DNA of 64,000 nucleotides from Desulfobulbus propionicus (GTDB taxonomy: Bacteria > Desulfobacterota > Desulfobulbia > Desulfobulbales > Desulfobulbaceae), in assembly GCA_002748755.1 (NCBI GenBank), contig PDTD01000013.1, positions 1 to 64,000 of the forward strand, given 5' to 3'. Positions 1 to 64,000 of this stretch are shown piece after piece (position 1 is the first letter of the stretch; every line of letters starts with the position of its first letter). The notes beneath the pieces are model-generated. The model saw only the letters and a list, made by a program, of their open reading frames with translations, had not been told where the DNA came from and made no database searches. The position numbers were made by a program, and so were the translations under genes.

Positions 1-72
1 CACGAACTCAACGCTACAAAGACGATTTTCCCAGGAACCAACCTGCGTCTGGTTTACAAACTGGTGTCCTAA
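1..72 (+). CDS. C-terminal fragment of a gene cut by the window edge
   Basis: The first 23 codons are open in frame 1 and end at TAA (70-72). The visible tail contains an FPGTNLRLVYKL segment. I half-recognise this kind of tail from IS4/IS1634-type transposases, but too little is visible to be sure. It lies upstream of the 3' end of ssrA, a common integration site, which fits a mobile-element remnant. Everything upstream is outside the window. Treat the function as unknown. Confidence 0.35.
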   Translation, partial: HELNATKTIFPGTNLRLVYKLVS

Positions 73-270
73 CAAAATCTCCAGAGGTCAGGAGGTCTGG
101 CATTATGGCCGGGGTTGTAGTGGTACAACCAAACGGGCGACACATTTGGCTATTGGCCGGTATGTAATTGCCAATGACGGAAAATTTCAAAAAATTCAGG
201 AGCTCACCTGACATGTTCTCCGTTTCTCCGATAAGTAAGTTGCAGAGGAACCTAAGCCCAGGAGAAACTC

Positions 271-463
271 ATGGATATTAATGATTTGTTTGAGGGAATT
301 GCCGAGGTGTTTCGGCAGTATCAGGCGGAAATAAATGAGCAGGAGCAGGCTTCAGCCAACCCCCAATCCCACTGGACTTGAGGCCAAAACAGAAGCTGAG
401 AAAACGAAGAAGAAAGTGGCTACAGAGAAGGGAATTGAAGAGGATTTCCCGAAAGGGGAGTGA
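271..463 (+). pseudogene. Small ORF split by a +1 frame change
   Basis: An ATG at 271 follows a good ribosome site (AGGAG, 260-264). It opens a 36-codon acidic peptide starting MDINDLFEGIAEVFRQYQ and ending at TGA (379-381). The +1 frame continues from about 374 with a Lys/Glu-rich stretch (GLEAKTEAEKTKKK) and ends at TGA 461-463. The two halves look like one helical small protein broken by a single-base change. A genuine 36-residue peptide is the alternative. No family recognised. It lies between the gene fragment at the window edge and ssrA, in a stretch that otherwise holds nothing I can identify. Confidence 0.35.
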
Positions 464-577
464 TTGCGGAGCGTTCAGCAGAACCCGCTATTCGACTTAA
501 GTTGCTAATTTATAAAAAGATAAAAACCAATCCCGCGTGCCGGACTCAGCAACAGGATCGGTTTGTTTAAAAATCGG

Positions 578-938
578 TGGTGGAGGCGGCGGGAGTCGAA
601 CCCGCGTCCGGAAACTCTCCCCTTCTGTATCTACATGCTTAGTTCCGGGATTGGAATCTCGCATCCGGGTCTCACCCGGAACCAGGATAATCGGATGCCA
701 GCCTGAAAAAATCTTATCCCCTATGCCTCAGGCGTGCACAGCGGACCAGCCTATGAAGTCGACGCTCCGGCTCCAGTCCTATAGGCAAGGACTGGTGGAA
801 CGGCACAGCAGATTAAGCTGCCAGTGCGTAGTTATAATCGTCTGCGATTATATTTAAGTTCCGTCATTTGTACGAGTTGACAGAAACTCGACATGCAACA
901 GTAAGCTTCAATATCCCCGTCGAATCCGTTTCGCCCCC
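578..938 (-). ncRNA. ssrA: tmRNA (transfer-messenger RNA)
   Basis: tmRNA rescues stalled ribosomes together with SmpB. On the minus strand the RNA begins GGGGGCGAAACGGATTCGAC at 938 and ends in a tRNA-like T arm (GGTTCGACTCC) and CCA at 578. The 5' GGGGGCG pairs with the 3' CGCCTCC to form the acceptor stem. The tag reading frame lies at 845-813, with resume codon GCA, encoding ADDYNYALAA and then TAA. The encoded ALAA end is the usual protease-recognised tail. The gene lies 28 bp downstream of smpB on the same strand. A TATAAT on the minus strand in the gap could serve as a -10 for a processed precursor. The 361-nt length is normal. Confidence 0.97.
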
Positions 939-966
939 ATAGATGTCTGGTGTGCAGACCAAAAGA

Positions 967-1422
967 TTATATCCTGTTGCGTAGGTTACGCTCTACTTCG
1001 CGGTTGGACTGTTTCTCTTTTAAGGCCGCACGTTTGTCATAGAGTTTTTTTCCCCGGGCAAGGGCCAGTTCTACTTTGGCCTTGCCATTACTTTTAAAAT
1101 AAATCTTCAGGGGTATAAGCGCAATGCCTTTCTCGTGCAATTTGCCGATGAGCTTGCGAATTTCCCGTCTATTGAGCAGCAGTTTGCGCACCCGCAACGG
1201 GTCCGGGCTGATATGGGTAGCAAAAGAGTACGGCGAGATATGCACATTGTACAAAAAAAGCTCTCCGTCCTTTATTTGGGCGTACCCGTCACGTACATTC
1301 ACCTTACCCGCACGCAAAGATTTTACCTCAGGCCCGTTGAGTACCATGCCGGCTTCCAAAGTCTGCTCTATATGGTAATCATGCAAGGCCTTTTTATTTT
1401 TTGCTACAATTTTCTGTGCCAT
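967..1422 (-). CDS. smpB: SsrA-binding protein SmpB
   Basis: SmpB binds the tRNA-like part of tmRNA and delivers it with EF-Tu to stalled ribosomes. The 151-residue product has the family's usual length. It carries the beta-barrel core ([47 protein letters not shown]) and the basic tail ([12 protein letters not shown]...RNLRNRI) that enters the decoding centre. It sits directly upstream of ssrA on the same strand, so both halves of the trans-translation system are together and may be co-transcribed. Nothing unusual is visible. Between its start and the pilB-type gene (1423-1677) I see no gene. Confidence 0.97.
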
Positions 1423-1677
1423 CGTTTATGCTCCGCGCTCCTCATGGAAAAGGGTGTGTTTGTACCACGGATTGCACAGTGCTTCAAGCAGATTTCCGCC
1501 TCCACGCTCTCCACAGAGTGTGCCTGCCAAGGACTCGTTCTGCCAAGCCTTTCTGCAGGCAAGAGAAGAACTCTTTGCAACCGCCTTCGATTGCCCTCTT
1601 TCTTCATCCATGGTGGTCCATGGACCAACGGTTGCACGGAGAACATGGGCCATGTCTCCCCAACCCTGTATGCCCAA

Positions 1678-3546
1678 TCAACCCACCTCACGGGTGACAC
1701 GAATGGCCTCCTCCACGGTTGTCAGCCCTGCCCGCACCTTACGCCAGGCGTCTTCGCGCAAAGTTGCCATCCCCTCTCTGACCGCGACCTTTCGTAGCTC
1801 TTCCACCGGAGAGAGGCCGGAAACCATCGTCTTCAGCTGTTCGGACATTGGAAATATCTCAAAGATACCCATTCGACCTACATAACCGGTATTACGGCAG
1901 CTCAAACAACCCACGCCTCTCTTGAGTTCAACAGTACTGCGCTCATGCACCGGAAAACCCATTTTCATGATTTCTGAAGCCTCTACCTCGTAGGACTCCA
2001 TACACTCCGGACAGATTCTGCGCACCAGCCGTTGCGCCAAAGCTCCGAGCATGGTGGAAGCAATCAGAAACGGCTCCAGTCCCAAATCCTGCAAACGAAC
2101 AATAGAGGAAACAGCATCATTGGTATGCAGGGTGGAAAAAACCAGATGCCCGGTCAAAGCGGCCTGCACCGCGTAGGTTGCAGTTTCCAGATCGCGAATC
2201 TCGCCAATCATGATGATATCCGGATCCTGCCTCAGGATATTACGCAAAATCGAGGAAAAGGTCACATCAATCTGGGCCTGTACCGCTATTTGGTTGAACT
2301 CCTCATGCACCATTTCCACAGGGTCTTCCACGGTGATAATGTTGTTTTCCGGTGTGGCAATCTGCTTCAGGGTGGAATAGAGCGTGGTGGATTTCCCACT
2401 TCCTGTGGGACCGGTTACCAGGACAATACCATGGGGGCTGGCCATGAAACTGTCGTAGACCACCCGATCACGACGGGAAAAACCCAAATGATCAAGATCC
2501 TGAAAGACAACCTCCGGATCCAGGATACGCATGACGGTTTTTTCGCCAAATGCCACCGGTACGGTGGAAACCCGAATTTCAGCCTCCCTGCCTTCTTCAC
2601 TGCGACCAATTTTGATGCGGCCGTCCTGAGGACGTCTTTTTTCTGCAATATCCATGCGGGCCAATGATTTAATGCGGGAAGTAATGGCAGAGTGCACGGC
2701 CTTGGGCAATTTATAGATGGTATGCAGCAGGCCGTCGATACGAAAACGGACCAGGCAGAGATCACGCTTGGGTTCCACGTGAATATCGCTGGCACGCTGA
2801 TCCAGGGCATAACTGAACAGATGGTTGACGGCCGCCTTAATATGCTGATCGGTGGAAGTAAAATCCTTATTAGAAGCCAGGCGGACGTATTGTTCCAGGT
2901 TACCAATGTCAACAGTTTTCGAGGTACCGGTTCCTGAGAACTGGTTTTCAGCCGCACTGATGGAGTGTTGAAAGCCGAAAAATTCCCCCAGGATCTTTTT
3001 GATATCCGAACGGGTGGAAAGAAAAGCTCTGATACGAACCTGGTTGGCCCGCTCGATATCCGCCAGTACCGAATGCTTATCTGGATTGCAGGTGACCACC
3101 TCCAGGACACCATTACGCAGGCCAAAGGGCAAAATCTGGTGGGTCACGGCAAAGGATCTGGGGATGGTCTTGGTAACAATTTCCATATCCAGCTCCAAGG
3201 GATCAAGCTTCTTGAAGGGAATACGGAATCTTGCTGCAACCGCCCGAATGATATGCTCCTCGGTAAGAAGGACTTCCCCGTCTCCGGGAATTTCAAGATT
3301 AAGCGAGAGAAGGATGTCTATCAAATCTGGATAATCTTTGTCAACCCCCTGCTCGACAGCCTTTTTCTTGTTTCCGAGCTGCCGTAAAAGCTGCTGTTTC
3401 TGCCTCCCCTTATTGAGCAGAACAAACTGCTTCTGCTCCTCACTGAGCAGATTTTGTTCTACCAGCAAATCGATCAGTTTATCGCTTTTGAGAAATGTCA
3501 TCGAAAAATCCGCGTGTGGCTTCATTGTCAAAAAAACACCCTGCAC
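1678..3546 (-). CDS. pilB: Type IV pilus assembly ATPase, PilB/GspE family
   Basis: Hexameric AAA-type motor that powers polymerisation of a type IV pilus or secretion pseudopilus from the cytoplasmic face of the inner membrane. An N-terminal MshEN-like region (about residues 1-200) precedes the ATPase core. The core shows Walker A GPTGSGKSTT, the Asp box, Walker B (IIMIGEIRD), the His box (GHLVFSTLHTNDA) and a C-terminal zinc knuckle (CPEC...CLSC). The length of 622 aa is usual. The first available start is GTG at 3546; an ATG at 3525 is also possible. No other pilus gene adjoins it here. A second ATPase of the same family lies at 58191-59873, so the genome has at least two such machines. 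The exact pathway (pilus or secretion) is inferred. Confidence 0.88.
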   Translation of the reverse strand: MQGVFLTMKPHADFSMTFLKSDKLIDLLVEQNLLSEEQKQFVLLNKGRQKQQLLRQLGNKKKAVEQGVDKDYPDLIDILLSLNLEIPGDGEVLLTEEHIIRAVAARFRIPFKKLDPLELDMEIVTKTIPRSFAVTHQILPFGLRNGVLEVVTCNPDKHSVLADIERANQVRIRAFLSTRSDIKKILGEFFGFQHSISAAENQFSGTGTSKTVDIGNLEQYVRLASNKDFTSTDQHIKAAVNHLFSYALDQRASDIHVEPKRDLCLVRFRIDGLLHTIYKLPKAVHSAITSRIKSLARMDIAEKRRPQDGRIKIGRSEEGREAEIRVSTVPVAFGEKTVMRILDPEVVFQDLDHLGFSRRDRVVYDSFMASPHGIVLVTGPTGSGKSTTLYSTLKQIATPENNIITVEDPVEMVHEEFNQIAVQAQIDVTFSSILRNILRQDPDIIMIGEIRDLETATYAVQAALTGHLVFSTLHTNDAVSSIVRLQDLGLEPFLIASTMLGALAQRLVRRICPECMESYEVEASEIMKMGFPVHERSTVELKRGVGCLSCRNTGYVGRMGIFEIFPMSEQLKTMVSGLSPVEELRKVAVREGMATLREDAWRKVRAGLTTVEEAIRVTREVG

Positions 3547-3589
3547 CTACCCGGCTCAGGTGTACGCATTGTTATACTATGACAAAAAG

Positions 3590-3646
3590 AAGCCAAAATA
3601 CAGAGGTAATTACCTGGTACCGCTTGAGCTGATGAAAAATCTGGCT
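3590..3646 (+). repeat. Right end of dispersed inverted-repeat element (copy 1)
   Basis: Matches the right-hand end of the family described under 14403-14625 (GCCAAAAT...CTGGTACCGCTTGAGCTGATGAAAAATCTGGC). The last bases supply the TAG stop codon of the convergent DedA-type gene (3645-3647 read on the minus strand). No left end was recognised. Confidence 0.65.
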
Positions 3647-4268
3647 AAAGAAAAAACTGGAGCAACACAAACCCGCCTACCAGTAGAACCATGAAGACAA
3701 TGGTGAGGATATTAAAATACCTGTCGATGAAGGAGCTGACCCTGACGCCACAAAAAAAGATCAGCCCTGCGATTAAGAAAAAACGGGCAGAACGGGCAAG
3801 CAGGGAAACCGCCATAAAGGTGACAAAGCTGATCTGAAAAGCGCCGGCGGCAATGGTGAACAGTTTATAGGGTATGGGCGTAAAAGCAGCAGCCCCGACC
3901 GCCCAGGCATCGTACCGCTGAAACAGCTCCTGCACAACCAGATACTTTTCCTCTCCATGGTACATCTCCAGGATTGGCATCCCAATGGTATCCATGAATC
4001 CCCAGCCCAGCCCATAGCCTATGCCGCCGCCAAGAACCGAACCAAGGGTACAGATGGCCGCATACGCAAATGATTTTTCTGGAGCGCCGAGACAGAGAGC
4101 GATCAAAAAGACATCGGGTGGAATGGGGAAAAAGGAGGACTCGGCCACGGCAAGGCCAAACAGGAACCAGACACCGGCCGGTGTTTGAATCCATTGCATG
4201 CAGCGTATGTATACCTTCTGCAGCCGTCCCGGCGGCCTCTTCCCTGACGTAGCGGTGTTACCAACCAT
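3645..4268 (-). CDS. DedA/YqaA-type inner-membrane protein (VTT domain)
   Basis: A 207-residue polytopic membrane protein. The segment AVAESSFFPIPPDVFLIAL is followed by a Gly-rich stretch (GSVLGGGIGYGLG) and, after a hydrophilic loop, by FTPIPYKLFTIAAGAF. This is the pattern of the SNARE-associated/VTT superfamily, related to YqaA and DedA, which are thought to move lipids or maintain membrane homeostasis. Four to five hydrophobic segments are visible. The start overlaps the end of pcm by 11 bp, so the two genes are probably co-transcribed. The stop codon lies in the terminal bases of a dispersed repeat, so the original C-terminus may have differed by a few residues. The substrate is unknown. 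Confidence 0.75.
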   Translation of the reverse strand: MVGNTATSGKRPPGRLQKVYIRCMQWIQTPAGVWFLFGLAVAESSFFPIPPDVFLIALCLGAPEKSFAYAAICTLGSVLGGGIGYGLGWGFMDTIGMPILEMYHGEEKYLVVQELFQRYDAWAVGAAAFTPIPYKLFTIAAGAFQISFVTFMAVSLLARSARFFLIAGLIFFCGVRVSSFIDRYFNILTIVFMVLLVGGFVLLQFFL

Positions 4269-4905
4269 GCGTACCTATCAAGTCGACAAAACGCACACAT
4301 TCCAGGGTATCGGTTATCAGCTCTTCCCCCTTTTTCACAACACGCTTGAGCTCCTGATACCCGTGCTCCCCCACCGGGATAACCATTCTGCCCTGATCTC
4401 CCAGCTGATCCAGCAGGGGCTGGGGTATGAACGGTCCCCCTGCAGTCACCATAATGCCGTCAAACGGAGCCTCGTCCTCCCAACCCGTTGTGCCGTCATC
4501 AATACGGGAAACGATATTGTGATAGTGCAGCTTGTCAAAAATTTTGCGGGCCTTTGCCAGCAGGCCGTCTATCCGCTCCACGGTATACACCTTGTCGCAC
4601 AGCCGCGATAAAACAGCGGCCTGGTATCCTGATCCGGTACCAATTTCTAGAACCCGTTCCACACCGCTGAGTGCCAGGGTCTCAGTCATCAGGGCAACGA
4701 TATAGGGCTGAGAGATGGTCTGCCCGCTGCCGATGGGTAGCGGAAAATCACCATAGGCGTTGCTTGCCAGGGCGTCTTCAACAAACAGATGACGAGGCAC
4801 GGTACCCAGGGCATCCAACACCCGCGCATCCCTAATTCCTCGTGGGAGAAGCTGCTCTTCGACCATTCTTTGCCGATAAATATCAAAATTGCTGAAAGTG
4901 CTCAC
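4258..4905 (-). CDS. pcm: Protein-L-isoaspartate O-methyltransferase
   Basis: Repairs age-damaged proteins by methylating L-isoaspartyl residues with S-adenosylmethionine in the cytoplasm. The 215-residue protein shows the family signature: LLPRGIRDARVLDALGTVPRHLFV near the N-terminus, then PLPIGSGQTISQPYIVALMTE, then SAM motif I VLEIGTGSGYQAAVL and a DGIMVTAGG segment. The start is GTG at 4905, overlapping the stop of the upstream lipoprotein gene by 4 bp. An internal ATG at 4866 is a weaker choice because the family usually has about a dozen residues before this point. It forms a tight unit with the lipoprotein and DedA-type genes. Confidence 0.95.
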   Translation of the reverse strand: MSTFSNFDIYRQRMVEEQLLPRGIRDARVLDALGTVPRHLFVEDALASNAYGDFPLPIGSGQTISQPYIVALMTETLALSGVERVLEIGTGSGYQAAVLSRLCDKVYTVERIDGLLAKARKIFDKLHYHNIVSRIDDGTTGWEDEAPFDGIMVTAGGPFIPQPLLDQLGDQGRMVIPVGEHGYQELKRVVKKGEELITDTLECVRFVDLIGTHGW

Positions 4906-5276
4906 TGGACTTCTTCCCAGGTGAAATCGTCAAACCACTCGCGGTCTTTTTCGCTGTACGTCCTGAATTCGCAGGACACAACGACATCGTTGTTCAGGGA
5001 GACGACAATCATCTCGTACCCTGCTGCGTCGGCCAGGGAGCCTATGACAGGGGTACGGCCAAACATGCTGGGCAGTTCCTCGTAATAGACATATTCAACC
5101 ACATCCGGGGAAATGGTTCTCCGACCATCCGGTTTACCGAGAAATCTGCGGACATCGCTTTTGGTCGACACCCCAGGCTTTATCAGGGCCGCATCCGAGG
5201 CCAGATGCCGAACCTGTTTGGAATAACAGCCGCCCAGCAACAGGGCAAGAATGAAAAAAGAAATAATACAACGCAT
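4902..5276 (-). CDS. Small outer-membrane lipoprotein, SmpA/OmlA (BamE-like) domain
   Basis: A 124-residue secreted lipoprotein. The start at 5276 is chosen because GGAGG lies seven bases upstream; the longer frame from 5291 begins inside that ribosome site. A signal peptide (MRCIISFFILALLLGGC) ends in a lipobox, with the lipid-bearing Cys near residue 17. The mature part has the pattern IKPGVSTKSDVRRFLGKPDGRR followed by VEYVYY. This recalls the SmpA/OmlA fold, in which a motif before a Gly-Lys-Pro turn is typical of BamE and related assembly factors. Whether it belongs to the Bam complex is not shown: bamA is 10 kb away. It overlaps pcm by 4 bp. Confidence 0.7.
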   Translation of the reverse strand: MRCIISFFILALLLGGCYSKQVRHLASDAALIKPGVSTKSDVRRFLGKPDGRRTISPDVVEYVYYEELPSMFGRTPVIGSLADAAGYEMIVVSLNNDVVVSCEFRTYSEKDREWFDDFTWEEVQ

Positions 5277-5410
5277 TGGGAATGCCTCCATCGACTTTGA
5301 CCGTTTTTTTTACCAACCCCAGTCTCCATGGAGCCCGGCTTTCTCCTGCACTCAGAGGGTGCCAGATGCAATCTTTTTGGCCGTGTATGAGCCTACCCTT
5401 TCTTTACTGT

Positions 5411-5459
5411 CAAAACACTGCCAAACCTGGCACCACCTGCGTGTAGGAGAAAACCGGGC
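5411..5459 (+). repeat. Right-end fragment of dispersed element (copy 2)
   Basis: Contains the element's right-end block CCAAACCTGGCACCACCTG and the terminal ACCGGGC followed by TA, but the central GAGCTGATGAG part is altered (CGTGTAGGAG). It lies immediately before the htpG terminator. Assignment is by partial match only. Confidence 0.45.
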
Positions 5460-5464
5460 TAACA

Positions 5465-5505
5465 AAAAAAGGTTGTGTTCCTATATCGTGAACACAACCT
5501 TTTTT
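5465..5505 (-). terminator. Intrinsic terminator of htpG
   Basis: A perfect 16-bp inverted repeat (5465-5480 with 5490-5505, arm AAAAAAGGTTGTGTTC) has a 9-nt loop. It gives a stem followed by a T run in either direction. It lies about 60 bp beyond the htpG stop. Confidence 0.88.
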
Positions 5506-5567
5506 CAACGAAAGAGTCGTACCCTGCCGTGTACAGCCACAGGATTGGCCTGATTCAGGGGCAGCAC

Positions 5568-7451
5568 TCACTCATCAGTCCCCACAGCTCGTTCAAGAAT
5601 ACGATAGTTACGGCTCACCAGTTCCAGGGGGTCAAACATCAGGCCAGCCTGAATAAGAGCGTTGGTGTAGATTTGCTCCACCACCTCTGCGGCAAACTCG
5701 GAATCGCCCTGCCGCAGTTCGTCCAATTTCTTGATCAACGCACTGGAGGTATTGATCTCCATATCTTTTTTCGATCCCAAGGACAAAGGATTATCCTGAC
5801 CCGAGGCCTGCATAACACGCTCCATCGAGGACGTCATGTATCCATCCACATTAACGATCATGGCCGGGCTGTCCACCAGACGGGTGGACACTTTCACCTC
5901 CTGGATTCGATCCCCAAGTCGCTCCTTGACCCAACTGCAGAGCGCGGCAGCCTGCTCCTGCGGCAGGGCTTCGGCCGTCTCTTTTTCTGCACCCTCAGCG
6001 TTGTCTGTCGAGCTTTCCGGCAGGTTGATGTCCGCTGCATCCGCTGAAACCAGTTTCTTGCCATCGTACTCACCCAGATGATTGAGAACAAAATCGTCAA
6101 TGGGCTCCAAGGTGTATAAGATCTCTATCCCTTTCTTTTTGAACATCTCCACATAGGGACCAGCTTCCACAGCCGCACGACTGGCGCCGTTGATGTAGTA
6201 AATTTTTTCCTGCCCATCCTGCATGCGGCCCATATACCTATCCAGGGAAACCATCTCTCCGGGTTCACCGACCGAAGACTCAAAGCGCAGCAGTTTGCCG
6301 AGATCCTGGCGGTATTCAAAATCAGTGGTCACACCTTCCTTGATAAAAATACCAAAAACTTTCCAGAATTTCTGATAGTTTTCCTCATCTCGAAGGGCTT
6401 CCTCACCTAAGAACTTGATAAAACGCTTGGTCAGAACCCGCCGCAGCTTCATCACCAGCGCATTATCCTGCAGCGCCTGACGGGAAATATTCAACGGCAA
6501 ATCCTCGGAATCCACAACACCTTTAAGAAATCGAAGCCACTCCGGCAGGATGTTTTCACTTTGCTGGTCGATGAGCACTTTTTGGCAGTACAGGTTGACT
6601 CCCGGATTCATGCGGCCCATCCCAAACACCTCGAAATTCTCTTTGGGCACATAGACAAGCGCATGTATGGCCAGGGGAGCGTCTGCGGAAAAGTGCAGCC
6701 GATACATGGGGTCATCGCCGGCGTTCCCGATGAATTTATAAAATTCCTTATATTCCTCGTCGGTAATCTCATTTTTAGAGCGTGTCCAGATGGCCTGAAC
6801 GGTATTCACGATTTTCCCCTCCACCTTAATGGGAAAGGGAACAAAGGTGGAATACTGCTCTATGATGCGCTCAATGGTAAATTTCTGGCCATAGGTTTCG
6901 GCATCATCCTTGAGCGCCAGAATGATCTTTGTCCCCCGATGCAGGCCGGGACAGGGACTGATGGTATAGGACCCGTTCCCATCAGATACCCACTCATACC
7001 CTTCACTGCCATCAAAGGATCTGGTCTGTACGGTCACTTTGGATGCCGCCATAAAGGCTGAATAGAAACCAACGCCAAACTGTCCGATCAGGTTGACATC
7101 TTTTTTAACTGCCTCAGCCAGTTCTTCAAAATACTTTCCTGAACCAGAGTGGGCAATGGTTCCCAGGTTGGTTTCCAGCTCCTCACGGGTCATACCGATG
7201 CCGGTGTCGGTAATGGTCAACGTATGTTCCTTATCATCACAGTCTATCTGGATCTCCAAGGGTACATGGGCATCAAACTCCACCTTTTCCACCAGATTCC
7301 GATGTCTGAATTTTTCCAGCGCATCAGCGGCATTGGAAACAAGTTCACGGACAAAGATATCCCGCTCGGTATAGAGTGAGTTGATGACAATATCCAGAAC
7401 TTTTCTGGTTTCGGCCTGGAATTGCTTGGTTTCAGCCTGTATGTCTGTCAT
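5568..7451 (-). CDS. htpG: Hsp90-family chaperone HtpG
   Basis: ATP-dependent cytosolic chaperone. The 627-residue product starts with the GHKL ATPase domain: RELVSNAADALEKFR, DTGIGMTREEL, a lid GSGKYFEEL and GQFGVGFYSAFM. The middle domain includes the YVPKENFEVFG and GVVDSEDLPLNISRQ segments with the catalytic-loop Arg. The C-terminal dimerisation domain contains the conserved LVDSPAMIV stretch. The length is typical for bacteria. The start ATG at 7451 follows AGGT. A stem-loop terminator lies downstream. No heat-shock-type promoter or CIRCE element was recognised upstream, so regulation is open. Confidence 0.97.
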   Translation of the reverse strand: MTDIQAETKQFQAETRKVLDIVINSLYTERDIFVRELVSNAADALEKFRHRNLVEKVEFDAHVPLEIQIDCDDKEHTLTITDTGIGMTREELETNLGTIAHSGSGKYFEELAEAVKKDVNLIGQFGVGFYSAFMAASKVTVQTRSFDGSEGYEWVSDGNGSYTISPCPGLHRGTKIILALKDDAETYGQKFTIERIIEQYSTFVPFPIKVEGKIVNTVQAIWTRSKNEITDEEYKEFYKFIGNAGDDPMYRLHFSADAPLAIHALVYVPKENFEVFGMGRMNPGVNLYCQKVLIDQQSENILPEWLRFLKGVVDSEDLPLNISRQALQDNALVMKLRRVLTKRFIKFLGEEALRDEENYQKFWKVFGIFIKEGVTTDFEYRQDLGKLLRFESSVGEPGEMVSLDRYMGRMQDGQEKIYYINGASRAAVEAGPYVEMFKKKGIEILYTLEPIDDFVLNHLGEYDGKKLVSADAADINLPESSTDNAEGAEKETAEALPQEQAAALCSWVKERLGDRIQEVKVSTRLVDSPAMIVNVDGYMTSSMERVMQASGQDNPLSLGSKKDMEINTSSALIKKLDELRQGDSEFAAEVVEQIYTNALIQAGLMFDPLELVSRNYRILERAVGTDE

Positions 7452-7483
7452 GATGACCTACCTCAAATATTTTCCGTTCTCTG

Positions 7484-7498
7484 TTGGGCAACGCCCAA
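7484..7498 (-). promoter_or_regulatory. Small hairpin in the htpG leader
   Basis: A 6-bp perfect inverted repeat (TTGGGC / GCCCAA, 3-nt loop) lies 33 bp upstream of the htpG start. It may form in the mRNA leader. No function is shown. The rest of the 430-bp gap to hemY (7452-7882) holds divergent upstream regions with no gene or clear promoter that I can see. Confidence 0.25.
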
Positions 7499-7882
7499 AA
7501 AACCTGGGTGCTGTCTTCTTTTCTTGGGACCACAGTTTCTCCCCAGCCCTCTTTCCACGACCTCGCCTGACCACAGAGACCGGCTGGCCAACTCTCCGCT
7601 TCCCTGTGCTCAACGAGGCCGATATACATCCAGAAACCTCTGCCCCTCTCCTCTTCTCTCACGGCAGCGAAGAGCAAACGGACAGAAGCCCTGGGACAGG
7701 GGGCGTATACGCTGGTGTTACCACCGGGACATCGTCGTAATCTGAGCTGATTGACTGGGGAAAAAATAAGAGCGAACAAGGCCCTTTCAATTATTCGGCC
7801 AAAATGTTAAGCACGATACGTTGACTGTCAAGACTTGGCACGTGCAAGCATGCCCACGGCCTTTTCCATCACGAGACCCATC

Positions 7883-9292
7883 ATGAGCAAACACTATGAT
7901 ATCTGTATCCTAGGGGGCGGCATCTCAGGACTGAGCAGCGCGGCACTGCTCTGTCGCCAAAAGCCGCAGGCCACCATTGGATTGCTGGAAAAAAAGGACT
8001 CCGTCGGCGGCGCTGTCCGTAGTTTCAAAAAGGAAGGATATCTGGCCGAATGGGGCCCCCACGGCTTTCTTGACAACTGTGAGGAAAGCCGGGAACTCAT
8101 TCAGTTGGCAGGTCTGGAGACTGAAAAGGAACTGGCGCCTTTAAACAGGTTCGTCCGATATGTCTGCCTGGACGGCAAACTCCAGTGCATTCCCCAAAAA
8201 CCACTGACCATTCTCCGCCAACCCCTTATCCCCCTGCACGCGAAGCTACGTATCCTGGGCGACCTGTGGCAACCGCCCCTGCCGGGGGAACCCACCGTTG
8301 CCCAGTGGGTGGCGCATCGTTTTGGTCCGCACCTGCTTCCCTTTGCCGACGCAGCGTTTACAGGAACCTATGCCGGGGACATCAACACCTTGAGAATGGA
8401 CGCAGTCATGCCCGGTGTTCGCAACCTTGAACATACCCACGGATCTGTTCTCCGAGGCCTACTCCGCTCACGGCCCTCAAGCAAAGCAGCCCGGACAAAA
8501 AAGAGAAAAAAGGGACTCCCCTCCATGACCAGTTTTACTGGGGGTATGGGCCGATTACCGGAAGCCCTGGCCGATATGCTGCTGGCAGAAAAAAACGTGA
8601 ACATACGGTATAACACCAAGGCACTCAGCATTACGCAGCAGAAAGGGACCTGGACCGTTCACACCCCTGAGCTGGACTATACCTGCGCCGACCTTATCCT
8701 TGCCCTGCCCATCAACACGGGACTTTCACTCCTGGGGCAATGCCCCCATATCAACCCGCCGCCCTTTGACCAACTCCCCGAGGCCGCCATAGCCACCATT
8801 TTGCTCGGCTTTGACGCGAGCGCGGAAATCCCTTTTGGTTTCGGTTACCTTGCCCCGGAGCAGGAAAAACGCTTTCTTCTGGGCACCCTGTTTTCCTCCC
8901 AAATGTTTTCGGGCCGGGCTCCCCAGGGACTGCAACTGGTTGAGGCCCTGGTCGGCGGACGAAGACACCCCGAACGGCTGCAGCTTGAAGACGAGGAGCT
9001 TATCACCAGGGCATACCAGGACCTCAAAAGCCTGATGCCCCTGCCCACACCTCCCCTGTTCGCTCAGGTCTTGCGGCCCACGGTGGCTATTCCACAGCTG
9101 GAAGAACAGGCAACCGCCCTGTTTCGGTGGCGTGAAGAGGTGCACGCCACCACCCCAAGCCTGCATATCTGCGGCTTCGGCTGGAAGGGCATAGGGCTCA
9201 ATGACATGGTCAAGGAAGGAGCTGCCATGGCGGCGCGATGCCTGCATACAGACAGGCAGCAGCCCCCTGAGGTGAAAGCGGTCTATTTGTAA
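7883..9292 (+). CDS. hemY: Protoporphyrinogen oxidase, HemY type (FAD-dependent)
   Basis: Oxidises protoporphyrinogen IX to protoporphyrin IX, the penultimate step of haem synthesis. The 469-residue protein opens with a dinucleotide-binding fold (ICILGGGISGLSSA) followed by LLEKKDSVGGAVRSF. The family motif GPHGFLDN lies near residue 60. Further in are SFTGGMGRLPEALADML and a C-terminal FAD-binding HICGFGWKGIGLNDMVKEG. An in-frame ATG at 7835 exists, but the start at 7883 is preferred because the Rossmann motif follows within ten residues, as in the family. The oxygen-dependent homologues are usually aerobic enzymes, so the electron acceptor in this organism is unclear. The gene is convergent with dnaA. 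Confidence 0.9.
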   Translation: MSKHYDICILGGGISGLSSAALLCRQKPQATIGLLEKKDSVGGAVRSFKKEGYLAEWGPHGFLDNCEESRELIQLAGLETEKELAPLNRFVRYVCLDGKLQCIPQKPLTILRQPLIPLHAKLRILGDLWQPPLPGEPTVAQWVAHRFGPHLLPFADAAFTGTYAGDINTLRMDAVMPGVRNLEHTHGSVLRGLLRSRPSSKAARTKKRKKGLPSMTSFTGGMGRLPEALADMLLAEKNVNIRYNTKALSITQQKGTWTVHTPELDYTCADLILALPINTGLSLLGQCPHINPPPFDQLPEAAIATILLGFDASAEIPFGFGYLAPEQEKRFLLGTLFSSQMFSGRAPQGLQLVEALVGGRRHPERLQLEDEELITRAYQDLKSLMPLPTPPLFAQVLRPTVAIPQLEEQATALFRWREEVHATTPSLHICGFGWKGIGLNDMVKEGAAMAARCLHTDRQQPPEVKAVYL

Positions 9293-9300
9293 ACTGTCTC

Positions 9301-9313
9301 CCCCGGATTGCTC
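9301..9313 (+). repeat. Possible terminal fragment of dispersed element
   Basis: CCCCGGATTGCTC, nine bases after the hemY stop, equals the outer end of the dispersed element. No further match was followed, so this may be a relic or chance. Confidence 0.3.
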
Positions 9314-9377
9314 CTTTTATACACATGCAACCCAAGGTTCAGAGGCAATTTAGGCTGGCCCGCGCGACAAAAAAAAG

Positions 9378-9409
9378 AGCCCTGTATGGCAGCAGGGCCA
9401 TGCAGGGCT
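9378..9409 (-). terminator. Intrinsic terminator between hemY and dnaA
   Basis: A 13-bp stem (9378-9390 with 9397-9409, one mismatch) with a 6-nt loop. On the minus strand it is followed by a run of eight T, placing it as the dnaA terminator. In the other direction it lacks a clean T run. Confidence 0.75.
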
Positions 9410-9442
9410 TGTATGCAAGCCGATGCGATACTCCGGCGAAAG

Positions 9443-10762
9443 TCAAGGCTTCAGTTTTTCGCACAACATTTCCACCTGCTTTCTGGTTGCGCTTCGCTGG
9501 GACATATCCCGGGTGATCACCCGGATAGCGTGCAGAACTGTGGAATGATCACGATTGTACATGCTGCCAATATCAGCCAAAGAATCCTTGGTGTACTTAC
9601 GGGTCAGATACATCCCGATCTGGCGGGGGTAACTGACGGCCCGTTTCCGGGAGCGAGACATCAGCTCCTCGGTGGTAACTTGAAACTGACTGCCAACAAG
9701 ATCACGGATAGCCGTGGCAGTAATCTCTTCCGCACCCTCAACCAGTGATCCCAGGACCTCATTGATCATAGCCACGTCTGGCATCTGTCCCCGAACACAT
9801 GATTTGGCCTTGATCCCCATGACCGCACTCTCTATTTTACGGATATCACCATGCAGCTTCTCAGCCAGGTGCTCGATCATATCTCTGCTCATGTTCAGAT
9901 TATTTGTCTGCGCCTTGTGCTTAATGATACGGGTACGGGTATCAAAGTCAGGCGATTCGATATCTGTCACCAGCCCAGAGGCCATCCTGCTGCGAAAATC
10001 CTCATCCAACCCTTTCAGTTCTCTGGGTGACAGTGCCGAGGTCAACACCACCCGCTGCCCTGATTTAATCAAATAATCAAGAATGGTATTGAGTTCCTCC
10101 TGGGTTTTATTTTTTCCCTCCAGGGTGTGGACATCCTCGACAAGCAAAATTTCACAGAAATTGAGGTATTTCCGAGAAAACTGTTCCATGGTGTTTGCTC
10201 TCAAGCTCTGTACCATTTCAGCAGCAAACTGCTGGGCTGTCAGGTACTGCAAGGGGGTCGCCGGAGCCACCTCCAGTATCTTGTGCACCACAGCCTGGGT
10301 GAGATGACTCTTCCCCAACCCAGTCGAGCTATTCATGAACAGGCAATTGCCATAGGTGCGATCACCGACTGCCAAGGCATGGCATGCGGATCGGGCAAGC
10401 ATATTGCACTCCCCCACCATGAACTCACCAAAGGTAAAGGCAGGGTGCAGGGATCTGTAGCGGGACTGCACAGCTGCTACTCCGGGCAGTCGTAACTGGC
10501 CAGAATCCGATGGGTTGATCTGCAGGGGAGCCTGCGGACCGACCTTCAGGCGTATGGTCCCCTCTACCCCTAAATGCCGGGCAGTATCCTGAATAAGAGC
10601 GAGATATCGATCTGCAATCCAGGCACAGAAAAATCTATCCGGCGCAATCAGCTCCAGGCTCTGGTCATCTCCGAGCCGACATTCCAGTGGTTTTATCCAT
10701 AAATGATAGTCACTTTCCGGCAGAGACGACTGCAATGATGACGTTATTGCGCTCCACACCAT
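9443..10762 (-). CDS. dnaA: Chromosomal replication initiator DnaA
   Basis: Binds DnaA boxes at oriC and opens the duplex. Domain I (about residues 1-85) contains LPESDYHLWIKPLECRLGDD. The AAA+ domain shows FTFGEFMVGECNMLA, Walker A STGLGKSHLTQAV, and a Walker B/sensor region ILLVEDVHTL (many relatives have LLIDDIQ here). Domain IV ends with YPRQIGMYLTRKYT and the DnaA signature MYNRDHSTVLHAIR. The length of 439 aa is normal. The start ATG at 10762 follows AAGGAA. dnaN and recF do not follow it, which differs from the classic dnaA-dnaN order. The AT-rich upstream region is a candidate origin. Confidence 0.96.
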   Translation of the reverse strand: MVWSAITSSLQSSLPESDYHLWIKPLECRLGDDQSLELIAPDRFFCAWIADRYLALIQDTARHLGVEGTIRLKVGPQAPLQINPSDSGQLRLPGVAAVQSRYRSLHPAFTFGEFMVGECNMLARSACHALAVGDRTYGNCLFMNSSTGLGKSHLTQAVVHKILEVAPATPLQYLTAQQFAAEMVQSLRANTMEQFSRKYLNFCEILLVEDVHTLEGKNKTQEELNTILDYLIKSGQRVVLTSALSPRELKGLDEDFRSRMASGLVTDIESPDFDTRTRIIKHKAQTNNLNMSRDMIEHLAEKLHGDIRKIESAVMGIKAKSCVRGQMPDVAMINEVLGSLVEGAEEITATAIRDLVGSQFQVTTEELMSRSRKRAVSYPRQIGMYLTRKYTKDSLADIGSMYNRDHSTVLHAIRVITRDMSQRSATRKQVEMLCEKLKP

Positions 10763-10979
10763 TGGTTTGTTCCTTTCAGGTTATGATTGAACTGATATAA
10801 AAAAAAGGAGATAAGTTACGGAACCCGTACTTCGTGGGAATGGACATTTTTTACTGAAAAAATCGGGTACGGTCAAAAGCGATTTACAGGCATTTGTATG
10901 TCAAAATCAAGTATGCCTATGTGTATGCAAGGATATTGGAAGATTCGGGGGATAGAGCACTGACCAGGCCTATATCTCC

Positions 10980-11110
10980 CTGCTGACAAAACTTTTTATC
11001 ATTGATAAACTTTGGCAATAAAATCATATAATTGTTAAACTGACTCACATTTTATCAACAAAATATGCACAATTATTTTTTTAAAATACTCAATATTGCT
11101 CATCATACCT
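10980..11110. other. Candidate origin region upstream of dnaA (weak)
   Basis: The 460-bp gap between dnaA and comF is clearly AT-rich from about 10980 to 11110. It holds one near-consensus DnaA box (TTATCAACA, 11052-11060) and a near-palindrome TTATCATTGATAA around 10996. Only one good box is visible, so the assignment rests mainly on position and composition. A GC-skew plot of the chromosome would decide. Confidence 0.3.
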
Positions 11111-11165
11111 CCAGATTACTCAATTTTTAGCTTACACGACACAACCTCTTTTTAATGCCGCCTGG

Positions 11166-11208
11166 CTGCGGACTTTTTAAAATAGTTGGTCCTAAAAAAA
11201 AGTCAGCC
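11166..11208 (-). terminator. Probable terminator of the icd-comF unit
   Basis: An imperfect stem (GGCTG-GACTTTTT with AAAAAGTC-AGCC) lies just downstream of comF. On the minus strand a T-rich arm follows GGCTGAC. The hairpin is long and weak in the middle. Confidence 0.45.
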
Positions 11209-11223
11209 TGGTGCTTGCTCCCT

Positions 11224-12018
11224 TCACCATTGGTGGTTTGCAAGCTGTGAGGAAACTTTCAGAGATAGTCTTCCCGGCACACTGCGAGCGACAGTCAACA
11301 CCTGGATTGTCTCTGGCTCTGCCTGTCGCAGCACCTGAGCACAGGCAAGCACAGTGGAGCCGGTTGTGTACACATCATCAACAAGTAGGATTTTTTTTCC
11401 CTGAATGGCCCCCTCTGCTGTTAGGGAAAAACTTGCTGCAAGATTAGTTCGCCGCTCCTTCCCTTTAAGTTGTGTCTGCGGCCTGGTTGCCTTGTGGCGG
11501 ATCAGGGTCCTGACATCAACACAGGACGTCTTGTTCGGAAACAACCTGCGCGCTACCAGAACAGCCTGATTGAAACCGCGAGCACGCAGCCGATGTGGAT
11601 GCAGGGGTACAGGGATAATGACATCAGGATCGCTCAGCAGACCTGCTGTCATGCGCTGTCGAGCCAGCACGGCCAGGCTTGGGAGCACCGCCGTACGACC
11701 GGTAAACTTCAGTTGTACCAGAAGAGAACTGAGCGGAGGTTCGTAGTAGAAAAGTGACCGACAGCGGTCAAAGGCAGGGGGGGCGCTCAGACAGCTGCCG
11801 CACATATGATCTTCCCCTCCGGGAAAAGGCGCACCACAGCATACACAAAGAGGAGAGACAATCGGGGTGATATCCTGGAGACAACTGCGGCAAAAAAGCG
11901 GTGGCAGGGAAGAGTTCAGCCGCTGTTCACAAAAAAGGCAGACAGGGGGGAAAACAAGATCATGCAGCGCACGCAGCAGCCCGGCCAGGAATTCCCCCCT
12001 GTTGTGCAGCAGCCTCAA
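11224..12018 (-). CDS. comF: ComF-family phosphoribosyltransferase-like protein
   Basis: A 264-residue protein with an N-terminal zinc-finger-like region (CLFC, CRSC, CVCC, CGSC pairs within the first 90 residues). A type I phosphoribosyltransferase fold follows, with the signature [13 protein letters not shown]. The ComF family is linked to DNA uptake in naturally competent bacteria, but in many genomes it has no proven role and the enzymatic activity is uncertain. It overlaps icd by 4 bp, so translation is probably coupled. The PilB-type ATPases elsewhere in the window could serve DNA uptake, though that is inference only. Confidence 0.85.
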
Positions 12019-13232
12019 ATGTTGGCTGCAATTGCCTTGCCAAAACCGGAACAGGACAACTCTGTAGCCCCGTCCATCAGCCGGGCCAGGTCATAGGTGA
12101 CCTGTTTCTCGCTTATGGTCTTTTCCAGACCTTTTTTCACAGCTTCAGACGCCTCCTGCCAACCGAGATATTCAAGCATCATGACACCTGACAGGAGTAT
12201 GGAGCCCGGATTGACCTTATCCAGACCGGCATACTTAGGGGCCGTTCCATGGGTCGCCTCGAACACGGCTACCCCGTCGCCGATATTGGCACCGGGGGCG
12301 ATACCGAGTCCTCCTACCTGGGCGGCAAGGGCATCGGACATATAGTCGCCATTTAAATTGGGCATGGCCAGGACCGAATACTCCCTTGGACGCAGCAAAA
12401 TCTGCTGAAACATGGCATCTGCAATACGATCCTTGATCAGAATTTTTCCTTCAGGCAGCGTACCATTATACTCTTTCCACAACGCATCTTCACTGACAGT
12501 AACCTCGGCAAACTCCTCTGCTGCAAGCTCATAGCCCCAGCGGCAAAATGCGCCTTCAGTGTATTTCATGATGTTGCCTTTATGCACCAGGGTCACGGAT
12601 TCCCTGCCCTGATCCATGGCGTACTGGATGGCCTTACGCACCAGCCGTTTGGTCCCGAACTCCGAAATCGGTTTAACACCTATGCCGGAATTATCCCGTA
12701 CATTGGCACCGACTTCACTGCGAAGAAACTCGATAATCTTGTTGGCCTCCGGTGTACCAGCCTGCCATTCTATGCCGGCATAGACATCTTCCGTATTTTC
12801 ACGAAAGATAACCATATCCACCTCAGCAGGATTTTTAACCGGAGAGACTACCCCCCTATAGTAGCGCACAGGCCGAACACAGGCATATAAATCAAGCACC
12901 TGCCGCAAGGTCACATTGAGACTGCGCATACCTTCCCCTATTGGCGTCGTCAGGGGGCCCTTGATATTGACCACATGTTTTTTCAGGGCTTCTATTGTCT
13001 CCTGAGGCAGCCATTCCCCGGTCTGCTCAAACGCCTTTTCACCAGCCAGGACTTCAAGCCAATGGATCTTCCTGCTGCCTCCATATACTTTCTCAACAGC
13101 AGCATCCAGTACCATGGAAGCAGCATGCCAGATATCCGGTCCGGTTCCATCCCCCTCAATAAAAGGAATAATTGGATCATCGGGTACAGTAATCAAGCCA
13201 TCATCATTTATCGTGATTAAGTTACCAGCCAA
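12015..13232 (-). CDS. icd: Isocitrate dehydrogenase (NADP type)
   Basis: Converts isocitrate to 2-oxoglutarate with CO2 release and NADPH formation. The 405-residue protein has the [14 protein letters not shown] start segment and the substrate-binding phospho-loop region [15 protein letters not shown]. Also present are [34 protein letters not shown] and [30 protein letters not shown] choose a TTG start at 13232 because GGAGG lies five bases upstream and the N-terminus then matches family length. A GTG at 13265 lacks a ribosome site. The gap of about 430 bp to plsC contains nothing I can identify. Confidence 0.95.
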
Positions 13233-13664
13233 AGTAGCCTCCTTACGAGTAAAGTACCTCCTCACAGGGCCCCATCATGAAACGGGCACCATTGCCCGCA
13301 CAGGCCTGTTGGAACGAGAAAGTGCGTCTGTCCAAATCTGCAACACGGTACGCAGGTACGAGGAGAAGATGGCGCATCACCCCTGGGTGCGGACAGAATA
13401 CGAACCTGAGACAAAATATACTTATCTCTGAAAAATCAATGGGTTGCCATTCCAACCATGTCAAGTTACAGGAGTATATTCGATTGACAAGCTCCCGTCA
13501 ATCATACACCACACCTCGAGAGGCTTGCAGAATGCATCCTCCGGGATATATTCATCTTGCGTAACGCCCCTCTTTCCTGTAAGCATGAGGTTCTGTCCCG
13601 TACAAAATCTTGTGCCAGTTCCTTGCACTCTTTCAGTTTATAGGCGTCAACACGGTATCAACAG

Positions 13665-14387
13665 ATGTCAGTTTTTCAAATATTTCGAGCAGTTTTTCTT
13701 CTCATCATCGCCTTTCCATTAACCATAGTGGTGTCCATGCTTGCCCTGATAGATATCACTCTCGTGCGGAAAGACGTGGAAAAAGCACATATTTTTCCAC
13801 GAGTATGGGGCAGACTCTTCTGTTTCATCGTGGGTGTCACGGTCATTGTGGAAGGCCTGGATGCCATTCAAAAGGGAAAAACCTACATCTTTGCAGCCAA
13901 TCATGCCAGTCAATTTGATATTTTCGCTTTTCAAGGGTATTTCCCCCACAGTTTTCGCTGGATCGCTAAAAAGGAATTATTTCGTATCCCTGTTTTCGGC
14001 CAGACAATGCGCAAAGTAGGCTACATTGCTATAGACCGGTCCAAAGGCCGCCAGGCTCTGAAAAGTCTGGACGAAGCTGCCCGGCAGATTGCGGCAGGCA
14101 AATCTGTTCTCATTTTTCCCGAAGGTACCCGGACAGCTGACGGCAAACTCCAGGAGTTCAAGGCCGGTGCCATTCTGCTGGCCATCAAGGCTGGTGTCCC
14201 GGTCGTCCCCATCGCCTTTGTAAATTCCTACCAAATCCTCCCTAAAGGCAAATTTCTGGCCAGAAAGGGAACCATTATCATCCGGGTGGGTACCCCCATG
14301 GCAACAGACCATTACAAGGCCAAAGACAAACAGGTCCTTGCCAAGGAATTATACCAGCAAGTACGCTCCCTGCTGGAGACCTCTTGA
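13665..14387 (+). CDS. plsC: 1-acyl-sn-glycerol-3-phosphate acyltransferase
   Basis: Makes phosphatidic acid by adding the second acyl chain to lysophosphatidic acid at the inner membrane. The 240-residue protein has an N-terminal hydrophobic anchor. The acyltransferase block follows: NHASQFD (HX4D catalytic motif), the substrate-binding motif VGYIAIDRSKGRQA, FPEGTR, and VPIAFVNSYQILPKG. The start ATG at 13665 has no strong ribosome site, so an alternative start is possible. Sixteen bases after its stop codon a full-length dispersed element begins. Confidence 0.93.
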   Translation: MSVFQIFRAVFLLIIAFPLTIVVSMLALIDITLVRKDVEKAHIFPRVWGRLFCFIVGVTVIVEGLDAIQKGKTYIFAANHASQFDIFAFQGYFPHSFRWIAKKELFRIPVFGQTMRKVGYIAIDRSKGRQALKSLDEAARQIAAGKSVLIFPEGTRTADGKLQEFKAGAILLAIKAGVPVVPIAFVNSYQILPKGKFLARKGTIIIRVGTPMATDHYKAKDKQVLAKELYQQVRSLLETS

Positions 14388-14402
14388 CGGCTCGCTAATC
14401 TC

Positions 14403-14625
14403 CCCGGGATTGCTCATGAATATTTTGAAAAAATTTAAGAAAAAACATATAAAAACAAATGGACATGATATCCTCAAGCAGCCTCGAATTTCACCAAGAT
14501 GCCCACCAAAGCTCAGCTCAGCGGGCACCATTTTCGGCAGTCTTTTGGCAACACATAGACCCAAGTGGAATGCGGTACCCAAAACACCCGAGCCTGGCAC
14601 CACCTGAGCTGATGAGGACCCCGGG
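14403..14625 (+). repeat. Dispersed inverted-repeat element, full length (copy 3, reference)
   Basis: This 223-bp element is colinear with the copy at 27885-28107 (same length, opposite orientation). Outer ends: left CCCGGGATTGCTCATGAA, right CTGAGCTGATGAGGACCCCGGGC. As inverted repeats they share about GCCCGGATTNCTCAT. The right half forms a second, internal imperfect inverted repeat of about 45 bp: arm one holds AGCTCAG..CGG..ACCATTTTCGGCAGTCTTTTGG, and arm two is its complement around 14560-14612. The left half is A-rich. No transposase is encoded, so the family resembles a MITE or an enlarged REP element. It lies between plsC and bamA; the rest of that gap holds nothing recognised. Confidence 0.85.
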
Positions 14626-14904
14626 CTCCTCCCAAGTCGGCCGTCCTCTTTTTTGCACAGACAATGAAAGGCATGATATTCGGAGCGAACAATACCAGAG
14701 GAAAGCGGTGCAATCATATTATAATTCTTTGCAAAATAAAGGATATATGTCATAATGAACACGCAATATATTTTACGCTGACCGCATGTTCAGTATGCGG
14801 ATTAACCGAACAGTGTCCGCCCAATACGGCTATCCGGAAAACTCCATAAACCAGAGGACGCTGTTTTTTTATACTCAGGATTCATAGCGAACAGGATCAT
14901 TTTG

Positions 14905-17574
14905 ATGCGAGCGTACAATTTCATTCCCAGATGTCCAGGCAACACCATCGCTCTTTGTCTCATAGCTTTGGTATTGTGCACATCTTCTCTTGCCCAAGCC
15001 CTGGAGCAGAACATCGCTTTCCTGCCTCTGAAAATCAACGCATCCCAGCCGGATGTCTTCAAAGACAAGGCTGATGACGCCCTCAACAACGCACTTAAGG
15101 CAAAAGGTTTTTCCATGGTATCAAGAAACCGGGCCAATCTTCTTGTCGATTATACAGGAACCTGGCCCCCTGATCCAAGTGTGTTGGCGCAGCTTGCCGA
15201 AAAATCAGGGTACACTTACGTCGCTGTCGGCAGTGTCACCCAGCTCGGTGACAACCTGAGCGTTGACATCGCCGTCATTGATCTGCTCCAGAAGCAGTCA
15301 CCCTACACCTCATACCAGGACGGCAGCAATGAAGAACTGCCAGCGCTCATTTCCCGTGCGGTGACCGAGGCAGTGGGCCATGCCAATCATGAGTACGCCA
15401 TTGCGTCCATTGCCCCTATGGGAAACATTCGCATCGATTCCGGGGCGATTTTAAGGAAAATACAAACCAAGCCAGGAGACATCTATGACCCTGCGGTCCT
15501 GCGTGCCGATCTCAAGGCGGTATACAGCATGGGCTATTTTGACACTGTGGAAATCGAGTCCACTGACAGCAAAAAAGGGAAAAATATTACCTTCCGGGTC
15601 CAGGAAAAACCACTGATCGATACCATAATCATCACCGGGACAGACCTCCTAAAGGAAAAAGATGTTCAAGACGCTGCTAACATTTCAGAAAACAGCATCC
15701 TCAATCCTTTGCAAATCAATGATGCTGTCATTAGAATCAAGGAGCTTTACAGGTCCAAAGGGTACTACAATACCAAGGTAGACGCCCAGATCAGTTATCC
15801 GGCTGCAGGCAGTTCGGAAGTACGATTCCTCATTGACGAGGGAGACAAAATCACCATCAAAGAGATTATCTTTCAAGGCAATACCTCCTTTGATGCCGAT
15901 GATTTGGAAGATGTGATCCAGACAGGTACCTATGCATGGTGGTGGTCCTGGCTGACCGATTCCGGTGTCTTGAAGATGGATGTCCTCCAACAGGATGCGG
16001 CACGTATTAATGCCTACTACCACAACCACGGTTTTATAGAAGCCAAGGTCGGTGAACCCGTGGTTGAACAAAAAGACGGGGCGCTCTACATAACCTTTCC
16101 CATAGAAGAAGGAGCCCGCTACCGCGTTGGTGTCGTTGATATCGCAGGCGATCTGATCAAGGAAAAGGATATTCTCATCGATACCCTCACAATCCGCAAG
16201 GAAGAATTCCTTAACAGACAGGTCCTGCGTAATGATACTACCAGGCTTCAGGATCTCTATGCCGAAAAAGGATATGCCTTTGCCGAAATTGTCCCCGTAA
16301 TCAAGAAAGCGGGCCAAGGACATAGAGTCGACATTCTCATTAATATAGATCAGGGCGCACTGGTTCACTTCAACCGTATCGAGATACAGGGCAACACCAG
16401 AACCCGGGAGAACGTTATCCGGCGGGATCTGTCCGTGAAAGAAGGCGGCCTTTTCGATTCCAGTGCGATACGCACATCCACCCAGAAACTCCAGCGCCTG
16501 GGCTTTTTTGAAGAAGTCCACATCACTCCGAAACCAACCCTGGATCAAAATCAGCTGGATCTCCTGGTCAAGGTGAAAGAAAAACCCACCGGCATGTTCA
16601 CCATCGGTGCGGGATACTCTTCCTCCGAGAGCCTCATGGTCATGGGGGAAATTAAGGAAGATAACATACTCGGTACCGGAAACGACCTGACCCTGGCCGC
16701 CAACCTGAGCAGTGCAAGCGCCCGTTACAACCTGAAATTCATTAACCCGCGTCTCTTCGACTCCCGTGTCTCTGGGGGGATCGATCTGTACAACTGGGAA
16801 CGTGAATATAGCGACTACACCAAGCAGTCAACAGGTGCAGGGATCAATATCGGCCATCCGTTTTTTGAAAAATGGCGTATCTACTACGGGTACAGCATCT
16901 CCGACACAAACCTCACCGACATCTCGGAGGACGCCTCTGTCGTCATTGTCCGCTCAAAAGATATCCACCTGACCAGTTCTGTCCGTCTTTCGCTGGTTCG
17001 AGACACCAGGAATCACCGTTTCGTGCCCACAAAGGGTTCAAGGAACGCCTTCAATGTTCGTTACGCAGGTGGACCTCTGGGCGGTGACGCTCAGTTCACC
17101 AAGGTTGAAGGCTCTTCTTCCTGGTATCTGCCCCTTTTCTGGAAGCTGACTTTCCATGCCAAGGCCGCCGCAGGGCAGGCCTTTGCAAACGAAGAAAACA
17201 AACTCCCGGTGTACGAACATTTCTACCTCGGGGGTATGAATACTATCCGGGGCTTCGACTCTCTGTCCATCAGTCCGCTGGATGAGGAAACCGGAGAAAA
17301 GATCGGCGGCGACAAGATGTGGTACAGTACGCTCTCCATCATATTTCCCCTGGCTCAGAACATGGGGGTGGTAGGCGAAGTTTTCACTGATTTCGGGAAT
17401 GTGTATGCGGTCGATGCAGGCTGGGATTTGGATACGTACAAAAAGAGCGCCGGTGTCGGTATCCTATGGCTCTCTCCCATTGGCCCTCTTCGCCTGGCAT
17501 GGGGATTCAACCTTGATAAACAAGAGGGAGAAGACACATCAAACTGGGGCTTCAGTATGGGTGGGGCCTTTTGA
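14905..17574 (+). CDS. bamA: Outer-membrane protein assembly factor BamA with extra N-terminal domain
   Basis: Central subunit of the machine that inserts beta-barrel proteins into the outer membrane. An ATG at 14905 is preferred to the TTG at 14902. A signal peptide ends near ALVLCTSSLAQA. Residues of about 35-165 (IAFLPLKINASQPD...LLVDYTGTWPPDPS...YVAVGSVTQLGDNLSVDIAVID) form a domain not found in classic BamA. It resembles the small periplasmic fold of FlgO/TolB-N-like proteins. Five POTRA repeats follow (from NIRIDSGAILRKIQTKPG, each ending with a GYF/GYY motif), then a 16-strand-type barrel with the GGMNTIRGF loop. The protein ends in Phe (MGGAF), the normal C-terminal signal. At 889 residues it is longer than typical. 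mfd follows after 30 bp. Confidence 0.93.
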   Translation: MRAYNFIPRCPGNTIALCLIALVLCTSSLAQALEQNIAFLPLKINASQPDVFKDKADDALNNALKAKGFSMVSRNRANLLVDYTGTWPPDPSVLAQLAEKSGYTYVAVGSVTQLGDNLSVDIAVIDLLQKQSPYTSYQDGSNEELPALISRAVTEAVGHANHEYAIASIAPMGNIRIDSGAILRKIQTKPGDIYDPAVLRADLKAVYSMGYFDTVEIESTDSKKGKNITFRVQEKPLIDTIIITGTDLLKEKDVQDAANISENSILNPLQINDAVIRIKELYRSKGYYNTKVDAQISYPAAGSSEVRFLIDEGDKITIKEIIFQGNTSFDADDLEDVIQTGTYAWWWSWLTDSGVLKMDVLQQDAARINAYYHNHGFIEAKVGEPVVEQKDGALYITFPIEEGARYRVGVVDIAGDLIKEKDILIDTLTIRKEEFLNRQVLRNDTTRLQDLYAEKGYAFAEIVPVIKKAGQGHRVDILINIDQGALVHFNRIEIQGNTRTRENVIRRDLSVKEGGLFDSSAIRTSTQKLQRLGFFEEVHITPKPTLDQNQLDLLVKVKEKPTGMFTIGAGYSSSESLMVMGEIKEDNILGTGNDLTLAANLSSASARYNLKFINPRLFDSRVSGGIDLYNWEREYSDYTKQSTGAGINIGHPFFEKWRIYYGYSISDTNLTDISEDASVVIVRSKDIHLTSSVRLSLVRDTRNHRFVPTKGSRNAFNVRYAGGPLGGDAQFTKVEGSSSWYLPLFWKLTFHAKAAAGQAFANEENKLPVYEHFYLGGMNTIRGFDSLSISPLDEETGEKIGGDKMWYSTLSIIFPLAQNMGVVGEVFTDFGNVYAVDAGWDLDTYKKSAGVGILWLSPIGPLRLAWGFNLDKQEGEDTSNWGFSMGGAF

Positions 17575-17604
17575 TGCCCGTTCCTCTGTAAGATACGGTC
17601 CACC

Positions 17605-20600
17605 GTGACACTCCAGGAAACGCTGATAAAACTGGGTGCGAACACTCTTCTTCCCCCGGATATATCAGGGCTCAACAGCGGCTCCACCGGCCTGTTTCTC
17701 AGCAGGGCGGCGGAGTATTTTGACCACCCTATCTGCTGTATAGCAGCGGCAGACGAAGAACTGGAGTTTCTAGCCCAAGACATTGGCCTGTTTTCAGGCC
17801 ATAAGGTGCTGGTCTACCCCAGTTTTGAAATCCCGCCCTACACACCGCTTGCACCTGATCCCACTACAGTCGGCAACAGACTGTCGACCCTCTACCGTAT
17901 TCAGGAAAATGAAGGGCCTGCGATTATCCTTACCTCCATTGAGGCGATTATACGGCGGGTCCTCCCCAAAAAGGCTCTCCAGGACCACTGCGAGCTGGTG
18001 ATGACCGGTGAAGATTTTGATCGGGATGCGCTGGTGCGCAGCCTGATTAATGCCGGGTACCAGCAGACAGAACTGGTACGCCAGCAGGGTGACCTGGCCC
18101 TGCGGGGCGGCATTCTTGATATCTATTCGCCCTCGGCCAGTCCAGAGCATACGGGTCCAGTCAGGCTGGATTTTTTTGGCGAGACGCTTGAATCCATACG
18201 TGTTTTTGACCCCTTAACCCAGCGATCCCGACAGGAACTCGAAGAAGCGGTCCTGCTCCCTGCGTCCGGAATACTGTTCACTTCATCTGACGCGCACAAA
18301 CCACTCTGGAAAAACCAGCTTTTCAACACAGGTGAGCAGTATGGCTGGCCCTCCGAAGCCATATACCAAATACAGGAGCAGTGTACTGCTCGTGATCGTT
18401 TCCCAGGTATCGAACTGCTTCTCCCCGTCATCTATGGAGGGGCTGACAAACTACACAGCTTCTTTGATTACCTGGGGGCAGGCACCAGACTTTTTCTTTC
18501 TGATCCCCTTTCCATACAGCAAAAGCTTGCCCTGCTGTATGAGCGAATCAAAAAAAATTATCAGGAGGCCGTCTCAGCTGGGCAGGCGGCCTGTCCGCCC
18601 CCGGACCTGTTCCTGGCACCGGAAGAGCTGCACAACACTCTAGAAAAATGGCTATCTGCCAGGCTGGTGCAGCTACCGGATCCAGAAAAACCGGACCCAC
18701 CGCTGACCATACGAACCGGTGATCACGCGCTGCTCCGTCAGGAAATCGAACTCCAAAGAAAAAAACGGGGTCTGCTGGCCCCTCTAGCAGACCGCATCAT
18801 CTCCTGGCTCACCCAGCAACAAGACTGTCTGCTGGCCTGCAAATCAAGCCGTCAGGCCAATCACCTCAGTGAGATGCTGGCCGACTACCAGCTTCGCTGC
18901 CGTCGTGTGACCGCCCCCATTGCTCTCCAGAAAAGAGGACCACAAGAAGAAATCGTTCTGGTTGATCATCCCCTGTCCAAGGGATTTGACCTGTTAGACG
19001 AAGGGTATCATGTCCTCTCGGCCAGTGAGCTTTTTGGTGAAAAACGACTGCAGGCAGGCAGAAGCACCAGAAAAACAAGGCATCAAGGCCAGCCTGTTCC
19101 CTTGGAAGAACTGCAGCAGGGAGATATCGTAGTCCACCGTGAACACGGTGTCGGCGTCTTTGACAGCCTGATCAACATGGCATGCAATGGCCAGCAGGGT
19201 GATTATCTCAGCATCATCTACAAGGGGAATGATAAATTGTATGTCCCGGTGGACAAACTGCATTGGATCAGCAAATACCAAGGACTTACAGATCAGCAGC
19301 CCAAACTGGACAGTCTGGGCTCACAGAAGTGGCAGGCAACCAAAAAAAAGGTAACCGATGCGGTCTGGAAAGTCGCCCAGGAATTGCTGCAGATCTACGC
19401 CCAGCGTGCCGTTCGCCAGGGGCACCGGTTTTCTCAGCCAGGGGCCATGTTCCAACAACTGGAAGAGTCATTTCCCTATGAGGAAACCAGGGGGCAGGCA
19501 GAGGCCATTGACAGTGCCCTGGATGATTTGACCAGCACACGGCCCATGGATCGTCTGGTATGCGGGGATGTCGGATACGGTAAGACTGAAGTCGCTGTAC
19601 GGGCGGCCTTCAAAGTCATTGAGGACGGCTTTCAGGTGGGCATACTTGTCCCTACCACTGTCCTGGCTGAGCAGCATGCCGCTGTGTTCAAAGATCGTTT
19701 TTCTTCCTTTCCCGTTATCATTGCCAGCCTGAACCGGTTCCGCACGGCCAAAGAGCAAAGGGAGATCACAACCGGTATCACCAACGGTACCATTGACCTG
19801 GTCATAGGTACCCACAGGCTGCTGTCCAAAGATGTCCGGTTTAAAAAGCTTGGGCTGCTCATCATCGATGAGGAGCACCGTTTCGGTGTCAGCCACAAGG
19901 AAAAAATAAAAAAAATAAAAGCCTCTGTCGATGTCTTAACCCTGACCGCGACGCCCATCCCCCGAACTCTGCAGATGTCCCTACTCGGCATCAGGGACCT
20001 GTCGGTTATTTCCACTCCCCCACAGCAACGCAGGGAGGTAAAGACCTTTCTCGCCAAACACGATCCACTGGTTATCCGTGAGGCTGTAGCACGTGAGCTC
20101 CAGCGAGGCGGTCAGCTCTTTTTTGTCCACAACAGGGTACGTACCATCTACCGGGCTGCTGAAAACATATCTGAACTCGTGCCCCATGCGCGTGTGGGTG
20201 TGGCCCATGGCCAGATGCCAGGACCTCAGCTTGAAGAGATCATGGTTGCCTTTATCAACCATGCCATCGATATTCTGGTCTGCACCACCATTATAGAATC
20301 CGGGCTGGACATCCCCAATGCCAATACCATCATAATCAATCGTGCAGATCACCTGGGACTGGCTGATATCTACCAGCTCCGAGGCAGGGTCGGTCGTTCT
20401 TCCCGCCAGGCCTTTGCTTACCTGCTGGTTCCTGCTCTGGAAAGCCTGAGTACAGATGCCAAGCAAAGGCTCCGGGCATTGATGAACAACTCGGACCTGG
20501 GAAGCGGCTTTAAACTGGCCATGAATGACCTGCAGATTCGAGGCGGCGGCAACCTGCTTGGTGTCTCACAATCTGGCCACATAGCTGCGGTAGGGTATGA

Positions 20601-21165
20601 TCTGTATCTCGAACTCCTCCAGACTACTGTGGCGGAGCTGAAACAAAAGGCCGGTAGTCGGGATGCGGCAAGCCTGCCGGATATAGATCCAGAGGTCAAG
20701 CTGCAAATCAGCGCCTTTTTCAGTGACAGGTATATCCCGGACACAGCGCAACGGTACCAGCTCTATCGGCGCCTGGCTGGACTCAGCAGGGAGACGGAGA
20801 TAGAGCTTGCTGATCTGGCTGACGAAATCATAGACCGTTATGGTCCCATGCCGCCTGAAGCGAAAAATCTGCTGGCCACCATCGCCCTGAAACAGCGGCT
20901 CCGCAAACAGGGCGTTGTCAAGCTGGAACAGGGACCGAGTGGATTGATAGTCAGTTTTATGGAAAATCCGCCCTTTGCTCCCCAACACCTGCTCAACCTG
21001 ATCAGCCAGAAGCCTGCTCAAAAACACAGAGAGCAGCAGATCCGGCTCACACCTGATCAACGTCTCGTCGTCCCCCTGCAGGAGGAACCTGACCTTTTCA
21101 TACAGATCCAGGCACTATTGAACAAGCTGGAGGAACTACCCCGCCATGACAGAGATACGCTGTGA
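17605..21165 (+). CDS. mfd: Transcription-repair coupling factor Mfd
   Basis: DNA translocase that removes stalled RNA polymerase at lesions and recruits UvrA. The 1186-residue protein has an N-terminal UvrB-like module (VYPSFEIPPYTPLAPDP..., GGILDIYSPSASPEHTGPVRLDFFGETLESIR). Next is the RNA-polymerase-interacting CarD-like domain (QQGDIVVHREHGVGVFDSL...YLSIIYKGNDKLYVPVDKL). The motor has Walker A GDVGYGKTEVA, the DEEH box, TATPIPRTLQMS and the motif VI region QLRGRVGRSSRQAFAYLL. A C-terminal TRCF domain completes it. The start is GTG at 17605. The 3' end overlaps the HAD phosphatase gene by 20 bp, so those two are co-transcribed. Confidence 0.97.
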   Translation: MTLQETLIKLGANTLLPPDISGLNSGSTGLFLSRAAEYFDHPICCIAAADEELEFLAQDIGLFSGHKVLVYPSFEIPPYTPLAPDPTTVGNRLSTLYRIQENEGPAIILTSIEAIIRRVLPKKALQDHCELVMTGEDFDRDALVRSLINAGYQQTELVRQQGDLALRGGILDIYSPSASPEHTGPVRLDFFGETLESIRVFDPLTQRSRQELEEAVLLPASGILFTSSDAHKPLWKNQLFNTGEQYGWPSEAIYQIQEQCTARDRFPGIELLLPVIYGGADKLHSFFDYLGAGTRLFLSDPLSIQQKLALLYERIKKNYQEAVSAGQAACPPPDLFLAPEELHNTLEKWLSARLVQLPDPEKPDPPLTIRTGDHALLRQEIELQRKKRGLLAPLADRIISWLTQQQDCLLACKSSRQANHLSEMLADYQLRCRRVTAPIALQKRGPQEEIVLVDHPLSKGFDLLDEGYHVLSASELFGEKRLQAGRSTRKTRHQGQPVPLEELQQGDIVVHREHGVGVFDSLINMACNGQQGDYLSIIYKGNDKLYVPVDKLHWISKYQGLTDQQPKLDSLGSQKWQATKKKVTDAVWKVAQELLQIYAQRAVRQGHRFSQPGAMFQQLEESFPYEETRGQAEAIDSALDDLTSTRPMDRLVCGDVGYGKTEVAVRAAFKVIEDGFQVGILVPTTVLAEQHAAVFKDRFSSFPVIIASLNRFRTAKEQREITTGITNGTIDLVIGTHRLLSKDVRFKKLGLLIIDEEHRFGVSHKEKIKKIKASVDVLTLTATPIPRTLQMSLLGIRDLSVISTPPQQRREVKTFLAKHDPLVIREAVARELQRGGQLFFVHNRVRTIYRAAENISELVPHARVGVAHGQMPGPQLEEIMVAFINHAIDILVCTTIIESGLDIPNANTIIINRADHLGLADIYQLRGRVGRSSRQAFAYLLVPALESLSTDAKQRLRALMNNSDLGSGFKLAMNDLQIRGGGNLLGVSQSGHIAAVGYDLYLELLQTTVAELKQKAGSRDAASLPDIDPEVKLQISAFFSDRYIPDTAQRYQLYRRLAGLSRETEIELADLADEIIDRYGPMPPEAKNLLATIALKQRLRKQGVVKLEQGPSGLIVSFMENPPFAPQHLLNLISQKPAQKHREQQIRLTPDQRLVVPLQEEPDLFIQIQALLNKLEELPRHDRDTL

Positions 21166-21841
21166 AAAACAACACCCTGCCTTTTCCTGGGATGATATCG
21201 ACACTGTCCTTCTTGATATGGACGGCACTTTGCTAGACAAACATTTTGACGATTATTTCTGGGAGCAATATCTGCCCGAACACTATTCCCTTCTGCATAA
21301 CATCTCGGTGGAGGAAGCCGCTGAGCAATTACTCTCGCGGTATAAAAAGGTTGAAAACACCCTGAGATGGGCTGACACGGAATATTGGTCCAAAGAACTG
21401 GGAATTGATATACCTGAATTGAAGATGCGGATCAACCAGCTGATAGGGGTCCATCCATACGTCGTAGCGTTTTTGGAATTTTGTGTCAAAAAACGGAAAA
21501 AACTCTACCTGATCACCAACGCCCACTCAACCACCCTGTCCATAAAATTGCGCAAGACAGCCATCGGTGCCTGGTTTGACCGTATTTTGTGCGCAGAAGA
21601 AGTGGGATTTGCCAAGGAGGAACCTGAATTTTGGGACAAACTTGAGGTCATGCTCAAATTTGACAAGTCCCGGACCATGCTGGTTGATGATACTGAGCAA
21701 GTCTTACTGGTTGCCCAAGAGTTCGGCCTGGAACACCTGGTTTTTGTGGCAAAGCCAAGCAGCCGTAAACGTACCAGATATTCATGTACTTTCCCCTCCA
21801 TTGAATTTTTCAAGGAATTGCTTCCCCGAACAGACCGCTGA
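21146..21841 (+). CDS. yrfG: HAD-superfamily nucleotidase, YrfG-like
   Basis: A 231-residue HAD hydrolase. Motif I is DMDGTLLD near residue 26. Motif II is LITNAHSTT, with Asn-Ala-His after the Thr. A motif III Lys lies in the KLRKTAIGAWFD region, and motif IV is MLVDDTEQVL. The pattern, including the LDKHFDDYFWEQYLPEHY cap start, matches E. coli YrfG, a purine mononucleotide (GMP/IMP) phosphatase. Substrate assignment is by resemblance only. The start codon lies within mfd (20-bp overlap). The TGA stop abuts the end of a dispersed element (TGATCCGGATT). Confidence 0.85.
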   Translation: MTEIRCEKQHPAFSWDDIDTVLLDMDGTLLDKHFDDYFWEQYLPEHYSLLHNISVEEAAEQLLSRYKKVENTLRWADTEYWSKELGIDIPELKMRINQLIGVHPYVVAFLEFCVKKRKKLYLITNAHSTTLSIKLRKTAIGAWFDRILCAEEVGFAKEEPEFWDKLEVMLKFDKSRTMLVDDTEQVLLVAQEFGLEHLVFVAKPSSRKRTRYSCTFPSIEFFKELLPRTDR

Positions 21842-21940
21842 TCCGGATTTTCAAAAGCTCAGGCAGAGCCAGGTTTGGGAATTCTTGGTAAGGCATAAGG
21901 GGGCAAAAGACTGCTCAAAAAGCTCATCAGAAATCCAGGC
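21840..21940 (-). repeat. Dispersed element, shortened copy (copy 4)
   Basis: About 100 bp, minus orientation. It starts with ATCCGGATTTTCAAAAGCTCAGG, followed by GAGCCAGGTTTGGGAATTCTTGG, and ends with CTCATCAGAAATCCAGGC. Compared with the full-length copy, the A-rich left half is missing. Its first bases overlap the stop codon of the yrfG-like gene. Confidence 0.75.
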
Positions 21941-21993
21941 GCATCAGACGAGGAAAAAGGAGGGTGGTATTTCTCAACCCCGATACCCAAAAA

Positions 21994-22026
21994 AAACGCC
22001 TGCTCGGACGTACCGGGCAGGCGTTT
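21994..22026 (-). terminator. Intrinsic terminator of the coiled-coil membrane protein gene
   Basis: A perfect 10-bp stem (AAACGCCTGC / GCAGGCGTTT, 21994-22003 and 22017-22026) with a 13-nt loop. On the minus strand the stem runs into eight consecutive T, directly downstream of the 22054 stop codon. Confidence 0.88.
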
Positions 22027-22053
22027 AGGCGCCAACTCTCCACCACAAGATAA

Positions 22054-23496
22054 TCAAGCGCGACGTCGCTGTCGGATGAAATCTTTGGCAAGGGAGGGAT
22101 GGTCTGCAATTATTTGTCCTTTCTCACTCCCCATGCTCTTGACCAAGTACTCCATGACCTGTGCATAGGTCATGTCCTTTTTCAAAGTCTCTTCAACCAG
22201 CTGCCTGAGTTTCTCTTGATCAGCGGGATCATCAAAATAGGCGAGCAGCCGGTGTTCCTTACGACTCCTCTCCTCTACCGATCCATCTTCCTGCTCCACA
22301 GGTGCCGTGTCTTTCTCTGCCGGAACTTCAACAGACTCAATGGTGTCACGAAGTTGCCCCTGCAACTCCTCAATCAGGCTCGCCAAGGCGCTCACGTCCT
22401 CTTTGCTGGCCACATCCTGCTGCTCCATGGACGCCACGCGACCGGGCAGGTCACCCAGGATTGTCTCTGCCGAAAGGGTCTCAACTCTGCCGCTGGCCTC
22501 TTCCAGTTTACCCTTGATCTCGGCCAGGTTCTGGTGCAGTTGATGCATAGCGTCTTCCAAAGCGGTTACCGCACCTGATAACGCCTCTACCTTCTGATGC
22601 GGCGCATACCCTTCAAGTTTACTTGCAAACGCCTCCAGCTTCTGGTGCACAGCTTCCTCAGCTGCGGTTACTGCCCCTGATATCTCGGCAACCTTCTCCT
22701 GGGAAACATACCCTTCAAGCTTGCTCTCAAGTGCCTCCAGCTTCTGGTGCACAGCTTCCTCAACTGCGGTCGCTGCCCCTGATATCTCGGCAACCTTCTC
22801 CTGGGGAACATACCCTTCAAGCTTGCTCTCAAGTGCCGCCAGCTTCTTGCACACAGCTTCCTCAACAGCGGTCGCTGCCCCTGATATCTCGGCAACCTTC
22901 TCCTGGGGAACATACCCTTCAAGCTTGCTCTCAAGTGCCTCGAGCTTCTTGCACACAGCTTCTTCAGAGGCCAATACTGAGCCCGATACCTCTTCAACTG
23001 TCTGATGCGTGGCATACCCACCCAGCTTGCTCTCCAAAGCTTGCATTTTTTCCGCCAGAGCTTCCAGGCGAATTTCCAACGGACTCTGTACGGCTTCTGC
23101 CGACTCCCCGGCCACCGCTGGTTGGGCCTCTTTCTCCGGCTGCATCTCAGCCGAATCTTCCCGGACCTGGCCCCAGGACATGACCCAGGCTGCACCCTCA
23201 GCCAACCTCAATTTGAGCATCATCTTGAGTTGATGGTACATACGCCTGGAACTCTCCCGATCAACCATGGCTACAGAGCAGAGAAAGATACCAAAGAGTA
23301 CGGCCATACAGACCACTATACCGATAACCATACCAATGGCCCACTGGATCAATTGCAGAATCCTGAGAAAGATCAGGCCAATTGCACCGAATACGCTCCC
23401 ATCAGCCGAGGTGCTTGTCAGATAAATAAGAAGTATGACCAGTATGAGAATAGCACCGGCTTTCAACAGCGGGTCCCGCATGATTTGGTTGTTCAT
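22054..23496 (-). CDS. Inner-membrane protein with long repeat coiled coil (unknown function)
   Basis: No family recognised. The start at 23496 is set by a strong ribosome site (GGAGGAG, seven bases upstream). The 480-residue product has two N-terminal hydrophobic helices (AGAILILVILLIYL; IQWAIGMVIGIVVCMAVLFGIFLC). A cytoplasmic region follows with about four near-identical 34-residue repeats (KLEALESKLEGYVPQEKV, then AEISGAATAVEEAV). These form an obvious coiled coil with a Gly-Tyr-Val hinge in each unit. An acidic linker leads to a C-terminal conserved-looking block (DQEKLRQLVEETLKKDMTYAQVMEYLVKSMGS). It stands alone with its own terminator. A structural or scaffold role is plausible but unproven. 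Confidence 0.8.
   Translation of the reverse strand: MNNQIMRDPLLKAGAILILVILLIYLTSTSADGSVFGAIGLIFLRILQLIQWAIGMVIGIVVCMAVLFGIFLCSVAMVDRESSRRMYHQLKMMLKLRLAEGAAWVMSWGQVREDSAEMQPEKEAQPAVAGESAEAVQSPLEIRLEALAEKMQALESKLGGYATHQTVEEVSGSVLASEEAVCKKLEALESKLEGYVPQEKVAEISGAATAVEEAVCKKLAALESKLEGYVPQEKVAEISGAATAVEEAVHQKLEALESKLEGYVSQEKVAEISGAVTAAEEAVHQKLEAFASKLEGYAPHQKVEALSGAVTALEDAMHQLHQNLAEIKGKLEEASGRVETLSAETILGDLPGRVASMEQQDVASKEDVSALASLIEELQGQLRDTIESVEVPAEKDTAPVEQEDGSVEERSRKEHRLLAYFDDPADQEKLRQLVEETLKKDMTYAQVMEYLVKSMGSEKGQIIADHPSLAKDFIRQRRRA
22590..22995 (-). repeat. In-gene tandem repeat, 102-bp period
   Basis: The block CTTCAAGCTTGCTCTCAAG recurs at about 22611 (diverged), 22713, 22815 and 22917, exactly 102 bp apart. 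This encodes the 34-residue coiled-coil units. Inner copies are almost identical at the DNA level, suggesting recent expansion or gene conversion. Copy number may vary between strains. Confidence 0.85.
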
Positions 23497-23667
23497 GAAA
23501 ACTCCTCCGTATCGAAAAAATCTTTTCTGCCCACAACCATGCGAACCCACCGGCTTGACCCCATGAACGGAATGGCTGCAGTTTCCTGATTATATGGTTG
23601 TTTGTAGTGTATTTACCGGTGAACAGCAAGGGAAATGTGACCGGAAGCTGGCCAATTACACATCCTG

Positions 23668-23688
23668 TGTTTTGCCCAAAGCAAAACA
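23668..23688 (-). terminator. Possible terminator of the protease pair
   Basis: A perfect 8-bp stem TGTTTTGC / GCAAAACA with a 5-nt loop lies 28 bp beyond the stop of the SprT-like gene. The T-rich tract is part of the stem itself, so strength is uncertain. Confidence 0.4.
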
Positions 23689-23715
23689 AAATGTGCATGA
23701 GCCATCCGGGGCGAG

Positions 23716-24834
23716 TCAGGTGATCAGCCGCACCCCCTCCCCTGCCACAGGGGTATTAAAATCCAAATTTTCGCCCTGTTTGCGGGCTTGATGGTAAGCC
23801 CCAGGATCATAAGAACCCTGGCTCCGCCTTGTTCGAACCAGTTTTGGGTGACGTGCCCGCACAAAGTCATCCACACGCTGCTCCAGTCGGGCCAGCTCCC
23901 GGGTTTCGACCGGCTCCTGTTGAGCAGGCTGGGCTTGTCTGCCCACTGATTTTTGGCGCAGTTTTTCGGCAAAGCCAGCCAGCAAACCCAACTCATAACT
24001 TTTCTTTGTGACGCGCCTGGTTTGGGACTGACGCTTTTTATAGGCCTTCCAGAGGGTATCCAGGCGTTCCTCCAGAAAATGATAGCAATGCTCAGCAAGA
24101 GCAACCTGCTCCTGCAGGCCATACAGAACCAGCACCTTATACTCCTTATCTGCAAGAGGATCATATTCCCTCAAGATGATGACCCGTACCGAAAAATGGC
24201 GGTCCAGGAGGCTGCAGATACTTTTAACGGTGGCAGACAGCCGCTGTTTTCCCGTGCGCAGCATCACACTGGTCACAGCGCTTTGCTCATCAAACTGATC
24301 AAGCTGCAGGCTGTATCGGTCCATCAACTCCCCTGCCTTGACGAGGGCAGCGGCTGCCTCATGCTCATTGCCCGAGCCGCCGAGCTGCAACAGCTTACGA
24401 ATTTTGTCCATAACCCGTGATTCTTCTGTCTGCTGCGCCCCTTGCAAAAACCGCCGCACCCCCTGTTCCGTATCGGCATGGGCTCTTTGAAAGGCCGGCT
24501 CTACTCCCAGAAAGGCGCAGGCCTCGAGAAAGGTCTGGCCATGATCTTTCTCCTTCTTGCGGTTCAAGGGCCATATCTCACTGCAGCATTGATGAGCGAT
24601 CTCATGCTTGAACACCTGCAGGGTAACCAGCCAGGGATAGTTGAGAATCAGATGCGAGCTGAGCGAGATGAGACGTTCGTGCTCCTGCCAGGACCCCAGG
24701 GTTGTGGTGGAGGATGTCACCCTAAACAGAGGCATTTTCAGCGGAAGATCATACTGGTAACAGATGCTATCCCACTCCCTTTGCAATTGTCTCAGCCAGA
24801 GCTTCTCCAGCCTCTTTCTTTCCTGCTGCATCAC
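23716..24834 (-). CDS. SprT-like zinc protease fused to a DUF2786 region
   Basis: A 372-residue protein with two parts. Residues of about 10-110 look like a SprT/Spartan-type metallopeptidase: FRVTSSTTTLGSW, LSSHLILNYPW, then the zinc motif FKHEIAHQ (HExxH) and a following HGQTFLEACAFLG carrying a third His. The middle (DKIRKLLQLGGSGNEHEAAAALVKAGELMDRYSL) is the DUF2786 pattern seen in phage and plasmid proteins. The C-terminal third is basic and charged. Spartan relatives degrade DNA-protein crosslinks; whether this one does is unknown. It overlaps the upstream M48 protease gene by 4 bp, which makes a two-protease operon. Confidence 0.75.
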   Translation of the reverse strand: MMQQERKRLEKLWLRQLQREWDSICYQYDLPLKMPLFRVTSSTTTLGSWQEHERLISLSSHLILNYPWLVTLQVFKHEIAHQCCSEIWPLNRKKEKDHGQTFLEACAFLGVEPAFQRAHADTEQGVRRFLQGAQQTEESRVMDKIRKLLQLGGSGNEHEAAAALVKAGELMDRYSLQLDQFDEQSAVTSVMLRTGKQRLSATVKSICSLLDRHFSVRVIILREYDPLADKEYKVLVLYGLQEQVALAEHCYHFLEERLDTLWKAYKKRQSQTRRVTKKSYELGLLAGFAEKLRQKSVGRQAQPAQQEPVETRELARLEQRVDDFVRARHPKLVRTRRSQGSYDPGAYHQARKQGENLDFNTPVAGEGVRLIT

Positions 24835-26093
24835 TGTGTCACAGCCTCTGATTGTGCTTTGGCATACCTTCTCAAGGAGGTAATCCGCTCCAAAACAGGC
24901 GGGTGGCTGTAGGACAGGAAAACATGCAACGGGTGGGGCGTCAGATTGGACAGATTACGCACGCTGAGTTTTTTCAGCCCTGCAACCAGGGGCTCACTGT
25001 CTCCAGTGGTGTCCACCACATAGGCGTCCGCTTCAAATTCGTACTTCCTGGAAACGGCATGCAAGGCAATGGACAAGAGCGTTGAAATGGGTGCATAAAG
25101 GAACCCGAAAAAGAAAAGCCCGGCATACACGGACATATACTCCATCTGAAAGGCCGCAAACAAAGCCTGACTCTGGAGAAAAAAAGAAAGAAGATAGAGC
25201 ATAAAGCCTGTCTGAAAAAGAGAGAATACCAGCAGTTTCAAAATATGCTTTTTCTTGTAATGCCCCATCTCATGGGCCAAAACAGCCACCAGCTCAGTGG
25301 TTTCCATGGTCTCCAGCAAGGTATCGAAAAAGACAATGCGGCGAAAGCGACCAAAGCCAGTGAAAAACGCATTGGCCCTGGTCGAACGTTTGGAGCCGTC
25401 CATGGTATACATACCCTGGATGGCAAAATGCTGCTGCCGAGCGTACTCCCTTATGGCCTCCTTGACCGGTCCCTCTTCCAGAGGTTCAAACTTGTTGAAC
25501 AGGGGCATGATCACAACCGGGGCCAGAAACTGTCCCACCAACATAACCCCCGCCACCACAGCCCAGCAGTAGACCCAGGCCCACTGGCCGGAGTTTTCAA
25601 AAAACCAGAGAATAAAAGCCAGCAGAGGCCCGCCCAGGAAGAGCGCAAGCCCAATGGATTTGAGCATGTCCAGGACAAAGGTCCCCACTGTCATGGTATT
25701 GAACCCGAACCGCTGTTCAATGACAAAGGTTGCATAGAGGGAAAAAGGCAGTCCCAGGACCATGGTCAGCAGGGAAAGCGCCCCGGTATAGAGCAGGCCG
25801 GTCATTATAGAGCCCAAACCAAACCCGCGGACAAACAGATCCACCACATTAAAGCCGCCTACAAGAATAAATACCAGGGTCAAGGCGGTCGTCACGCTGC
25901 TGCGGACGAGATCGAAGCTGGTGGTCACCTTGGTGTACTCTTGAGATTGGGCATACTTTTCTTTCTCATAGACACCTGCAAATTCCTCGGGCAGTATGGG
26001 ATCCAGGGATCGCAGGTTAAGCAGCGCCACCAAAAGCTCCAAAATATAATGCGCCACAAGAACCACGAGAATAAACACGAAAAAGGCGTTCAT
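24831..26093 (-). CDS. Ste24-type CAAX/M48 membrane metalloprotease
   Basis: A 420-residue integral membrane zinc protease of the Ste24/M48 family. Seven or so hydrophobic segments are visible. The zinc-binding motif VAVLAHEMGHYKKKH (HExxH) lies near residue 280, and the downstream glutamate ligand is in YEFEADAYVVD. The segment MDGSKRSTRANAFFTGFGRFRRIVFFDTLLE is typical of the family. Bacterial relatives take part in membrane protein quality control, because bacteria lack prenylated CAAX proteins. It is the first gene of the two-protease unit. A dispersed element lies about 130 bp upstream. Confidence 0.92.
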   Translation of the reverse strand: MNAFFVFILVVLVAHYILELLVALLNLRSLDPILPEEFAGVYEKEKYAQSQEYTKVTTSFDLVRSSVTTALTLVFILVGGFNVVDLFVRGFGLGSIMTGLLYTGALSLLTMVLGLPFSLYATFVIEQRFGFNTMTVGTFVLDMLKSIGLALFLGGPLLAFILWFFENSGQWAWVYCWAVVAGVMLVGQFLAPVVIMPLFNKFEPLEEGPVKEAIREYARQQHFAIQGMYTMDGSKRSTRANAFFTGFGRFRRIVFFDTLLETMETTELVAVLAHEMGHYKKKHILKLLVFSLFQTGFMLYLLSFFLQSQALFAAFQMEYMSVYAGLFFFGFLYAPISTLLSIALHAVSRKYEFEADAYVVDTTGDSEPLVAGLKKLSVRNLSNLTPHPLHVFLSYSHPPVLERITSLRRYAKAQSEAVTQ

Positions 26094-26221
26094 ATAAAAA
26101 TCCTATTTTGGCAGTACAATATCCACCTGCTCTCCTTGTGTTGCTGGCCAGGCGGTCCGATGCAGCTGGACGTCCTTTTTCTCAGGCCGCAGAGATGAAG
26201 GGCTGCGCCCTTGGCTGCTCA

Positions 26222-26417
26222 CCGGGCTTGCTCCTTAACTCGGCCAATACCGGTTCGGGCCTTTTTGGTACCGTATTCTAGTTGGATATATGGGGTACCA
26301 AAAGACAGCAGAAGATGGTACCCCATGGACTGACATTTGAGCCTGATCAAGGATGCCACACCCATCTGTTTTTTTTATTTTTATAAAAAGAGATACATTA
26401 TTCATGAGCAATCCGGG
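26222..26417 (-). repeat. Dispersed element, near full length (copy 5)
   Basis: About 196 bp, minus orientation. The outer left end is CACCCGGATTGCTCATGAAT (at 26417). A-rich spacer, GGTACCATCTTCTGCTGTCTTTTGGTACC, its inverted partner GGTACCAAAAAGGCCCGAAC, and a diverged right end (AAGGAGCAAGCCCGG) follow. The internal inverted repeat with KpnI-like GGTACC cores is especially clear here. The flanking bases (26094-26221 and 26418-26669) hold no gene I can support. Confidence 0.8.
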
Positions 26418-26669
26418 TGCAAGGGGAAGAGTACAAAAATTCTCCCAATTCGTCCAGTACGGAACCGGTATCAGCCTGCTTCTGGATCTCATTTTCCGCC
26501 GCGCATACCCGCTCTTCGGCCTGAATCAGCACTCTATCGGGAGCCTGTATGGCTCATAAAGATTGATTCAGGTGTTTGTTTTTTATCGCATCTGCAGTAC
26601 AGTATCCTCTAGGCATTGGTAGCAGGAACCGAAGTCCTCCAACACTCTAGTGGTAATAACCTTATCTCG

Positions 26670-27035
26670 ATGAAACAGTTTAAAATCTTTCAACACCCTG
26701 ACGGTTCCCTGGAAGCCGTGAAGCAAGGCTGGTCCTGGCCCGCCTTTTTCTTTAGCTGCTTCTGGGCACTCGCCAAAAAAATGTGGCTTACCGGGACAGG
26801 ACTCTTCCTCTTTTCCATGGTCATGGGAGCCTATATCAGCGAAGCGGACATAGGAGCGCGGGGAGATATGATCGTCAACACTGTCTCCCTGGCTATTTCC
26901 ATCATTTTTGGACTCAAAGGCAACGACTGGTGGGAGGCTCTGCTCTACTCCCACGGTTATGAAGATCAAGAGATTATCTCCGCGCCTACCCCGCAGGCAG
27001 CGCTGGCCACCTTCTATAAGCAGCAGAAGACATGA
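26670..27035 (+). CDS. Small membrane protein, DUF2628 family
   Basis: A 121-residue protein. It opens FKIFQHPDGSLEAVKQGWSWPAFFFSCFWALAKKMW, the typical DUF2628 start with an aromatic-rich first membrane segment. A second hydrophobic segment (GTGLFLFSMVMGAYI) and a third (VNTVSLAISIIFGLKGNDWWEALL) follow. The ATG at 26670 is chosen over an upstream in-frame codon because the family motif begins immediately. Function is unknown in the family. It is convergent with the YkgJ-like gene (46-bp gap). Confidence 0.75.
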   Translation: MKQFKIFQHPDGSLEAVKQGWSWPAFFFSCFWALAKKMWLTGTGLFLFSMVMGAYISEADIGARGDMIVNTVSLAISIIFGLKGNDWWEALLYSHGYEDQEIISAPTPQAALATFYKQQKT

Positions 27036-27081
27036 ACCAGGTTTGCACCCCATGCTGGTATTCCTCCACAGGCAGCAAGGT

Positions 27082-27765
27082 TCAAATGCATACTGCAGAG
27101 GGCGAAGCGCGGTACAGTCTGACTCGTTCTCCCTCCTGGTAGGTGGCTAACCCCAAGGGGACGAGCAACTGAAAAAGCGGACGACCGAGATAAAACAGTT
27201 CCCGGCCCAGGGTCATCCCAAAATTCCGCTGCAAGGCGGTGCGATATCTGATGTCTGTCTGCACCTGCTGTTCCAGCTCCTCCAACAGACCAAAGTCCTG
27301 GTCAGTAGCGGAGGAAAGCTTTTCCAGAATGTCAGAGAACGGCGGACATGGGCAACGTGCTTCATGTTCACGTACATAAGGCAAGAGGGGGTCATCAACC
27401 GGTATCAGGTCAAACCTGGACAACAAGTTTTTCCCGGTTATGGCAAGCAGCGGCTCAGGTGCAATACATTCCAGCACTCGACATGCCAGGGGTCTGTGTC
27501 TGTACACCCTGCACAAGCCTTGGGCCATATCATAATGGATACAGCTCCACTGCCCCTGATGTCCCTGCAGTTTCAAAAATTCTTTTTCAACAGCTTGGGG
27601 GGTGTCTTGCAGGGGCGCCAAAGCCAGCTCCCCCTTGCGCACGGTCACCAGATCATCTCTCAGAATATGCCCCTCTTTGATCAGTTCCAGATCCTGGGTA
27701 TGCAATGCCGGACCACCCTGTAGGCAGCACTGGCCGCAACGGTCACAGTGTCCTTTCCTTGCCAT
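27082..27765 (-). CDS. YkgJ-type CxxCxxCC metal-binding protein
   Basis: A 227-residue protein with the N-terminal cluster GHCDRCGQCCLQGGPAL (CxxCxxCC). A second Cys group is near YDMAQGLCRVYRHRPLACRVLEC. This is the UPF0153/YkgJ pattern, thought to bind zinc or an iron-sulphur cluster. The C-terminal half (ELFYLGRPLFQLLVPLGLATYQEGERVRLYR) is not family-defining. Its biochemical role is not established. Confidence 0.8.
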   Translation of the reverse strand: MARKGHCDRCGQCCLQGGPALHTQDLELIKEGHILRDDLVTVRKGELALAPLQDTPQAVEKEFLKLQGHQGQWSCIHYDMAQGLCRVYRHRPLACRVLECIAPEPLLAITGKNLLSRFDLIPVDDPLLPYVREHEARCPCPPFSDILEKLSSATDQDFGLLEELEQQVQTDIRYRTALQRNFGMTLGRELFYLGRPLFQLLVPLGLATYQEGERVRLYRASPSAVCI

Positions 27766-27884
27766 GTACTGTCCTCTGGTTTCCCCCGTCTTTTCCTCTC
27801 TCCTGACTTCCTAAAGGATTCAGGAGAGACCCAAGAGCTGCTGCCTGATCCACGATCAACTGTCTTGATGAGCGTGCCGGGTTA

Positions 27885-28107
27885 GCCCAAATTTCTCATC
27901 AGCCCAGACGGCACCAGGTTCGGGAGTTTTTGGTCCCTCATCCTACTTGGGCATAGGGGTTGCCAAAAGACTGCCGAAGATGGTACCGCCTGGGCTGAGC
28001 TTTGGTGAACATCTGGACAAAATTTGAGCCTGCCCCCGGACATCACGTCCATCTGTTTTTTTCTCTTTCCTCTCAAAGAAGAGAACATCTTCATGAGGAA
28101 TCCAGGC
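27885..28107 (-). repeat. Dispersed inverted-repeat element, full length (copy 6)
   Basis: At 223 bp it is the same length and internal order as the copy at 14403-14625, in reverse. Ends: GCCTGGATTCCTCATGAAGA (left, at 28107) and CTGATGAGAAATTTGGGC followed by TAA (right, at 27885). The internal arms GGCGGTACCATCTTCGGCAG and CGAACCTGGTGCCGTC are nearly complementary. On the minus strand it is open for some 70 codons, ending at that TAA. Confidence 0.88.
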
Positions 28108-28153
28108 TCAAGCAAAAATATGCACCTCACTTCCCCTCAAGCGACAGTGAAAA

Positions 28154-29089
28154 TCAGCGGGATTGCAAGAGTAGAAATTGAATCGGTGCAATCCCGACCT
28201 GACCTTGGAGAGGTTCATCAAGGAGAGGTCCGGTGTACGACTCAATAAAGGAAACAAAGTTGGAGGTACGGGTATTGACACCAAACAGGTAGGGCTCAGC
28301 ACATCCCTTTCCCCAGGAGACGATGCCGGCATGTTGCCAGACCCCGTCCTCATACACCATAAGCGGCCCACCGGAATCGCCCTGGCAGGAATCCTTGCCT
28401 CCCGCCGCATAGCCAGCACAAATCATGTTGGCTGTAATCTCACCCGGGTACCCGATCTCGCAGTCAGTATTGCTGACAATGGGAACCGTGACCTCTTGCA
28501 ACTCTTGGGCATAATCGTGGGGAAAGGGGGTTGCAGATCTCGCACCCCAGCCGATAAGAGTACCTGTTCCACCGGCCAGGCTGTCGTCCTCCCTGAACAG
28601 TGGAAGCGGCGACTGGGTGGACGCCCTGGAAAGCTCAAGCAGAGCGAGATCACTGTCATTGGTTATGGGGCTATAATCGGGATGTAAAACAATGCGCTGC
28701 ACCCTGATTCTCTCACCAGTATCATTGCGCAGATCATGTACTCCTATGGCCACATCAACTTGAGCGGCCCGCATGACCTTATTGTTGTCATCAAACATAC
28801 AATGAGCAGCCGTAAGGACCCACTTCTCTGCGATCAATGCACCTCCACAGTACTGCGCATAAAAGAGGTCACTCTCATCGGCATTGAGTACAGCAGCCAT
28901 CCAAGGCCATGCCCCTGGTTCGGCCGTTGTGCCGCCGACAATCTTGCACTGGTCTGATTTTCGTCCCCCCTCTTCGGCCCAGGCGTTGTGCATCGGCAAC
29001 AGAATGCACACCAAAACGCAGATACTCCAGCCGACCTGTTTCCACCTACAACCTTTTTTTTGTGACCTCTTGCAATGCGCATTCAACAT
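28154..29089 (-). CDS. Secreted trypsin-like serine protease (S1 family)
   Basis: An exported chymotrypsin-fold protease of 311 residues. The signal peptide runs MLNAHCKRSQ...ICVLVCILLPMHNAWA; an in-frame start further upstream (29194) would bury it. The mature enzyme begins near KIVGGTTAEPGAWPW, the activation-site pattern. The catalytic triad is visible: LTAAHC (His), NDSDLALLEL (Asp), CQGDSGGPL (Ser). The Asp six residues before the Ser (KDSCQGDSGGP) predicts cleavage after Lys/Arg. Paired cysteines suggest disulphides. The C-terminal 25 residues extend past the usual final helix. Such animal-type trypsins are uncommon in this kind of bacterium. Confidence 0.9.
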   Translation of the reverse strand: MLNAHCKRSQKKGCRWKQVGWSICVLVCILLPMHNAWAEEGGRKSDQCKIVGGTTAEPGAWPWMAAVLNADESDLFYAQYCGGALIAEKWVLTAAHCMFDDNNKVMRAAQVDVAIGVHDLRNDTGERIRVQRIVLHPDYSPITNDSDLALLELSRASTQSPLPLFREDDSLAGGTGTLIGWGARSATPFPHDYAQELQEVTVPIVSNTDCEIGYPGEITANMICAGYAAGGKDSCQGDSGGPLMVYEDGVWQHAGIVSWGKGCAEPYLFGVNTRTSNFVSFIESYTGPLLDEPLQGQVGIAPIQFLLLQSR

Positions 29090-29381
29090 ACAGACACCCT
29101 GTTTGTTATATCCTTGCTCTCTGACACATCCCGGAGAAGGATAACAATCGAAAAAAAACACACCCAACGAGCGACGATGACAGAACTCGTACAATCGTTA
29201 TTGTAAAAAAGGAAAAAACTGCCCTGTCAAGAAAAAACTGCCGTTCACCCAAAAGCGTTGTCTAAAAAACCAATCCGTGGCCCAGCAGCCAGATGGGTAC
29301 TCCCTCCAGCTTCTGCAATAAAAGCAAGGGACTCTATCCGGCTCAGCCGACCGTCACAAAGACAGACCGTCTGCAGCCCTC

Positions 29382-31064
29382 TCAGCGGGTAAGCCGCCGG
29401 TAACGGATACGATGAGGCTGGTCTGCTTCCGCACCTTTGCGCCGTTTGTAATCCAACTCATATGCACTGTAATTCCCTTCAAACCAGACCACTTCAGAAT
29501 TTCCTTCAAAAGCCATGATATGGGTGGCAATGCGATCAAGAAACCAGCGGTCATGACTGATGACCACCGCACAGCCGGCAAAATTTTCCAGCGCCTCCTC
29601 GAGAGCCCGCATGGTATTCACGTCCAAGTCATTGGTGGGTTCATCCAACAGGATGACATTCCCCCCTTCTTTCAGCATCCGCGCCAGATACACCCGGTTG
29701 CGCTGTCCACCGGAAATTTCGCTCACCCTCTTCTGCTGCTCGCCACCGGTAAAATTAAATTTCGCCACATACGCCCGGGAATTGTACTCCCTGGTTCCAA
29801 GCCAGAGTGTCTCCTGACCCTCGGCAACCGCCTCCCAGATGGTCTGGTTCGGGTCCAGGGCGTCCCGTGACTGATCCACATACGACAATTTGACCGTCTC
29901 TCCGACACGTATGCGCCCCTCATCAGGCTGTTCCTGACCGGTAATCATCTTGAACAGGGTGGACTTCCCGGCCCCATTGGGTCCGACAATACCGACAATA
30001 CCGCCAGGCGGGAGAGAAAAGCTCACCTTGTCCATCAATAAACGCTCTCCAAAGGACTTGCTCAACCCCTCAGCCTCAATCACCAGCTTACCCAACCGAG
30101 GTCCCGGCGGGATATAGAGTTCCAGGTTCGAATCCATGGTCTCAACTTCCTGGTTGAGCAACTGTTCATAGGCAGAGATACGAGCCTTTGACTTTGTCCT
30201 CTTCCCCTTGGGAGTCATACGGATCCACTCAAGCTCCCGCTGCAAGGTCCGTTGCCGTTTGCTTGCCTTCTTTTCTTCCTGGGCCAGTCGCTTTTCTTTC
30301 TGCTCCAGCCAGGAAGAATAATTCCCTTTCCAGGGAATCCCCATGCCACGGTCCAGCTCCAAAATCCATCCTGCTACATTATCAAGAAAATATCGGTCAT
30401 GGGTGACAGCGATAACCGTACCAGCATACTGCTGCAGATGCTGCTCCAACCAGGACACGGATTCCGCGTCCAGATGGTTGGTGGGCTCATCCAGCAGCAG
30501 AATATCAGGCTGTTGAAGCAGAATACGACACAGGGCCACCCGGCGCTGCTCGCCACCGGAAAGTATACCGATTTTCGTCTCAGCCGGGGGACATCGCAAC
30601 GCCTCCATGGCCATATCAAGCTTGCTGTCCAGATTCCAGGCATCCATGGCGTCCAACCTGTCCTGCACCTCTCCCTGTCGTTCAATCAACGCCTGCATGG
30701 CAGCATCATCCATGGGCTCGGCAAACTGTTCATTGATGGCGTTGTACTCGGCCATCAGGTCAAGCACTGCCTGGGCGCCCTCCTCCACCACTTCCCGCAC
30801 AGTTTTTTCAGGATCAAAACGTGGTTCCTGGGGCAGGTAGTCGATGCTGTAGCCATCAGAGAGGATTATTTTCCCCTCATACTCGGTTTCAAGTCCCGCC
30901 AGGATGCGAAGCAGGGTGCTCTTCCCTGCCCCATTGAGCCCCAGCACCCCAATCTTGGCCCCGTAAAAATAACTCAGCGAGATATCTTTCAACACCTGCT
31001 TCTGCTTATACTTTTTGCTCACCTTGATCATCGAATAGATAATCTTGTTCGGCTCATTCCCCAT
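29382..31064 (-). CDS. ettA: Energy-dependent translational throttle protein EttA (ABC-F)
   Basis: ABC-F ATPase that binds the ribosomal E site and gates the first elongation step according to energy state. The 560-residue protein has two ABC domains, each with Walker A (GLNGAGKST; GPNGAGKST), signature (LSGGEQRR; SGGQRNR) and Walker B with DEPTNHLD/DEPTNDLD. The linker includes the EttA-type basic stretch KGKRTKSKARISAYEQLL. The MGNEPNKIIYSM start at 31064 matches the family. A TTG at 31079 is possible but lies over the ribosome site. It is monocistronic as far as can be seen. Confidence 0.95.
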   Translation of the reverse strand: MGNEPNKIIYSMIKVSKKYKQKQVLKDISLSYFYGAKIGVLGLNGAGKSTLLRILAGLETEYEGKIILSDGYSIDYLPQEPRFDPEKTVREVVEEGAQAVLDLMAEYNAINEQFAEPMDDAAMQALIERQGEVQDRLDAMDAWNLDSKLDMAMEALRCPPAETKIGILSGGEQRRVALCRILLQQPDILLLDEPTNHLDAESVSWLEQHLQQYAGTVIAVTHDRYFLDNVAGWILELDRGMGIPWKGNYSSWLEQKEKRLAQEEKKASKRQRTLQRELEWIRMTPKGKRTKSKARISAYEQLLNQEVETMDSNLELYIPPGPRLGKLVIEAEGLSKSFGERLLMDKVSFSLPPGGIVGIVGPNGAGKSTLFKMITGQEQPDEGRIRVGETVKLSYVDQSRDALDPNQTIWEAVAEGQETLWLGTREYNSRAYVAKFNFTGGEQQKRVSEISGGQRNRVYLARMLKEGGNVILLDEPTNDLDVNTMRALEEALENFAGCAVVISHDRWFLDRIATHIMAFEGNSEVVWFEGNYSAYELDYKRRKGAEADQPHRIRYRRLTR

Positions 31065-31279
31065 AACCCCATACTCCAATCTCTTTTCTTTTCATCAGAA
31101 GATGTCAATGCATCTGCTCTTCAGCCCACAGTTCTCATCAGGTAAGGATTTCACAACTCAAAACGCAGGACATGCCGCAATAATCAACCGCAAGCCGTCT
31201 GCAACCAAAGAGCCTGCGGACAACTCTCCTCTCCCACAAGGGGACTTCTCTCTTTGTGGACACTGTCTTTTCGGGCTCA

Positions 31280-31450
31280 GCCGGATTTCTCATCAGCTCA
31301 GGCGGTGCCAGGTTGGGCAGTTTTTGGTATTGCATGGGCTCAGCCTTGGTGCAGAGGTTGTCAAAATTCAAGCCAACTCACGTACAGCAATTCCTCTGTT
31401 TTTGTCCCTTTTTTCTCCCATAAGACAAAATGGGCCTGAGAAATCCGGGC
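31280..31450 (-). repeat. Dispersed element, partially deleted (copy 7)
   Basis: About 171 bp, minus orientation. It begins GCCGGATTTCTCATCAGCTCAGGCGGTGCCAGGTT (split here: outer end, then internal arm). It continues with GGGCAGTTTTTGGTATTGCATGGGCTCAGCC and an A/T-rich half, and ends TGAGAAATCCGGGC. The second internal arm is mostly lost. It lies in the 680-bp gap between ettA and the TerB-like gene; the rest of that gap holds only the promoter noted at 31705. Confidence 0.8.
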
Positions 31451-31704
31451 CAACCAATGTGAGGACCTGTGCAAACAAGGCGCCCCAACGCTCATAAGGC
31501 TTACAAACTCGTCTTCAAAACCTGACAAACTATACCTGTGCTGAGGCGGCAACTCAACACCAACGAGGTGAAAAAAGACTTCTCCTGCAACCTCATGCTC
31601 TTGCTCTCATCGCCACAGGCGCCGTCTTTGCGTATAGCCCGCCTCGATCGCAAGGCATGGGATCACCAAAGGAGAACAAAGAAGATCCATCCGGGATAAA
31701 ACCG

Positions 31705-31733
31705 TTCAATCATTTCTAAAAATGCGTTATACT
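31705..31733 (+). promoter_or_regulatory. Possible sigma70 promoter for the TerB-like gene
   Basis: TTCAAT (31705-31710), 17-bp spacer, TATACT (31728-31733). The -10 is good and the -35 weak. It is placed about 55 bp before the chosen start. Confidence 0.4.
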
Positions 31734-31786
31734 TAGCTCAAACAAAGATGTGCCTGCATACAGCGTCCCGTCTGAAGGGGGACGCT

Positions 31787-32380
31787 ATGGCCCGCTTAAT
31801 GCTTCAAGAGCGAGCCATGACGCCTGTCCACACCAGGGACACTGTGCGTAGGACCACAGAGCCAATACTATTCCTCTACCTGTACAGCAAACCAATGGCA
31901 TCCCCCGCAATCACTACCTTTCAGGACGCGCTGCAGCGACTTGCCCAGTTCGGTATCACCGAAGAACAGGTCTATCTGCTTGATCTTGCCATTCTAGCAG
32001 AAATGGCCTGGGCCGATAACTGCATCCAGCAGGCGGAAGTCGAATTGCTGGTCGATTACCTGCTTGATCATGTGCAGAAAATGAATCGTCTAGCAGGCTG
32101 TCTCATTCTGGATGAGTACACTGCTGCTGACTTTGTGACCGAACTGCTGGAACAAAAACCCGAACCAGAAAAACTCAATGCCATCCGCCAGGCCTTTGTC
32201 CCCATCCGGCTGGCCCAAAAAAGTCAGGCAGAAAGACAGGACATCACAACCAACCTGCTCAGCGCCTGCATGGACATTGCAGCCAGTTCGGTAACCCACT
32301 ATCCCTACGGACTCAAGGAGCGCTTTACCAAAGAAGAAAAGACGTATTTCCATGCACTGCTGCGCCTTCTGGACCAATGA
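31787..32380 (+). CDS. Helical protein, possibly TerB-like (unknown function)
   Basis: About 197 residues, all-helical in appearance. The segment LLDLAILAEMAWADNCIQQAEVELLVDYLLDHV, with an acidic-aromatic pattern, recalls the TerB/DjlA-like helical fold. A matching C-terminal part reads LSACMDIAASSVTHYPYGLKERFTKEEKTYFHALLRLL. The match is weak. The start is uncertain: ATG 31787 has AAGGGGG upstream; 31895 would give a core-only protein of 161 residues. The next gene starts 44 bp downstream. Confidence 0.5.
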   Translation: MARLMLQERAMTPVHTRDTVRRTTEPILFLYLYSKPMASPAITTFQDALQRLAQFGITEEQVYLLDLAILAEMAWADNCIQQAEVELLVDYLLDHVQKMNRLAGCLILDEYTAADFVTELLEQKPEPEKLNAIRQAFVPIRLAQKSQAERQDITTNLLSACMDIAASSVTHYPYGLKERFTKEEKTYFHALLRLLDQ

Positions 32381-32423
32381 CGGTTTCTTTTTCTTCGCCA
32401 CCAGCCCCTTTCCAGGAGCAGAC

Positions 32424-33413
32424 ATGACCAGCCTACTGAGACGAACCATTGCCCTACTCTTGGGAGGAGTACTCTTGCCCGGAACCGCTGCCACAGATAC
32501 TCACAAGGCGCACATCACTGCTCAACCAACCGTTATTTTTGGCCTGATAACCGACCTCCATCACACCAACAGAGAAGACTCACCCATGCGTATCTATTCC
32601 CGCGCCCTGGCCAAGCTGGGTGTCTTTGTGCAAACCATGGACAAAGAAGGCGCAGCCTTTATCGTAGAATTGGGTGATTTTATAGATGGTGTCGCTCCAG
32701 GAAAGGATCCGGTTGTCAATCTGACCGAAGCAGAGACGCTCTTTACCACCTTCAACGGCCCGGCCTACCATGTTCTTGGCAATCATGAATTTGACGATAT
32801 ACCCAGGAAAACTTTTTTCAACACAATCAACAACACCCGCATCCCCAAAGGAAGGACCTACTACTCATGGGACGAGCAGGGGCTGCATTGCATCGTTCTC
32901 GATGCCGACTACACCGTCCAAAAACCGCACCGCCCTTTTGAGATGAACAGTTCGGAGGCACCCTTTTATACCTGGAAAGATGCCTTTCTCCCCCCAGAAC
33001 AGCTCGCCTGGCTGCAAGATGACCTGCGAAAAAGTCAACTGCCCACTGTGCTTTTCACCCATCAGCCCCTGGATCGTGCGGACCATCAGGACCACAACAT
33101 AAAAAACGCCTCGCTGGTCCGGACACTGCTTGAGGAAGACGGGCAGGTTATCGCTGTTTTTTCCGGTCATGATCATCAAGGGGGATACACCAATATCAAA
33201 GGCATCCATTATATTGTTCTCAGTGGCAATGTCGGCGTCAGCGACCAGCGCTCCTGGGCAGCGACCAGCACCACCAGGGGATATGACACAGCAGCAGACA
33301 ATCAGTTTGCCCTGGTTACCCTGTACCGGACAGGCAGGAACACTATACAGCTTGTTCTCACCGGGTATGGCCGCCAACCTGGCTATGTGCTTGACTGCGA
33401 CCTGCGACCCTAA
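32424..33413 (+). CDS. Secreted calcineurin-like metallophosphoesterase
   Basis: A 329-residue exported phosphoesterase. The start at 32424 gives a clean signal peptide (MTSLLRRTIALLLGGVLLPGTAA). Metal-binding motifs appear in order: GLITDLHH (D-x-H), ELGDFIDG (GD), LGNHEFDD (GNHE), FTHQPLD, and SGHDHQGG (GHxH). Substrate cannot be told; relatives include alkaline phosphatases and nucleotidases of the periplasm. The longer reading frame upstream lacks a signal and overlaps the previous gene. Confidence 0.85.
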   Translation: MTSLLRRTIALLLGGVLLPGTAATDTHKAHITAQPTVIFGLITDLHHTNREDSPMRIYSRALAKLGVFVQTMDKEGAAFIVELGDFIDGVAPGKDPVVNLTEAETLFTTFNGPAYHVLGNHEFDDIPRKTFFNTINNTRIPKGRTYYSWDEQGLHCIVLDADYTVQKPHRPFEMNSSEAPFYTWKDAFLPPEQLAWLQDDLRKSQLPTVLFTHQPLDRADHQDHNIKNASLVRTLLEEDGQVIAVFSGHDHQGGYTNIKGIHYIVLSGNVGVSDQRSWAATSTTRGYDTAADNQFALVTLYRTGRNTIQLVLTGYGRQPGYVLDCDLRP

Positions 33414-33444
33414 CCCGTAACCCAGTTGGGGGTAAAAACGCACA

Positions 33445-34263
33445 ATGGACCTAAGCCGCTTTCCTTGCCAACTCGTCCTTTACGCGGGCTGCTGTCTTCT
33501 GGTGGTGATTTTTGTCCATCTTTTCCCTCTTCTTTCCCTGATCCGCACCAGTCTTCCCGAAATTTTCTTGACTATAGTGCCCATAGCAGCAGTATGTTCT
33601 CTCGTTCTTCTCCCGATATTCTTGAAACTTCAGGGTATGCGCATGCAATATTCCCTGGTGACAGTCGGCGCCTTGCTCTGTCTGTATGCCCTGAGCCTTC
33701 CCAATGCGGCATATCCATACAAAAGGATCCACGTGCTGGAATATATGAGCCTGGCCCTCGCTGTCCGCTATGTGATGTCCTGGAAGCTGCAGGGCAGAGC
33801 ACTCCTCTTTTTCTCTGTTCTAGCCACCATGGCCTTTGGCATCCACGACGAGCTGCTCCAGGGCATCCATCCGCAACGGACATACGGCCTTAGGGATGTC
33901 ACAGTGGATGCTGTCTCAGCCCTGGGCGGGGGACTCCTCTGGAATGGCCTGGCATTGTTCAGTCGGCCGCATACCACCTGGTACCCTGAGGATACACCGG
34001 CACAGTGGCGGCCGGCTCTCTTCTATCTCTTTTGGCTGGTGCTCAGCGTTCTCGGTTTTATTCTTCCTCTCCCAGGATATAAAAATGGCGTTCTGCCCTA
34101 CTGGATACTCATACCATTGACCGCATCGCTCGTCTTTTGGGCACTGTATCATTTTCAACTACCAGGTAAGGCACGGTATGGCTGCGGGGTTCTGAGCTGC
34201 CAGGTTTTTTCTTTTTTCTGTTATCCTTTTGTGATCAACGCCTATTCGCTTCCTTTCTATTAA
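33445..34263 (+). CDS. VanZ-like membrane protein
   Basis: A 272-residue polytopic protein with about seven hydrophobic segments. The central part has the VanZ pattern: HVLEYMSLALAVRYVM, then IHDELLQGIHPQRTYGLRDVTVDAVSALGGGLLW (Asp-Glu-x-x-Gln and the later Arg...Asp). VanZ relatives are linked to cell-envelope or glycopeptide phenotypes, with no defined reaction. It follows the phosphoesterase by 31 bp on the same strand, likely in one operon. Confidence 0.7.
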   Translation: MDLSRFPCQLVLYAGCCLLVVIFVHLFPLLSLIRTSLPEIFLTIVPIAAVCSLVLLPIFLKLQGMRMQYSLVTVGALLCLYALSLPNAAYPYKRIHVLEYMSLALAVRYVMSWKLQGRALLFFSVLATMAFGIHDELLQGIHPQRTYGLRDVTVDAVSALGGGLLWNGLALFSRPHTTWYPEDTPAQWRPALFYLFWLVLSVLGFILPLPGYKNGVLPYWILIPLTASLVFWALYHFQLPGKARYGCGVLSCQVFSFFCYPFVINAYSLPFY

Positions 34264-34358
34264 CCTGAACCAGTGACGGCACCGGATATATATCCACCCC
34301 GGCTCCCCCGCCACCCTGTGCAGCGGTTCCTGGCTCCACTCCAACAGGAGAACAAACC

Positions 34359-34841
34359 ATGCAATGGCTCAAACCGGTAACAACCTCTCTCGTATGCCTG
34401 ATAAGCGCGACGCTGTGGTGGGGACACGCAAAGCAATCACCCCTTTTCAATCCAAACAGTCAGGCTGCCCGGGACTCTCAGAGTATGGGTGAAAAGGTGT
34501 CTTTAGAGCTGAGCCAGGAGAAACAACTGGCCCTGGCCTACTGGAAACGGTACCCTGACGTTCGAGAACATCCACTCTGGGGAGAACAGGGCGCCCTGGG
34601 GATCAAAGGACCGGCTGATCATTATCGACATCATGGCAGGCAGGAAGGCAGGGTTTTTCAAGAACTGATCACAGCCAAGGATACAGCCCGGGAAGCAAAG
34701 CTGGCAGAAGCATACTGGAGCAGATACCCAGATGTCGCCCAATCACCGGTCTGGGGGAAAAAAAGCGCATTAGGGGTAGCAGGCCCAAGGGACCATTACC
34801 TTCTTTTCGGTCAGGATGAAGGACGAATCTGGGGCGAGTAA
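34359..34841 (+). CDS. Secreted protein with two YPDV-type repeats
   Basis: A 160-residue protein with an N-terminal signal-like segment (MQWLKPVTTSLVCLISATLWWG). It has two copies of a motif of about 43 residues: LAYWKRYPDVREHPLWGEQG...ADHYRHHGRQEGRVF and AEAYWSRYPDVAQSPVWGKK...RDHYLLFGQDEGRIW. The YPDV...HY...G..EGR pattern recurs in some bacterial surface and calcium-binding proteins, where it is repeated many times. Here only two units are present. The ribosome site AGGAG precedes ATG 34359. No function known. Confidence 0.65.
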   Translation: MQWLKPVTTSLVCLISATLWWGHAKQSPLFNPNSQAARDSQSMGEKVSLELSQEKQLALAYWKRYPDVREHPLWGEQGALGIKGPADHYRHHGRQEGRVFQELITAKDTAREAKLAEAYWSRYPDVAQSPVWGKKSALGVAGPRDHYLLFGQDEGRIWGE

Positions 34842-34914
34842 TCCGCTGCCACAGCACCCTCTGGGCAGACCGGCTCTGCCTGGCTCAGAGGACACCAACC
34901 TCACGATTGCAGGT

Positions 34915-35463
34915 TCACAGGGCCATCCCTTGAGCGACGTTCTGCTTGGTCTCCTCACCAGCAACAAGCCCAAGGAGCGTCAAGGCAAAGTCCACGGCAG
35001 TGCCCGCTCCCCTACTGGTCACACAGAGACCATCCACCACCACTTTGTCCTCTGAAAACCTGTTGCTGTCGAGATCAGCGACAAACAAGGGGTGACAGGT
35101 GGCGGTTTTCCCTTCCAGCAAGCCAATCTGTTCCAGAACCACTGCCGGAGCAGCACAGATTGCACCATACATTTTATGAGCCTGTTTTTGTTTTTTCAGA
35201 ATATGCACAAGATCAGCCGACTCCCGCATGTTTTCAGCGCCCGGTATGCCCCCAGGGATAACGACAAGATCGTATTCGGTGTCCAGACAATCGCCAATGA
35301 GTTTATCAGCCTCTATCTTTACCCCGTGGGACGAGGTTATGACCAGCTCATTCACCGAGGCCGTATCCACCTCTATCCCGGCCCGCCTGAAAACATCCAC
35401 AACACTCAAGGCTTCAATCATTTCAGTGCCGTCTGCCAGTGGGACTAAAACTTTTTTTTTCAT
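34915..35463 (-). CDS. DJ-1/PfpI-family protein (YajL-like)
   Basis: A 182-residue member of the DJ-1/ThiJ/PfpI superfamily. It has an N-terminal KVLVPLADGTEMIEALSVVDVFRRAG with the conserved acidic residue, and VVIPGGIPGAENM. The nucleophile elbow is YGAICAAPAVVLE, with the reactive Cys near residue 106. Length and motifs match YajL/DJ-1, which have protein or glyoxal repair activities that are still debated. It stands alone on the minus strand. The downstream 73 bp to the preceding gene hold nothing notable. Confidence 0.9.
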   Translation of the reverse strand: MKKKVLVPLADGTEMIEALSVVDVFRRAGIEVDTASVNELVITSSHGVKIEADKLIGDCLDTEYDLVVIPGGIPGAENMRESADLVHILKKQKQAHKMYGAICAAPAVVLEQIGLLEGKTATCHPLFVADLDSNRFSEDKVVVDGLCVTSRGAGTAVDFALTLLGLVAGEETKQNVAQGMAL

Positions 35464-35745
35464 TGTTTCCCCTTCTCTGTTCCTGTTTTTTCATTGAGCC
35501 AGACCCAAAAGCAGAGTTCTGTCTGTTTTGGGTTGGCCAGAAAATACCTGAGGCGTTCCTCTTCCCAGCCCCCATCTCTGATGCCAGTGGGCAGACCCAG
35601 AGACCGACCGAGACAACTCAAGTAGACCTCATCTTGTTTTTCATCGTCAAGAGAAGAATGCAGGCCGCCCCCTTTTTCATCTGCTTTTCACCACGCCTTC
35701 ACCTCCCTTTCACAGAGCGCGGATAGGATACAACAATCGGGGCCT

Positions 35746-35828
35746 GCCCGGATTGCTTCATCAGCTCAGGTGAGGCCAGATTCGGTAGTTTTCTCAACCA
35801 AGACAAAACGTGCAGAAAAAACCCGGGC
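35746..35828 (-). repeat. Dispersed element, short deletion derivative (copy 8)
   Basis: 83 bp. It starts GCCCGGATTGCTTCATCAGC, continues with GCCAGATTCGGTAGTTTTC, then skips to AAAAAACCCGGGC. Both outer ends are kept and most of the interior is lost. It lies in the 400-bp gap before the VIT/vWA gene; no promoter was recognised in that gap. Confidence 0.7.
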
Positions 35829-35867
35829 TCATCATCCATCGCAAACATCCCATACAAGGAGGATACC

Positions 35868-37859
35868 ATGTCTACAAGCCGTCTTGTCTCTGTCTTGTAC
35901 ATCCTGTTTTTCTGCGCTCCATGGCTCCATGCTGCTGAAGGAGGCACTCATACAACCCTGTCCCCTTATTTTTTTGTTCAAAAAGGGGAAACCTCTCTGG
36001 ATCATTTTCCTCTTAAAGGTACCAAGGTGGAGGCGATTATCAGCGGGGTGATTGCCAATGTCACGGTTCAGCAGACCTATGTCAACAAGGGTCCGGGTCC
36101 CATCAATGCCAGGTATATTTTTCCAGGATCCACCAGGTCCGCCGTCCACGGTATGACCATGACCATCGGAGAGAGGCGGGTTCTAGCCCGTATCCAGGAA
36201 AAACAACAAGCCAAACAAACCTTTGCCAAGGCCAAGGCAGCGGGAAAAAGCAGTTCCCTGCTCAGTCAGCAGCGGCCCAATGTCTTCAGTATGGATGTGG
36301 CCAACATTCTCCCCGGAGACACGGTGGTCATTGAGCTGCAATACAGCGAGCTGCTGGTTCCCTCCGATGCAGTCTACAGCTTTGTCTATCCCGCCGTTGT
36401 TGGCCCCAGGTATTCAGATCAGCCCCAGGCAAGCCTTCCCCCCCAGGAGCGATGGATAGCTAACCCCTACCTGCACGAAGGGACTCCATCCCCCGCTGAT
36501 TTTTCCCTCTCTGTTCAACTTGCCGCCGGCATGCCCATCAGGGCGCTGCAGTGCCGGACCCATGCCACCCAAATCACCTATCTTGATAAGGAAAACGCTG
36601 AGATACAGCTTGATCCCCAGGCTGACTCTGGTCAAGACCGAGATTTCATCCTCACCTACCGCCTGCAGGGGCAACAAATTACCAGCGGTCTGTTGCTGCA
36701 AAAGAGAAAAGATGCTCAGTATTTCCTGCTCATGGCCCAGCCTCCCGAACGGGTCCTCCCGGAAGATATCCCTCCAAGGGAATATCTGTTCATCGTAGAT
36801 GTCTCAGGCTCCATGCAGGGGTTCCCCCTGGAGACGGCAAAAGCCCTGCTCAAGGATCTTGTTTCCGAACTCAGGCCCACAGACAGCTTCAATCTGCTTC
36901 TCTTTGCCGGCTCCTCTGAACTTCTGGCGCCAAACTCCCTGCAGGCCGACCAACGAAACCTGCGCAAGGCCATCCAGCTTCTCCAACAACAACAAGGCGG
37001 CGGGGGAACCAACCTCCTCCCGGCCCTCCAACGGGCCCTTGGTCTGCCACGAAAGGAAGGGGTTTCGCGCAGCGTGGTGGTGATCACAGACGGCTATATA
37101 GATGCGGAACGGGCCGTCTTTCATTCCATTCAAAAAAACCTGGGCACCAGCAACCTCTTTGCCTTTGGCATAGGTGCAGGGGTCAACCGTCATCTGATTG
37201 AAGAAATGGCCCAGTCTGGACAAGGGGAGGCCTTTGTGGTTACCGATCCCACCCTGGCCGGGAAAACGGCCGCCCGTTTTCGCGACTATATTGCCGCCCC
37301 CGTGCTCACGGATATTGCTATTACCATGCATGGTTTTGGGGCATGGGATGTGGAACCGCAGCAGTTTCCTGACCTTTTTGCCCAACGTCCGATCCTGGTT
37401 TTCGGCAAATGGCGGGGCATCCCTGAAGGAGTGATAGAACTCTCCGGGACCAGCGGCAAAGGTCCTTTCACCAAGCGCTATCAGGTCAGCGAGGCCACCC
37501 TGCTCCAGGACCGAGGCCTGGAGCTTCTCTGGGCCAGGACCCGGATCCGTCGTCTCTCGGATTTTGGCAGGCAGCAGGTCGATCCTGAGCACAAGGCAGC
37601 CATCACCGCTCTGGGTTTGAGCCACAACCTGCTCACCGCCTATACCAGTTTCGTCGCTGTGGATGAACCTGTCCGCAACCCCAAGAAGCAGGCCGACGAT
37701 GTGACCCAGCCCCTGCCCCTACCCAAGGGAGTGAGCAACTGCAGTATCGGCGCTGGCACCATGCACAAAGTGGCGGAACCAGAGGCGGCGCTGCTGTTGC
37801 CGATACTGGCAGTATTCCTGGGGGTTGGCCTTTATCAGAGGCGCAGGGCATGCAGATGA
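35868..37859 (+). CDS. VIT and von Willebrand A domain protein with exosortase-type C-terminus
   Basis: A 663-residue exported protein. The signal peptide is MSTSRLVSVLYILFFCAPWLHA. The VIT (inter-alpha-trypsin) domain covers about residues 30-160 (VEAIISGVIANVTVQQTYVNKG, YIFPGSTRSAVHGM). The vWA domain starts near residue 305 with the metal site FIVDVSGSMQG and includes FNLLLFAGSSELLAP. The C-terminus is PEAALLLPILAVFLGVGL followed by YQRRRACR. This is a short Pro-Glu signature, one membrane helix and a basic tail, the layout of PEP-CTERM-type sorting signals. The next gene is an exosortase (4-bp overlap), so this is probably its dedicated substrate. Analogous units in marine proteobacteria pair a VIT/vWA protein with a sortase. 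Confidence 0.88.
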   Translation: MSTSRLVSVLYILFFCAPWLHAAEGGTHTTLSPYFFVQKGETSLDHFPLKGTKVEAIISGVIANVTVQQTYVNKGPGPINARYIFPGSTRSAVHGMTMTIGERRVLARIQEKQQAKQTFAKAKAAGKSSSLLSQQRPNVFSMDVANILPGDTVVIELQYSELLVPSDAVYSFVYPAVVGPRYSDQPQASLPPQERWIANPYLHEGTPSPADFSLSVQLAAGMPIRALQCRTHATQITYLDKENAEIQLDPQADSGQDRDFILTYRLQGQQITSGLLLQKRKDAQYFLLMAQPPERVLPEDIPPREYLFIVDVSGSMQGFPLETAKALLKDLVSELRPTDSFNLLLFAGSSELLAPNSLQADQRNLRKAIQLLQQQQGGGGTNLLPALQRALGLPRKEGVSRSVVVITDGYIDAERAVFHSIQKNLGTSNLFAFGIGAGVNRHLIEEMAQSGQGEAFVVTDPTLAGKTAARFRDYIAAPVLTDIAITMHGFGAWDVEPQQFPDLFAQRPILVFGKWRGIPEGVIELSGTSGKGPFTKRYQVSEATLLQDRGLELLWARTRIRRLSDFGRQQVDPEHKAAITALGLSHNLLTAYTSFVAVDEPVRNPKKQADDVTQPLPLPKGVSNCSIGAGTMHKVAEPEAALLLPILAVFLGVGLYQRRRACR

Positions 37860-38578
37860 TTGTGCAAACAGGGCGGACAGGACATCCCCCACGCCTTGCT
37901 GCAGGATGTCTTGTCCTTTTTCTCGCCTTCAGCCTAAAACTGTGGGCCAGGACGGCTACCGCAGCAGACCTGCAATGGATCCTTGGACCTCTTGCCCGGC
38001 TCACGAGTCTGTGGACAGGGATACGGTTCACCTTTGATCCGCTGCTAGGGTATATCAGCTCTGAAGCCCAGGTACTCATCGCGCCAGCCTGCAGCGGTCT
38101 CAACTTCATGCTCATCGTCCTGTGTATGACCGCTTTCCAGGGCATACTGAGGTTATCCCGCCCCCAAACATTGTGGTACTGGACAGCGGCCACCCCCCTG
38201 ATGGCCTATGGCTGCACCCTGCTGGTCAATACGATACGTATTCTGCTTGCCCTCCAGCTCTTTGCCCATGGCATCGCCGGCGGTTGGTTCACCCTGGAAA
38301 GGGTACACCGGCTCAGCGGCATCCTGATCTATTATCTGGCGCTCATGGTTCTCTATGCGGGCACAAACCGGCTCCTTGGGAAGATGGAGAGCGCAAAGCA
38401 GACCAGGCCGATCCCTTTTCTCGCCCATTCTCCCTTTTTCTGGTATGCTGGAAGTACCCTGGTCATCCCACTGCTGCACCGGCCTACCTATGACTTAACT
38501 TTCTGGGAACACAGCCTGTCCATCCTCTGTGGGTGCGCACTGCTCACCCTTTTGTCCAGGATGCTCCGCAGACAGTGA
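37856..38578 (+). CDS. Exosortase (dedicated, single-target type)
   Basis: A 240-residue inner-membrane transpeptidase-like enzyme with about seven hydrophobic segments. The exosortase/archaeosortase triad is visible: Cys near residue 79 (APACSGLNFML), Arg near 128 (LLVNTIRILLAL), His near 151 (VHRLSGILIYY). The start at 37856 gives an ATGA overlap with the VIT/vWA gene; ATG 37850 is the alternative. No other PEP-CTERM-like tail and no exopolysaccharide genes are nearby. It therefore looks like a one-substrate system, possibly of the XrtK/XrtN kind; I cannot place the subfamily firmly. Confidence 0.85.
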   Translation: MIVQTGRTGHPPRLAAGCLVLFLAFSLKLWARTATAADLQWILGPLARLTSLWTGIRFTFDPLLGYISSEAQVLIAPACSGLNFMLIVLCMTAFQGILRLSRPQTLWYWTAATPLMAYGCTLLVNTIRILLALQLFAHGIAGGWFTLERVHRLSGILIYYLALMVLYAGTNRLLGKMESAKQTRPIPFLAHSPFFWYAGSTLVIPLLHRPTYDLTFWEHSLSILCGCALLTLLSRMLRRQ

Positions 38579-38620
38579 TACAACTTAACGGGTTCCCTGA
38601 ACAGACAGAGGACACTGTCC

Positions 38621-39301
38621 ATGCACAAACCCTTGGTTCTCATCGTTGAAGATGAACCCGCCATTGCCGATGCCATCCAGTATGCCCTGGAAACCGACGG
38701 ATACAGGACAGAGCGGGTTACGGCGGCCTACCCTGCCCTGGACAGTGTCCATGCACATGCACCGGATCTGATCATCCTGGACATTGGGCTCCCTGATCTC
38801 AACGGCATCGAAGTATGCCGGCAGATACGAACATTCAGCACGGTCCCCATCATCTTTCTCACCGCACGCGCTGATGAGGTTGACAGGGTGGTCGGCCTGG
38901 AAATTGGCGGCGATGACTATGTGGTCAAACCCTTCAGTCCCAGGGAACTGGCCGCCCGGGTCCGTGCAGTCCTCAGGCGCTCCCGACCCGCTGCACCGAA
39001 ATCCAGTCGGCAGCCATTTACCTGTATTCCCGAAAAACGTCAGATCCACTATTTCGACACTCCTTTGCAGCTTTCCCGCTACGAATACAATATCCTGGCT
39101 TTGTTCATAGCCGCTCCGGGGCGGGTTTTCTCCCGGGACCAGCTAATGAACGAGGCCTGGGACGAACCCGATGCAAGCATGGATCGTACCGTTGACGCCC
39201 ATATCAAAAACCTGAGGGCCAAGCTCAGGCAAATCAGGCCAGATGAGGAGGTTATCATGACCCACAGAGGCGTGGGATATTCCCTCAAAGAACAGATATG
39301 A
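38621..39301 (+). CDS. creB: OmpR-type response regulator, CreB-like
   Basis: A 226-residue regulator. The receiver domain (VLIVEDEPAIADAIQYAL, phosphoacceptor in LIILDIGLPDLNG, switch Thr in IIFLTARADEVDRVVGLEIG, Lys in YVVKPFSPREL) precedes a winged-helix DNA-binding domain. That domain ends with AHIKNLRAKLRQIRPDEEVIMTHRGVGYSL. The LTAR-x-EVDR-x-x-GLEIG stretch and the CreC neighbour point to CreB. The gene overlaps creC by 4 bp and follows the exosortase gene by 42 bp, so it probably controls or is induced with the VIT/vWA-exosortase pair. DNA targets are unknown. Confidence 0.9.
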   Translation: MHKPLVLIVEDEPAIADAIQYALETDGYRTERVTAAYPALDSVHAHAPDLIILDIGLPDLNGIEVCRQIRTFSTVPIIFLTARADEVDRVVGLEIGGDDYVVKPFSPRELAARVRAVLRRSRPAAPKSSRQPFTCIPEKRQIHYFDTPLQLSRYEYNILALFIAAPGRVFSRDQLMNEAWDEPDASMDRTVDAHIKNLRAKLRQIRPDEEVIMTHRGVGYSLKEQI

Positions 39302-40746
39302 AACTGGGGTCCCGAATCTTCGCCTGCAGCCTGCTGCTGTTAAGCCTCTGTCTCTACTATCCCATCAATGCATATCTTGGGACGCTTCGCACCCGCTACC
39401 TGGAAGGGGTGGAAGACCCCCTGGTGGACCAGGCCAACATTCTGGCTGAGCTTGCTGGCAGGGAGATGGCAAGTGGTCGCTTTACCCGTCGGCAATGGCA
39501 CAACTGGTTTGATAAAATTGCTCGCAGGAACCCGGATGCCAGGATTTACTCGCTGTTGAAACAAGGGGTTGATCAGCGCATTTATATTACAGACGCCGGG
39601 GGAAAGCTCCTGTTCGACTCCAGCCGCAAAGATCCACCGGGCAGCGACTACAGTGACTGGCGCAATATCCACCTCACCCTGCAGGGGAAATATGGCACCC
39701 GGACCACCAAGACAGATCCGAGCAACGCGAAGTCCTCTGTCCTGCATGTCTCAGCCCCCATTTACCAGAACCGGGAGATCACCGGGGTCCTGACCGTCGC
39801 CAAACCCACCGGGAATATCTGGTACTTCCTCAGACAAGCCAAGCTGCGCATTCTGGCAACGGCTCTGGCATCCTTGGCTGTTGCGGCAGCGTTTAGTTAT
39901 GCGCTGGCCCTCTGGCTCACCCGCCCCATGAGCAGGCTGACCAGATATGCCCTGGACATTGCCAGGGGCCGACAACCTCCCCGGCCAAAACTGGACAGCA
40001 GTGAGATAGGCGTCATGGGCCAGGCCTTTTTCCAGATGCAGGATGCCCTGGAGGGCACACACTACGTGGAACAGTATATCCAAAACCTGACCCATGAGCT
40101 GAAGAGCCCCCTCTCGGCAATTCGGGGTGCAGCCGAGCTGCTCACCGAACCCATGCCCCAAGAGCAGCAGCAGCGTTTTTTGGCCAACATCAGGAGCGAA
40201 GCCCTGCGCCTGCAGCAGGTGATCGACCGGATGCTGGAACTCTCTTCCCTGGAAAACAGAAAAGAACCCCTGCGCAAGGAGACCATTGCCGTGCAGTCCC
40301 TCTTGGCCAATATGGCGGAGTCGGCCCAATGCATGCTGCAGCAGAAGGGGCTGCAGCTCAGCCTGCCTTCCCAGGTAAAAGGGACGGTACAAGGCGATTG
40401 TTTTCTGCTCAACCGGGCGTTAAGCAATCTTCTGACCAACGCTATTGAATTCAGCCCAGAGGGGGGCACCATTGCCATCAAAACAGATATCCTGCCCGGC
40501 CTGCTGGCCTTTGTCATCCTGGACCAGGGGCCGGGCATCCCCGACTTTGCCGGGGAGCGGATTTTTGAAAAATTTTACTCCCTGGAACGCCCTGCAACGG
40601 GCAAAAAAAGCACAGGTCTGGGACTGAGCTTTGTGCGGCAGGTAGCCCTGCTCCACGGCGGCGAGGTGCATCTTGAGAACAGGCACGGCCAGGGTACGTG
40701 CGCCCGCTTGAGCCTCCCCCTTGACGGTATTTCATGCAAACCATAA
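39298..40746 (+). CDS. creC: Sensor histidine kinase, CreC-like
   Basis: A 482-residue inner-membrane kinase. An N-terminal helix is followed by a periplasmic domain with YITDAGGKLLFDSSRKDPPGSDYSDW...LTLQGKYGTRTTKTDP. This matches the E. coli CreC sensor pattern (DSxNKxVGxDYSxW...RGQYGARST). A second helix near residue 185 and a HAMP region lead to the H box LTHELKSPLSAIRGAAELL (His near 266). N box LSNLLTNAIEFSPEGG, G1 LDQGPGIPD and G2 STGLGLSFVRQV follow. The ligand is not known. The translational overlap with creB is ATGA. Confidence 0.92.
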   Translation: MKLGSRIFACSLLLLSLCLYYPINAYLGTLRTRYLEGVEDPLVDQANILAELAGREMASGRFTRRQWHNWFDKIARRNPDARIYSLLKQGVDQRIYITDAGGKLLFDSSRKDPPGSDYSDWRNIHLTLQGKYGTRTTKTDPSNAKSSVLHVSAPIYQNREITGVLTVAKPTGNIWYFLRQAKLRILATALASLAVAAAFSYALALWLTRPMSRLTRYALDIARGRQPPRPKLDSSEIGVMGQAFFQMQDALEGTHYVEQYIQNLTHELKSPLSAIRGAAELLTEPMPQEQQQRFLANIRSEALRLQQVIDRMLELSSLENRKEPLRKETIAVQSLLANMAESAQCMLQQKGLQLSLPSQVKGTVQGDCFLLNRALSNLLTNAIEFSPEGGTIAIKTDILPGLLAFVILDQGPGIPDFAGERIFEKFYSLERPATGKKSTGLGLSFVRQVALLHGGEVHLENRHGQGTCARLSLPLDGISCKP

Positions 40747-40860
40747 GGATGCCCAGGGAGGCCTTCCTCTTGCCAGTGCCGTACACCTTGCCAGGCCGGC
40801 ACCCCTCGCCCACGGCCACCCACGCAAAGGCGCAGTCTATCCCCTTCTGGCCCCATCCTT

Positions 40861-41433
40861 TTACAGATCCTCCAGGCACTGGCCCTGCCGGACAATGTCC
40901 CGTATCTGGCTGAGGTTTTTCTCGCTGCGGTGGATACTGTCTGCCAGGTACTGGGACACAGGGTCATCTGCACCCAGTACACGCCCGACCTCCAGCAACA
41001 GTTGCCTGCCTTGGGAACAATACTCTTCCACCTGGTGCAGCGCCTGTCGCCTTTTCCGCTGTTTTTTCTGCTCCAGATCCAGGACAGGCTGCAGCCTTTG
41101 AATGGATATTTCCACCAGCATATCTCTGGGCATCCGGTGCTGCCGCGCCACCCGTTCCAGTGATACCAGAGAGTTCCTGCTCAGGACATAGGTTTTCTGT
41201 TGCCTGACGGCTGCCGGGGAGCACGATCGCTCTGCCTGACTGGCGATCTGATCCAGAACTTTCTGATCTTCAATAAGCTGGTCAAACAAGGTTTTCTGCT
41301 TAATACCGAGCTGAGCAGCCGTGAGACTCAACAGCCTGATAACCTCTTCAGAAAGACGAAAGGTCGCCCGTACGGATTGTTTCCCCTTGAGCTGATCCGC
41401 CGTCAACCGGAGGGCGTCTGATTCTTTTCCCAT
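40861..41433 (-). CDS. Unknown protein with ribbon-helix-helix-like segments
   Basis: No family recognised. The 190-residue product contains two similar segments: VRATFRLSEEVIRLLSLTAAQLGIKQKTLFDQLIED and TYVLSRNSLVSLERVARQHRMPRDMLVEISIQRL. Each looks like a beta strand followed by two helices, the ribbon-helix-helix (MetJ/Arc) arrangement, so a DNA-binding role is plausible. A charged helical tail follows (LEQKKQRKRRQALHQVEEYC). It is transcribed towards creC. The upstream gap to the Hsp20 gene is AT-rich and contains a small inverted repeat (ATTACTT ... AAGTAAT, 41481-41513) that could be an operator. Confidence 0.55.
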   Translation of the reverse strand: MGKESDALRLTADQLKGKQSVRATFRLSEEVIRLLSLTAAQLGIKQKTLFDQLIEDQKVLDQIASQAERSCSPAAVRQQKTYVLSRNSLVSLERVARQHRMPRDMLVEISIQRLQPVLDLEQKKQRKRRQALHQVEEYCSQGRQLLLEVGRVLGADDPVSQYLADSIHRSEKNLSQIRDIVRQGQCLEDL

Positions 41434-41629
41434 GGGAGCACCTTAATTTTTTTATTTTTCCAAGAAGATACCCGACCCATATTACTTATTAGCCATAATA
41501 CACAAAAAGTAATATACGTTAAAAAGAAAAATTTATCAATAAGGATTTGACAGGCTAAAGGTAATGTTTACTTTTTGAGACAAGAAAGAAAAAGAATAAA
41601 AAACCCAAAAAGAAACTGGAGAGACCATT

Positions 41630-42076
41630 ATGTGGAACAGAATGCATGCGTATACCAATTTTTTTGAGCCCGTCGATTTTTTCAGATCACAACTTGACCA
41701 GATGTTGGGCGCAGCCCACCGGCTGCATGGCTGCAGCTTAGGTTCCCAGACCGCAGACCGATATCCGAGGACCAATATCTTTGACAGTGGTGAGGCCTTA
41801 CAAATAGCAGCGGAACTCCCTGGCCTGCGTAAAGAGGATCTCAGCATCACAATCCAGGATAACCACCTTGAAATACAAGGTCATACCGCAGCCGACAGGC
41901 CAGAAGGATACACCCTGCACCACGCAGAACGCGGTCAAAAAAACTTCTGCCGCAGCTTCACCCTCCCCTGTGAGGTGGATGCAGAAACCAGCACGGCCAG
42001 CCTGGAAGACGGCCTGCTCAAGCTGGTGCTTCCCAAAGCCGAAGCGTCCAGGGCCAGGCAGATAACGATCAATTAG
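41630..42076 (+). CDS. Small heat shock protein, Hsp20 family (first of pair)
   Basis: A 148-residue ATP-independent holdase. The N-terminus MWNRMHAYTNFFEPVDFFRSQLDQML is aromatic. The alpha-crystallin domain follows: TNIFDSGEALQIAAELPGLRKEDLSITIQDNHLEIQGHT, then CRSFTLPCEVDAETSTASLEDGLLKLVLPKAE with the conserved ...GLL.L..PK. The ribosome site GGAGAG precedes ATG 41630. A TTGACA at 41547 with a weak TACTTT 16 bp downstream is a possible promoter. The stop codon TAG merges with the outer end of a dispersed repeat. A second Hsp20 follows after 95 bp. Confidence 0.92.
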   Translation: MWNRMHAYTNFFEPVDFFRSQLDQMLGAAHRLHGCSLGSQTADRYPRTNIFDSGEALQIAAELPGLRKEDLSITIQDNHLEIQGHTAADRPEGYTLHHAERGQKNFCRSFTLPCEVDAETSTASLEDGLLKLVLPKAEASRARQITIN

Positions 42077-42115
42077 CCCGGATTTCCCATGCACAAGCTG
42101 ATGAACAAATCCGAC
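42076..42115. repeat. Dispersed element reduced to its two ends (copy 9)
   Basis: GCCCGGATTTCCCATGCAC joins directly to AAGCTGATGAACAAATCCGAC, about 40 bp in all. Both outer ends are recognisable with almost nothing between them. The first base is the G of the hsp20 TAG stop. TTA lies on both sides, compatible with a TA target. Confidence 0.6.
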
Positions 42116-42171
42116 TTAGCCCAAAGACCCGACAGATGCAGGAAAGAGCAAAACAAGAAGGAGACGAAAAG

Positions 42172-42561
42172 ATGGGTACAACAAAAGATTTGACCACAAC
42201 CCCTGAACACAAAACTGTGCCCCAGCGAGGCCGGTTACCAGTGACGACTCCCGCTGTTGACATCTATGAAAACCAGGATACAATCTTGGTGTACGCCGAG
42301 ATGCCAGGGGTCCAGAAAGAAGACATCATGGTCCACATCGACCACGGCAGGCTGTTTGTTGCAGGAGAACGCAGGGCTGCGCCTGGCGATACCGCGACCT
42401 GGGAGGAGTTCGGCGCCACAGAGTTCCGCCGGGCCTTTTCCATTCCCCAAACCATTGATGTGGACAAGGTAGAGGCCCATTTCAAGGACGGCATCCTGGA
42501 GCTGCACCTGGCAAAGTCTGCTGCAGCCAAGCGCAGGCAGATAGCGATCCAGAACGGCTGA
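42172..42561 (+). CDS. Small heat shock protein, Hsp20 family (second of pair)
   Basis: A 129-residue holdase. The alpha-crystallin domain runs from VDIYENQDTILVYAEMPGVQKEDIMVHIDHGRLFVAGERR to FRRAFSIPQTIDVDKVEAHFKDGILELHLAKSAAAKRRQIAIQNG. The start at 42172 follows AAGGAGA with normal spacing; an in-frame ATG at 42136 has none. Two divergent Hsp20 genes in tandem are common in Desulfobacterota and often form mixed oligomers, which is inference here. Confidence 0.92.
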   Translation: MGTTKDLTTTPEHKTVPQRGRLPVTTPAVDIYENQDTILVYAEMPGVQKEDIMVHIDHGRLFVAGERRAAPGDTATWEEFGATEFRRAFSIPQTIDVDKVEAHFKDGILELHLAKSAAAKRRQIAIQNG

Positions 42562-42801
42562 GCAGGCCTGGGCAGCCAGCCAGGGTCAGAGACCGTTGGC
42601 CTGCTTCCCTCTTTTCCTTGGGATGCGTTCCAGCGCAGGGACATCACCGCCGGTTATGTCCCTGTTTTATGTCTCTACCCGGCCCGCTCATCCGGGTGCC
42701 AGCAACAGGGGGACAGGCCCTCTAAAGAGGTACAAAGTATGGCATCACCACGCCAGTATCTCCGCTGATCGTTCTCTGACAGAACCTCTACAAGGCAAAC
42801 A

Positions 42802-44208
42802 ATGACCGCAAGAACACAGGCTCTACAAACACTAAGCGAGTGGCAGGGCAGCCGCAAACCGATTGCTCTTTTTCTCGACCGGCAGGCAGCAAAACTGACC
42901 CCCCGCGACAGGGCATTGGTACAGAGTCTCGTCTATGGGGTCTTGCGCCACCAGCAGTCACTGGATGAGGTGATTACCCGGTTCTCAAAGCATCCCCTGG
43001 CCAAGATGAAGCCCCTGACCCTGACTGCCTTGCGACTGGGGAGCTATCAGCTCCTCTATATGGATCGCGTTCCCCCCTCTGCGGCCATCAATGAGACCAT
43101 AGCCAGCCTAAAAGCCGTCAGACAGCCCAAATGGCTGACAGGATTTGTCAACGGCCTCCTGCGAACCATTGCCCGCAACCTGGAGACGGTGCAGGAACAG
43201 CTCATCCGGCAACCGGCGGCCAATCATCCCCAGTGGCTGACTGAACGATGGGGCAAACACTTTGGCCATGATCGTATGCTGGCCATCTGCGCCCGAAACA
43301 ATACCATCCCACCGGTCAGCCTCCGGGTCAACACCAGCCTCTGCACCCGGGAACAACTTCTCGAACGTTTCCACAACGCAGGCCTCCGGGCTCAGCCCTC
43401 GTCCCTCTCTCCTCCAGGCATTCTCCTGGAGGAGGTCGGCCAGATCAGTGCGCTGCCCGGATACCAGGAAGGACTTTTCCAGGTGCAGGACATTGCCGCC
43501 CAACTGGCGGGCCTCCTGATGGATCCAGGGAGGCGAAACAACAGATTCCTGGATGCCTGCGCCGGCCTGGGGGGGAAAACCAGCCATATCGCCCAGCATC
43601 TCCACAGAGACTCCAGTCTCACTGCCATCGAGCCGGACGCACGTAGATTTTCCCTGCTCAAGGCCAACCTAGCCAGGCTCTCCCTGACAGAAAGGGTTGA
43701 AAAAAAACAGAGCAGCCTGGAAGAACTGGTCACGGAAAGGCCGCCTCCCTTTGACGCTATCCTGCTGGACGCTCCCTGTTCCGGGACAGGCGTCATTGGT
43801 CGGCAGCCGGATATCCGCTGGAACCGTTCCCCCCAGGATCTGCTCTGGTATCAGCGGCATCAAAAACAGCTTCTGGAATACTGCTGGCATCTCTTGCAGC
43901 CAGGGGGCCGCATCCTCTATGCCACATGTTCCCTGGAACCCGAAGAAAACCAGGAGGTGACGGCCGACTTCCTCGCCAGGCACCCTGACTGTACCTGCCT
44001 GGATGCCCGCCAGATGCTGCCAGCAGAGGCGGCACACCTGGTGAGCCCGGAGGGTTTTTTCCATCCCCTGCCGGACGCCCAATGCGATGGGTTCTTTGCA
44101 GCCCTGCTGGTCCAGTCAGGGGAGCCGTTGTCTCCTTTGACAATTTTTGACAGCACCAAGAGGGCACGAGCATGCACTGGCAACAGCTTTGCATCTGACA
44201 CCGCCTGA
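42802..44208 (+). CDS. rsmB: 16S rRNA m5C967 methyltransferase RsmB, with repeat-derived tail
   Basis: Methylates C967 of 16S rRNA. An N-terminal NusB-like RNA-binding domain (TPRDRALVQSLVYGVLRHQQSLD, PPSAAINETIASLKAV) precedes a Rossmann methyltransferase. The methyltransferase has SAM motif LDACAGLGGKTSHIAQ, the first Cys in DAPCSGTGVIGRQPDIRW and the catalytic second Cys in YATCSLEPEEN. Family proteins normally end shortly after DGFF, as here at CDGFFAALLVQSG. The final 28 residues (from EPLSPLTIFD) and the TGA stop come from an inserted dispersed element, so the native stop has been lost. Activity is probably unaffected. Confidence 0.94.
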   Translation: MTARTQALQTLSEWQGSRKPIALFLDRQAAKLTPRDRALVQSLVYGVLRHQQSLDEVITRFSKHPLAKMKPLTLTALRLGSYQLLYMDRVPPSAAINETIASLKAVRQPKWLTGFVNGLLRTIARNLETVQEQLIRQPAANHPQWLTERWGKHFGHDRMLAICARNNTIPPVSLRVNTSLCTREQLLERFHNAGLRAQPSSLSPPGILLEEVGQISALPGYQEGLFQVQDIAAQLAGLLMDPGRRNNRFLDACAGLGGKTSHIAQHLHRDSSLTAIEPDARRFSLLKANLARLSLTERVEKKQSSLEELVTERPPPFDAILLDAPCSGTGVIGRQPDIRWNRSPQDLLWYQRHQKQLLEYCWHLLQPGGRILYATCSLEPEENQEVTADFLARHPDCTCLDARQMLPAEAAHLVSPEGFFHPLPDAQCDGFFAALLVQSGEPLSPLTIFDSTKRARACTGNSFASDTA

Positions 44209-44228
44209 ACTGATGAACAATCCAGGGC
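44140..44228 (+). repeat. Dispersed element, right-hand part fused to rsmB (copy 10)
   Basis: Starts near ATTTTTGACAGCACC, also seen in the copy at 51087-51215. It continues to GAGCATGCACTGGCAACAGC and ends ACCGCCTGAACTGATGAACAATCCAGGGC. It supplies the last codons and the stop of rsmB. Confidence 0.75.
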
Positions 44229-44231
44229 ACC

Positions 44232-44260
44232 TTGTACTTTTGAACAACATTGCGTATAAT
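44232..44260 (+). promoter_or_regulatory. Sigma70-type promoter of the 44.3-47.1 kb operon
   Basis: TTGTAC (44232-44237), spacer of exactly 17 bp, TATAAT (44255-44260). A perfect -10 box lies 58 bp before the first start codon of the operon and four bases after the inserted element. Confidence 0.75.
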
Positions 44261-44318
44261 CGAAAACTGTACCCTCACCTTCCACCCTTCTTTTTTATTT
44301 CTGAGGAGAACCTCAACA

Positions 44319-44927
44319 ATGGCTGAAATACGATCAACCATGGACCTGGTCATGGAAAGGGCCGCCCGCATGGGCAAGGCCTCCAGTGAAGAACTCTCCA
44401 CGGCAAGTTCCAGCAAACAAGGCATGCTGGCCGCAGCAGAATTTCTTAATGGCAGAACAGACTCCGGCGCCCCGCCCGCGCCGCTCAGCGAAACCCTGGA
44501 ACAATACCCACAGGCTGACCAAACTGTCATCCGCAAGGGTATGCTGGAGACCCTGCTGCGCAACATCTTCATTCCCAGGGATGCGGCTGCCCAGGAGCGA
44601 ATAGCCAGGGCCCTGGACGGTATCCTGTCCCTGGGCGGAGGGGCTGGAGAGATCAAGGCCATCTGCGACAAGCTGCAAAGCCTCACCAGCCAATACACAA
44701 CCCAGCGCGAGCAATACCGTGAACAGCTCAAGCAGCAGATACAGATGCAGATCGAACAGGTTTTAGCCCAAAAAGGATTGTCCAGCAAAGGCCTAAACAT
44801 TGACCCCACCATGGAACCCCAATTTCAGGAGGAATGGAGCCGGATAGAAGGCGAACTCAACAGCCAGTACGAGCGAACCCTGCAGCAGTATCGTGCACAT
44901 CTCAAGCAGGGCCTGGAGGTGGTCTGA
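44319..44927 (+). CDS. Conserved-looking helical protein of unknown function
   Basis: No family recognised. 202 residues, rich in Gln/Glu and mostly helical. A possibly structured centre reads GMLETLLRNIFIPRDAAAQERIARALDGILSLGGGAGEIKAICDKL. A long Gln-rich coiled coil follows (TTQREQYREQLKQQIQMQIEQVLAQKG). The start at 44319 follows GAGGAGA. The stop overlaps the start of the aminopeptidase gene (TGATG), so the two are translationally coupled. It is the first gene of a four-gene operon with pepP-like, a small unknown and pyrF. Confidence 0.6.
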   Translation: MAEIRSTMDLVMERAARMGKASSEELSTASSSKQGMLAAAEFLNGRTDSGAPPAPLSETLEQYPQADQTVIRKGMLETLLRNIFIPRDAAAQERIARALDGILSLGGGAGEIKAICDKLQSLTSQYTTQREQYREQLKQQIQMQIEQVLAQKGLSSKGLNIDPTMEPQFQEEWSRIEGELNSQYERTLQQYRAHLKQGLEVV

Positions 44928-46039
44928 TGGGTGCGAAAAAGATGTACCGCAGCAGGATTAAACGCCTAAAGGCCTTGTTGCAACGAAAAAAACTGGACGC
45001 CATCCTCATCAGCCAGCCAGACAATCGGCGCTATCTCAGCGGCTATTCCGCCAAGGACCATGGTATACAGGAGTCTGCCGGTTTTCTCCTCATACCGGCT
45101 GCCGGTAAACCATTCCTGCTCACCGATGCCCGCTTCGTGTTGCAGGCAGAACAGGAAACCGCAGGCTTTACGATTGCCTTGTACAACAAAGGCCTCATAA
45201 AGCTCCTTAAAAAGCTGCTGCCAAGAGAGGATCTCCGCTCCTTGGCTTTTGAGAGTCAGTATATGCTGCACGCCACCCACGCCAAAATGCTCCGCATGGC
45301 GGATAAACACTCCCTGGAACTGGTTCCGGTCACTGATGTGGTGGAAAAAATGCGGCTGATCAAGACAGACGAGGAGCTGAGCCTGCTCCGGGCATCCACC
45401 CGCCTCAACGAGCAGGTCTTCCTCTCCGTTTACCCTGACATTGCCCCAGGGATCAGCGAGCAGGAAGTTGCCCTGACCATAGAGCGGACCATGCGGGAAA
45501 TGGGTGCGGAAGGTCCCAGTTTCGAGACCATCGTCGCCTTCGGCCCCAATGCGGCCAAACCCCATGCAGTACCTGGCGACCGGGTCCTGCAACAAGGTGA
45601 TATCGTGCTCATTGATATGGGGCTTGTCTACAAAGGATATTGCTCGGACATGACCAGGACCTTTGTCGTCGGAAAGCCCGATGGGGTCTATAAAAAACGC
45701 CATCAACTGGTACGAAAAGCACAGCTTGCCGGGATACAGGCGCTTCGACCAGGGGTAACCGGCCGGGAAGTGGATCAAGCTGCCAGGCGTATCCTGGCCG
45801 ATGCAGGCTATGGCAAAAACTTCCAGCACAGCCTGGGCCATGGTGTGGGAATGGCCGTCCACGAAGAGCCGCGCCTCTCCACCGCCAGCCGTACCAAGCT
45901 GCAGCCAGGTATGGTGGTCACCATTGAGCCGGGCCTGTATATCCCCCAATGGGGTGGCATTCGCTTGGAAAACATGGCTTGTATCACCCCGGACGGCTGC
46001 GAAGTGCTGAACCACGACGGCACTGGTCTTGATCTCTGA
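44927..46039 (+). CDS. Xaa-Pro aminopeptidase-type M24 peptidase
   Basis: A 370-residue cytosolic dinuclear-metal peptidase. The N-terminal creatinase-like domain (LDAILISQPDNRRYLSGYSAKDHG) precedes a pita-bread fold. The metal ligands are visible: Asp in IDMGLVYKGYCSDMTRTFV (two Asp), His in SLGHGVGMAVHEEP, Glu in VTIEPGLYIPQWGGIRLEN. It is probably Xaa-Pro aminopeptidase or dipeptidase; specificity cannot be read. The start at 44927 overlaps the previous stop. Relatives sit beside efp in many genomes, but here pyrF is the neighbour. Confidence 0.9.
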   Translation: MGAKKMYRSRIKRLKALLQRKKLDAILISQPDNRRYLSGYSAKDHGIQESAGFLLIPAAGKPFLLTDARFVLQAEQETAGFTIALYNKGLIKLLKKLLPREDLRSLAFESQYMLHATHAKMLRMADKHSLELVPVTDVVEKMRLIKTDEELSLLRASTRLNEQVFLSVYPDIAPGISEQEVALTIERTMREMGAEGPSFETIVAFGPNAAKPHAVPGDRVLQQGDIVLIDMGLVYKGYCSDMTRTFVVGKPDGVYKKRHQLVRKAQLAGIQALRPGVTGREVDQAARRILADAGYGKNFQHSLGHGVGMAVHEEPRLSTASRTKLQPGMVVTIEPGLYIPQWGGIRLENMACITPDGCEVLNHDGTGLDL

Positions 46040-46072
46040 TTCTTATCCATCCGATTCAACAAAGAGAAAAAA

Positions 46073-46405
46073 ATGCGTTATTTTATGGTCGATGAGCTCT
46101 CCTTTCTGGAACAAGATAATCTCGACAGCTATCTCAAGCGAACCTTGCAGCCAGGCGGCCTGGAAGGAGTCTTTTTTCTGGAGCTGCCACCTGATCTCTA
46201 CGGTGAGCAACAGCTTGGCCATGACGCCTGTGCGCCTTTCTACTGCACGGTTATCCTGGAAAACAATGCGGTCAAATTTGAACTCCTGGTCCGCAGCGCT
46301 GCCAATATGCACTGCTCCTGCATCGCCCAGACAACGCCTGCTCAGCGACAATTCGTCCTTGATTTTGCCGATACAATGCTTGTTGATGAAATGATACGCG
46401 CATGA
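46073..46405 (+). CDS. Small unknown protein of the pyrF operon
   Basis: A 110-residue soluble protein with no family recognised. Visible features: an acidic start (MRYFMVDELSFLEQDNLDSYLKRTL), a predicted beta-rich middle (GVFFLELPPDLYGEQQL, FYCTVILENNAVKFELLVRSAANMHCSCI), three Cys, and a short C-terminal helix. The segments look well folded and codon use matches its neighbours. It lies 34 bp after the peptidase gene and overlaps pyrF by 4 bp, so it is a genuine operon member. Confidence 0.7.
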   Translation: MRYFMVDELSFLEQDNLDSYLKRTLQPGGLEGVFFLELPPDLYGEQQLGHDACAPFYCTVILENNAVKFELLVRSAANMHCSCIAQTTPAQRQFVLDFADTMLVDEMIRA

Positions 46406-47121
46406 ACAGGCGCCACATCGCGCTCAACGAGCGTATCATCTTTGCCCTTGACGTACCCACGGCAGAACAGGCCATTGAGCTGGTGGACCGCCTGGACTCT
46501 CAGATCAGGTTTTTCAAGGTGGGTATGCAGCTTTTTTTCGCAGACGGCTGGAAGGTTGTGGACTACATTGCAGCCCGGGGCGGCAAGGTCATGCTTGATC
46601 TCAAGCTCTACGATATTCCAGCCACAGTCTGTCGGGCTTTTGCCCAGTTTGCTGAGCGTGGTGTGCACCTGGCAACCGTCCACGGATATGCGCCTGTGGT
46701 CGCAGCAGCTCTGGCAGCAAAAACCGAGGTACAGGTTCTGGCTGTCACCGTTTTAACCAGCTTTGGCGAGGAACAGCTCAGGGAACTCAACTATAGCGGA
46801 ACGGTGCAGGATCTGGTGCTGGAAAGGGCTCAACGGGTCTTAGCCTGCGGTTGTCACGGCATAGTCTGCTCGGCCCAGGAGGCAGCTCTGCTGCGAAAAC
46901 GAATCAGCAGGGATTTTCTCATGGTCACCCCCGGCATTCGCCCCTCAGGGAGCGCCAGAGGAGAGCAGCAGCGCATCGCCCTCCCCGGGCAGGCCATTGC
47001 CGATGGAGCAGACTACCTGGTCATAGGCCGACCAATACGGGACGCAGAAGATCCCAAGCAGGTGATAGCAGGCATCCAGCAGGATATCGCCGCGGCCCTG
47101 CAGCAGGAGAACTCCTGGTAA
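46402..47121 (+). CDS. pyrF: Orotidine 5'-phosphate decarboxylase
   Basis: Last step of UMP synthesis, converting OMP to UMP. The 239-residue TIM barrel shows IIFALDVPTAEQAIELVDRL, the catalytic K-D region MLDLKLYDIPATVCRAF, the HGYAPVV loop, VTVLTSF, CGCHGIVCSAQE, TPGIRPSG and YLVIGRPIRDAEDP. Length and motifs are typical. The 4-bp overlap with the previous gene couples translation. The stop TAA is followed at once by ACCGGATTACCC, a possible remnant of the dispersed element shared with the convergent queF gene. Confidence 0.96.
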   Translation: MNRRHIALNERIIFALDVPTAEQAIELVDRLDSQIRFFKVGMQLFFADGWKVVDYIAARGGKVMLDLKLYDIPATVCRAFAQFAERGVHLATVHGYAPVVAAALAAKTEVQVLAVTVLTSFGEEQLRELNYSGTVQDLVLERAQRVLACGCHGIVCSAQEAALLRKRISRDFLMVTPGIRPSGSARGEQQRIALPGQAIADGADYLVIGRPIRDAEDPKQVIAGIQQDIAAALQQENSW

Positions 47122-47152
47122 ACCGGATTACCCCTGATCCAGGTCATCCAGG
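47122..47152. repeat. Possible minimal remnant of dispersed element between pyrF and queF
   Basis: 31 bp between two convergent stop codons: ACCGGATTACCC at one side and CATCCAGG at the other, like the outer ends of the element without interior. Both neighbouring stops (TAA) abut it. Short, so chance resemblance is possible. Confidence 0.35.
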
Positions 47153-47989
47153 TTACTGAAAAAAGGTTCGCTCATTCCTCCAGACCCCCGGATGGCTTGC
47201 CCGCACGGGGTTGATATCAATCCCACCGCGACGAGTATACCGCGCTGTTACCTCAAGGAATTCAGGACGGCATTGCCTCTGGATATCCACGAACATCCGT
47301 TCCACGCAGGCTTCGTGAAAGGATTGATGGGTCCGGTAGCTGACCAGGTACTCCAACAGCCCCCCCTGGTCCATGGCAGGCCCTGTATAGCGCACCATGA
47401 CCGTTGCCCAGTCCGGCTGTCCGGTTACGGGACAGCGACTACGGAACAGATGGGTGAACAGTGTCTCGCTGCAGCTGGCTGGGGAGCATCTGAGCGCCTC
47501 CGGCTGCACCTGGTAATGGAAAACCTCCACCGGAGCCTGATCAATGCAGATACCCTGGGGAGCTGTCAGGAGAACGGCGCCATCAGCAGCCTCGCGAATA
47601 CAGACATCCACCGCAGCCCCTGCGCACCGGCTCAGGTCCTGGGTTAGAACCTCCTGCACCTGGGCGGCATCGGCAAAAGAGGTCATGTTCAGGCTGTTGA
47701 AATAGAGTTTCATGGACTTGGATTCGATCAGAAAAGGGCTGGTCACCGGCACCCGCAGCTCTGCCAGGGCAACCACAGGCCTCCCCGATGGGTTGAGCCA
47801 AGACAACTCATAGATGTTCCAGATATCCTGACCGACAAAAGGCAGCCCACCGGTCAGCCCCAGTGGTTCCCGCCCCATATCCCGGGAGACAGCATAGAGC
47901 AGAGCCGCATCATAGCGGTCCGCATACTCTTGCTTTTTGCCAAGTGGAGAATAATGGAGAATGCTCTTTTCTTTTTTCTTCTGCCTCAT
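47153..47989 (-). CDS. queF: NADPH-dependent preQ0 reductase QueF
   Basis: Reduces 7-cyano-7-deazaguanine (preQ0) to preQ1 in queuosine tRNA modification. The 278-residue product is the long, two-domain type (E. coli-like). The N-terminal half has YELSWLNPSGRPVVALAELRVP and SPFLIESKSMKLYFNSLN (the conserved E-S-K-S-x-K-L motif). The C-terminal half has LFRSRCPVTGQPDWATVMVRY, with the catalytic Cys, and LEYLVSYRTHQSFHEACVERMF. The start at 47989 (ATG) is likelier than 48013. No preQ1 riboswitch was recognised upstream. An AATCCGGGCTA match to the element's end lies just before the start (47995-48006). Confidence 0.95.
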   Translation of the reverse strand: MRQKKKEKSILHYSPLGKKQEYADRYDAALLYAVSRDMGREPLGLTGGLPFVGQDIWNIYELSWLNPSGRPVVALAELRVPVTSPFLIESKSMKLYFNSLNMTSFADAAQVQEVLTQDLSRCAGAAVDVCIREAADGAVLLTAPQGICIDQAPVEVFHYQVQPEALRCSPASCSETLFTHLFRSRCPVTGQPDWATVMVRYTGPAMDQGGLLEYLVSYRTHQSFHEACVERMFVDIQRQCRPEFLEVTARYTRRGGIDINPVRASHPGVWRNERTFFQ

Positions 47990-48256
47990 CCTAACAATCC
48001 GGGCTAGATGCACCAGACAGCCTGCCTGTCAAGGTCTGGTCATCCGGGGGGATGTACACCTCTTCAGCTCTACTGTCAACTTTTTCCCCCTCCTGGCTCT
48101 CTCTTTCTCCTTCTCCTCTGGGAGAGGAGCCTGCTGGCTATGCCTTTCTTTTCCGGTTTGTCGCCAAGGCCGCTTTTTACCTGTAATCCCTGCTTCCTTG
48201 CCCCCTGCATCAGATGCCCCCTTGCAATATAACAGCAAAGAACTACAGTATACCTG

Positions 48257-48353
48257 ATCCGGATTGCCCATGAACAGTTTGTCTCATTTGAGAAAAAAGC
48301 TCAACAGATGCTGGTGCTGCCCCTGGGTCGGCTCGCATTTCCACAAAATGTCC
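48257..48353 (+). repeat. Left half of dispersed element upstream of nitroreductase (copy 11a)
   Basis: Begins ATCCGGATTGCCCATGAACA, then the A-rich part TTTGAGAAAAAAGCTCAACA, and fades near CCACAAAATGTCC. This matches the left half of the copies at 14403 and 27885. The expected right half is missing here but is found at 48950-49029, on the far side of the nitroreductase gene. The gap 48014-48256 holds nothing else recognised. Confidence 0.65.
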
Positions 48354-48393
48354 CTGCCGCAGCCTGCCTGCCTCAACCAGAAAAGGAGAAAAT

Positions 48394-48927
48394 ATGCTAC
48401 TTGAATTATTACAACAGCGGCGAAGCATCCGCCGTTTTCAAGACAAACCCGTCTCCCCTGCGCTGCTAGATCAACTGCTTGAGACCGCTCTGCGCGCACC
48501 TTCCGGCAAAGGTACCAATCCTTGGGAATTTATTGTGATCCAGAACAAAGAGACCCTTGCCCAACTGGCCAAGGCCAAACCTCATGGCGCCGCATTTCTC
48601 GAAAAAGCGCCACTGGCCATCGCTGTCTGTGCCAATACCTTAAAAACCGATACCTGGGTTGAAGACGCCTCCATTGCAGCCCTTCTTCTCCACCTTGCTG
48701 CGGCAGACCTGGGTCTGGGGTCCTGCTGGGTGCAGATTCGTTTGCGAGCCCACGACGACCAGCGCTCGGCGCAAGAGTACCTGAGTGCGATACTGGGGCT
48801 GGAGGAACATATCATGGTGCTGGCCGTCATCGGCATAGGGTATCCTGCAGCAGAAAAGAAGGGCCATGAAAAAGCCAGCCTGCGCTACGATCAAGTCAGC
48901 TATGAGCAGTTCGGCCAAAAACAATGA
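48394..48927 (+). CDS. Nitroreductase-family flavoprotein
   Basis: A 177-residue FMN-dependent oxidoreductase fold. The N-terminal LELLQQRRSIRRFQDKPV contains the FMN-phosphate-binding Arg-Arg-Ser-x-Arg motif. It continues LETALRAPSGKGTNPWEFIVI (Ser/Asn at the flavin), then the dimer region WVEDASIAALLLHLAAADLGLGSCWVQIR and VLAVIGIGYPAAEKKGHEK. Physiological substrate unknown; the family includes nitroarene, quinone and flavin reductases. The gene is framed by the left and right halves of a dispersed element. The ribosome site AAGGAGAAAAT precedes ATG 48394. Confidence 0.9.
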   Translation: MLLELLQQRRSIRRFQDKPVSPALLDQLLETALRAPSGKGTNPWEFIVIQNKETLAQLAKAKPHGAAFLEKAPLAIAVCANTLKTDTWVEDASIAALLLHLAAADLGLGSCWVQIRLRAHDDQRSAQEYLSAILGLEEHIMVLAVIGIGYPAAEKKGHEKASLRYDQVSYEQFGQKQ

Positions 48928-48949
48928 GCGTCTCAGGCAACACCAGCTT

Positions 48950-49029
48950 CAGCAGGCTTATACCAGCAAAGCGCTAGACTGCCAACACCTTTGCATTTGG
49001 CACCGCTTCAGCTGATGAGAAATCCGGGC
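48950..49029 (+). repeat. Right half of dispersed element downstream of nitroreductase (copy 11b)
   Basis: Recognisable from about CTGCCAACACCTTTGCATTTGG (split: CTGCCAACACC, TTTGCATTTGG) to CAGCTGATGAGAAATCCGGGC. The very similar GGCAACAGCTTTGCATC block is seen in copy 10. The final C starts the convergent gene's stop codon (TAG on the minus strand, 49031-49029). Confidence 0.7.
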
Positions 49030-50942
49030 TACGGAAGGCAGGACACCTTATCCTGCCATTGCCCTGACACCACCTTGTCATATTTGGTGAAAAACAAGGT
49101 GTCGCTTTGGTAGTGCGTACCCGCAGTATGCCTTTTGAGGTAAGCCTTTCGCTGAGCGGGTCCGCCATTGTACAGCGAGTACAGCCATCCTGCCAAAAAA
49201 CGTCTTCCCCAGCGGGTGGTTATGTCCACCGGCACCTTTTCCCTCAACAGATAGTTTCGTAAATACAAGGCCAAAATTTCAGCGCCGACCTGGGCATTAT
49301 AGGTAACATTCCAGCGAAGTTTCTGGATATTGTATATGCCCCGCCATACCTGTTCATTCACCTGCATGAGACCAACCGAGGTTCCGTTATAGGAAAGCAG
49401 ATATGTGATCTTGTTTTTCCTGATATAGTACTGGCGAAAACAGCTCTCCTGCCAGGCGGTCGCCAGGAGCATCTGTTCAAACCACGGTTGTCCCCCAGGA
49501 AGTTTCAGCTTTTTCCCTTTCTCTCGGCTTGCTTTGCGCAGCACTGGCATCACTTTGGCGAGCAACCGGGCAGTTGTAGTATACTCTGCCGTCCAGCCTT
49601 GAATGTCTGCCATTGTCTGCTTTGTTTCAGTCGTCAGCTTTTTCCCGGTTCCGGACCAGGCTGTTTTGGGTCCCAAGAGGGTCTCCCAGAAAAAATTCGG
49701 CAGCAGCAGGGAGGTGGGAGAGACCCCTTCAACGGTCGGCGCCGGACCAGGGGGATCAGTTGGCAGCCAGGATTCCTCCCAGGGATCCAGCCCCAGACTT
49801 TTGCGCAAAACCGGATCCACATTCTCCTCCACAGCAGGTTCCAGGCGCTGACTACTGACCAGAGCCGCCAGACGCCGGAAACCGTCAGCACTGATCTCAA
49901 TACCTATCGAAGGACCCAATTGATCGAGCGCCTGCAGCGCGTCATAGGCGGTAAAAAATGCCAGATACCCTAAGACATCCCCGGGTTCCCGGTGCTTCAG
50001 ATGGCGCCGAAACAAGGGTGCAAGCTGTTTCCATCCCCGGAAAAACTGCTCCCGGATAAAACAATCCGTCAATTTTTGGCGCTCCAGAGCATCGACAAAG
50101 GCATACCTGGCCCTCAGCATGGTATCAAGGAGGACGTGCCGATCCTCATCAGATAAGGGCACCTCGGCCAACACTTTTATCTGGTGGATGAGATAGGCAT
50201 CCCAGACCTGCCAGAGATCAAGCAGCCGCCTATAATCCTGTTCACTGACCTTTGGTTCGGGGGCGTAGGCGCCTGCAGAGGGTACTTCTATCTGGCCATG
50301 GATGGGCATCCGCAGTCCACGAGGGCTCACCCGGGGCTGGCCGGGATGCATACTGTGCAAAAATTGCCTGGCAGCCTGCTGATGCTGGCGGTCAAACATT
50401 GGCAGCAGGGTGTCCTGTATCCTGCTGACCGGCGGGATCAAATGAATGGTAACCTCCTGCAGATAGGTGTGTACATATTGCTTGACCAAATTCCAGACAA
50501 CCTCAAAGGCTTGGACAGGGCGCCTGCGGCTATCCAGAAGACGGGAGTCGCTGACGATAAAAGAGAGCTGCCAGTTGCTGTCCACCGCTGGCCTCTGCAG
50601 TACCTCCACATACCCCTGCCAGAAAATGGGCGCCATGCAGCGATCAAAAAATGGTGTTCCCCAAGAGATATCAACCTTGGTGAGAAAACGCATCTGATCG
50701 CCTTCAAAAGAAAGGACTGGCCGGGCAAGGGTAATCTGATTACACCCTTGAGCATACTCTACGATCCGCGCCCGTTCGCCAGCCAGGGGGTAGGCCTGCG
50801 CCACGATGAGGCTTCGAAGCTGATCCCGCTCAATGGTCATGGGCAGCTCAAGGGGCACGACCTCGGCCCCAGCGTTGTCCACTGACCCCAGCACGACAGC
50901 TACAAGACAAAACCAAACAAACCGGCACCTGGAGATTATCAT
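49029..50942 (-). CDS. Secreted lytic transglycosylase with SLT domain
   Basis: A 637-residue periplasmic protein that probably cleaves peptidoglycan. The start at 50942 gives the signal peptide MIISRCRFVWFCLVAVVLGSVDNAGA; the open frame upstream runs into a repeat element and is rejected. Residues of about 25-440 form a large helical region without a recognised domain. The C-terminal SLT (goose-lysozyme-like) domain has the catalytic Glu in LLATAWQESCFRQYY, then the family's SVGLMQVNEQVWRG, NAQVGAEILALYLRNYL and SLYNGGPAQ. Its stop codon falls in the last bases of a repeat, so the last residues may be altered. Confidence 0.88.
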   Translation of the reverse strand: MIISRCRFVWFCLVAVVLGSVDNAGAEVVPLELPMTIERDQLRSLIVAQAYPLAGERARIVEYAQGCNQITLARPVLSFEGDQMRFLTKVDISWGTPFFDRCMAPIFWQGYVEVLQRPAVDSNWQLSFIVSDSRLLDSRRRPVQAFEVVWNLVKQYVHTYLQEVTIHLIPPVSRIQDTLLPMFDRQHQQAARQFLHSMHPGQPRVSPRGLRMPIHGQIEVPSAGAYAPEPKVSEQDYRRLLDLWQVWDAYLIHQIKVLAEVPLSDEDRHVLLDTMLRARYAFVDALERQKLTDCFIREQFFRGWKQLAPLFRRHLKHREPGDVLGYLAFFTAYDALQALDQLGPSIGIEISADGFRRLAALVSSQRLEPAVEENVDPVLRKSLGLDPWEESWLPTDPPGPAPTVEGVSPTSLLLPNFFWETLLGPKTAWSGTGKKLTTETKQTMADIQGWTAEYTTTARLLAKVMPVLRKASREKGKKLKLPGGQPWFEQMLLATAWQESCFRQYYIRKNKITYLLSYNGTSVGLMQVNEQVWRGIYNIQKLRWNVTYNAQVGAEILALYLRNYLLREKVPVDITTRWGRRFLAGWLYSLYNGGPAQRKAYLKRHTAGTHYQSDTLFFTKYDKVVSGQWQDKVSCLP

Positions 50943-51086
50943 ACTCTTTTGGCAAAACCGTTCTCGGAAAAGGCAGGGGAACAAGCCATCCGTCAAGGAA
51001 CAACCACTCTGACCATCTTGATCCCCATATCCACCCCGCTTCTTGGGTGCGCTTTTCTTCACAAAGATTCCTCCTGCTGTTTCTTC

Positions 51087-51215
51087 GCCCGGGTTGCTCA
51101 TCAGCTCTGGTGGCGCAAGAGGCCAAATTTTTTGGCAATGCATGAGAGTACCCTATATGTCCTTGCACAGCACTGTCAAAAATGATACCGCCAGGGCTGA
51201 GCATGGGGATACATT
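51087..51215 (-). repeat. Dispersed element, diverged copy (copy 12)
   Basis: Begins GCCCGGGTTGCTCATCAGCTC, then GTGGCGCAAGAGGCC and TTTTTTGGCAATGCATGAGAG, and continues through TGTCAAAAATGATACCGCC to about CAGGGCTGAGCATGGGGATAC. It shares the TTTTTGACAG block with copy 10. The far end was not recognised. It lies in the 600-bp gap between the transglycosylase and porin genes, where the only other signal is TTGACA at 51353. Confidence 0.7.
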
Positions 51216-51537
51216 TTTTCAGACTCACCAACTCGGTGCTGGTCATACAATACCTGGAATGGCGGGCAAGTCGTACAGCAGACGGTCCACAAAAAACAAC
51301 CAACTAACGTAAGGATACAGCACTACTTCATAAAAATTCTAGCAGAAAAGCCTTGACAAGTTCATGAGTTCGTATGAAAGATAAAAAGAAAGTAGGAGTG
51401 ACTCATGGACGCTCAGAAAACAGTACCCATGCAGCGTGTCAGGGAACAACAGCATGCGACATGTACTTCTACTTTATCGAGAAGAGAGGCGAAAGCCATA
51501 TACGTACCAAACTATTTTATTAATCGAAGGAGAGAAA

Positions 51538-52656
51538 ATGAAATACACCACCCTTACTACAAGCCTGATTGCTGCCTCAACGGTAGTTTTCATGGGGGTT
51601 CAGCCCGCAATCAGCGCCTCAAACGTCGAACTGGAAGAACGAATCTCTAAACTTGAGATGGAACGCGGAGGCGGCTCCGATGACTCCGCCCTGGGCCAAA
51701 TCTCTGAGTGGGTCACAGTCTCGGGAGCGGTTGAAGTTGAGGCCGGTTTCGTCTCCTATGACCAGGCAGATACCGATGAAAGTGACATCAGCCTGGCTAC
51801 AGCCGAGCTCGGTGTTGAAGCCCAGCCTCTGGACTGGACAACCGGCTTTATGCTTCTGAGCTGGGATGACGATGCGGAAGAACTCGTCATTGATGAGGCC
51901 CATATTACCCTTGGCGCCACAGAGGAAATGCCCGCCTACATGACAGCCGGTAAGCTCTATGTGCCCTTTGGCGCCTATGAGAGCATGATGATCTCAGGTC
52001 CTATTACCCAGGATCTTGGCGAAATTGCTGCAAACGCCCTGCAGGCAGGTATTGATGTCAATGGCTTCCGGGCCGCTGGTTATATCTTTAACGGTGGCGT
52101 TGATGAAGCCGACAGTGACGATACCATCGAGAGCTATGGGATTTCCCTAGGCTATGCCCTGGAAACAGAACAGTTCAGCTTTGATGTTGGCGCGGACTGG
52201 GTTAACAATATCCTTGAATCCGGCCTGCTGGGCGATGCCCTGGACGGGGTTATGCTGGACGAATACGTCCCGGGATATGCTCTGCATACCATGCTCACAG
52301 TGGGTCCGGTTTGCCTCATTGGCGAGTATGTTGCCATGACCGATGATGCCAAGGAAGTTGGTGGAGAGGTCGCTGTGTACGAACTTTCTGCCTACGCAGT
52401 TGAAGCCGGAATTACCTTTGACCTGGCCGGATTAGAGACCACTGTGGCTTTAGGCTATCAGGCCAGCGATACAGACAATGCAGCCGCCTATGAAGACTTT
52501 CCGGAAACCGTAATCCTCGGTTCTGTAGGTGTGGGCATTACCGACAACCTGTCCATGGCTCTGGAATATGCAACGGTTGAAAATTATTCTGGCGATAAGG
52601 GTGGAGACTGCGAGGAAGTGGATGCTCTGACCCTGCAGATGGCCTTTGAATTCTAA
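51538..52656 (+). CDS. Outer-membrane porin, LbtU-like
   Basis: A 372-residue beta-barrel protein. The start at 51538 follows AAGGAGAG and begins the signal peptide MKYTTLTTSLIAASTVVFMGVQPAISA. A short coiled segment (VELEERISKLEMERG) leads into alternating strand sequence with acidic loops. It ends MAFEF, the terminal Phe of barrel proteins. The order SEWVTVSGAVEVEAGF...GKLYVPFGAYESMMISGPIT...EIAANALQAG resembles the LbtU siderophore-porin family. Transport specificity is not established. A long hairpin follows the stop. A TTGACA at 51353 may be part of its promoter. Confidence 0.8.
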   Translation: MKYTTLTTSLIAASTVVFMGVQPAISASNVELEERISKLEMERGGGSDDSALGQISEWVTVSGAVEVEAGFVSYDQADTDESDISLATAELGVEAQPLDWTTGFMLLSWDDDAEELVIDEAHITLGATEEMPAYMTAGKLYVPFGAYESMMISGPITQDLGEIAANALQAGIDVNGFRAAGYIFNGGVDEADSDDTIESYGISLGYALETEQFSFDVGADWVNNILESGLLGDALDGVMLDEYVPGYALHTMLTVGPVCLIGEYVAMTDDAKEVGGEVAVYELSAYAVEAGITFDLAGLETTVALGYQASDTDNAAAYEDFPETVILGSVGVGITDNLSMALEYATVENYSGDKGGDCEEVDALTLQMAFEF

Positions 52657-52677
52657 TTTCTTTATCTGACAATCTGT

Positions 52678-52716
52678 ACCCAATAAGCCGGTCCTTCTTG
52701 TACCGGCTTATTGGGT
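52678..52716 (+). terminator. Strong stem-loop after the porin gene
   Basis: A perfect 15-bp inverted repeat (ACCCAATAAGCCGGT / ACCGGCTTATTGGGT) with a 9-nt loop, 22 bp after the stop. No T run follows, so it may stabilise the mRNA 3' end rather than terminate. The next 540 bp to ppa hold nothing I can support except weak promoter-like text near 53050. Confidence 0.75.
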
Positions 52717-53258
52717 GCTTATCCAATACAAAATGGATAAAAGATTCCTGGTGTTACCAAGGTAGTCGTTGCTCTTAAAAACAATCAGGACAGCTGCCCA
52801 AAAGAGCCCGCCAGGGAAACAATTCAAGAGGCTCTTCGCACCATCGGATTGGGGGTCCTCTTCTAGGTTGTACCCCTTTTTTAACACCCTCTTTTTTGTC
52901 GTATCCGGCCTTCAGCGCGGCTTCCTCACCCCGCCTTATCTTCCATGTCCTGTTGCCTCCTTTCCCTGGTCCTCTTGAGAGCCAAAACAGAGGCGCCAAT
53001 ACCTGACGGCAAAAAAAATTACGACCTCCTCATATTTTTAATATTGCTTAATTCTATCCAAGGTATTAAATTGGCAAAGATTTCGTGCTACAAGGATGCA
53101 ACGAGTCCGGAATGCTCATTATCATTTTGTCGTAGGTGAGCACCATACACCCAAAGCAACCTATGTCCTACCAATGCGCAGGATCACAGGACGACAAAAC
53201 GGGCTCCACAAGGCTCAACGAGCAAACCGGGCGACCCCCGTTAAATCAGGAGGAACAA

Positions 53259-53786
53259 ATGGATTACAATGCTATTTTGACACCGTACGCTGAAGGGCAA
53301 ACCATTAACGTCGTCATTGAGATTCCAATGGGTTCATCTCATAAGGTGGAGTTTGATCGAAAAAGAAAAATTATGGTCCTGGACAGGGTTGAACCTGCGA
53401 TTTTCGCAAAACCTGTCAACTACGGCTTTATTCCGGCCACCCTGGATGACGACGGCGATGAACTGGATGTTCTGTTCATTACAGATGAGCCCATGCCGCA
53501 CGGTGTGGTCGCTGAAGCCACCGTTCTCGGTGTACTGGAGTTTGAAGATGACAACGAGATGGATCACAAGGTTATCTGCGTTCCCTCCGATGATCGCAAC
53601 ACCGGCAATCGGATAACCTCACTTGCTGACTTGGGCGACCAGTGGCTGAAAAAAATTGAGCATCACTTTGCACACTACAAAGATCTCAAAAAACCGGGCA
53701 CCACCAAGGTATTAGGCTTTGGTGACGTGGCCAAGGCCCATGAGGTCATACAAGAATGCATCGAACGTTGGGAGAAAAACAAATAA
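53259..53786 (+). CDS. ppa: Inorganic pyrophosphatase, family I
   Basis: Hydrolyses pyrophosphate to phosphate, pulling biosynthetic reactions forward. The 175-residue protein has the family's order: VVIEIPMGSSHKVEFDRK, PVNYGFIPATLDDDGDELDVLF (the D-x-D-G-D-x-x-D metal site), VICVPSDDRN, and the C-terminal AHYKDLKKPGTTKVLGF. The ATG at 53259 follows AGGAGG with ideal spacing; the open frame extends upstream to 53136 without a ribosome site. It is a single-gene unit. Confidence 0.96.
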   Translation: MDYNAILTPYAEGQTINVVIEIPMGSSHKVEFDRKRKIMVLDRVEPAIFAKPVNYGFIPATLDDDGDELDVLFITDEPMPHGVVAEATVLGVLEFEDDNEMDHKVICVPSDDRNTGNRITSLADLGDQWLKKIEHHFAHYKDLKKPGTTKVLGFGDVAKAHEVIQECIERWEKNK

Positions 53787-53825
53787 GCCTTTCGTTTATT
53801 CGTTTAACCAACAGCAGGATATCAC

Positions 53826-53895
53826 GCATGGAAATGGTGTACCTTTGGCCTCGTCCAAGTGACAATGGCCGAAAGAGGGATAACCATTTCCGTGC
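53826..53895 (+). other. Large stem-loop downstream of ppa
   Basis: The outer stem GCATGGAAATGG (53826-53837) pairs with CCATTTCCGTGC (53884-53895), 12 bp with one G-T. The inner stem CTTTGGCC / GGCCGAAAG closes a 16-nt loop. It begins 40 bp after the ppa stop. It may be a 3' stabiliser or a small RNA. No T tract follows. Confidence 0.5.
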
Positions 53896-54097
53896 ATATA
53901 CACCTTAACAAAAACCCGAAGCGGTAGGCGCAACCGCGATACCCTTCTTGCCTCGTCTCACTGCCTAGAGCCACCAGAGAGCATTTTCTACGCGCATCGA
54001 GTCCTTGCCCACTCCAACCTGGTTCTCTTATTCTCAAAGCACCCCACTTCTCTTTCACCTTGCCAACATGCTCTACCTTGAGCGAATTTTTTTGCAA

Positions 54098-54135
54098 AAA
54101 GGCTCTTTGACCTCCTCTGAGCTCAAAGAGCCTTT
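54098..54135 (-). terminator. Intrinsic terminator of the arsR-permease operon
   Basis: A perfect 13-bp stem (AAAGGCTCTTTGA / TCAAAGAGCCTTT) with a 12-nt loop. On the minus strand it runs into TTTTT, 109 bp after the permease stop. A T-rich end also exists in the + direction. Confidence 0.8.
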
Positions 54136-54243
54136 CAGAGCCCTTTCAGGTGCATACAAGCTGTTTAGGATGTGGACACAATGGGTACATCGAGGCAGGT
54201 ATCGGTCCGGATGTCTCACCAGCATTTTGTCGTGCGGCGAGCC

Positions 54244-55407
54244 TCAGATGCCAGAACGCCTTTTTTTCCATTGCTCCCTGACCCAGGGTCTGACAATCAG
54301 GACCAACAAAACCACTGCTGATCCCGTGTACAGTATGCCATGGGCACCCTGGGGGTCTGATTGCACCCACCCAGCGATACTGAGCCCCATGCTGTAATAC
54401 ATTCCATTGATAAGCAGGCCCAGGAAGAGAGAGCAAAGGATGATGGAGACGACATAGACCATGGCTGCCCTCCTGCCAAGCAACTTGGCCACCACGGTGA
54501 CGGTAGCCACATTGGTCGCCGGTCCTGCCAGCAGAAAAACCATAGCAGCTCCCGGCGAAACTCCTTTCAGGGCAAGGGCTGCTGCTATAGGGGTCGAGGC
54601 GGTGGCGCAGACATACAGCGGGGCTGCCAGGGCAACCATGACGAGCATGGAAAATATACCATCACCCAGGTAGTTTCGGATAAAGTCCGGCGAGACAAAC
54701 ACGGTTATTATTGCAGCCAGGATAACACCGAACAAAAGCCAGGGGCCTATATCAGAAAGCAGGTTGCCAAAAGAAAAGTCCATCCCTTTTTTCAGCTTGG
54801 CCCACGTCTTTTCCAGCCTTTGTTTCGTTCTGCTCCCTCCATCAGCCTGCTCTTGATCTTCTTGTGGTGCAGCACTGGAAACAGAGGCCATGGGAAGAAC
54901 AGTCCCCTTCCAGGGAGACGATTTTCCCGCTGACTCCTGCCTCTGCTTGCGATCAAAGACATTGACCAGCAGACCTGTGGTGAGGGCAGTCAAAAAAGCC
55001 GACACCGGCCTGGCAATGGTCATAACAGGATCCAGCAAGGCATAGGTGACCGCAATGGAATCAACTCCTGTTTCTGGAGTGGAAATCATAAAGGAGGTGA
55101 CCGCCCCTTTGCTGGCCTTTTGTTGCCGCAGACCTGCGGCTGCGGGGATAACCCCACAGCTTCACAACGGTATGGGGACACCGAACAACGAGGCTTTGAG
55201 AATGCCGGTTTTCTTCCTGCCTCCCAGGTGTTTTTCAATAAAATCACCAGGAATAAATGCCTTTAACAAGCCGGCGATCAGAAAACCGAACAAGATAAAC
55301 ACAGACGATGCCACCATAATATCCCAAAAGGAGAGCAGAGTGTGAACAAATGCGCCACCAATATTTCCCATTATATCACCTTGTCCGGGACGAGCGTACA
55401 GGCTCAT
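54244..55407 (-). CDS. Selenocysteine-containing metal/arsenic-type efflux permease
   Basis: One continuous 388-codon frame interrupted only by TGA at codon 82 (55164-55162). Read through, it gives a 387-residue inner-membrane permease of the DUF318/SO_0444-like kind, with about eight to ten hydrophobic segments. The TGA sits in GVPIPL-U-SCGVIPAAAGL, where relatives have CSCG, so Sec (U) would replace the first Cys of a likely metal-binding C-S-C motif. Next come ASKGAVTSFMISTPETGVDSIAVTYALLDP, a charged cytoplasmic loop, and a second half with APLYVCATASTPIAAALALKGVSPGAAMVFLLAGPATN. A bacterial SECIS-like hairpin follows the TGA. Start 55407 has AGGGGG upstream; 55371 is an alternative. It is 44 bp downstream of arsR. 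The substrate (Cu, Zn or As) is inferred from family and regulator. Confidence 0.85.
55125..55164 (-). promoter_or_regulatory. Sec codon and SECIS-like hairpin in the permease mRNA
   Basis: The TGA (55164-55162) is followed after 27 nt by the apical loop of a hairpin. Its stem is GCCGCA (55140-55135 in mRNA order), loop GGTC (55134-55131) and TGCGGC (55130-55125). The GCA-GGTC-TGC core is identical to the E. coli fdhF SECIS tip as I remember it. The bulged U of fdhF is absent. The distance lies inside the 16-37 nt range usual for bacterial SECIS elements. Confidence 0.8.
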
Positions 55408-55451
55408 CCCCCTAACCTCTTAAAAATTTCAATCTTGTTGCGATTTGAGGG

Positions 55452-55796
55452 CTAGCATATCCCCTGAATATGTTCTAGACCATCACGCAACAATTCACGG
55501 ACATGATCATCATCCAAAGAATAATAGACATGTTTTCCCTTTTTTCTTGATTTGACGACCCTGGCAGCTCGAAGCACCCTAAGTTGATGTGACACGGCCG
55601 GTTGTTTCATCTTCAGTATACTTTCAAGATCACAGACACACAGTTCCTTGAGATAAAGAGCCGAAAGTATCCTCAGCCGACTCACCTCACCAAAAACCTT
55701 AAAAAAATCCGCCAACTCCAGGAGATCATTTTCCAGTGGCAGCTGCCTCCTGAGCGTGTCTGTATCCTTGTCTAGGCAGAACTCAAAACCTGTCAT
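55452..55796 (-). CDS. ArsR/SmtB-family metal-responsive repressor
   Basis: A 114-residue winged-helix repressor. It shows LADFFKVFGEVSRLRILSALYLKELCVCDLESILKMKQPAVSHQLRVLRAARVVKSRKKGKHVYYSLDDDHV. The ELCVCDL segment has the Cys-x-Cys site at the start of the DNA-recognition helix that senses As(III), Cd or Pb in ArsR/CadC/SmtB proteins. It is the first gene of the permease operon. A promoter with an overlapping palindrome lies directly upstream, which supports autoregulation with release by metal. The ligand metal is not determined. Confidence 0.92.
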   Translation of the reverse strand: MTGFEFCLDKDTDTLRRQLPLENDLLELADFFKVFGEVSRLRILSALYLKELCVCDLESILKMKQPAVSHQLRVLRAARVVKSRKKGKHVYYSLDDDHVRELLRDGLEHIQGIC

Positions 55797-55818
55797 CTTT
55801 GCCCCTCATTTTTCAAAC

Positions 55819-55864
55819 ATATGCTTATATGTTCATATATACTCTCTTCTTCTTTTTTTAGCAA
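55819..55864 (-). promoter_or_regulatory. arsR promoter with overlapping operator
   Basis: On the minus strand: TTGCTA (55864-55859), spacer of 17 bp, TATATA (55841-55836). Overlapping the -10 is a 20-bp imperfect palindrome, ATATGAACATATAAGCATAT (55838-55819), of the kind bound by ArsR/SmtB repressors. It lies 23 bp before the arsR start. Confidence 0.65.
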
Positions 55865-56403
55865 CTATAATTGTCCTTGTTTCTTCCCACAGCTTCTCAC
55901 AGAGCCAGTCAGCTGTCCATGGCACCAATTGTTGGCCTGTATGTAGCAGGGAATTTGGATCGCTAAAGAGAAGACCTCATCCTCCGGGTATGATCTCCCG
56001 TGCTTACTCCCTTGCCCTCACCAGCACCGGGGGGCCAAGCGTGCTCCTCGATGATGGCGGTTTTGAAGAGTTCGGGTCCTGTTTTTAAATCACAATCAGA
56101 TTTTCTTTTTTCCAGAAAACTTGATTGTTCTGCACCAAACCAAGTCGCGTCAACAATCAAAACAACTTCACGATCTGCCGCCAAGGGATGCAGGTACCAA
56201 AATTTTAATGCAGATACCTGGGTCTTATGCTAAACTGCAAGATGAAATATTGTATAACCAGGAAACAAACCAACAAATTCTGGTTGCCGCCTATTAGCCA
56301 GACAGGTGCTCTAGGGAGGTGAGCAGACAACCAGATCGGGCTGAACAGTTTTTCTTGGAGACTCTCGCAGCCCAGCTCATATTTCAAAACAGGGAGGAAA
56401 AGC

Positions 56404-56766
56404 ATGAAAATTAAATCAGCCATTCTACTGACTATAAGTGCAGTTCTTGTGTTGTACGCACAGGCAGTCAGTGCTCATCAATCATGCCCAGAAGTTATCG
56501 TTGTCCAGGCAGGAGCAGCATCTACAGGCTGTGATGGGGCGGTTTTGTTGACAAATGTTGACAGCGCCGCTATCAATGGCTGGCCAGCCTACACCAACAG
56601 ATGGTTCTGTTTTGATAAGAGCAGCGACCGTTCCGATGCCATGCTGGCAGTGGCCCTGGTTGCCATGACCCAGAAAACAGTGGCCCAAGTCTGCCCCTCG
56701 ATTACCGGGGTGTTTACAGACTGGGCGCAAATAAACCAGATGTGGGTAACCGGGACAAATTATTAA
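56404..56766 (+). CDS. Small secreted protein, unknown function
   Basis: 120 residues. The signal peptide is MKIKSAILLTISAVLVLYAQAVSA. A mature part of about 96 residues contains four Cys (QSCPEV, STGCDGAV, RWFCFDKS, AQVCPSITG) that could form two disulphides. It is Ala/Val-rich, with a Trp-rich end (VFTDWAQINQMWVTGTNY). The ribosome site GGGAGGAAAAGC precedes the ATG at 56404. No family recognised. A dispersed element begins 11 bp after its stop. The 600 bp upstream hold only the divergent arsR promoter. Confidence 0.6.
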   Translation: MKIKSAILLTISAVLVLYAQAVSAHQSCPEVIVVQAGAASTGCDGAVLLTNVDSAAINGWPAYTNRWFCFDKSSDRSDAMLAVALVAMTQKTVAQVCPSITGVFTDWAQINQMWVTGTNY

Positions 56767-56776
56767 CTGCTGCGCA

Positions 56777-56989
56777 GCGGAAACCTCATGAGCATTTGTT
56801 GGTAATCAAATCAACAAAGACAATGGCTAAGGTGGGGGTAAAACCCCAAATAAAGCCCCAAGATGTATACCAAAACTCAGCCCAGGCGGTACCACCTATG
56901 AGCGTGGTTGGACAGCAAAAAGAGGCTAATTGCTACCCTTTTAAAAAATGGTAAATCCTAGGCCGCCTGAGCTGATGATAAATCCAGGT
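56777..56989 (+). repeat. Dispersed element, nearly full length (copy 13)
   Basis: About 213 bp, plus orientation. The diverged left end is GCGGAAACCTCATGAGCA. The conserved interior reads AAGATGTATACCAAAACTCA and GCCCAGGCGGTACCACCTAT. The right end is CCGCCTGAGCTGATGATAAATCCAGG followed by TTA (split: CCGCCTGAGCTGATG, ATAAATCCAGG). That TTA is the stop codon of the convergent GspF-type gene (56991-56989). Confidence 0.8.
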
Positions 56990-58194
56990 TAAAAAGTCAC
57001 CTCATTCACACTTGTAATCGCCATAATAATCGCACCCATAAGCAGGCCTACCATAGCCCCAATGAGCAGGATCGCGGTGGGCTCAAGAATTTTAAGCAAG
57101 AACCTCGTCCTGTTTTTCCAAGCCTGAGTATACAGGGCTGCCAAAGAGCGCAGCATATCAGGCAGGGTTGCAGACTGCTCCCCCACAGCGATGAGGTTAT
57201 AACCTGTGGCGGTAATGGCACTCATCTCCAGGAGAGATTCTGCCAAGGTTTGTCCATTGCGCACCATTCTGGTGACCTGGGTGAGACGGGTGCGCAGGAC
57301 AGCAATACGGACCTGTTTTTCGGCAAGTTCAAGAGCCCCAAGCAGGGAGACCTTATTCTCCAGCAAGGTACCGAGCATCCCAGCCCATTGCGCAATCTCT
57401 ATTTCCCATAACCAATCCCGTAAAAAAGGCATGGCAGCCACGGTGTTGCGCATGGTCTTGCGTATATTCTTATTGAACAAGAGGTACCCAAGCCCAAAGA
57501 CGACGAGCAGCAGGCTGCTGCCGACCAGCACCATGTTGTCTTCGAGTAAGACACCGGCCTGGAGAACAATCCGTGAAATAGCCGGCAGCTTGGTGGCCCC
57601 TTTTTCCAGCAAAAAAGTAAAGCGGGGAATAACAAAGGAAAAAATTAAGCCCACCGCGCCAATACCAGAAAAAATAAGAATAAGGGGATAGGTCAGCGTA
57701 CTTTTCAGTTCCTGACGAGTTTCAAGGCTGTAGCTCCACTGTGCAAGACCGCTTTGCAGGGCCTGGGCCATATCGCCTGTCAGCTCCCCGGCCTCGGCCA
57801 GGGTGTAGAAATAGTCTGGCAGAGAAAGCTTCGACGTTCGCAAGGCTGCGGAAAACGATGCTCCCTTACGCAGCGCAGCGCTCATCTCAGCAAAAGCCTG
57901 GCGAACAACGGGATGACCAGATGCCTCAGCCAGAGAACTCATGGTCTCCTTGAGGCCGATCCCGGCTTCCAGGAGGGTACAGAGCTGGTGCACAAAGGTG
58001 TGTACCTCCTGATCCGTTGGCTGGGTAGATCGTCGCAGACTAAAAGATCCTGTCTGCATCTCCTGAGGCGCCAAGGCCACCACCGTCAGCCCCTGCTGGT
58101 GTAGTTTTCGCAAGGCCAGGCGTTCATTCTCAGCGTTTATGGTGCCCTGCGTCAAGCTGCCGTCCGTATGGAGAGAGCGGTAGGTAAACATCAT
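56989..58194 (-). CDS. Type II secretion/type IV pilus inner-membrane platform protein (GspF/PilC)
   Basis: A 401-residue polytopic protein with two copies of the T2SSF domain. The first is QLCTLLEAGIGLKETMSSLAEASGHPVVRQAFAEMSAALRKGASFSAAL...YFYTLAEAGELTGDM. The second is EIAQWAGMLGTLLENKVSLLGALELAEKQV...NGQTLAESLLEMSA...VGEQSATLPDML. Three hydrophobic segments are visible, the last at ILEPTAILLIGAMVGLLMGAIIMAI. It overlaps the upstream GspE gene by 4 bp. No pseudopilin or secretin gene follows; a dispersed element lies exactly at the stop codon instead. Confidence 0.9.
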   Translation of the reverse strand: MMFTYRSLHTDGSLTQGTINAENERLALRKLHQQGLTVVALAPQEMQTGSFSLRRSTQPTDQEVHTFVHQLCTLLEAGIGLKETMSSLAEASGHPVVRQAFAEMSAALRKGASFSAALRTSKLSLPDYFYTLAEAGELTGDMAQALQSGLAQWSYSLETRQELKSTLTYPLILIFSGIGAVGLIFSFVIPRFTFLLEKGATKLPAISRIVLQAGVLLEDNMVLVGSSLLLVVFGLGYLLFNKNIRKTMRNTVAAMPFLRDWLWEIEIAQWAGMLGTLLENKVSLLGALELAEKQVRIAVLRTRLTQVTRMVRNGQTLAESLLEMSAITATGYNLIAVGEQSATLPDMLRSLAALYTQAWKNRTRFLLKILEPTAILLIGAMVGLLMGAIIMAITSVNEVTF

Positions 58195-59873
58195 ACCGAC
58201 GTCACCCTGATGACTTCATCCACACTGGTGATGCCCAGCCAGGCCTTGAGGAGACCGTCAGCCCGCAGGTTTCTGAAATGTTGTTGCCTGGCCCCTTGGC
58301 GCAATTTTTCAAGAGGGGCATTATTAACAATGAGATGCTGCATCTCAGGAGTTACCTCGATAAGCTCATAAATAGCCTCACGGCCACGGTATCCCGTCCC
58401 CTGACACCGGGGACAACCCACATGGGTGAGCCAGTTACTGGGAGTTTGAGCGTAGGAGTCAGGGAGCATCTCCTGCGCCATCTGCAAAATATCCTGAACA
58501 GGTTCCCTGGGCTTGGCACAGTGTACGCAAAGTTTTCGCACCAGCCGCTGGGCCAAAACCGCTCGAATCGGGGTGGCGACCAGAAAAGGTTCCAGCCCCA
58601 TATCAATCAGACGGGTAAAAGCACTGAGCGAGTCGTTGGTATGCAGGGTTGAAAAAACCAGGTGCCCGGTCAATGACGCCTGCACCGCTATTTCTGCCGT
58701 TTCTCTGTCCCGGATCTCACCTATAAGGATAATATCCGGGTCCTGTCTGAGAATGGAACGCAGGGCGTGGGCAAAGGTATAGCCAATTTCGGCATGGGTT
58801 TGAATCTGGGTCACCCCGCTGATGTGATATTCCACCGGGTCTTCAACGGTTATGATCTTCTTCAGACCGTCATTCACCTCTTCCAAAACAGAATACAAAG
58901 TCGTGGACTTACCGGAGCCTGTGGGACCAGTTACCAGGATAATGCCATGGGGCTCTCTAATTAATTGTTTGAAGAGCGCAAGATAATCCACCGACATCCC
59001 CAATGATGTCAGGTTCAACTTCTCCCCCGTCTTGGGAAGCAAGCGCAAAACAATGGACTCTCCGGTAATCCCGGGCGTACTTGAAATACGGACATCGATA
59101 ACCCCGCCGCTGAGACGAACCTCCAGCCGACCGTCCTGGGGCAGCCTCTTCTCGGCTATATCCATGCCGGATATGAGCTTGATTCTGGAGGCAATGGCGG
59201 CATAGCGCTCAATGGGTAAGGTAAAATGACTGGAGAGAATTCCATCCACCCTAAAGCGAATCTCCAGCTGATGCTCTCCAGGTTCCACATGGATATCTGA
59301 GGCTCTTTGTTCAAAAGCCTGGGCAATAAGATTATTAACAAAATCTATCACCGGCGCTTCTTCGGCCATCTCCCGCAACTGGTCAATGGTTTCCTCCGAG
59401 GAAGTCGTCTGGGTAGTCGTTCGCTGGAGGTAATGATGAATACGCTCCAGGTCGTAGGTGCGGATAAGGAAGAAGGTTATGGCAGTATGAGGAAATTTTT
59501 TCTGAACAAATTCCCGGAGAAAGGGGTTGAAAGGATCTAGGACTGCGCAGGCGATTCCATCTGTTTCCTCCCAAATAATTGCACCCTGGTCCAGCCACCA
59601 ATCAAGTTCGGTTCCGCTTTGACGCAAGGCTTGGGCAGCGGCGTGCCAGATTTGTTCCAGTCGTCCAGCCTCGACAACAGGCATGTTGAAAAACTCTGCC
59701 AAGGCATGCAAAAGGCTGTCTTCGGACAAGGCTCCCAAACGAAGCAGCACAGAGGCTGGGCGTCCCCCGGTCTCTGTTAGGGAGGCTGCCTTTTGAGCAT
59801 CCTCCTGCTGAATGAGCCCTTTTACAAGCAGATAGTCCAGCAGAGACGATATTGTGGTGGCAGAAGTGCTCAT
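58191..59873 (-). CDS. Secretion/pilus ATPase, GspE/PulE family
   Basis: A 560-residue hexameric ATPase. An N-terminal region (LLDYLLVKGLIQQEDAQKAASL) resembles the MshEN/N1 domain. The core has IAEKRLPQDGRLEV, Walker A GPTGSGKSTTLYSVLEEV, the Asp box, Walker B IILIGEIRDRETA, the His box GHLVFSTLHTNDS and a four-Cys zinc knuckle (CVHC...CPRC). The start at 59873 follows the homologous N-terminus; no strong ribosome site is visible, and the frame is open to 59981. It is paired with the GspF gene and separate from the PilB-type ATPase at 1678-3546. Pathway cannot be told from the pair alone. Confidence 0.88.
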   Translation of the reverse strand: MSTSATTISSLLDYLLVKGLIQQEDAQKAASLTETGGRPASVLLRLGALSEDSLLHALAEFFNMPVVEAGRLEQIWHAAAQALRQSGTELDWWLDQGAIIWEETDGIACAVLDPFNPFLREFVQKKFPHTAITFFLIRTYDLERIHHYLQRTTTQTTSSEETIDQLREMAEEAPVIDFVNNLIAQAFEQRASDIHVEPGEHQLEIRFRVDGILSSHFTLPIERYAAIASRIKLISGMDIAEKRLPQDGRLEVRLSGGVIDVRISSTPGITGESIVLRLLPKTGEKLNLTSLGMSVDYLALFKQLIREPHGIILVTGPTGSGKSTTLYSVLEEVNDGLKKIITVEDPVEYHISGVTQIQTHAEIGYTFAHALRSILRQDPDIILIGEIRDRETAEIAVQASLTGHLVFSTLHTNDSLSAFTRLIDMGLEPFLVATPIRAVLAQRLVRKLCVHCAKPREPVQDILQMAQEMLPDSYAQTPSNWLTHVGCPRCQGTGYRGREAIYELIEVTPEMQHLIVNNAPLEKLRQGARQQHFRNLRADGLLKAWLGITSVDEVIRVTSV

Positions 59874-61394
59874 GGAATGATCACAAAAGTACAGGGTGGT
59901 GGCTACAAATCGGCCCCTCCCACAGTGCAGCCAAAGAAAGGCATAAGAAGGTGCAAAGAATTGCCAATCTGAGGCGGCCAAAAAAGAAAGGTCAGGAGCC
60001 CATCCATAGAGGAAATCACAAACTTACTCGTATCACTTTTTTCACGCCCATGCCTAACAAAAAACAAGCTACAATCAGGCCACTTGAGGTACTGGTCTTT
60101 GATAAGTGCAGGTTTATAGATCGCGCCATTTCCCGATCACTTCAGAGGAGGTATTGCCAGGCTATGGGTAAAAAGTCTTATCATAACAGTTTTTTGCATC
60201 TTTACCAACCTCCAATCAAATTAAATCGGCCAGTTACCCGACCCTCCAGCCCCCTGCCTGCTGCTTTCTCGCACAGGGAGCCTCTGTATTATCTGCTATC
60301 TGGCTGAGATGATTCTCTAGATCAGATCCACAAGCCTTCCCATTCGCATCATCAACTCCAGGAGCTGAGCTGGGATTGAGCTGGGATTGAACTAGCCATG
60401 GCACCAGTATGGAATAATCTTGTTGAGCAAACTCTACAAAATACTGAATTGGTATCCTGGTTCTTTTTTCCCCTCTTCTATTCTTCCCCAGTAAGATTTT
60501 TATGTGTTTCCTTTGCAGGCTGCATGATACCGTCATTTCCTTCCCTATGTGATCGGCCCTACTGTCTCAGAGTACTAGAAAAGTTCCAGATACTACTTTC
60601 ATTGCATGCCACGCTCTTTAACCCTGGCAGCTTCTTGGAAATCTCGCCTTTACGATTACTCTGTTTTTGGATTCGTTACCTTAACAAGGTCGCCCACTGC
60701 TCGATACCCTTCAGGAGGCTGAACTTCTTTTGGCAGGTGGGTTTCCCCTGCGGCCTTCAATGTTCCCTGGGTGCGCTTCCCAACTCTTGTTGGCTATTCT
60801 CATAGCTTTTCAAGTCGCGCCACACTCGGTACGGGCTGCTGGCTAGGCTTTGCCAGACAGGGACTTCCTGTTTTCAGACAGGATACTTTTGAAAAAAGCA
60901 CCAGGCTTCGCCTGGCGCACTTTTGCAGAACTCACCGGCCGCTGCAATGAGTCCGGTGAAACGAATTTTGGAAAATAATTTTGGAGGTTACAGCAATATA
61001 TTTTCGTTCTTATTTGGGAATTCAACCTTTGTTCGTAGCTTGCCTTCCAAAGCTTCAACCTAAGGTTGCAGCAGGAACTGTAATATGTGGTCTTTGCTCT
61101 CACTCGGACAGGCCAGATTGAAATACTCCCCTAGCTTGAGCCATTTCTTTCTTTGTTTTTTGTTGGGCTCAACGAATGTGTTGCAAGTGAATTGTTGCAA
61201 TTTTTTCTTTAGCTTTGAGTTGAATATTTGTCTGCTTAGAAGAGAAATAATTGACTTGGAATAATTTTTTTGTTTTTTTATTGCACTTTCTGGTTTTCTA
61301 AGAGAGATTATTTATGTGTTTTTCAAAAAGGTATTGAGCTTCATTAATTGTTTTCGATAATATGTTTCTTAATTTTATTTATCTTAACCACACC
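59874..61394. other. Long AT-rich stretch without a supportable gene
   Basis: Open frames here are short, lack ribosome sites and resemble no protein I know. From about 60900 to 61500 the base composition is visibly more AT-rich than the rest of the window. A small palindrome CCAGGC-TTC-GCCTGG sits near 60902. The stretch may be decayed mobile or integron DNA. Confidence 0.4.
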
Positions 61395-61444
61395 GGATAA
61401 CGCGCTTTGCGTTCTAAATTATACGCAAACAGACTGCGTTAGAC
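61395..61444 (+). repeat. attC-like imperfect palindrome
   Basis: It ends in GCGTTAGAC (GTTRRRY core at 61438-61444) and starts with GGATAACGC, whose TAACGC pairs with GCGTTA. Inside, TTTGCGT pairs with ACGCAAA around a 10-nt loop. This is the two-stem layout of integron attC sites, at about 50 bp slightly shorter than typical. The left core (GGATAAC) does not fit the RYYYAAC consensus. No integrase is in the window. Confidence 0.35.
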
Positions 61445-61510
61445 ATGCCCCTCATACCTTGTTCTCCATTCTTTTTAGTTACTGATGTTTATACCTTTGA
61501 TATGATCTGG

Positions 61511-61642
61511 CTATGAACGTCCAAGCAATGGTTTCATGTTTACCCCAGCTTTGAGGTCGGTCGTAATTTCCATTGTATGTTTTTGAGGCAACTCGTTAAA
61601 CCATTTGTGGTATTCTTCGCTGATGAGTATGTCCCATTTCAT
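61511..61642 (-). pseudogene. Truncated HigB/Gp49-like toxin fragment
   Basis: The last 43 codons of an open frame read MKWDILISEEYHKWFNELPQ and then KHTMEITTDLKA. This resembles the start of phage-derived Gp49/HigB-type mRNA interferases (MxWDVxxxEEFxxWFxxLP). It breaks off after about 35 residues and ends GVNMKPLLGRS. No antitoxin gene is beside it. Probably a decayed toxin; the match rests on a short segment. Confidence 0.4.
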
Positions 61643-62231
61643 GCCTACAAATATACCGTTTGTGTAATATTCGTAGGCCAAGAAAATATGTAACCTTTGT
61701 ATCATGTTGTTTCTTCGCTTAATAATAGAACTAAAATGAGACGGGTTAGGTTCTTCGGTTGCTTGGTCCAACAAGTCATTGCCACAATCTGTCTTAGACA
61801 TGCCCAAGATTTTTGTCAAGAATATTCCCTTAACAAAGCCACAGAGCCTCAGCTCCAATCTGATTTTGTACCCAGGGCTTTTTTTCCCTTTTGTTTCAGT
61901 CGCTGCTAGTTGCGTACATCTTGAGGCGGTAAGGGGGAAAAGACGATTGAAACGATTCAATGAAGAAAACTAGAGTAGGATAAAGAAAAAAAGTCTGATT
62001 TTTCAAGAGGCAGGCCAATGCGTCGACGCTGCAAGGTAGAGGGTGTGTCCTGGTTGGAGGGAAATACTGCCTTTTGACCTTTTTTTCTTTTATATACTTT
62101 CCTCGGGCAGGTTGACCAGCAGGTTTGAGATTAAAACGGCAAAATTGGGTATGATATAAGCGGAGGCATACAGGAGTGGAAAAGAACATGCCTTACCCTC
62201 CGCGCAGGGCCGTGGAGTTCGCCAAACGAAC

Positions 62232-62266
62232 AAAGCGGGATTCTGCGCTATACAGAATCCCGCTTT
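62232..62266 (-). terminator. Intrinsic terminator of the large secreted protein gene
   Basis: A perfect 14-bp stem (AAAGCGGGATTCTG / CAGAATCCCGCTTT) with a 7-nt loop, 44 bp after the stop of the gene ending at 62311. Confidence 0.88.
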
Positions 62267-62310
62267 CAAAAACACTGACTGCCAGGAATTACCCTGGCAG
62301 TAATGCAAGG

Positions 62311-63771
62311 TTATTGCAACTGATTCAAGCTTGTTCCATCAGTGCTGGCCACAACCGATTGGATGATTACGCCCGCTCCAAATGGATCTGTTACTTCACC
62401 GTCTACTACTATCCGCAGTTTTTCGCTTTCTCCGGCAACCATAAAGGTTGCATCAGCAGCCTGGGCTGCAGCATAGAGGTCATCAACCAAAATGAGGTTT
62501 GTAGATGCCTGGGCAGGCAACTTACCATCAGCATCCATTCCATCTACTGTGGTAACGGTCTTCAGGTCAAAGGATACCGACTTACCAGCATCGTTAATCA
62601 GGGTTACATGGACAGCCCCAGCCATATTGGTCAGGTTGGTTACACGCACGTAGTTGGCAAAATAGCCATTTGGAGACAACAACATGGTGAGATAGCTCGA
62701 TGAACCATTCGTCTTCAGCCTGGAAAGCTCACCCAGGTTGCTATCGCTCACTTGATAACCTGGCATAACGTCATATTTCATCATGGCCGTATAGGTCCCG
62801 GCAGGAATCACAGTTGTTCCATCAGCCTCGACGCAAACATAGGAGGGGGTTCCCCCCACCACTTTAACAAGAGGGGCGGTAGCCTTCATCTGTCCGTTAT
62901 CATCAGCAACCTTAAATTCTTCAAAGTCTCTCGTTGAGCAGTTCGTAAGGTTACTGAGGAATACGCCGGGCTTGGTATCTGAAGTTTTCTTTAAATAAGA
63001 AAAATCACCGGTCACCTCCACCACCGATCCAGGCGACGCAGTGTTGATTATATCGCCGACCGTAAGTGCAGTGCCTGTTTTACCGCAAACATTGGTTGCA
63101 TTCGTTAGATCCAAAGCGCCCAAATCGTTCATTGTTGCATTGTTCGTCGGAGCTTCCTTGACGAATTTTTTCTTTGCTTCCGCAACATCAATTCTCTGAG
63201 GATACCCTGTAACTAAACCAGGTACAAGCGCAGGCGCAAAGCTCAACAACTTGCCCTTTTGGGTTGCGAGGGCGCCCGTGCCGCTTACAGCGCTGCCTGC
63301 GGTCTCATAAAGGCTGTAGGTAATTTCAACAGCTGATTGAGATGTTACCGCGACGTCAAAGGCATCAAACGAGACAGCACCATTTACCGCAATGCTACCA
63401 CCAGCAGCGGTGGTCACAGAATAGACGACATAGGGCTGACCATCACCGCCTGCCGCTTGAGCCACAGTGACGTTAGTACCAGTCACATTGAGAGTGGCAC
63501 TGCCGATATCTGCAAACTTAGCCCCGTTGGAGAGCTCGTACCTGATATACTTTATCTGACTAGCCCCCTGAACGAACCCATATTGGCCGTCTGTTTTAAA
63601 ATCGGCATTTGTACCATCACTTAGCTGGGTCCCTGCTGACGAAACTGCAATCTCAGAAGCAAAGGTTGAGCTGGTAATTGTAAGATCCGCTGCCTGCACA
63701 TTCACCGCCATGCCTAGAGCAGCAGTGCCGACGAGCAGGGACAAAACATTTTTTTTCATACTTTTCTTCAT
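62311..63771 (-). CDS. Large secreted protein of unknown function
   Basis: 486 residues. The start at 63771 follows GAGGAG and opens a signal peptide (MKKSMKKNVLSLLVGTAALGMAVNVQA). The mature protein is rich in Ala, Thr, Val, Gly and Ser, with beta-strand texture (DLTITSSTFASEIAVSSAG, GSATLNVTGTNVTVAQAAGG, AVEITYSLYETAGSAVSG). It has only a few Cys, and a C-terminal half containing LSRLKTNGSSSYLTMLLSPNGYFANYVRVTNLTNMAGAVHVTLINDAG, which looks like an immunoglobulin-like module. No family recognised. No sortase or PEP-CTERM signal is visible. It has its own terminator. A surface or pilus-like structural role is possible. Confidence 0.7.
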   Translation of the reverse strand: MKKSMKKNVLSLLVGTAALGMAVNVQAADLTITSSTFASEIAVSSAGTQLSDGTNADFKTDGQYGFVQGASQIKYIRYELSNGAKFADIGSATLNVTGTNVTVAQAAGGDGQPYVVYSVTTAAGGSIAVNGAVSFDAFDVAVTSQSAVEITYSLYETAGSAVSGTGALATQKGKLLSFAPALVPGLVTGYPQRIDVAEAKKKFVKEAPTNNATMNDLGALDLTNATNVCGKTGTALTVGDIINTASPGSVVEVTGDFSYLKKTSDTKPGVFLSNLTNCSTRDFEEFKVADDNGQMKATAPLVKVVGGTPSYVCVEADGTTVIPAGTYTAMMKYDVMPGYQVSDSNLGELSRLKTNGSSSYLTMLLSPNGYFANYVRVTNLTNMAGAVHVTLINDAGKSVSFDLKTVTTVDGMDADGKLPAQASTNLILVDDLYAAAQAADATFMVAGESEKLRIVVDGEVTDPFGAGVIIQSVVASTDGTSLNQLQ

Positions 63772-64000
63772 TGGTTGTCTCCTCAAAAATTTCACTTCTT
63801 TTCTGTACGCTACAAGACACCTTGCATTTATTCCCGTCCAGATGGTCGAGAACAATGAAATACTATGGCGAACTGCCTCTGCTCGCTCTGGCAAGGCCCA
63901 CTGGCATTGCGAAGTCGATCAAGAGCACTGCCGAATGTTGAACGTAATGTAGCACAGCTGCACAACAAAAGGCAAGGTAAAAATACACAGGCAGGCTACA

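Follow-up and report, generated by a model that had tools for sequence, protein, structure and literature searches.

For the type member of the SO_0444 permease family, SO_0444 of Shewanella oneidensis, a role in Cu/Zn efflux has been proposed from mutant fitness, since growth under Zn or Cu stress depends on this protein (PMC3219624). A family member from Nitratiruptor belongs to a cluster that showed the strongest induction by Cd as well as by Cu (PMC10092412). The majority of prokaryotic selenoproteins known so far are considered to have a role in redox reactions (PMC9312934). In a 2026 review (PMC13188914) the SO_0444 family is counted among the Sec-containing transporters, and a table entry reads 'SO_0444 family Cu/Zn efflux transporter', with the family model NF033936, the motif UxC, the number 1, the protein WP_014809615.1 and the code GA (GenBank annotated). 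This review was the only paper returned by a literature search for NF033936. The words 'permease', 'efflux' and 'SO_0444' are absent from the main text of a 2022 review (PMC9312934), and nothing on the family was found in the accessible portions of PMC12013277, PMC8318568 and PMC1794560.

Here we describe a permease gene in a stretch of 64,000 nucleotides, the whole of which is called the window below. The original prediction for this gene suggested that its Sec site was undescribed, a suggestion that gives way to the entry in PMC13188914, where the selenoprotein form has the same family model (NF033936) and the same U-x-C motif; the window gene therefore adds one more member to a selenoprotein family already known. 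Our main reading, to which we give a probability of about 0.9, is that the gene encodes an SO_0444-family efflux permease for soft metals in its selenoprotein form, with UGA codon 82 decoded as Sec, and that it comes from a bacterium of the same genus as Desulfogranum marinum.

The permease gene and the Sec machinery of the genome

The features of the locus are as follows.

54244..55407, minus strand: SO_0444-family (ArsP_1) metal efflux permease, 387 aa with TGA codon 82 taken as Sec (NF033936, PF03773)
55162..55164, minus strand: in-frame TGA, codon 82, predicted Sec at the first Cys of an invariant C-S-C
55156..55158, minus strand: codon of Cys84, which pairs with Sec82 in U-S-C; no variation among the 66 aligned rows
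54607..54609, minus strand: codon of Cys267 in the second half (YVCATASTP), likewise without variation among the 66 aligned rows and perhaps a third ligand
55139..55160, minus strand: proximal hairpin GCUGUGGGG-UUAU-CCCCGCAGC, directly after the TGA and stronger than the GGUC hairpin
55125..55140, minus strand: GCCGCA-GGUC-UGCGGC, predicted apical hairpin of the SECIS, with its loop 27 nt after the TGA
55452..55796, minus strand: ArsR/SmtB metalloregulator, 44 nt upstream of the permease ORF on the same strand (NF033788, 97 bits, cut-off 55)

On the minus strand, an open reading frame of 81 aa (55407-55162) runs into a TGA at 55164-55162, after which the frame stays open to a TGA stop at 54246-54244. 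The read-through product is 387 aa long, the flanks of the TGA are GVPIPL-U-SCGVIPAAAGL, and the gene has no in-frame stop besides codon 82 and its end. The two same-frame halves joined by a single TGA are exactly as the original prediction had them, in coordinates as well as in flanks. A second in-frame ATG, at 55371, lies near the start of the relatives in alignment A1. A gene caller that takes the TGA as a stop would be expected to cut the permease at residue 81.

The read-through permease scores 437.8 bits against NF033936 (SO_0444 family Cu/Zn efflux transporter; cut-off 300, profile positions 1-349 of 351) and 160 bits against Pfam PF03773 (ArsP_1; cut-off 32.3). An alignment of 66 members, in which TGA is written as C, shows no variation in the columns C82, S83, C84 and C267, so that U82, C84 and C267 fall on invariant family columns, namely those of the CSCG motif and of a Cys in the second half (CATASTP). 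A profile search of the PDB with the family profile gave no matching solved structure at E up to 1.

In the window there are 85 pairs of ORFs linked by a TGA (at least 40 and 60 codons), three of which pass a filter for hairpin and overlap; among these three, the family-library search concerned the permease pair alone. At position 42559 on the plus strand, another TGA stands between open stretches of 195 and 68 codons and is followed by a hairpin of -6.5 kcal/mol, a combination that is probably due to chance.

As to the machinery for Sec insertion, the genome contains a tRNA-Sec with anticodon UCA, selA (599 bits) and selD (357 bits), the last with an in-frame TGA of its own. A search for sel genes had been named as a check on the original prediction, and it came out well for selA, selD and tRNA-Sec (selC) but not for selB, for which there is no match above the cut-off in the draft assembly (90.66% complete, 2.0 Mb, 44 contigs), whereas a search of 6 other genus members found selB in all of them. 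Three genus members of 100% completeness measure 4.8-5.8 Mb. In L066, from one of the other genus members, selB is preceded by a gene for which the window genome offers only a 29% match, and the assembly therefore probably lacks the selB region.

The FdhA model has no match in the genome, and SelD is therefore the only other Sec gene seen there. In selD (G000:C31:122022-122963, L016) the TGA is near the start (AAG-U-AAK), which we take to be the usual place of Sec in SelD. By eye, the hairpin AGGUCC-AGG-GGACCU follows, with the start of its loop 17 nt beyond the TGA; with both the in-frame TGA and the hairpin, SelD is itself a predicted selenoprotein.

Codon 82 and the RNA that follows it

Codon 82 was compared across 147 loci, which include the window and many loci chosen for having TGA. 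It is TGC in 53 of them, TGT in 56 and TGA in 38, with no other codon, and the site is accordingly Cys in all 109 loci that lack TGA there. The TGA form also occurs in L139, a MAG with the title Desulfopila aestuarii. An alignment of TGA with Cys codons in the relatives is what the original prediction had looked to, and its claim that Sec replaces the first Cys of C-S-C is supported by these counts together with the codon conservation described below. The 38 of 147 is not a frequency, because 32 loci were fetched for their TGA (17 new ones and 15 more, 4 of the latter with TGA only in the central loop); L048, which repeats L021, was left out of the count. In a less biased sample, codon 82 is TGA in 8 of 80 loci, although one of the two search patterns behind that sample specified Cys there.

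Two surveys covered larger groups. In the order (242 genomes, 185 above cut-off), at least 19 rows have one TGA, and no TAA or TAG was found among the matches listed above cut-off. In the phylum (395 genomes, 85 above cut-off), the above-cut-off match contains TGA in 16 genomes and TAA or TAG in none. For the 15 TGA genomes of the phylum survey other than that of the window, the TGA is at codon 82 in 11 and in the central loop only in 4.

These data bear on the simplest alternative, which is that a Cys codon was mutated to TGA or misread as TGA, leaving a broken gene. A single base separates TGC or TGT from TGA, and the genome is a draft assembly of 44 contigs. However, L021, from another genus and another genome, has the same TGA with conserved codons after it; the window gene has no other in-frame stop; and relatives above cut-off, among the matches listed, have TGA but no TAA or TAG. 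Given these independent relatives, a pseudogene or sequencing error is largely refuted and we regard it as very unlikely. Truncating mutations elsewhere in the relatives, which would have counted against the original prediction, were not seen in the 147 loci: stops outside the two TGA sites occur in L084, L099, L104, L114 and L159, and all of these are at gene ends.

Two hairpins that overlap by 2 nt follow the TGA in the window; the proximal one, absent from the original prediction, is the stronger and lies between the TGA and the GGUC loop. The more distal one, GCCGCA-GGUC-UGCGGC at 55140-55125, has its loop 27 nt after the TGA, just as originally described; its GCAGGUCUGC tip is, we believe, the same as that of the E. 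coli fdhF SECIS. In a 44-nt fold the two hairpins stand side by side, while the minimum-energy folds of 55, 60 and 71 nt are without the GGUC hairpin, those of 55 and 71 nt having the proximal hairpin only. The sequence of the GGUC hairpin is the same in the window and in L021, and in L082 it has one more base pair, whereas for the proximal hairpin the outer stem is, by eye, not preserved in L082. Hairpin strength by itself was rejected as proof of Sec, since 28 of the 387 codons of the window gene precede a hairpin at least as good by the scoring rule described below.

Conservation of the codons after the TGA was measured as the number of identical codons at sites of identical amino acid, over 13 codons. 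Between the window and L021, which belongs to a different genus within the family, is 62% identical in protein and likewise has TGA at codon 82, 12 of 13 codons are identical, compared with 93 of 216 elsewhere (Fisher p 0.0007), and no other of the 358 13-codon windows is more alike. Between the window and L082, from another family of the phylum, the numbers are 9 of 10 and 55 of 166 (p 0.0005), with 2 of 286 codon windows more alike. The Cys copies of the window's own genus, L018 and L020, share only 2 of 11 and 4 of 13 codons with it in the same region.

Under a scoring rule modelled on bSECIS features, the best hairpin after codon 82 has a median of -11.9 kcal/mol over the 37 TGA copies, compared with -3.2 for the 108 Cys copies (Mann-Whitney p 5e-16, without correction for relatedness), although a hairpin of -6 kcal/mol is also reached in 32% of the Cys copies. 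For 26 of the 37 TGA copies the best hairpin is 17 nt after the TGA and is mostly UGCUGCC-GGC-GGCAGCA or a close variant, unlike the GGUC loop of the window at 27 nt; the remaining copies have other hairpin types, and the hairpin of L149 is weak by the scoring rule. The scan, like the tree described below, used 145 rows, from which the duplicates L096 (= L018) and L162 (= L084) were dropped and in which the identical pair L036/L134 was retained. The hairpin, the codon conservation and the contrast between TGA and Cys copies all point to a SECIS-like hairpin shortly after the TGA, despite the longer folds that lack the GGUC hairpin. Three points go beyond chance: the position of the TGA on an invariant Cys, the recurrence of the TGA in relatives, and the conservation of codons after the TGA among Sec copies, which Cys copies do not share.

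A still less probable alternative is that translation stops at the TGA and that the second half is made as a separate polypeptide. There is an ORF of 281 aa from ATG 55089 that could encode it, and in the phylum survey many weaker matches (about 100-140 bits) run through one or two TAA, TAG or TGA; these low-scoring relatives are possibly tandem half-size permease genes rather than selenoproteins. In the window gene, though, the break is within the invariant CSCG motif and not between the halves, a start at ATG 55089 would drop the 24 codons after the TGA, including that of the invariant Cys84, and the codon conservation after the TGA fits recoding. The least probable alternative, insertion of another amino acid such as Trp or general stop read-through, has nothing specific in its favour and is hard to reconcile with a gene that itself ends in TGA, with Cys at the site in every non-TGA locus, and with the presence of tRNA-Sec(UCA). 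Pseudogene, sequencing error, split gene and Trp recoding were all rejected, and Sec at codon 82 is the reading that we retain.

Sec/Cys switching and a second TGA site

When codon 82 is masked, a quick tree of the 145 rows joins the window and L021 as sisters (97), and the pair adjoins Cys copies of the window's genus, including that of Desulfogranum marinum DSM 2058 (L018 = L096). The U/C label changes at least 13 times on the tree, 7 of the changes being forced by starred branches, which merit lower trust in a quick tree with long branches; the direction of the changes cannot be told from the tree. Sec and Cys have switched repeatedly in the family, at least seven times on this quick tree.

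The loop between the two halves of the permease often bears Cys in the family. In the window protein this central loop (54799-54960) has no Cys, and in L018, L020 and L021 Cys is kept. In 8 relatives (L076, L077, L079, L080, L082, L105, L143 and L175) the central loop contains an in-frame TGA, in the context GCG-U-P in L076, L077, L079 and L080 and U-GCA in L143 and L175; L082 has both TGA sites, that in the membrane motif and that in the loop. L163, a close kin of L143 and L175, has Cys aligned with the loop TGA, and in L104 and L110, which are related to L076, ICC or CCC is close by. L077, L079 and L080 are from one family and are therefore not independent; G621, of the same family, has no TGA.

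A hairpin is found 18-23 nt after the loop TGA in 7 of the 8 relatives, L105 being weak by the scoring rule. Some of these hairpins are ordinary for their gene, equally good ones following 40 of 328 codons in L076, 55 of 356 in L143 and 29 of 311 in L175. Since this loop is what connects the two halves, a genuine stop that separates two half proteins is a serious alternative here. Our tentative proposal, for which we would give slightly less than even odds, is that Sec occurs at two places in the SO_0444 family, the membrane U-S-C and a Cys cluster in the loop, and that it serves on a path of capture and transfer as a metal ligand, repeatedly acquired and lost, rather than as a redox catalyst. 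We found no literature report of a central-loop Sec site, in searches not aimed specifically at that site.

Probable metal function and comparison with known systems

The regulator gene upstream of the permease on the same strand bears out the original claim of an ArsR-type neighbour (NF033788, 97 bits). Its product contains ELCVCDL and DDDHVRELLRDGLEHI, which presumably resemble metal sites of the ArsR/SmtB family. A same-strand ArsR match is present in 97 of the 147 loci and in 27 of the 38 TGA loci, some loci possibly being too short to include one.

A plausible scenario is that ArsR keeps the gene pair repressed until Zn, Cu, Cd or a similar metal builds up. UGA codon 82 would then be decoded as Sec under the direction of the RNA structure just downstream, giving one membrane protein of 387 residues. 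Sec82, Cys84 and perhaps Cys267 would form a soft-metal site through which the ion would pass outward. Sec is more acidic and softer than Cys, and it would be expected to bind soft metals well in a sulfide-rich anaerobe. The metal specificity and the ligand role of the permease are suggested by relatives and motifs; Sec may, as the original prediction had it, act as a tighter or redox-active ligand. If Sec replaces an invariant Cys at the likely metal site of a transporter, this would suggest that Sec can act as a metal ligand, a role that could be tested by exchanging a single residue between the natural Sec and Cys forms.

Two other permease families offer points of comparison. SaoE (NF040736) is a related family and, as we understand it, a member of a selenocysteine-assisted organometal system; the window permease scores 190.4 bits in the profile search, below the SaoE cut-off of 325 bits. 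ArsP permeases, which have an organoarsenic role, have the PF03773 domain in common with the window permease (160 bits), for which NF033936 gives the higher score.

SO_0444 of Shewanella, the type member, we assume to be a Cys protein. Its neighbour is a putative ZntR ortholog (PMC3219624), whereas the neighbour of the window permease is of the ArsR type. In the accessible text of PMC13188914, the family appears as a table line and in one text mention, without the GGUC hairpin type that the window has in common with L021 and L082; also absent from that text are the repeated changes between U and C and the proposed second site of Sec. The selenoprotein form of the SO_0444 family, which in PMC13188914 is an annotation entry only, gains comparative support from the present analysis.
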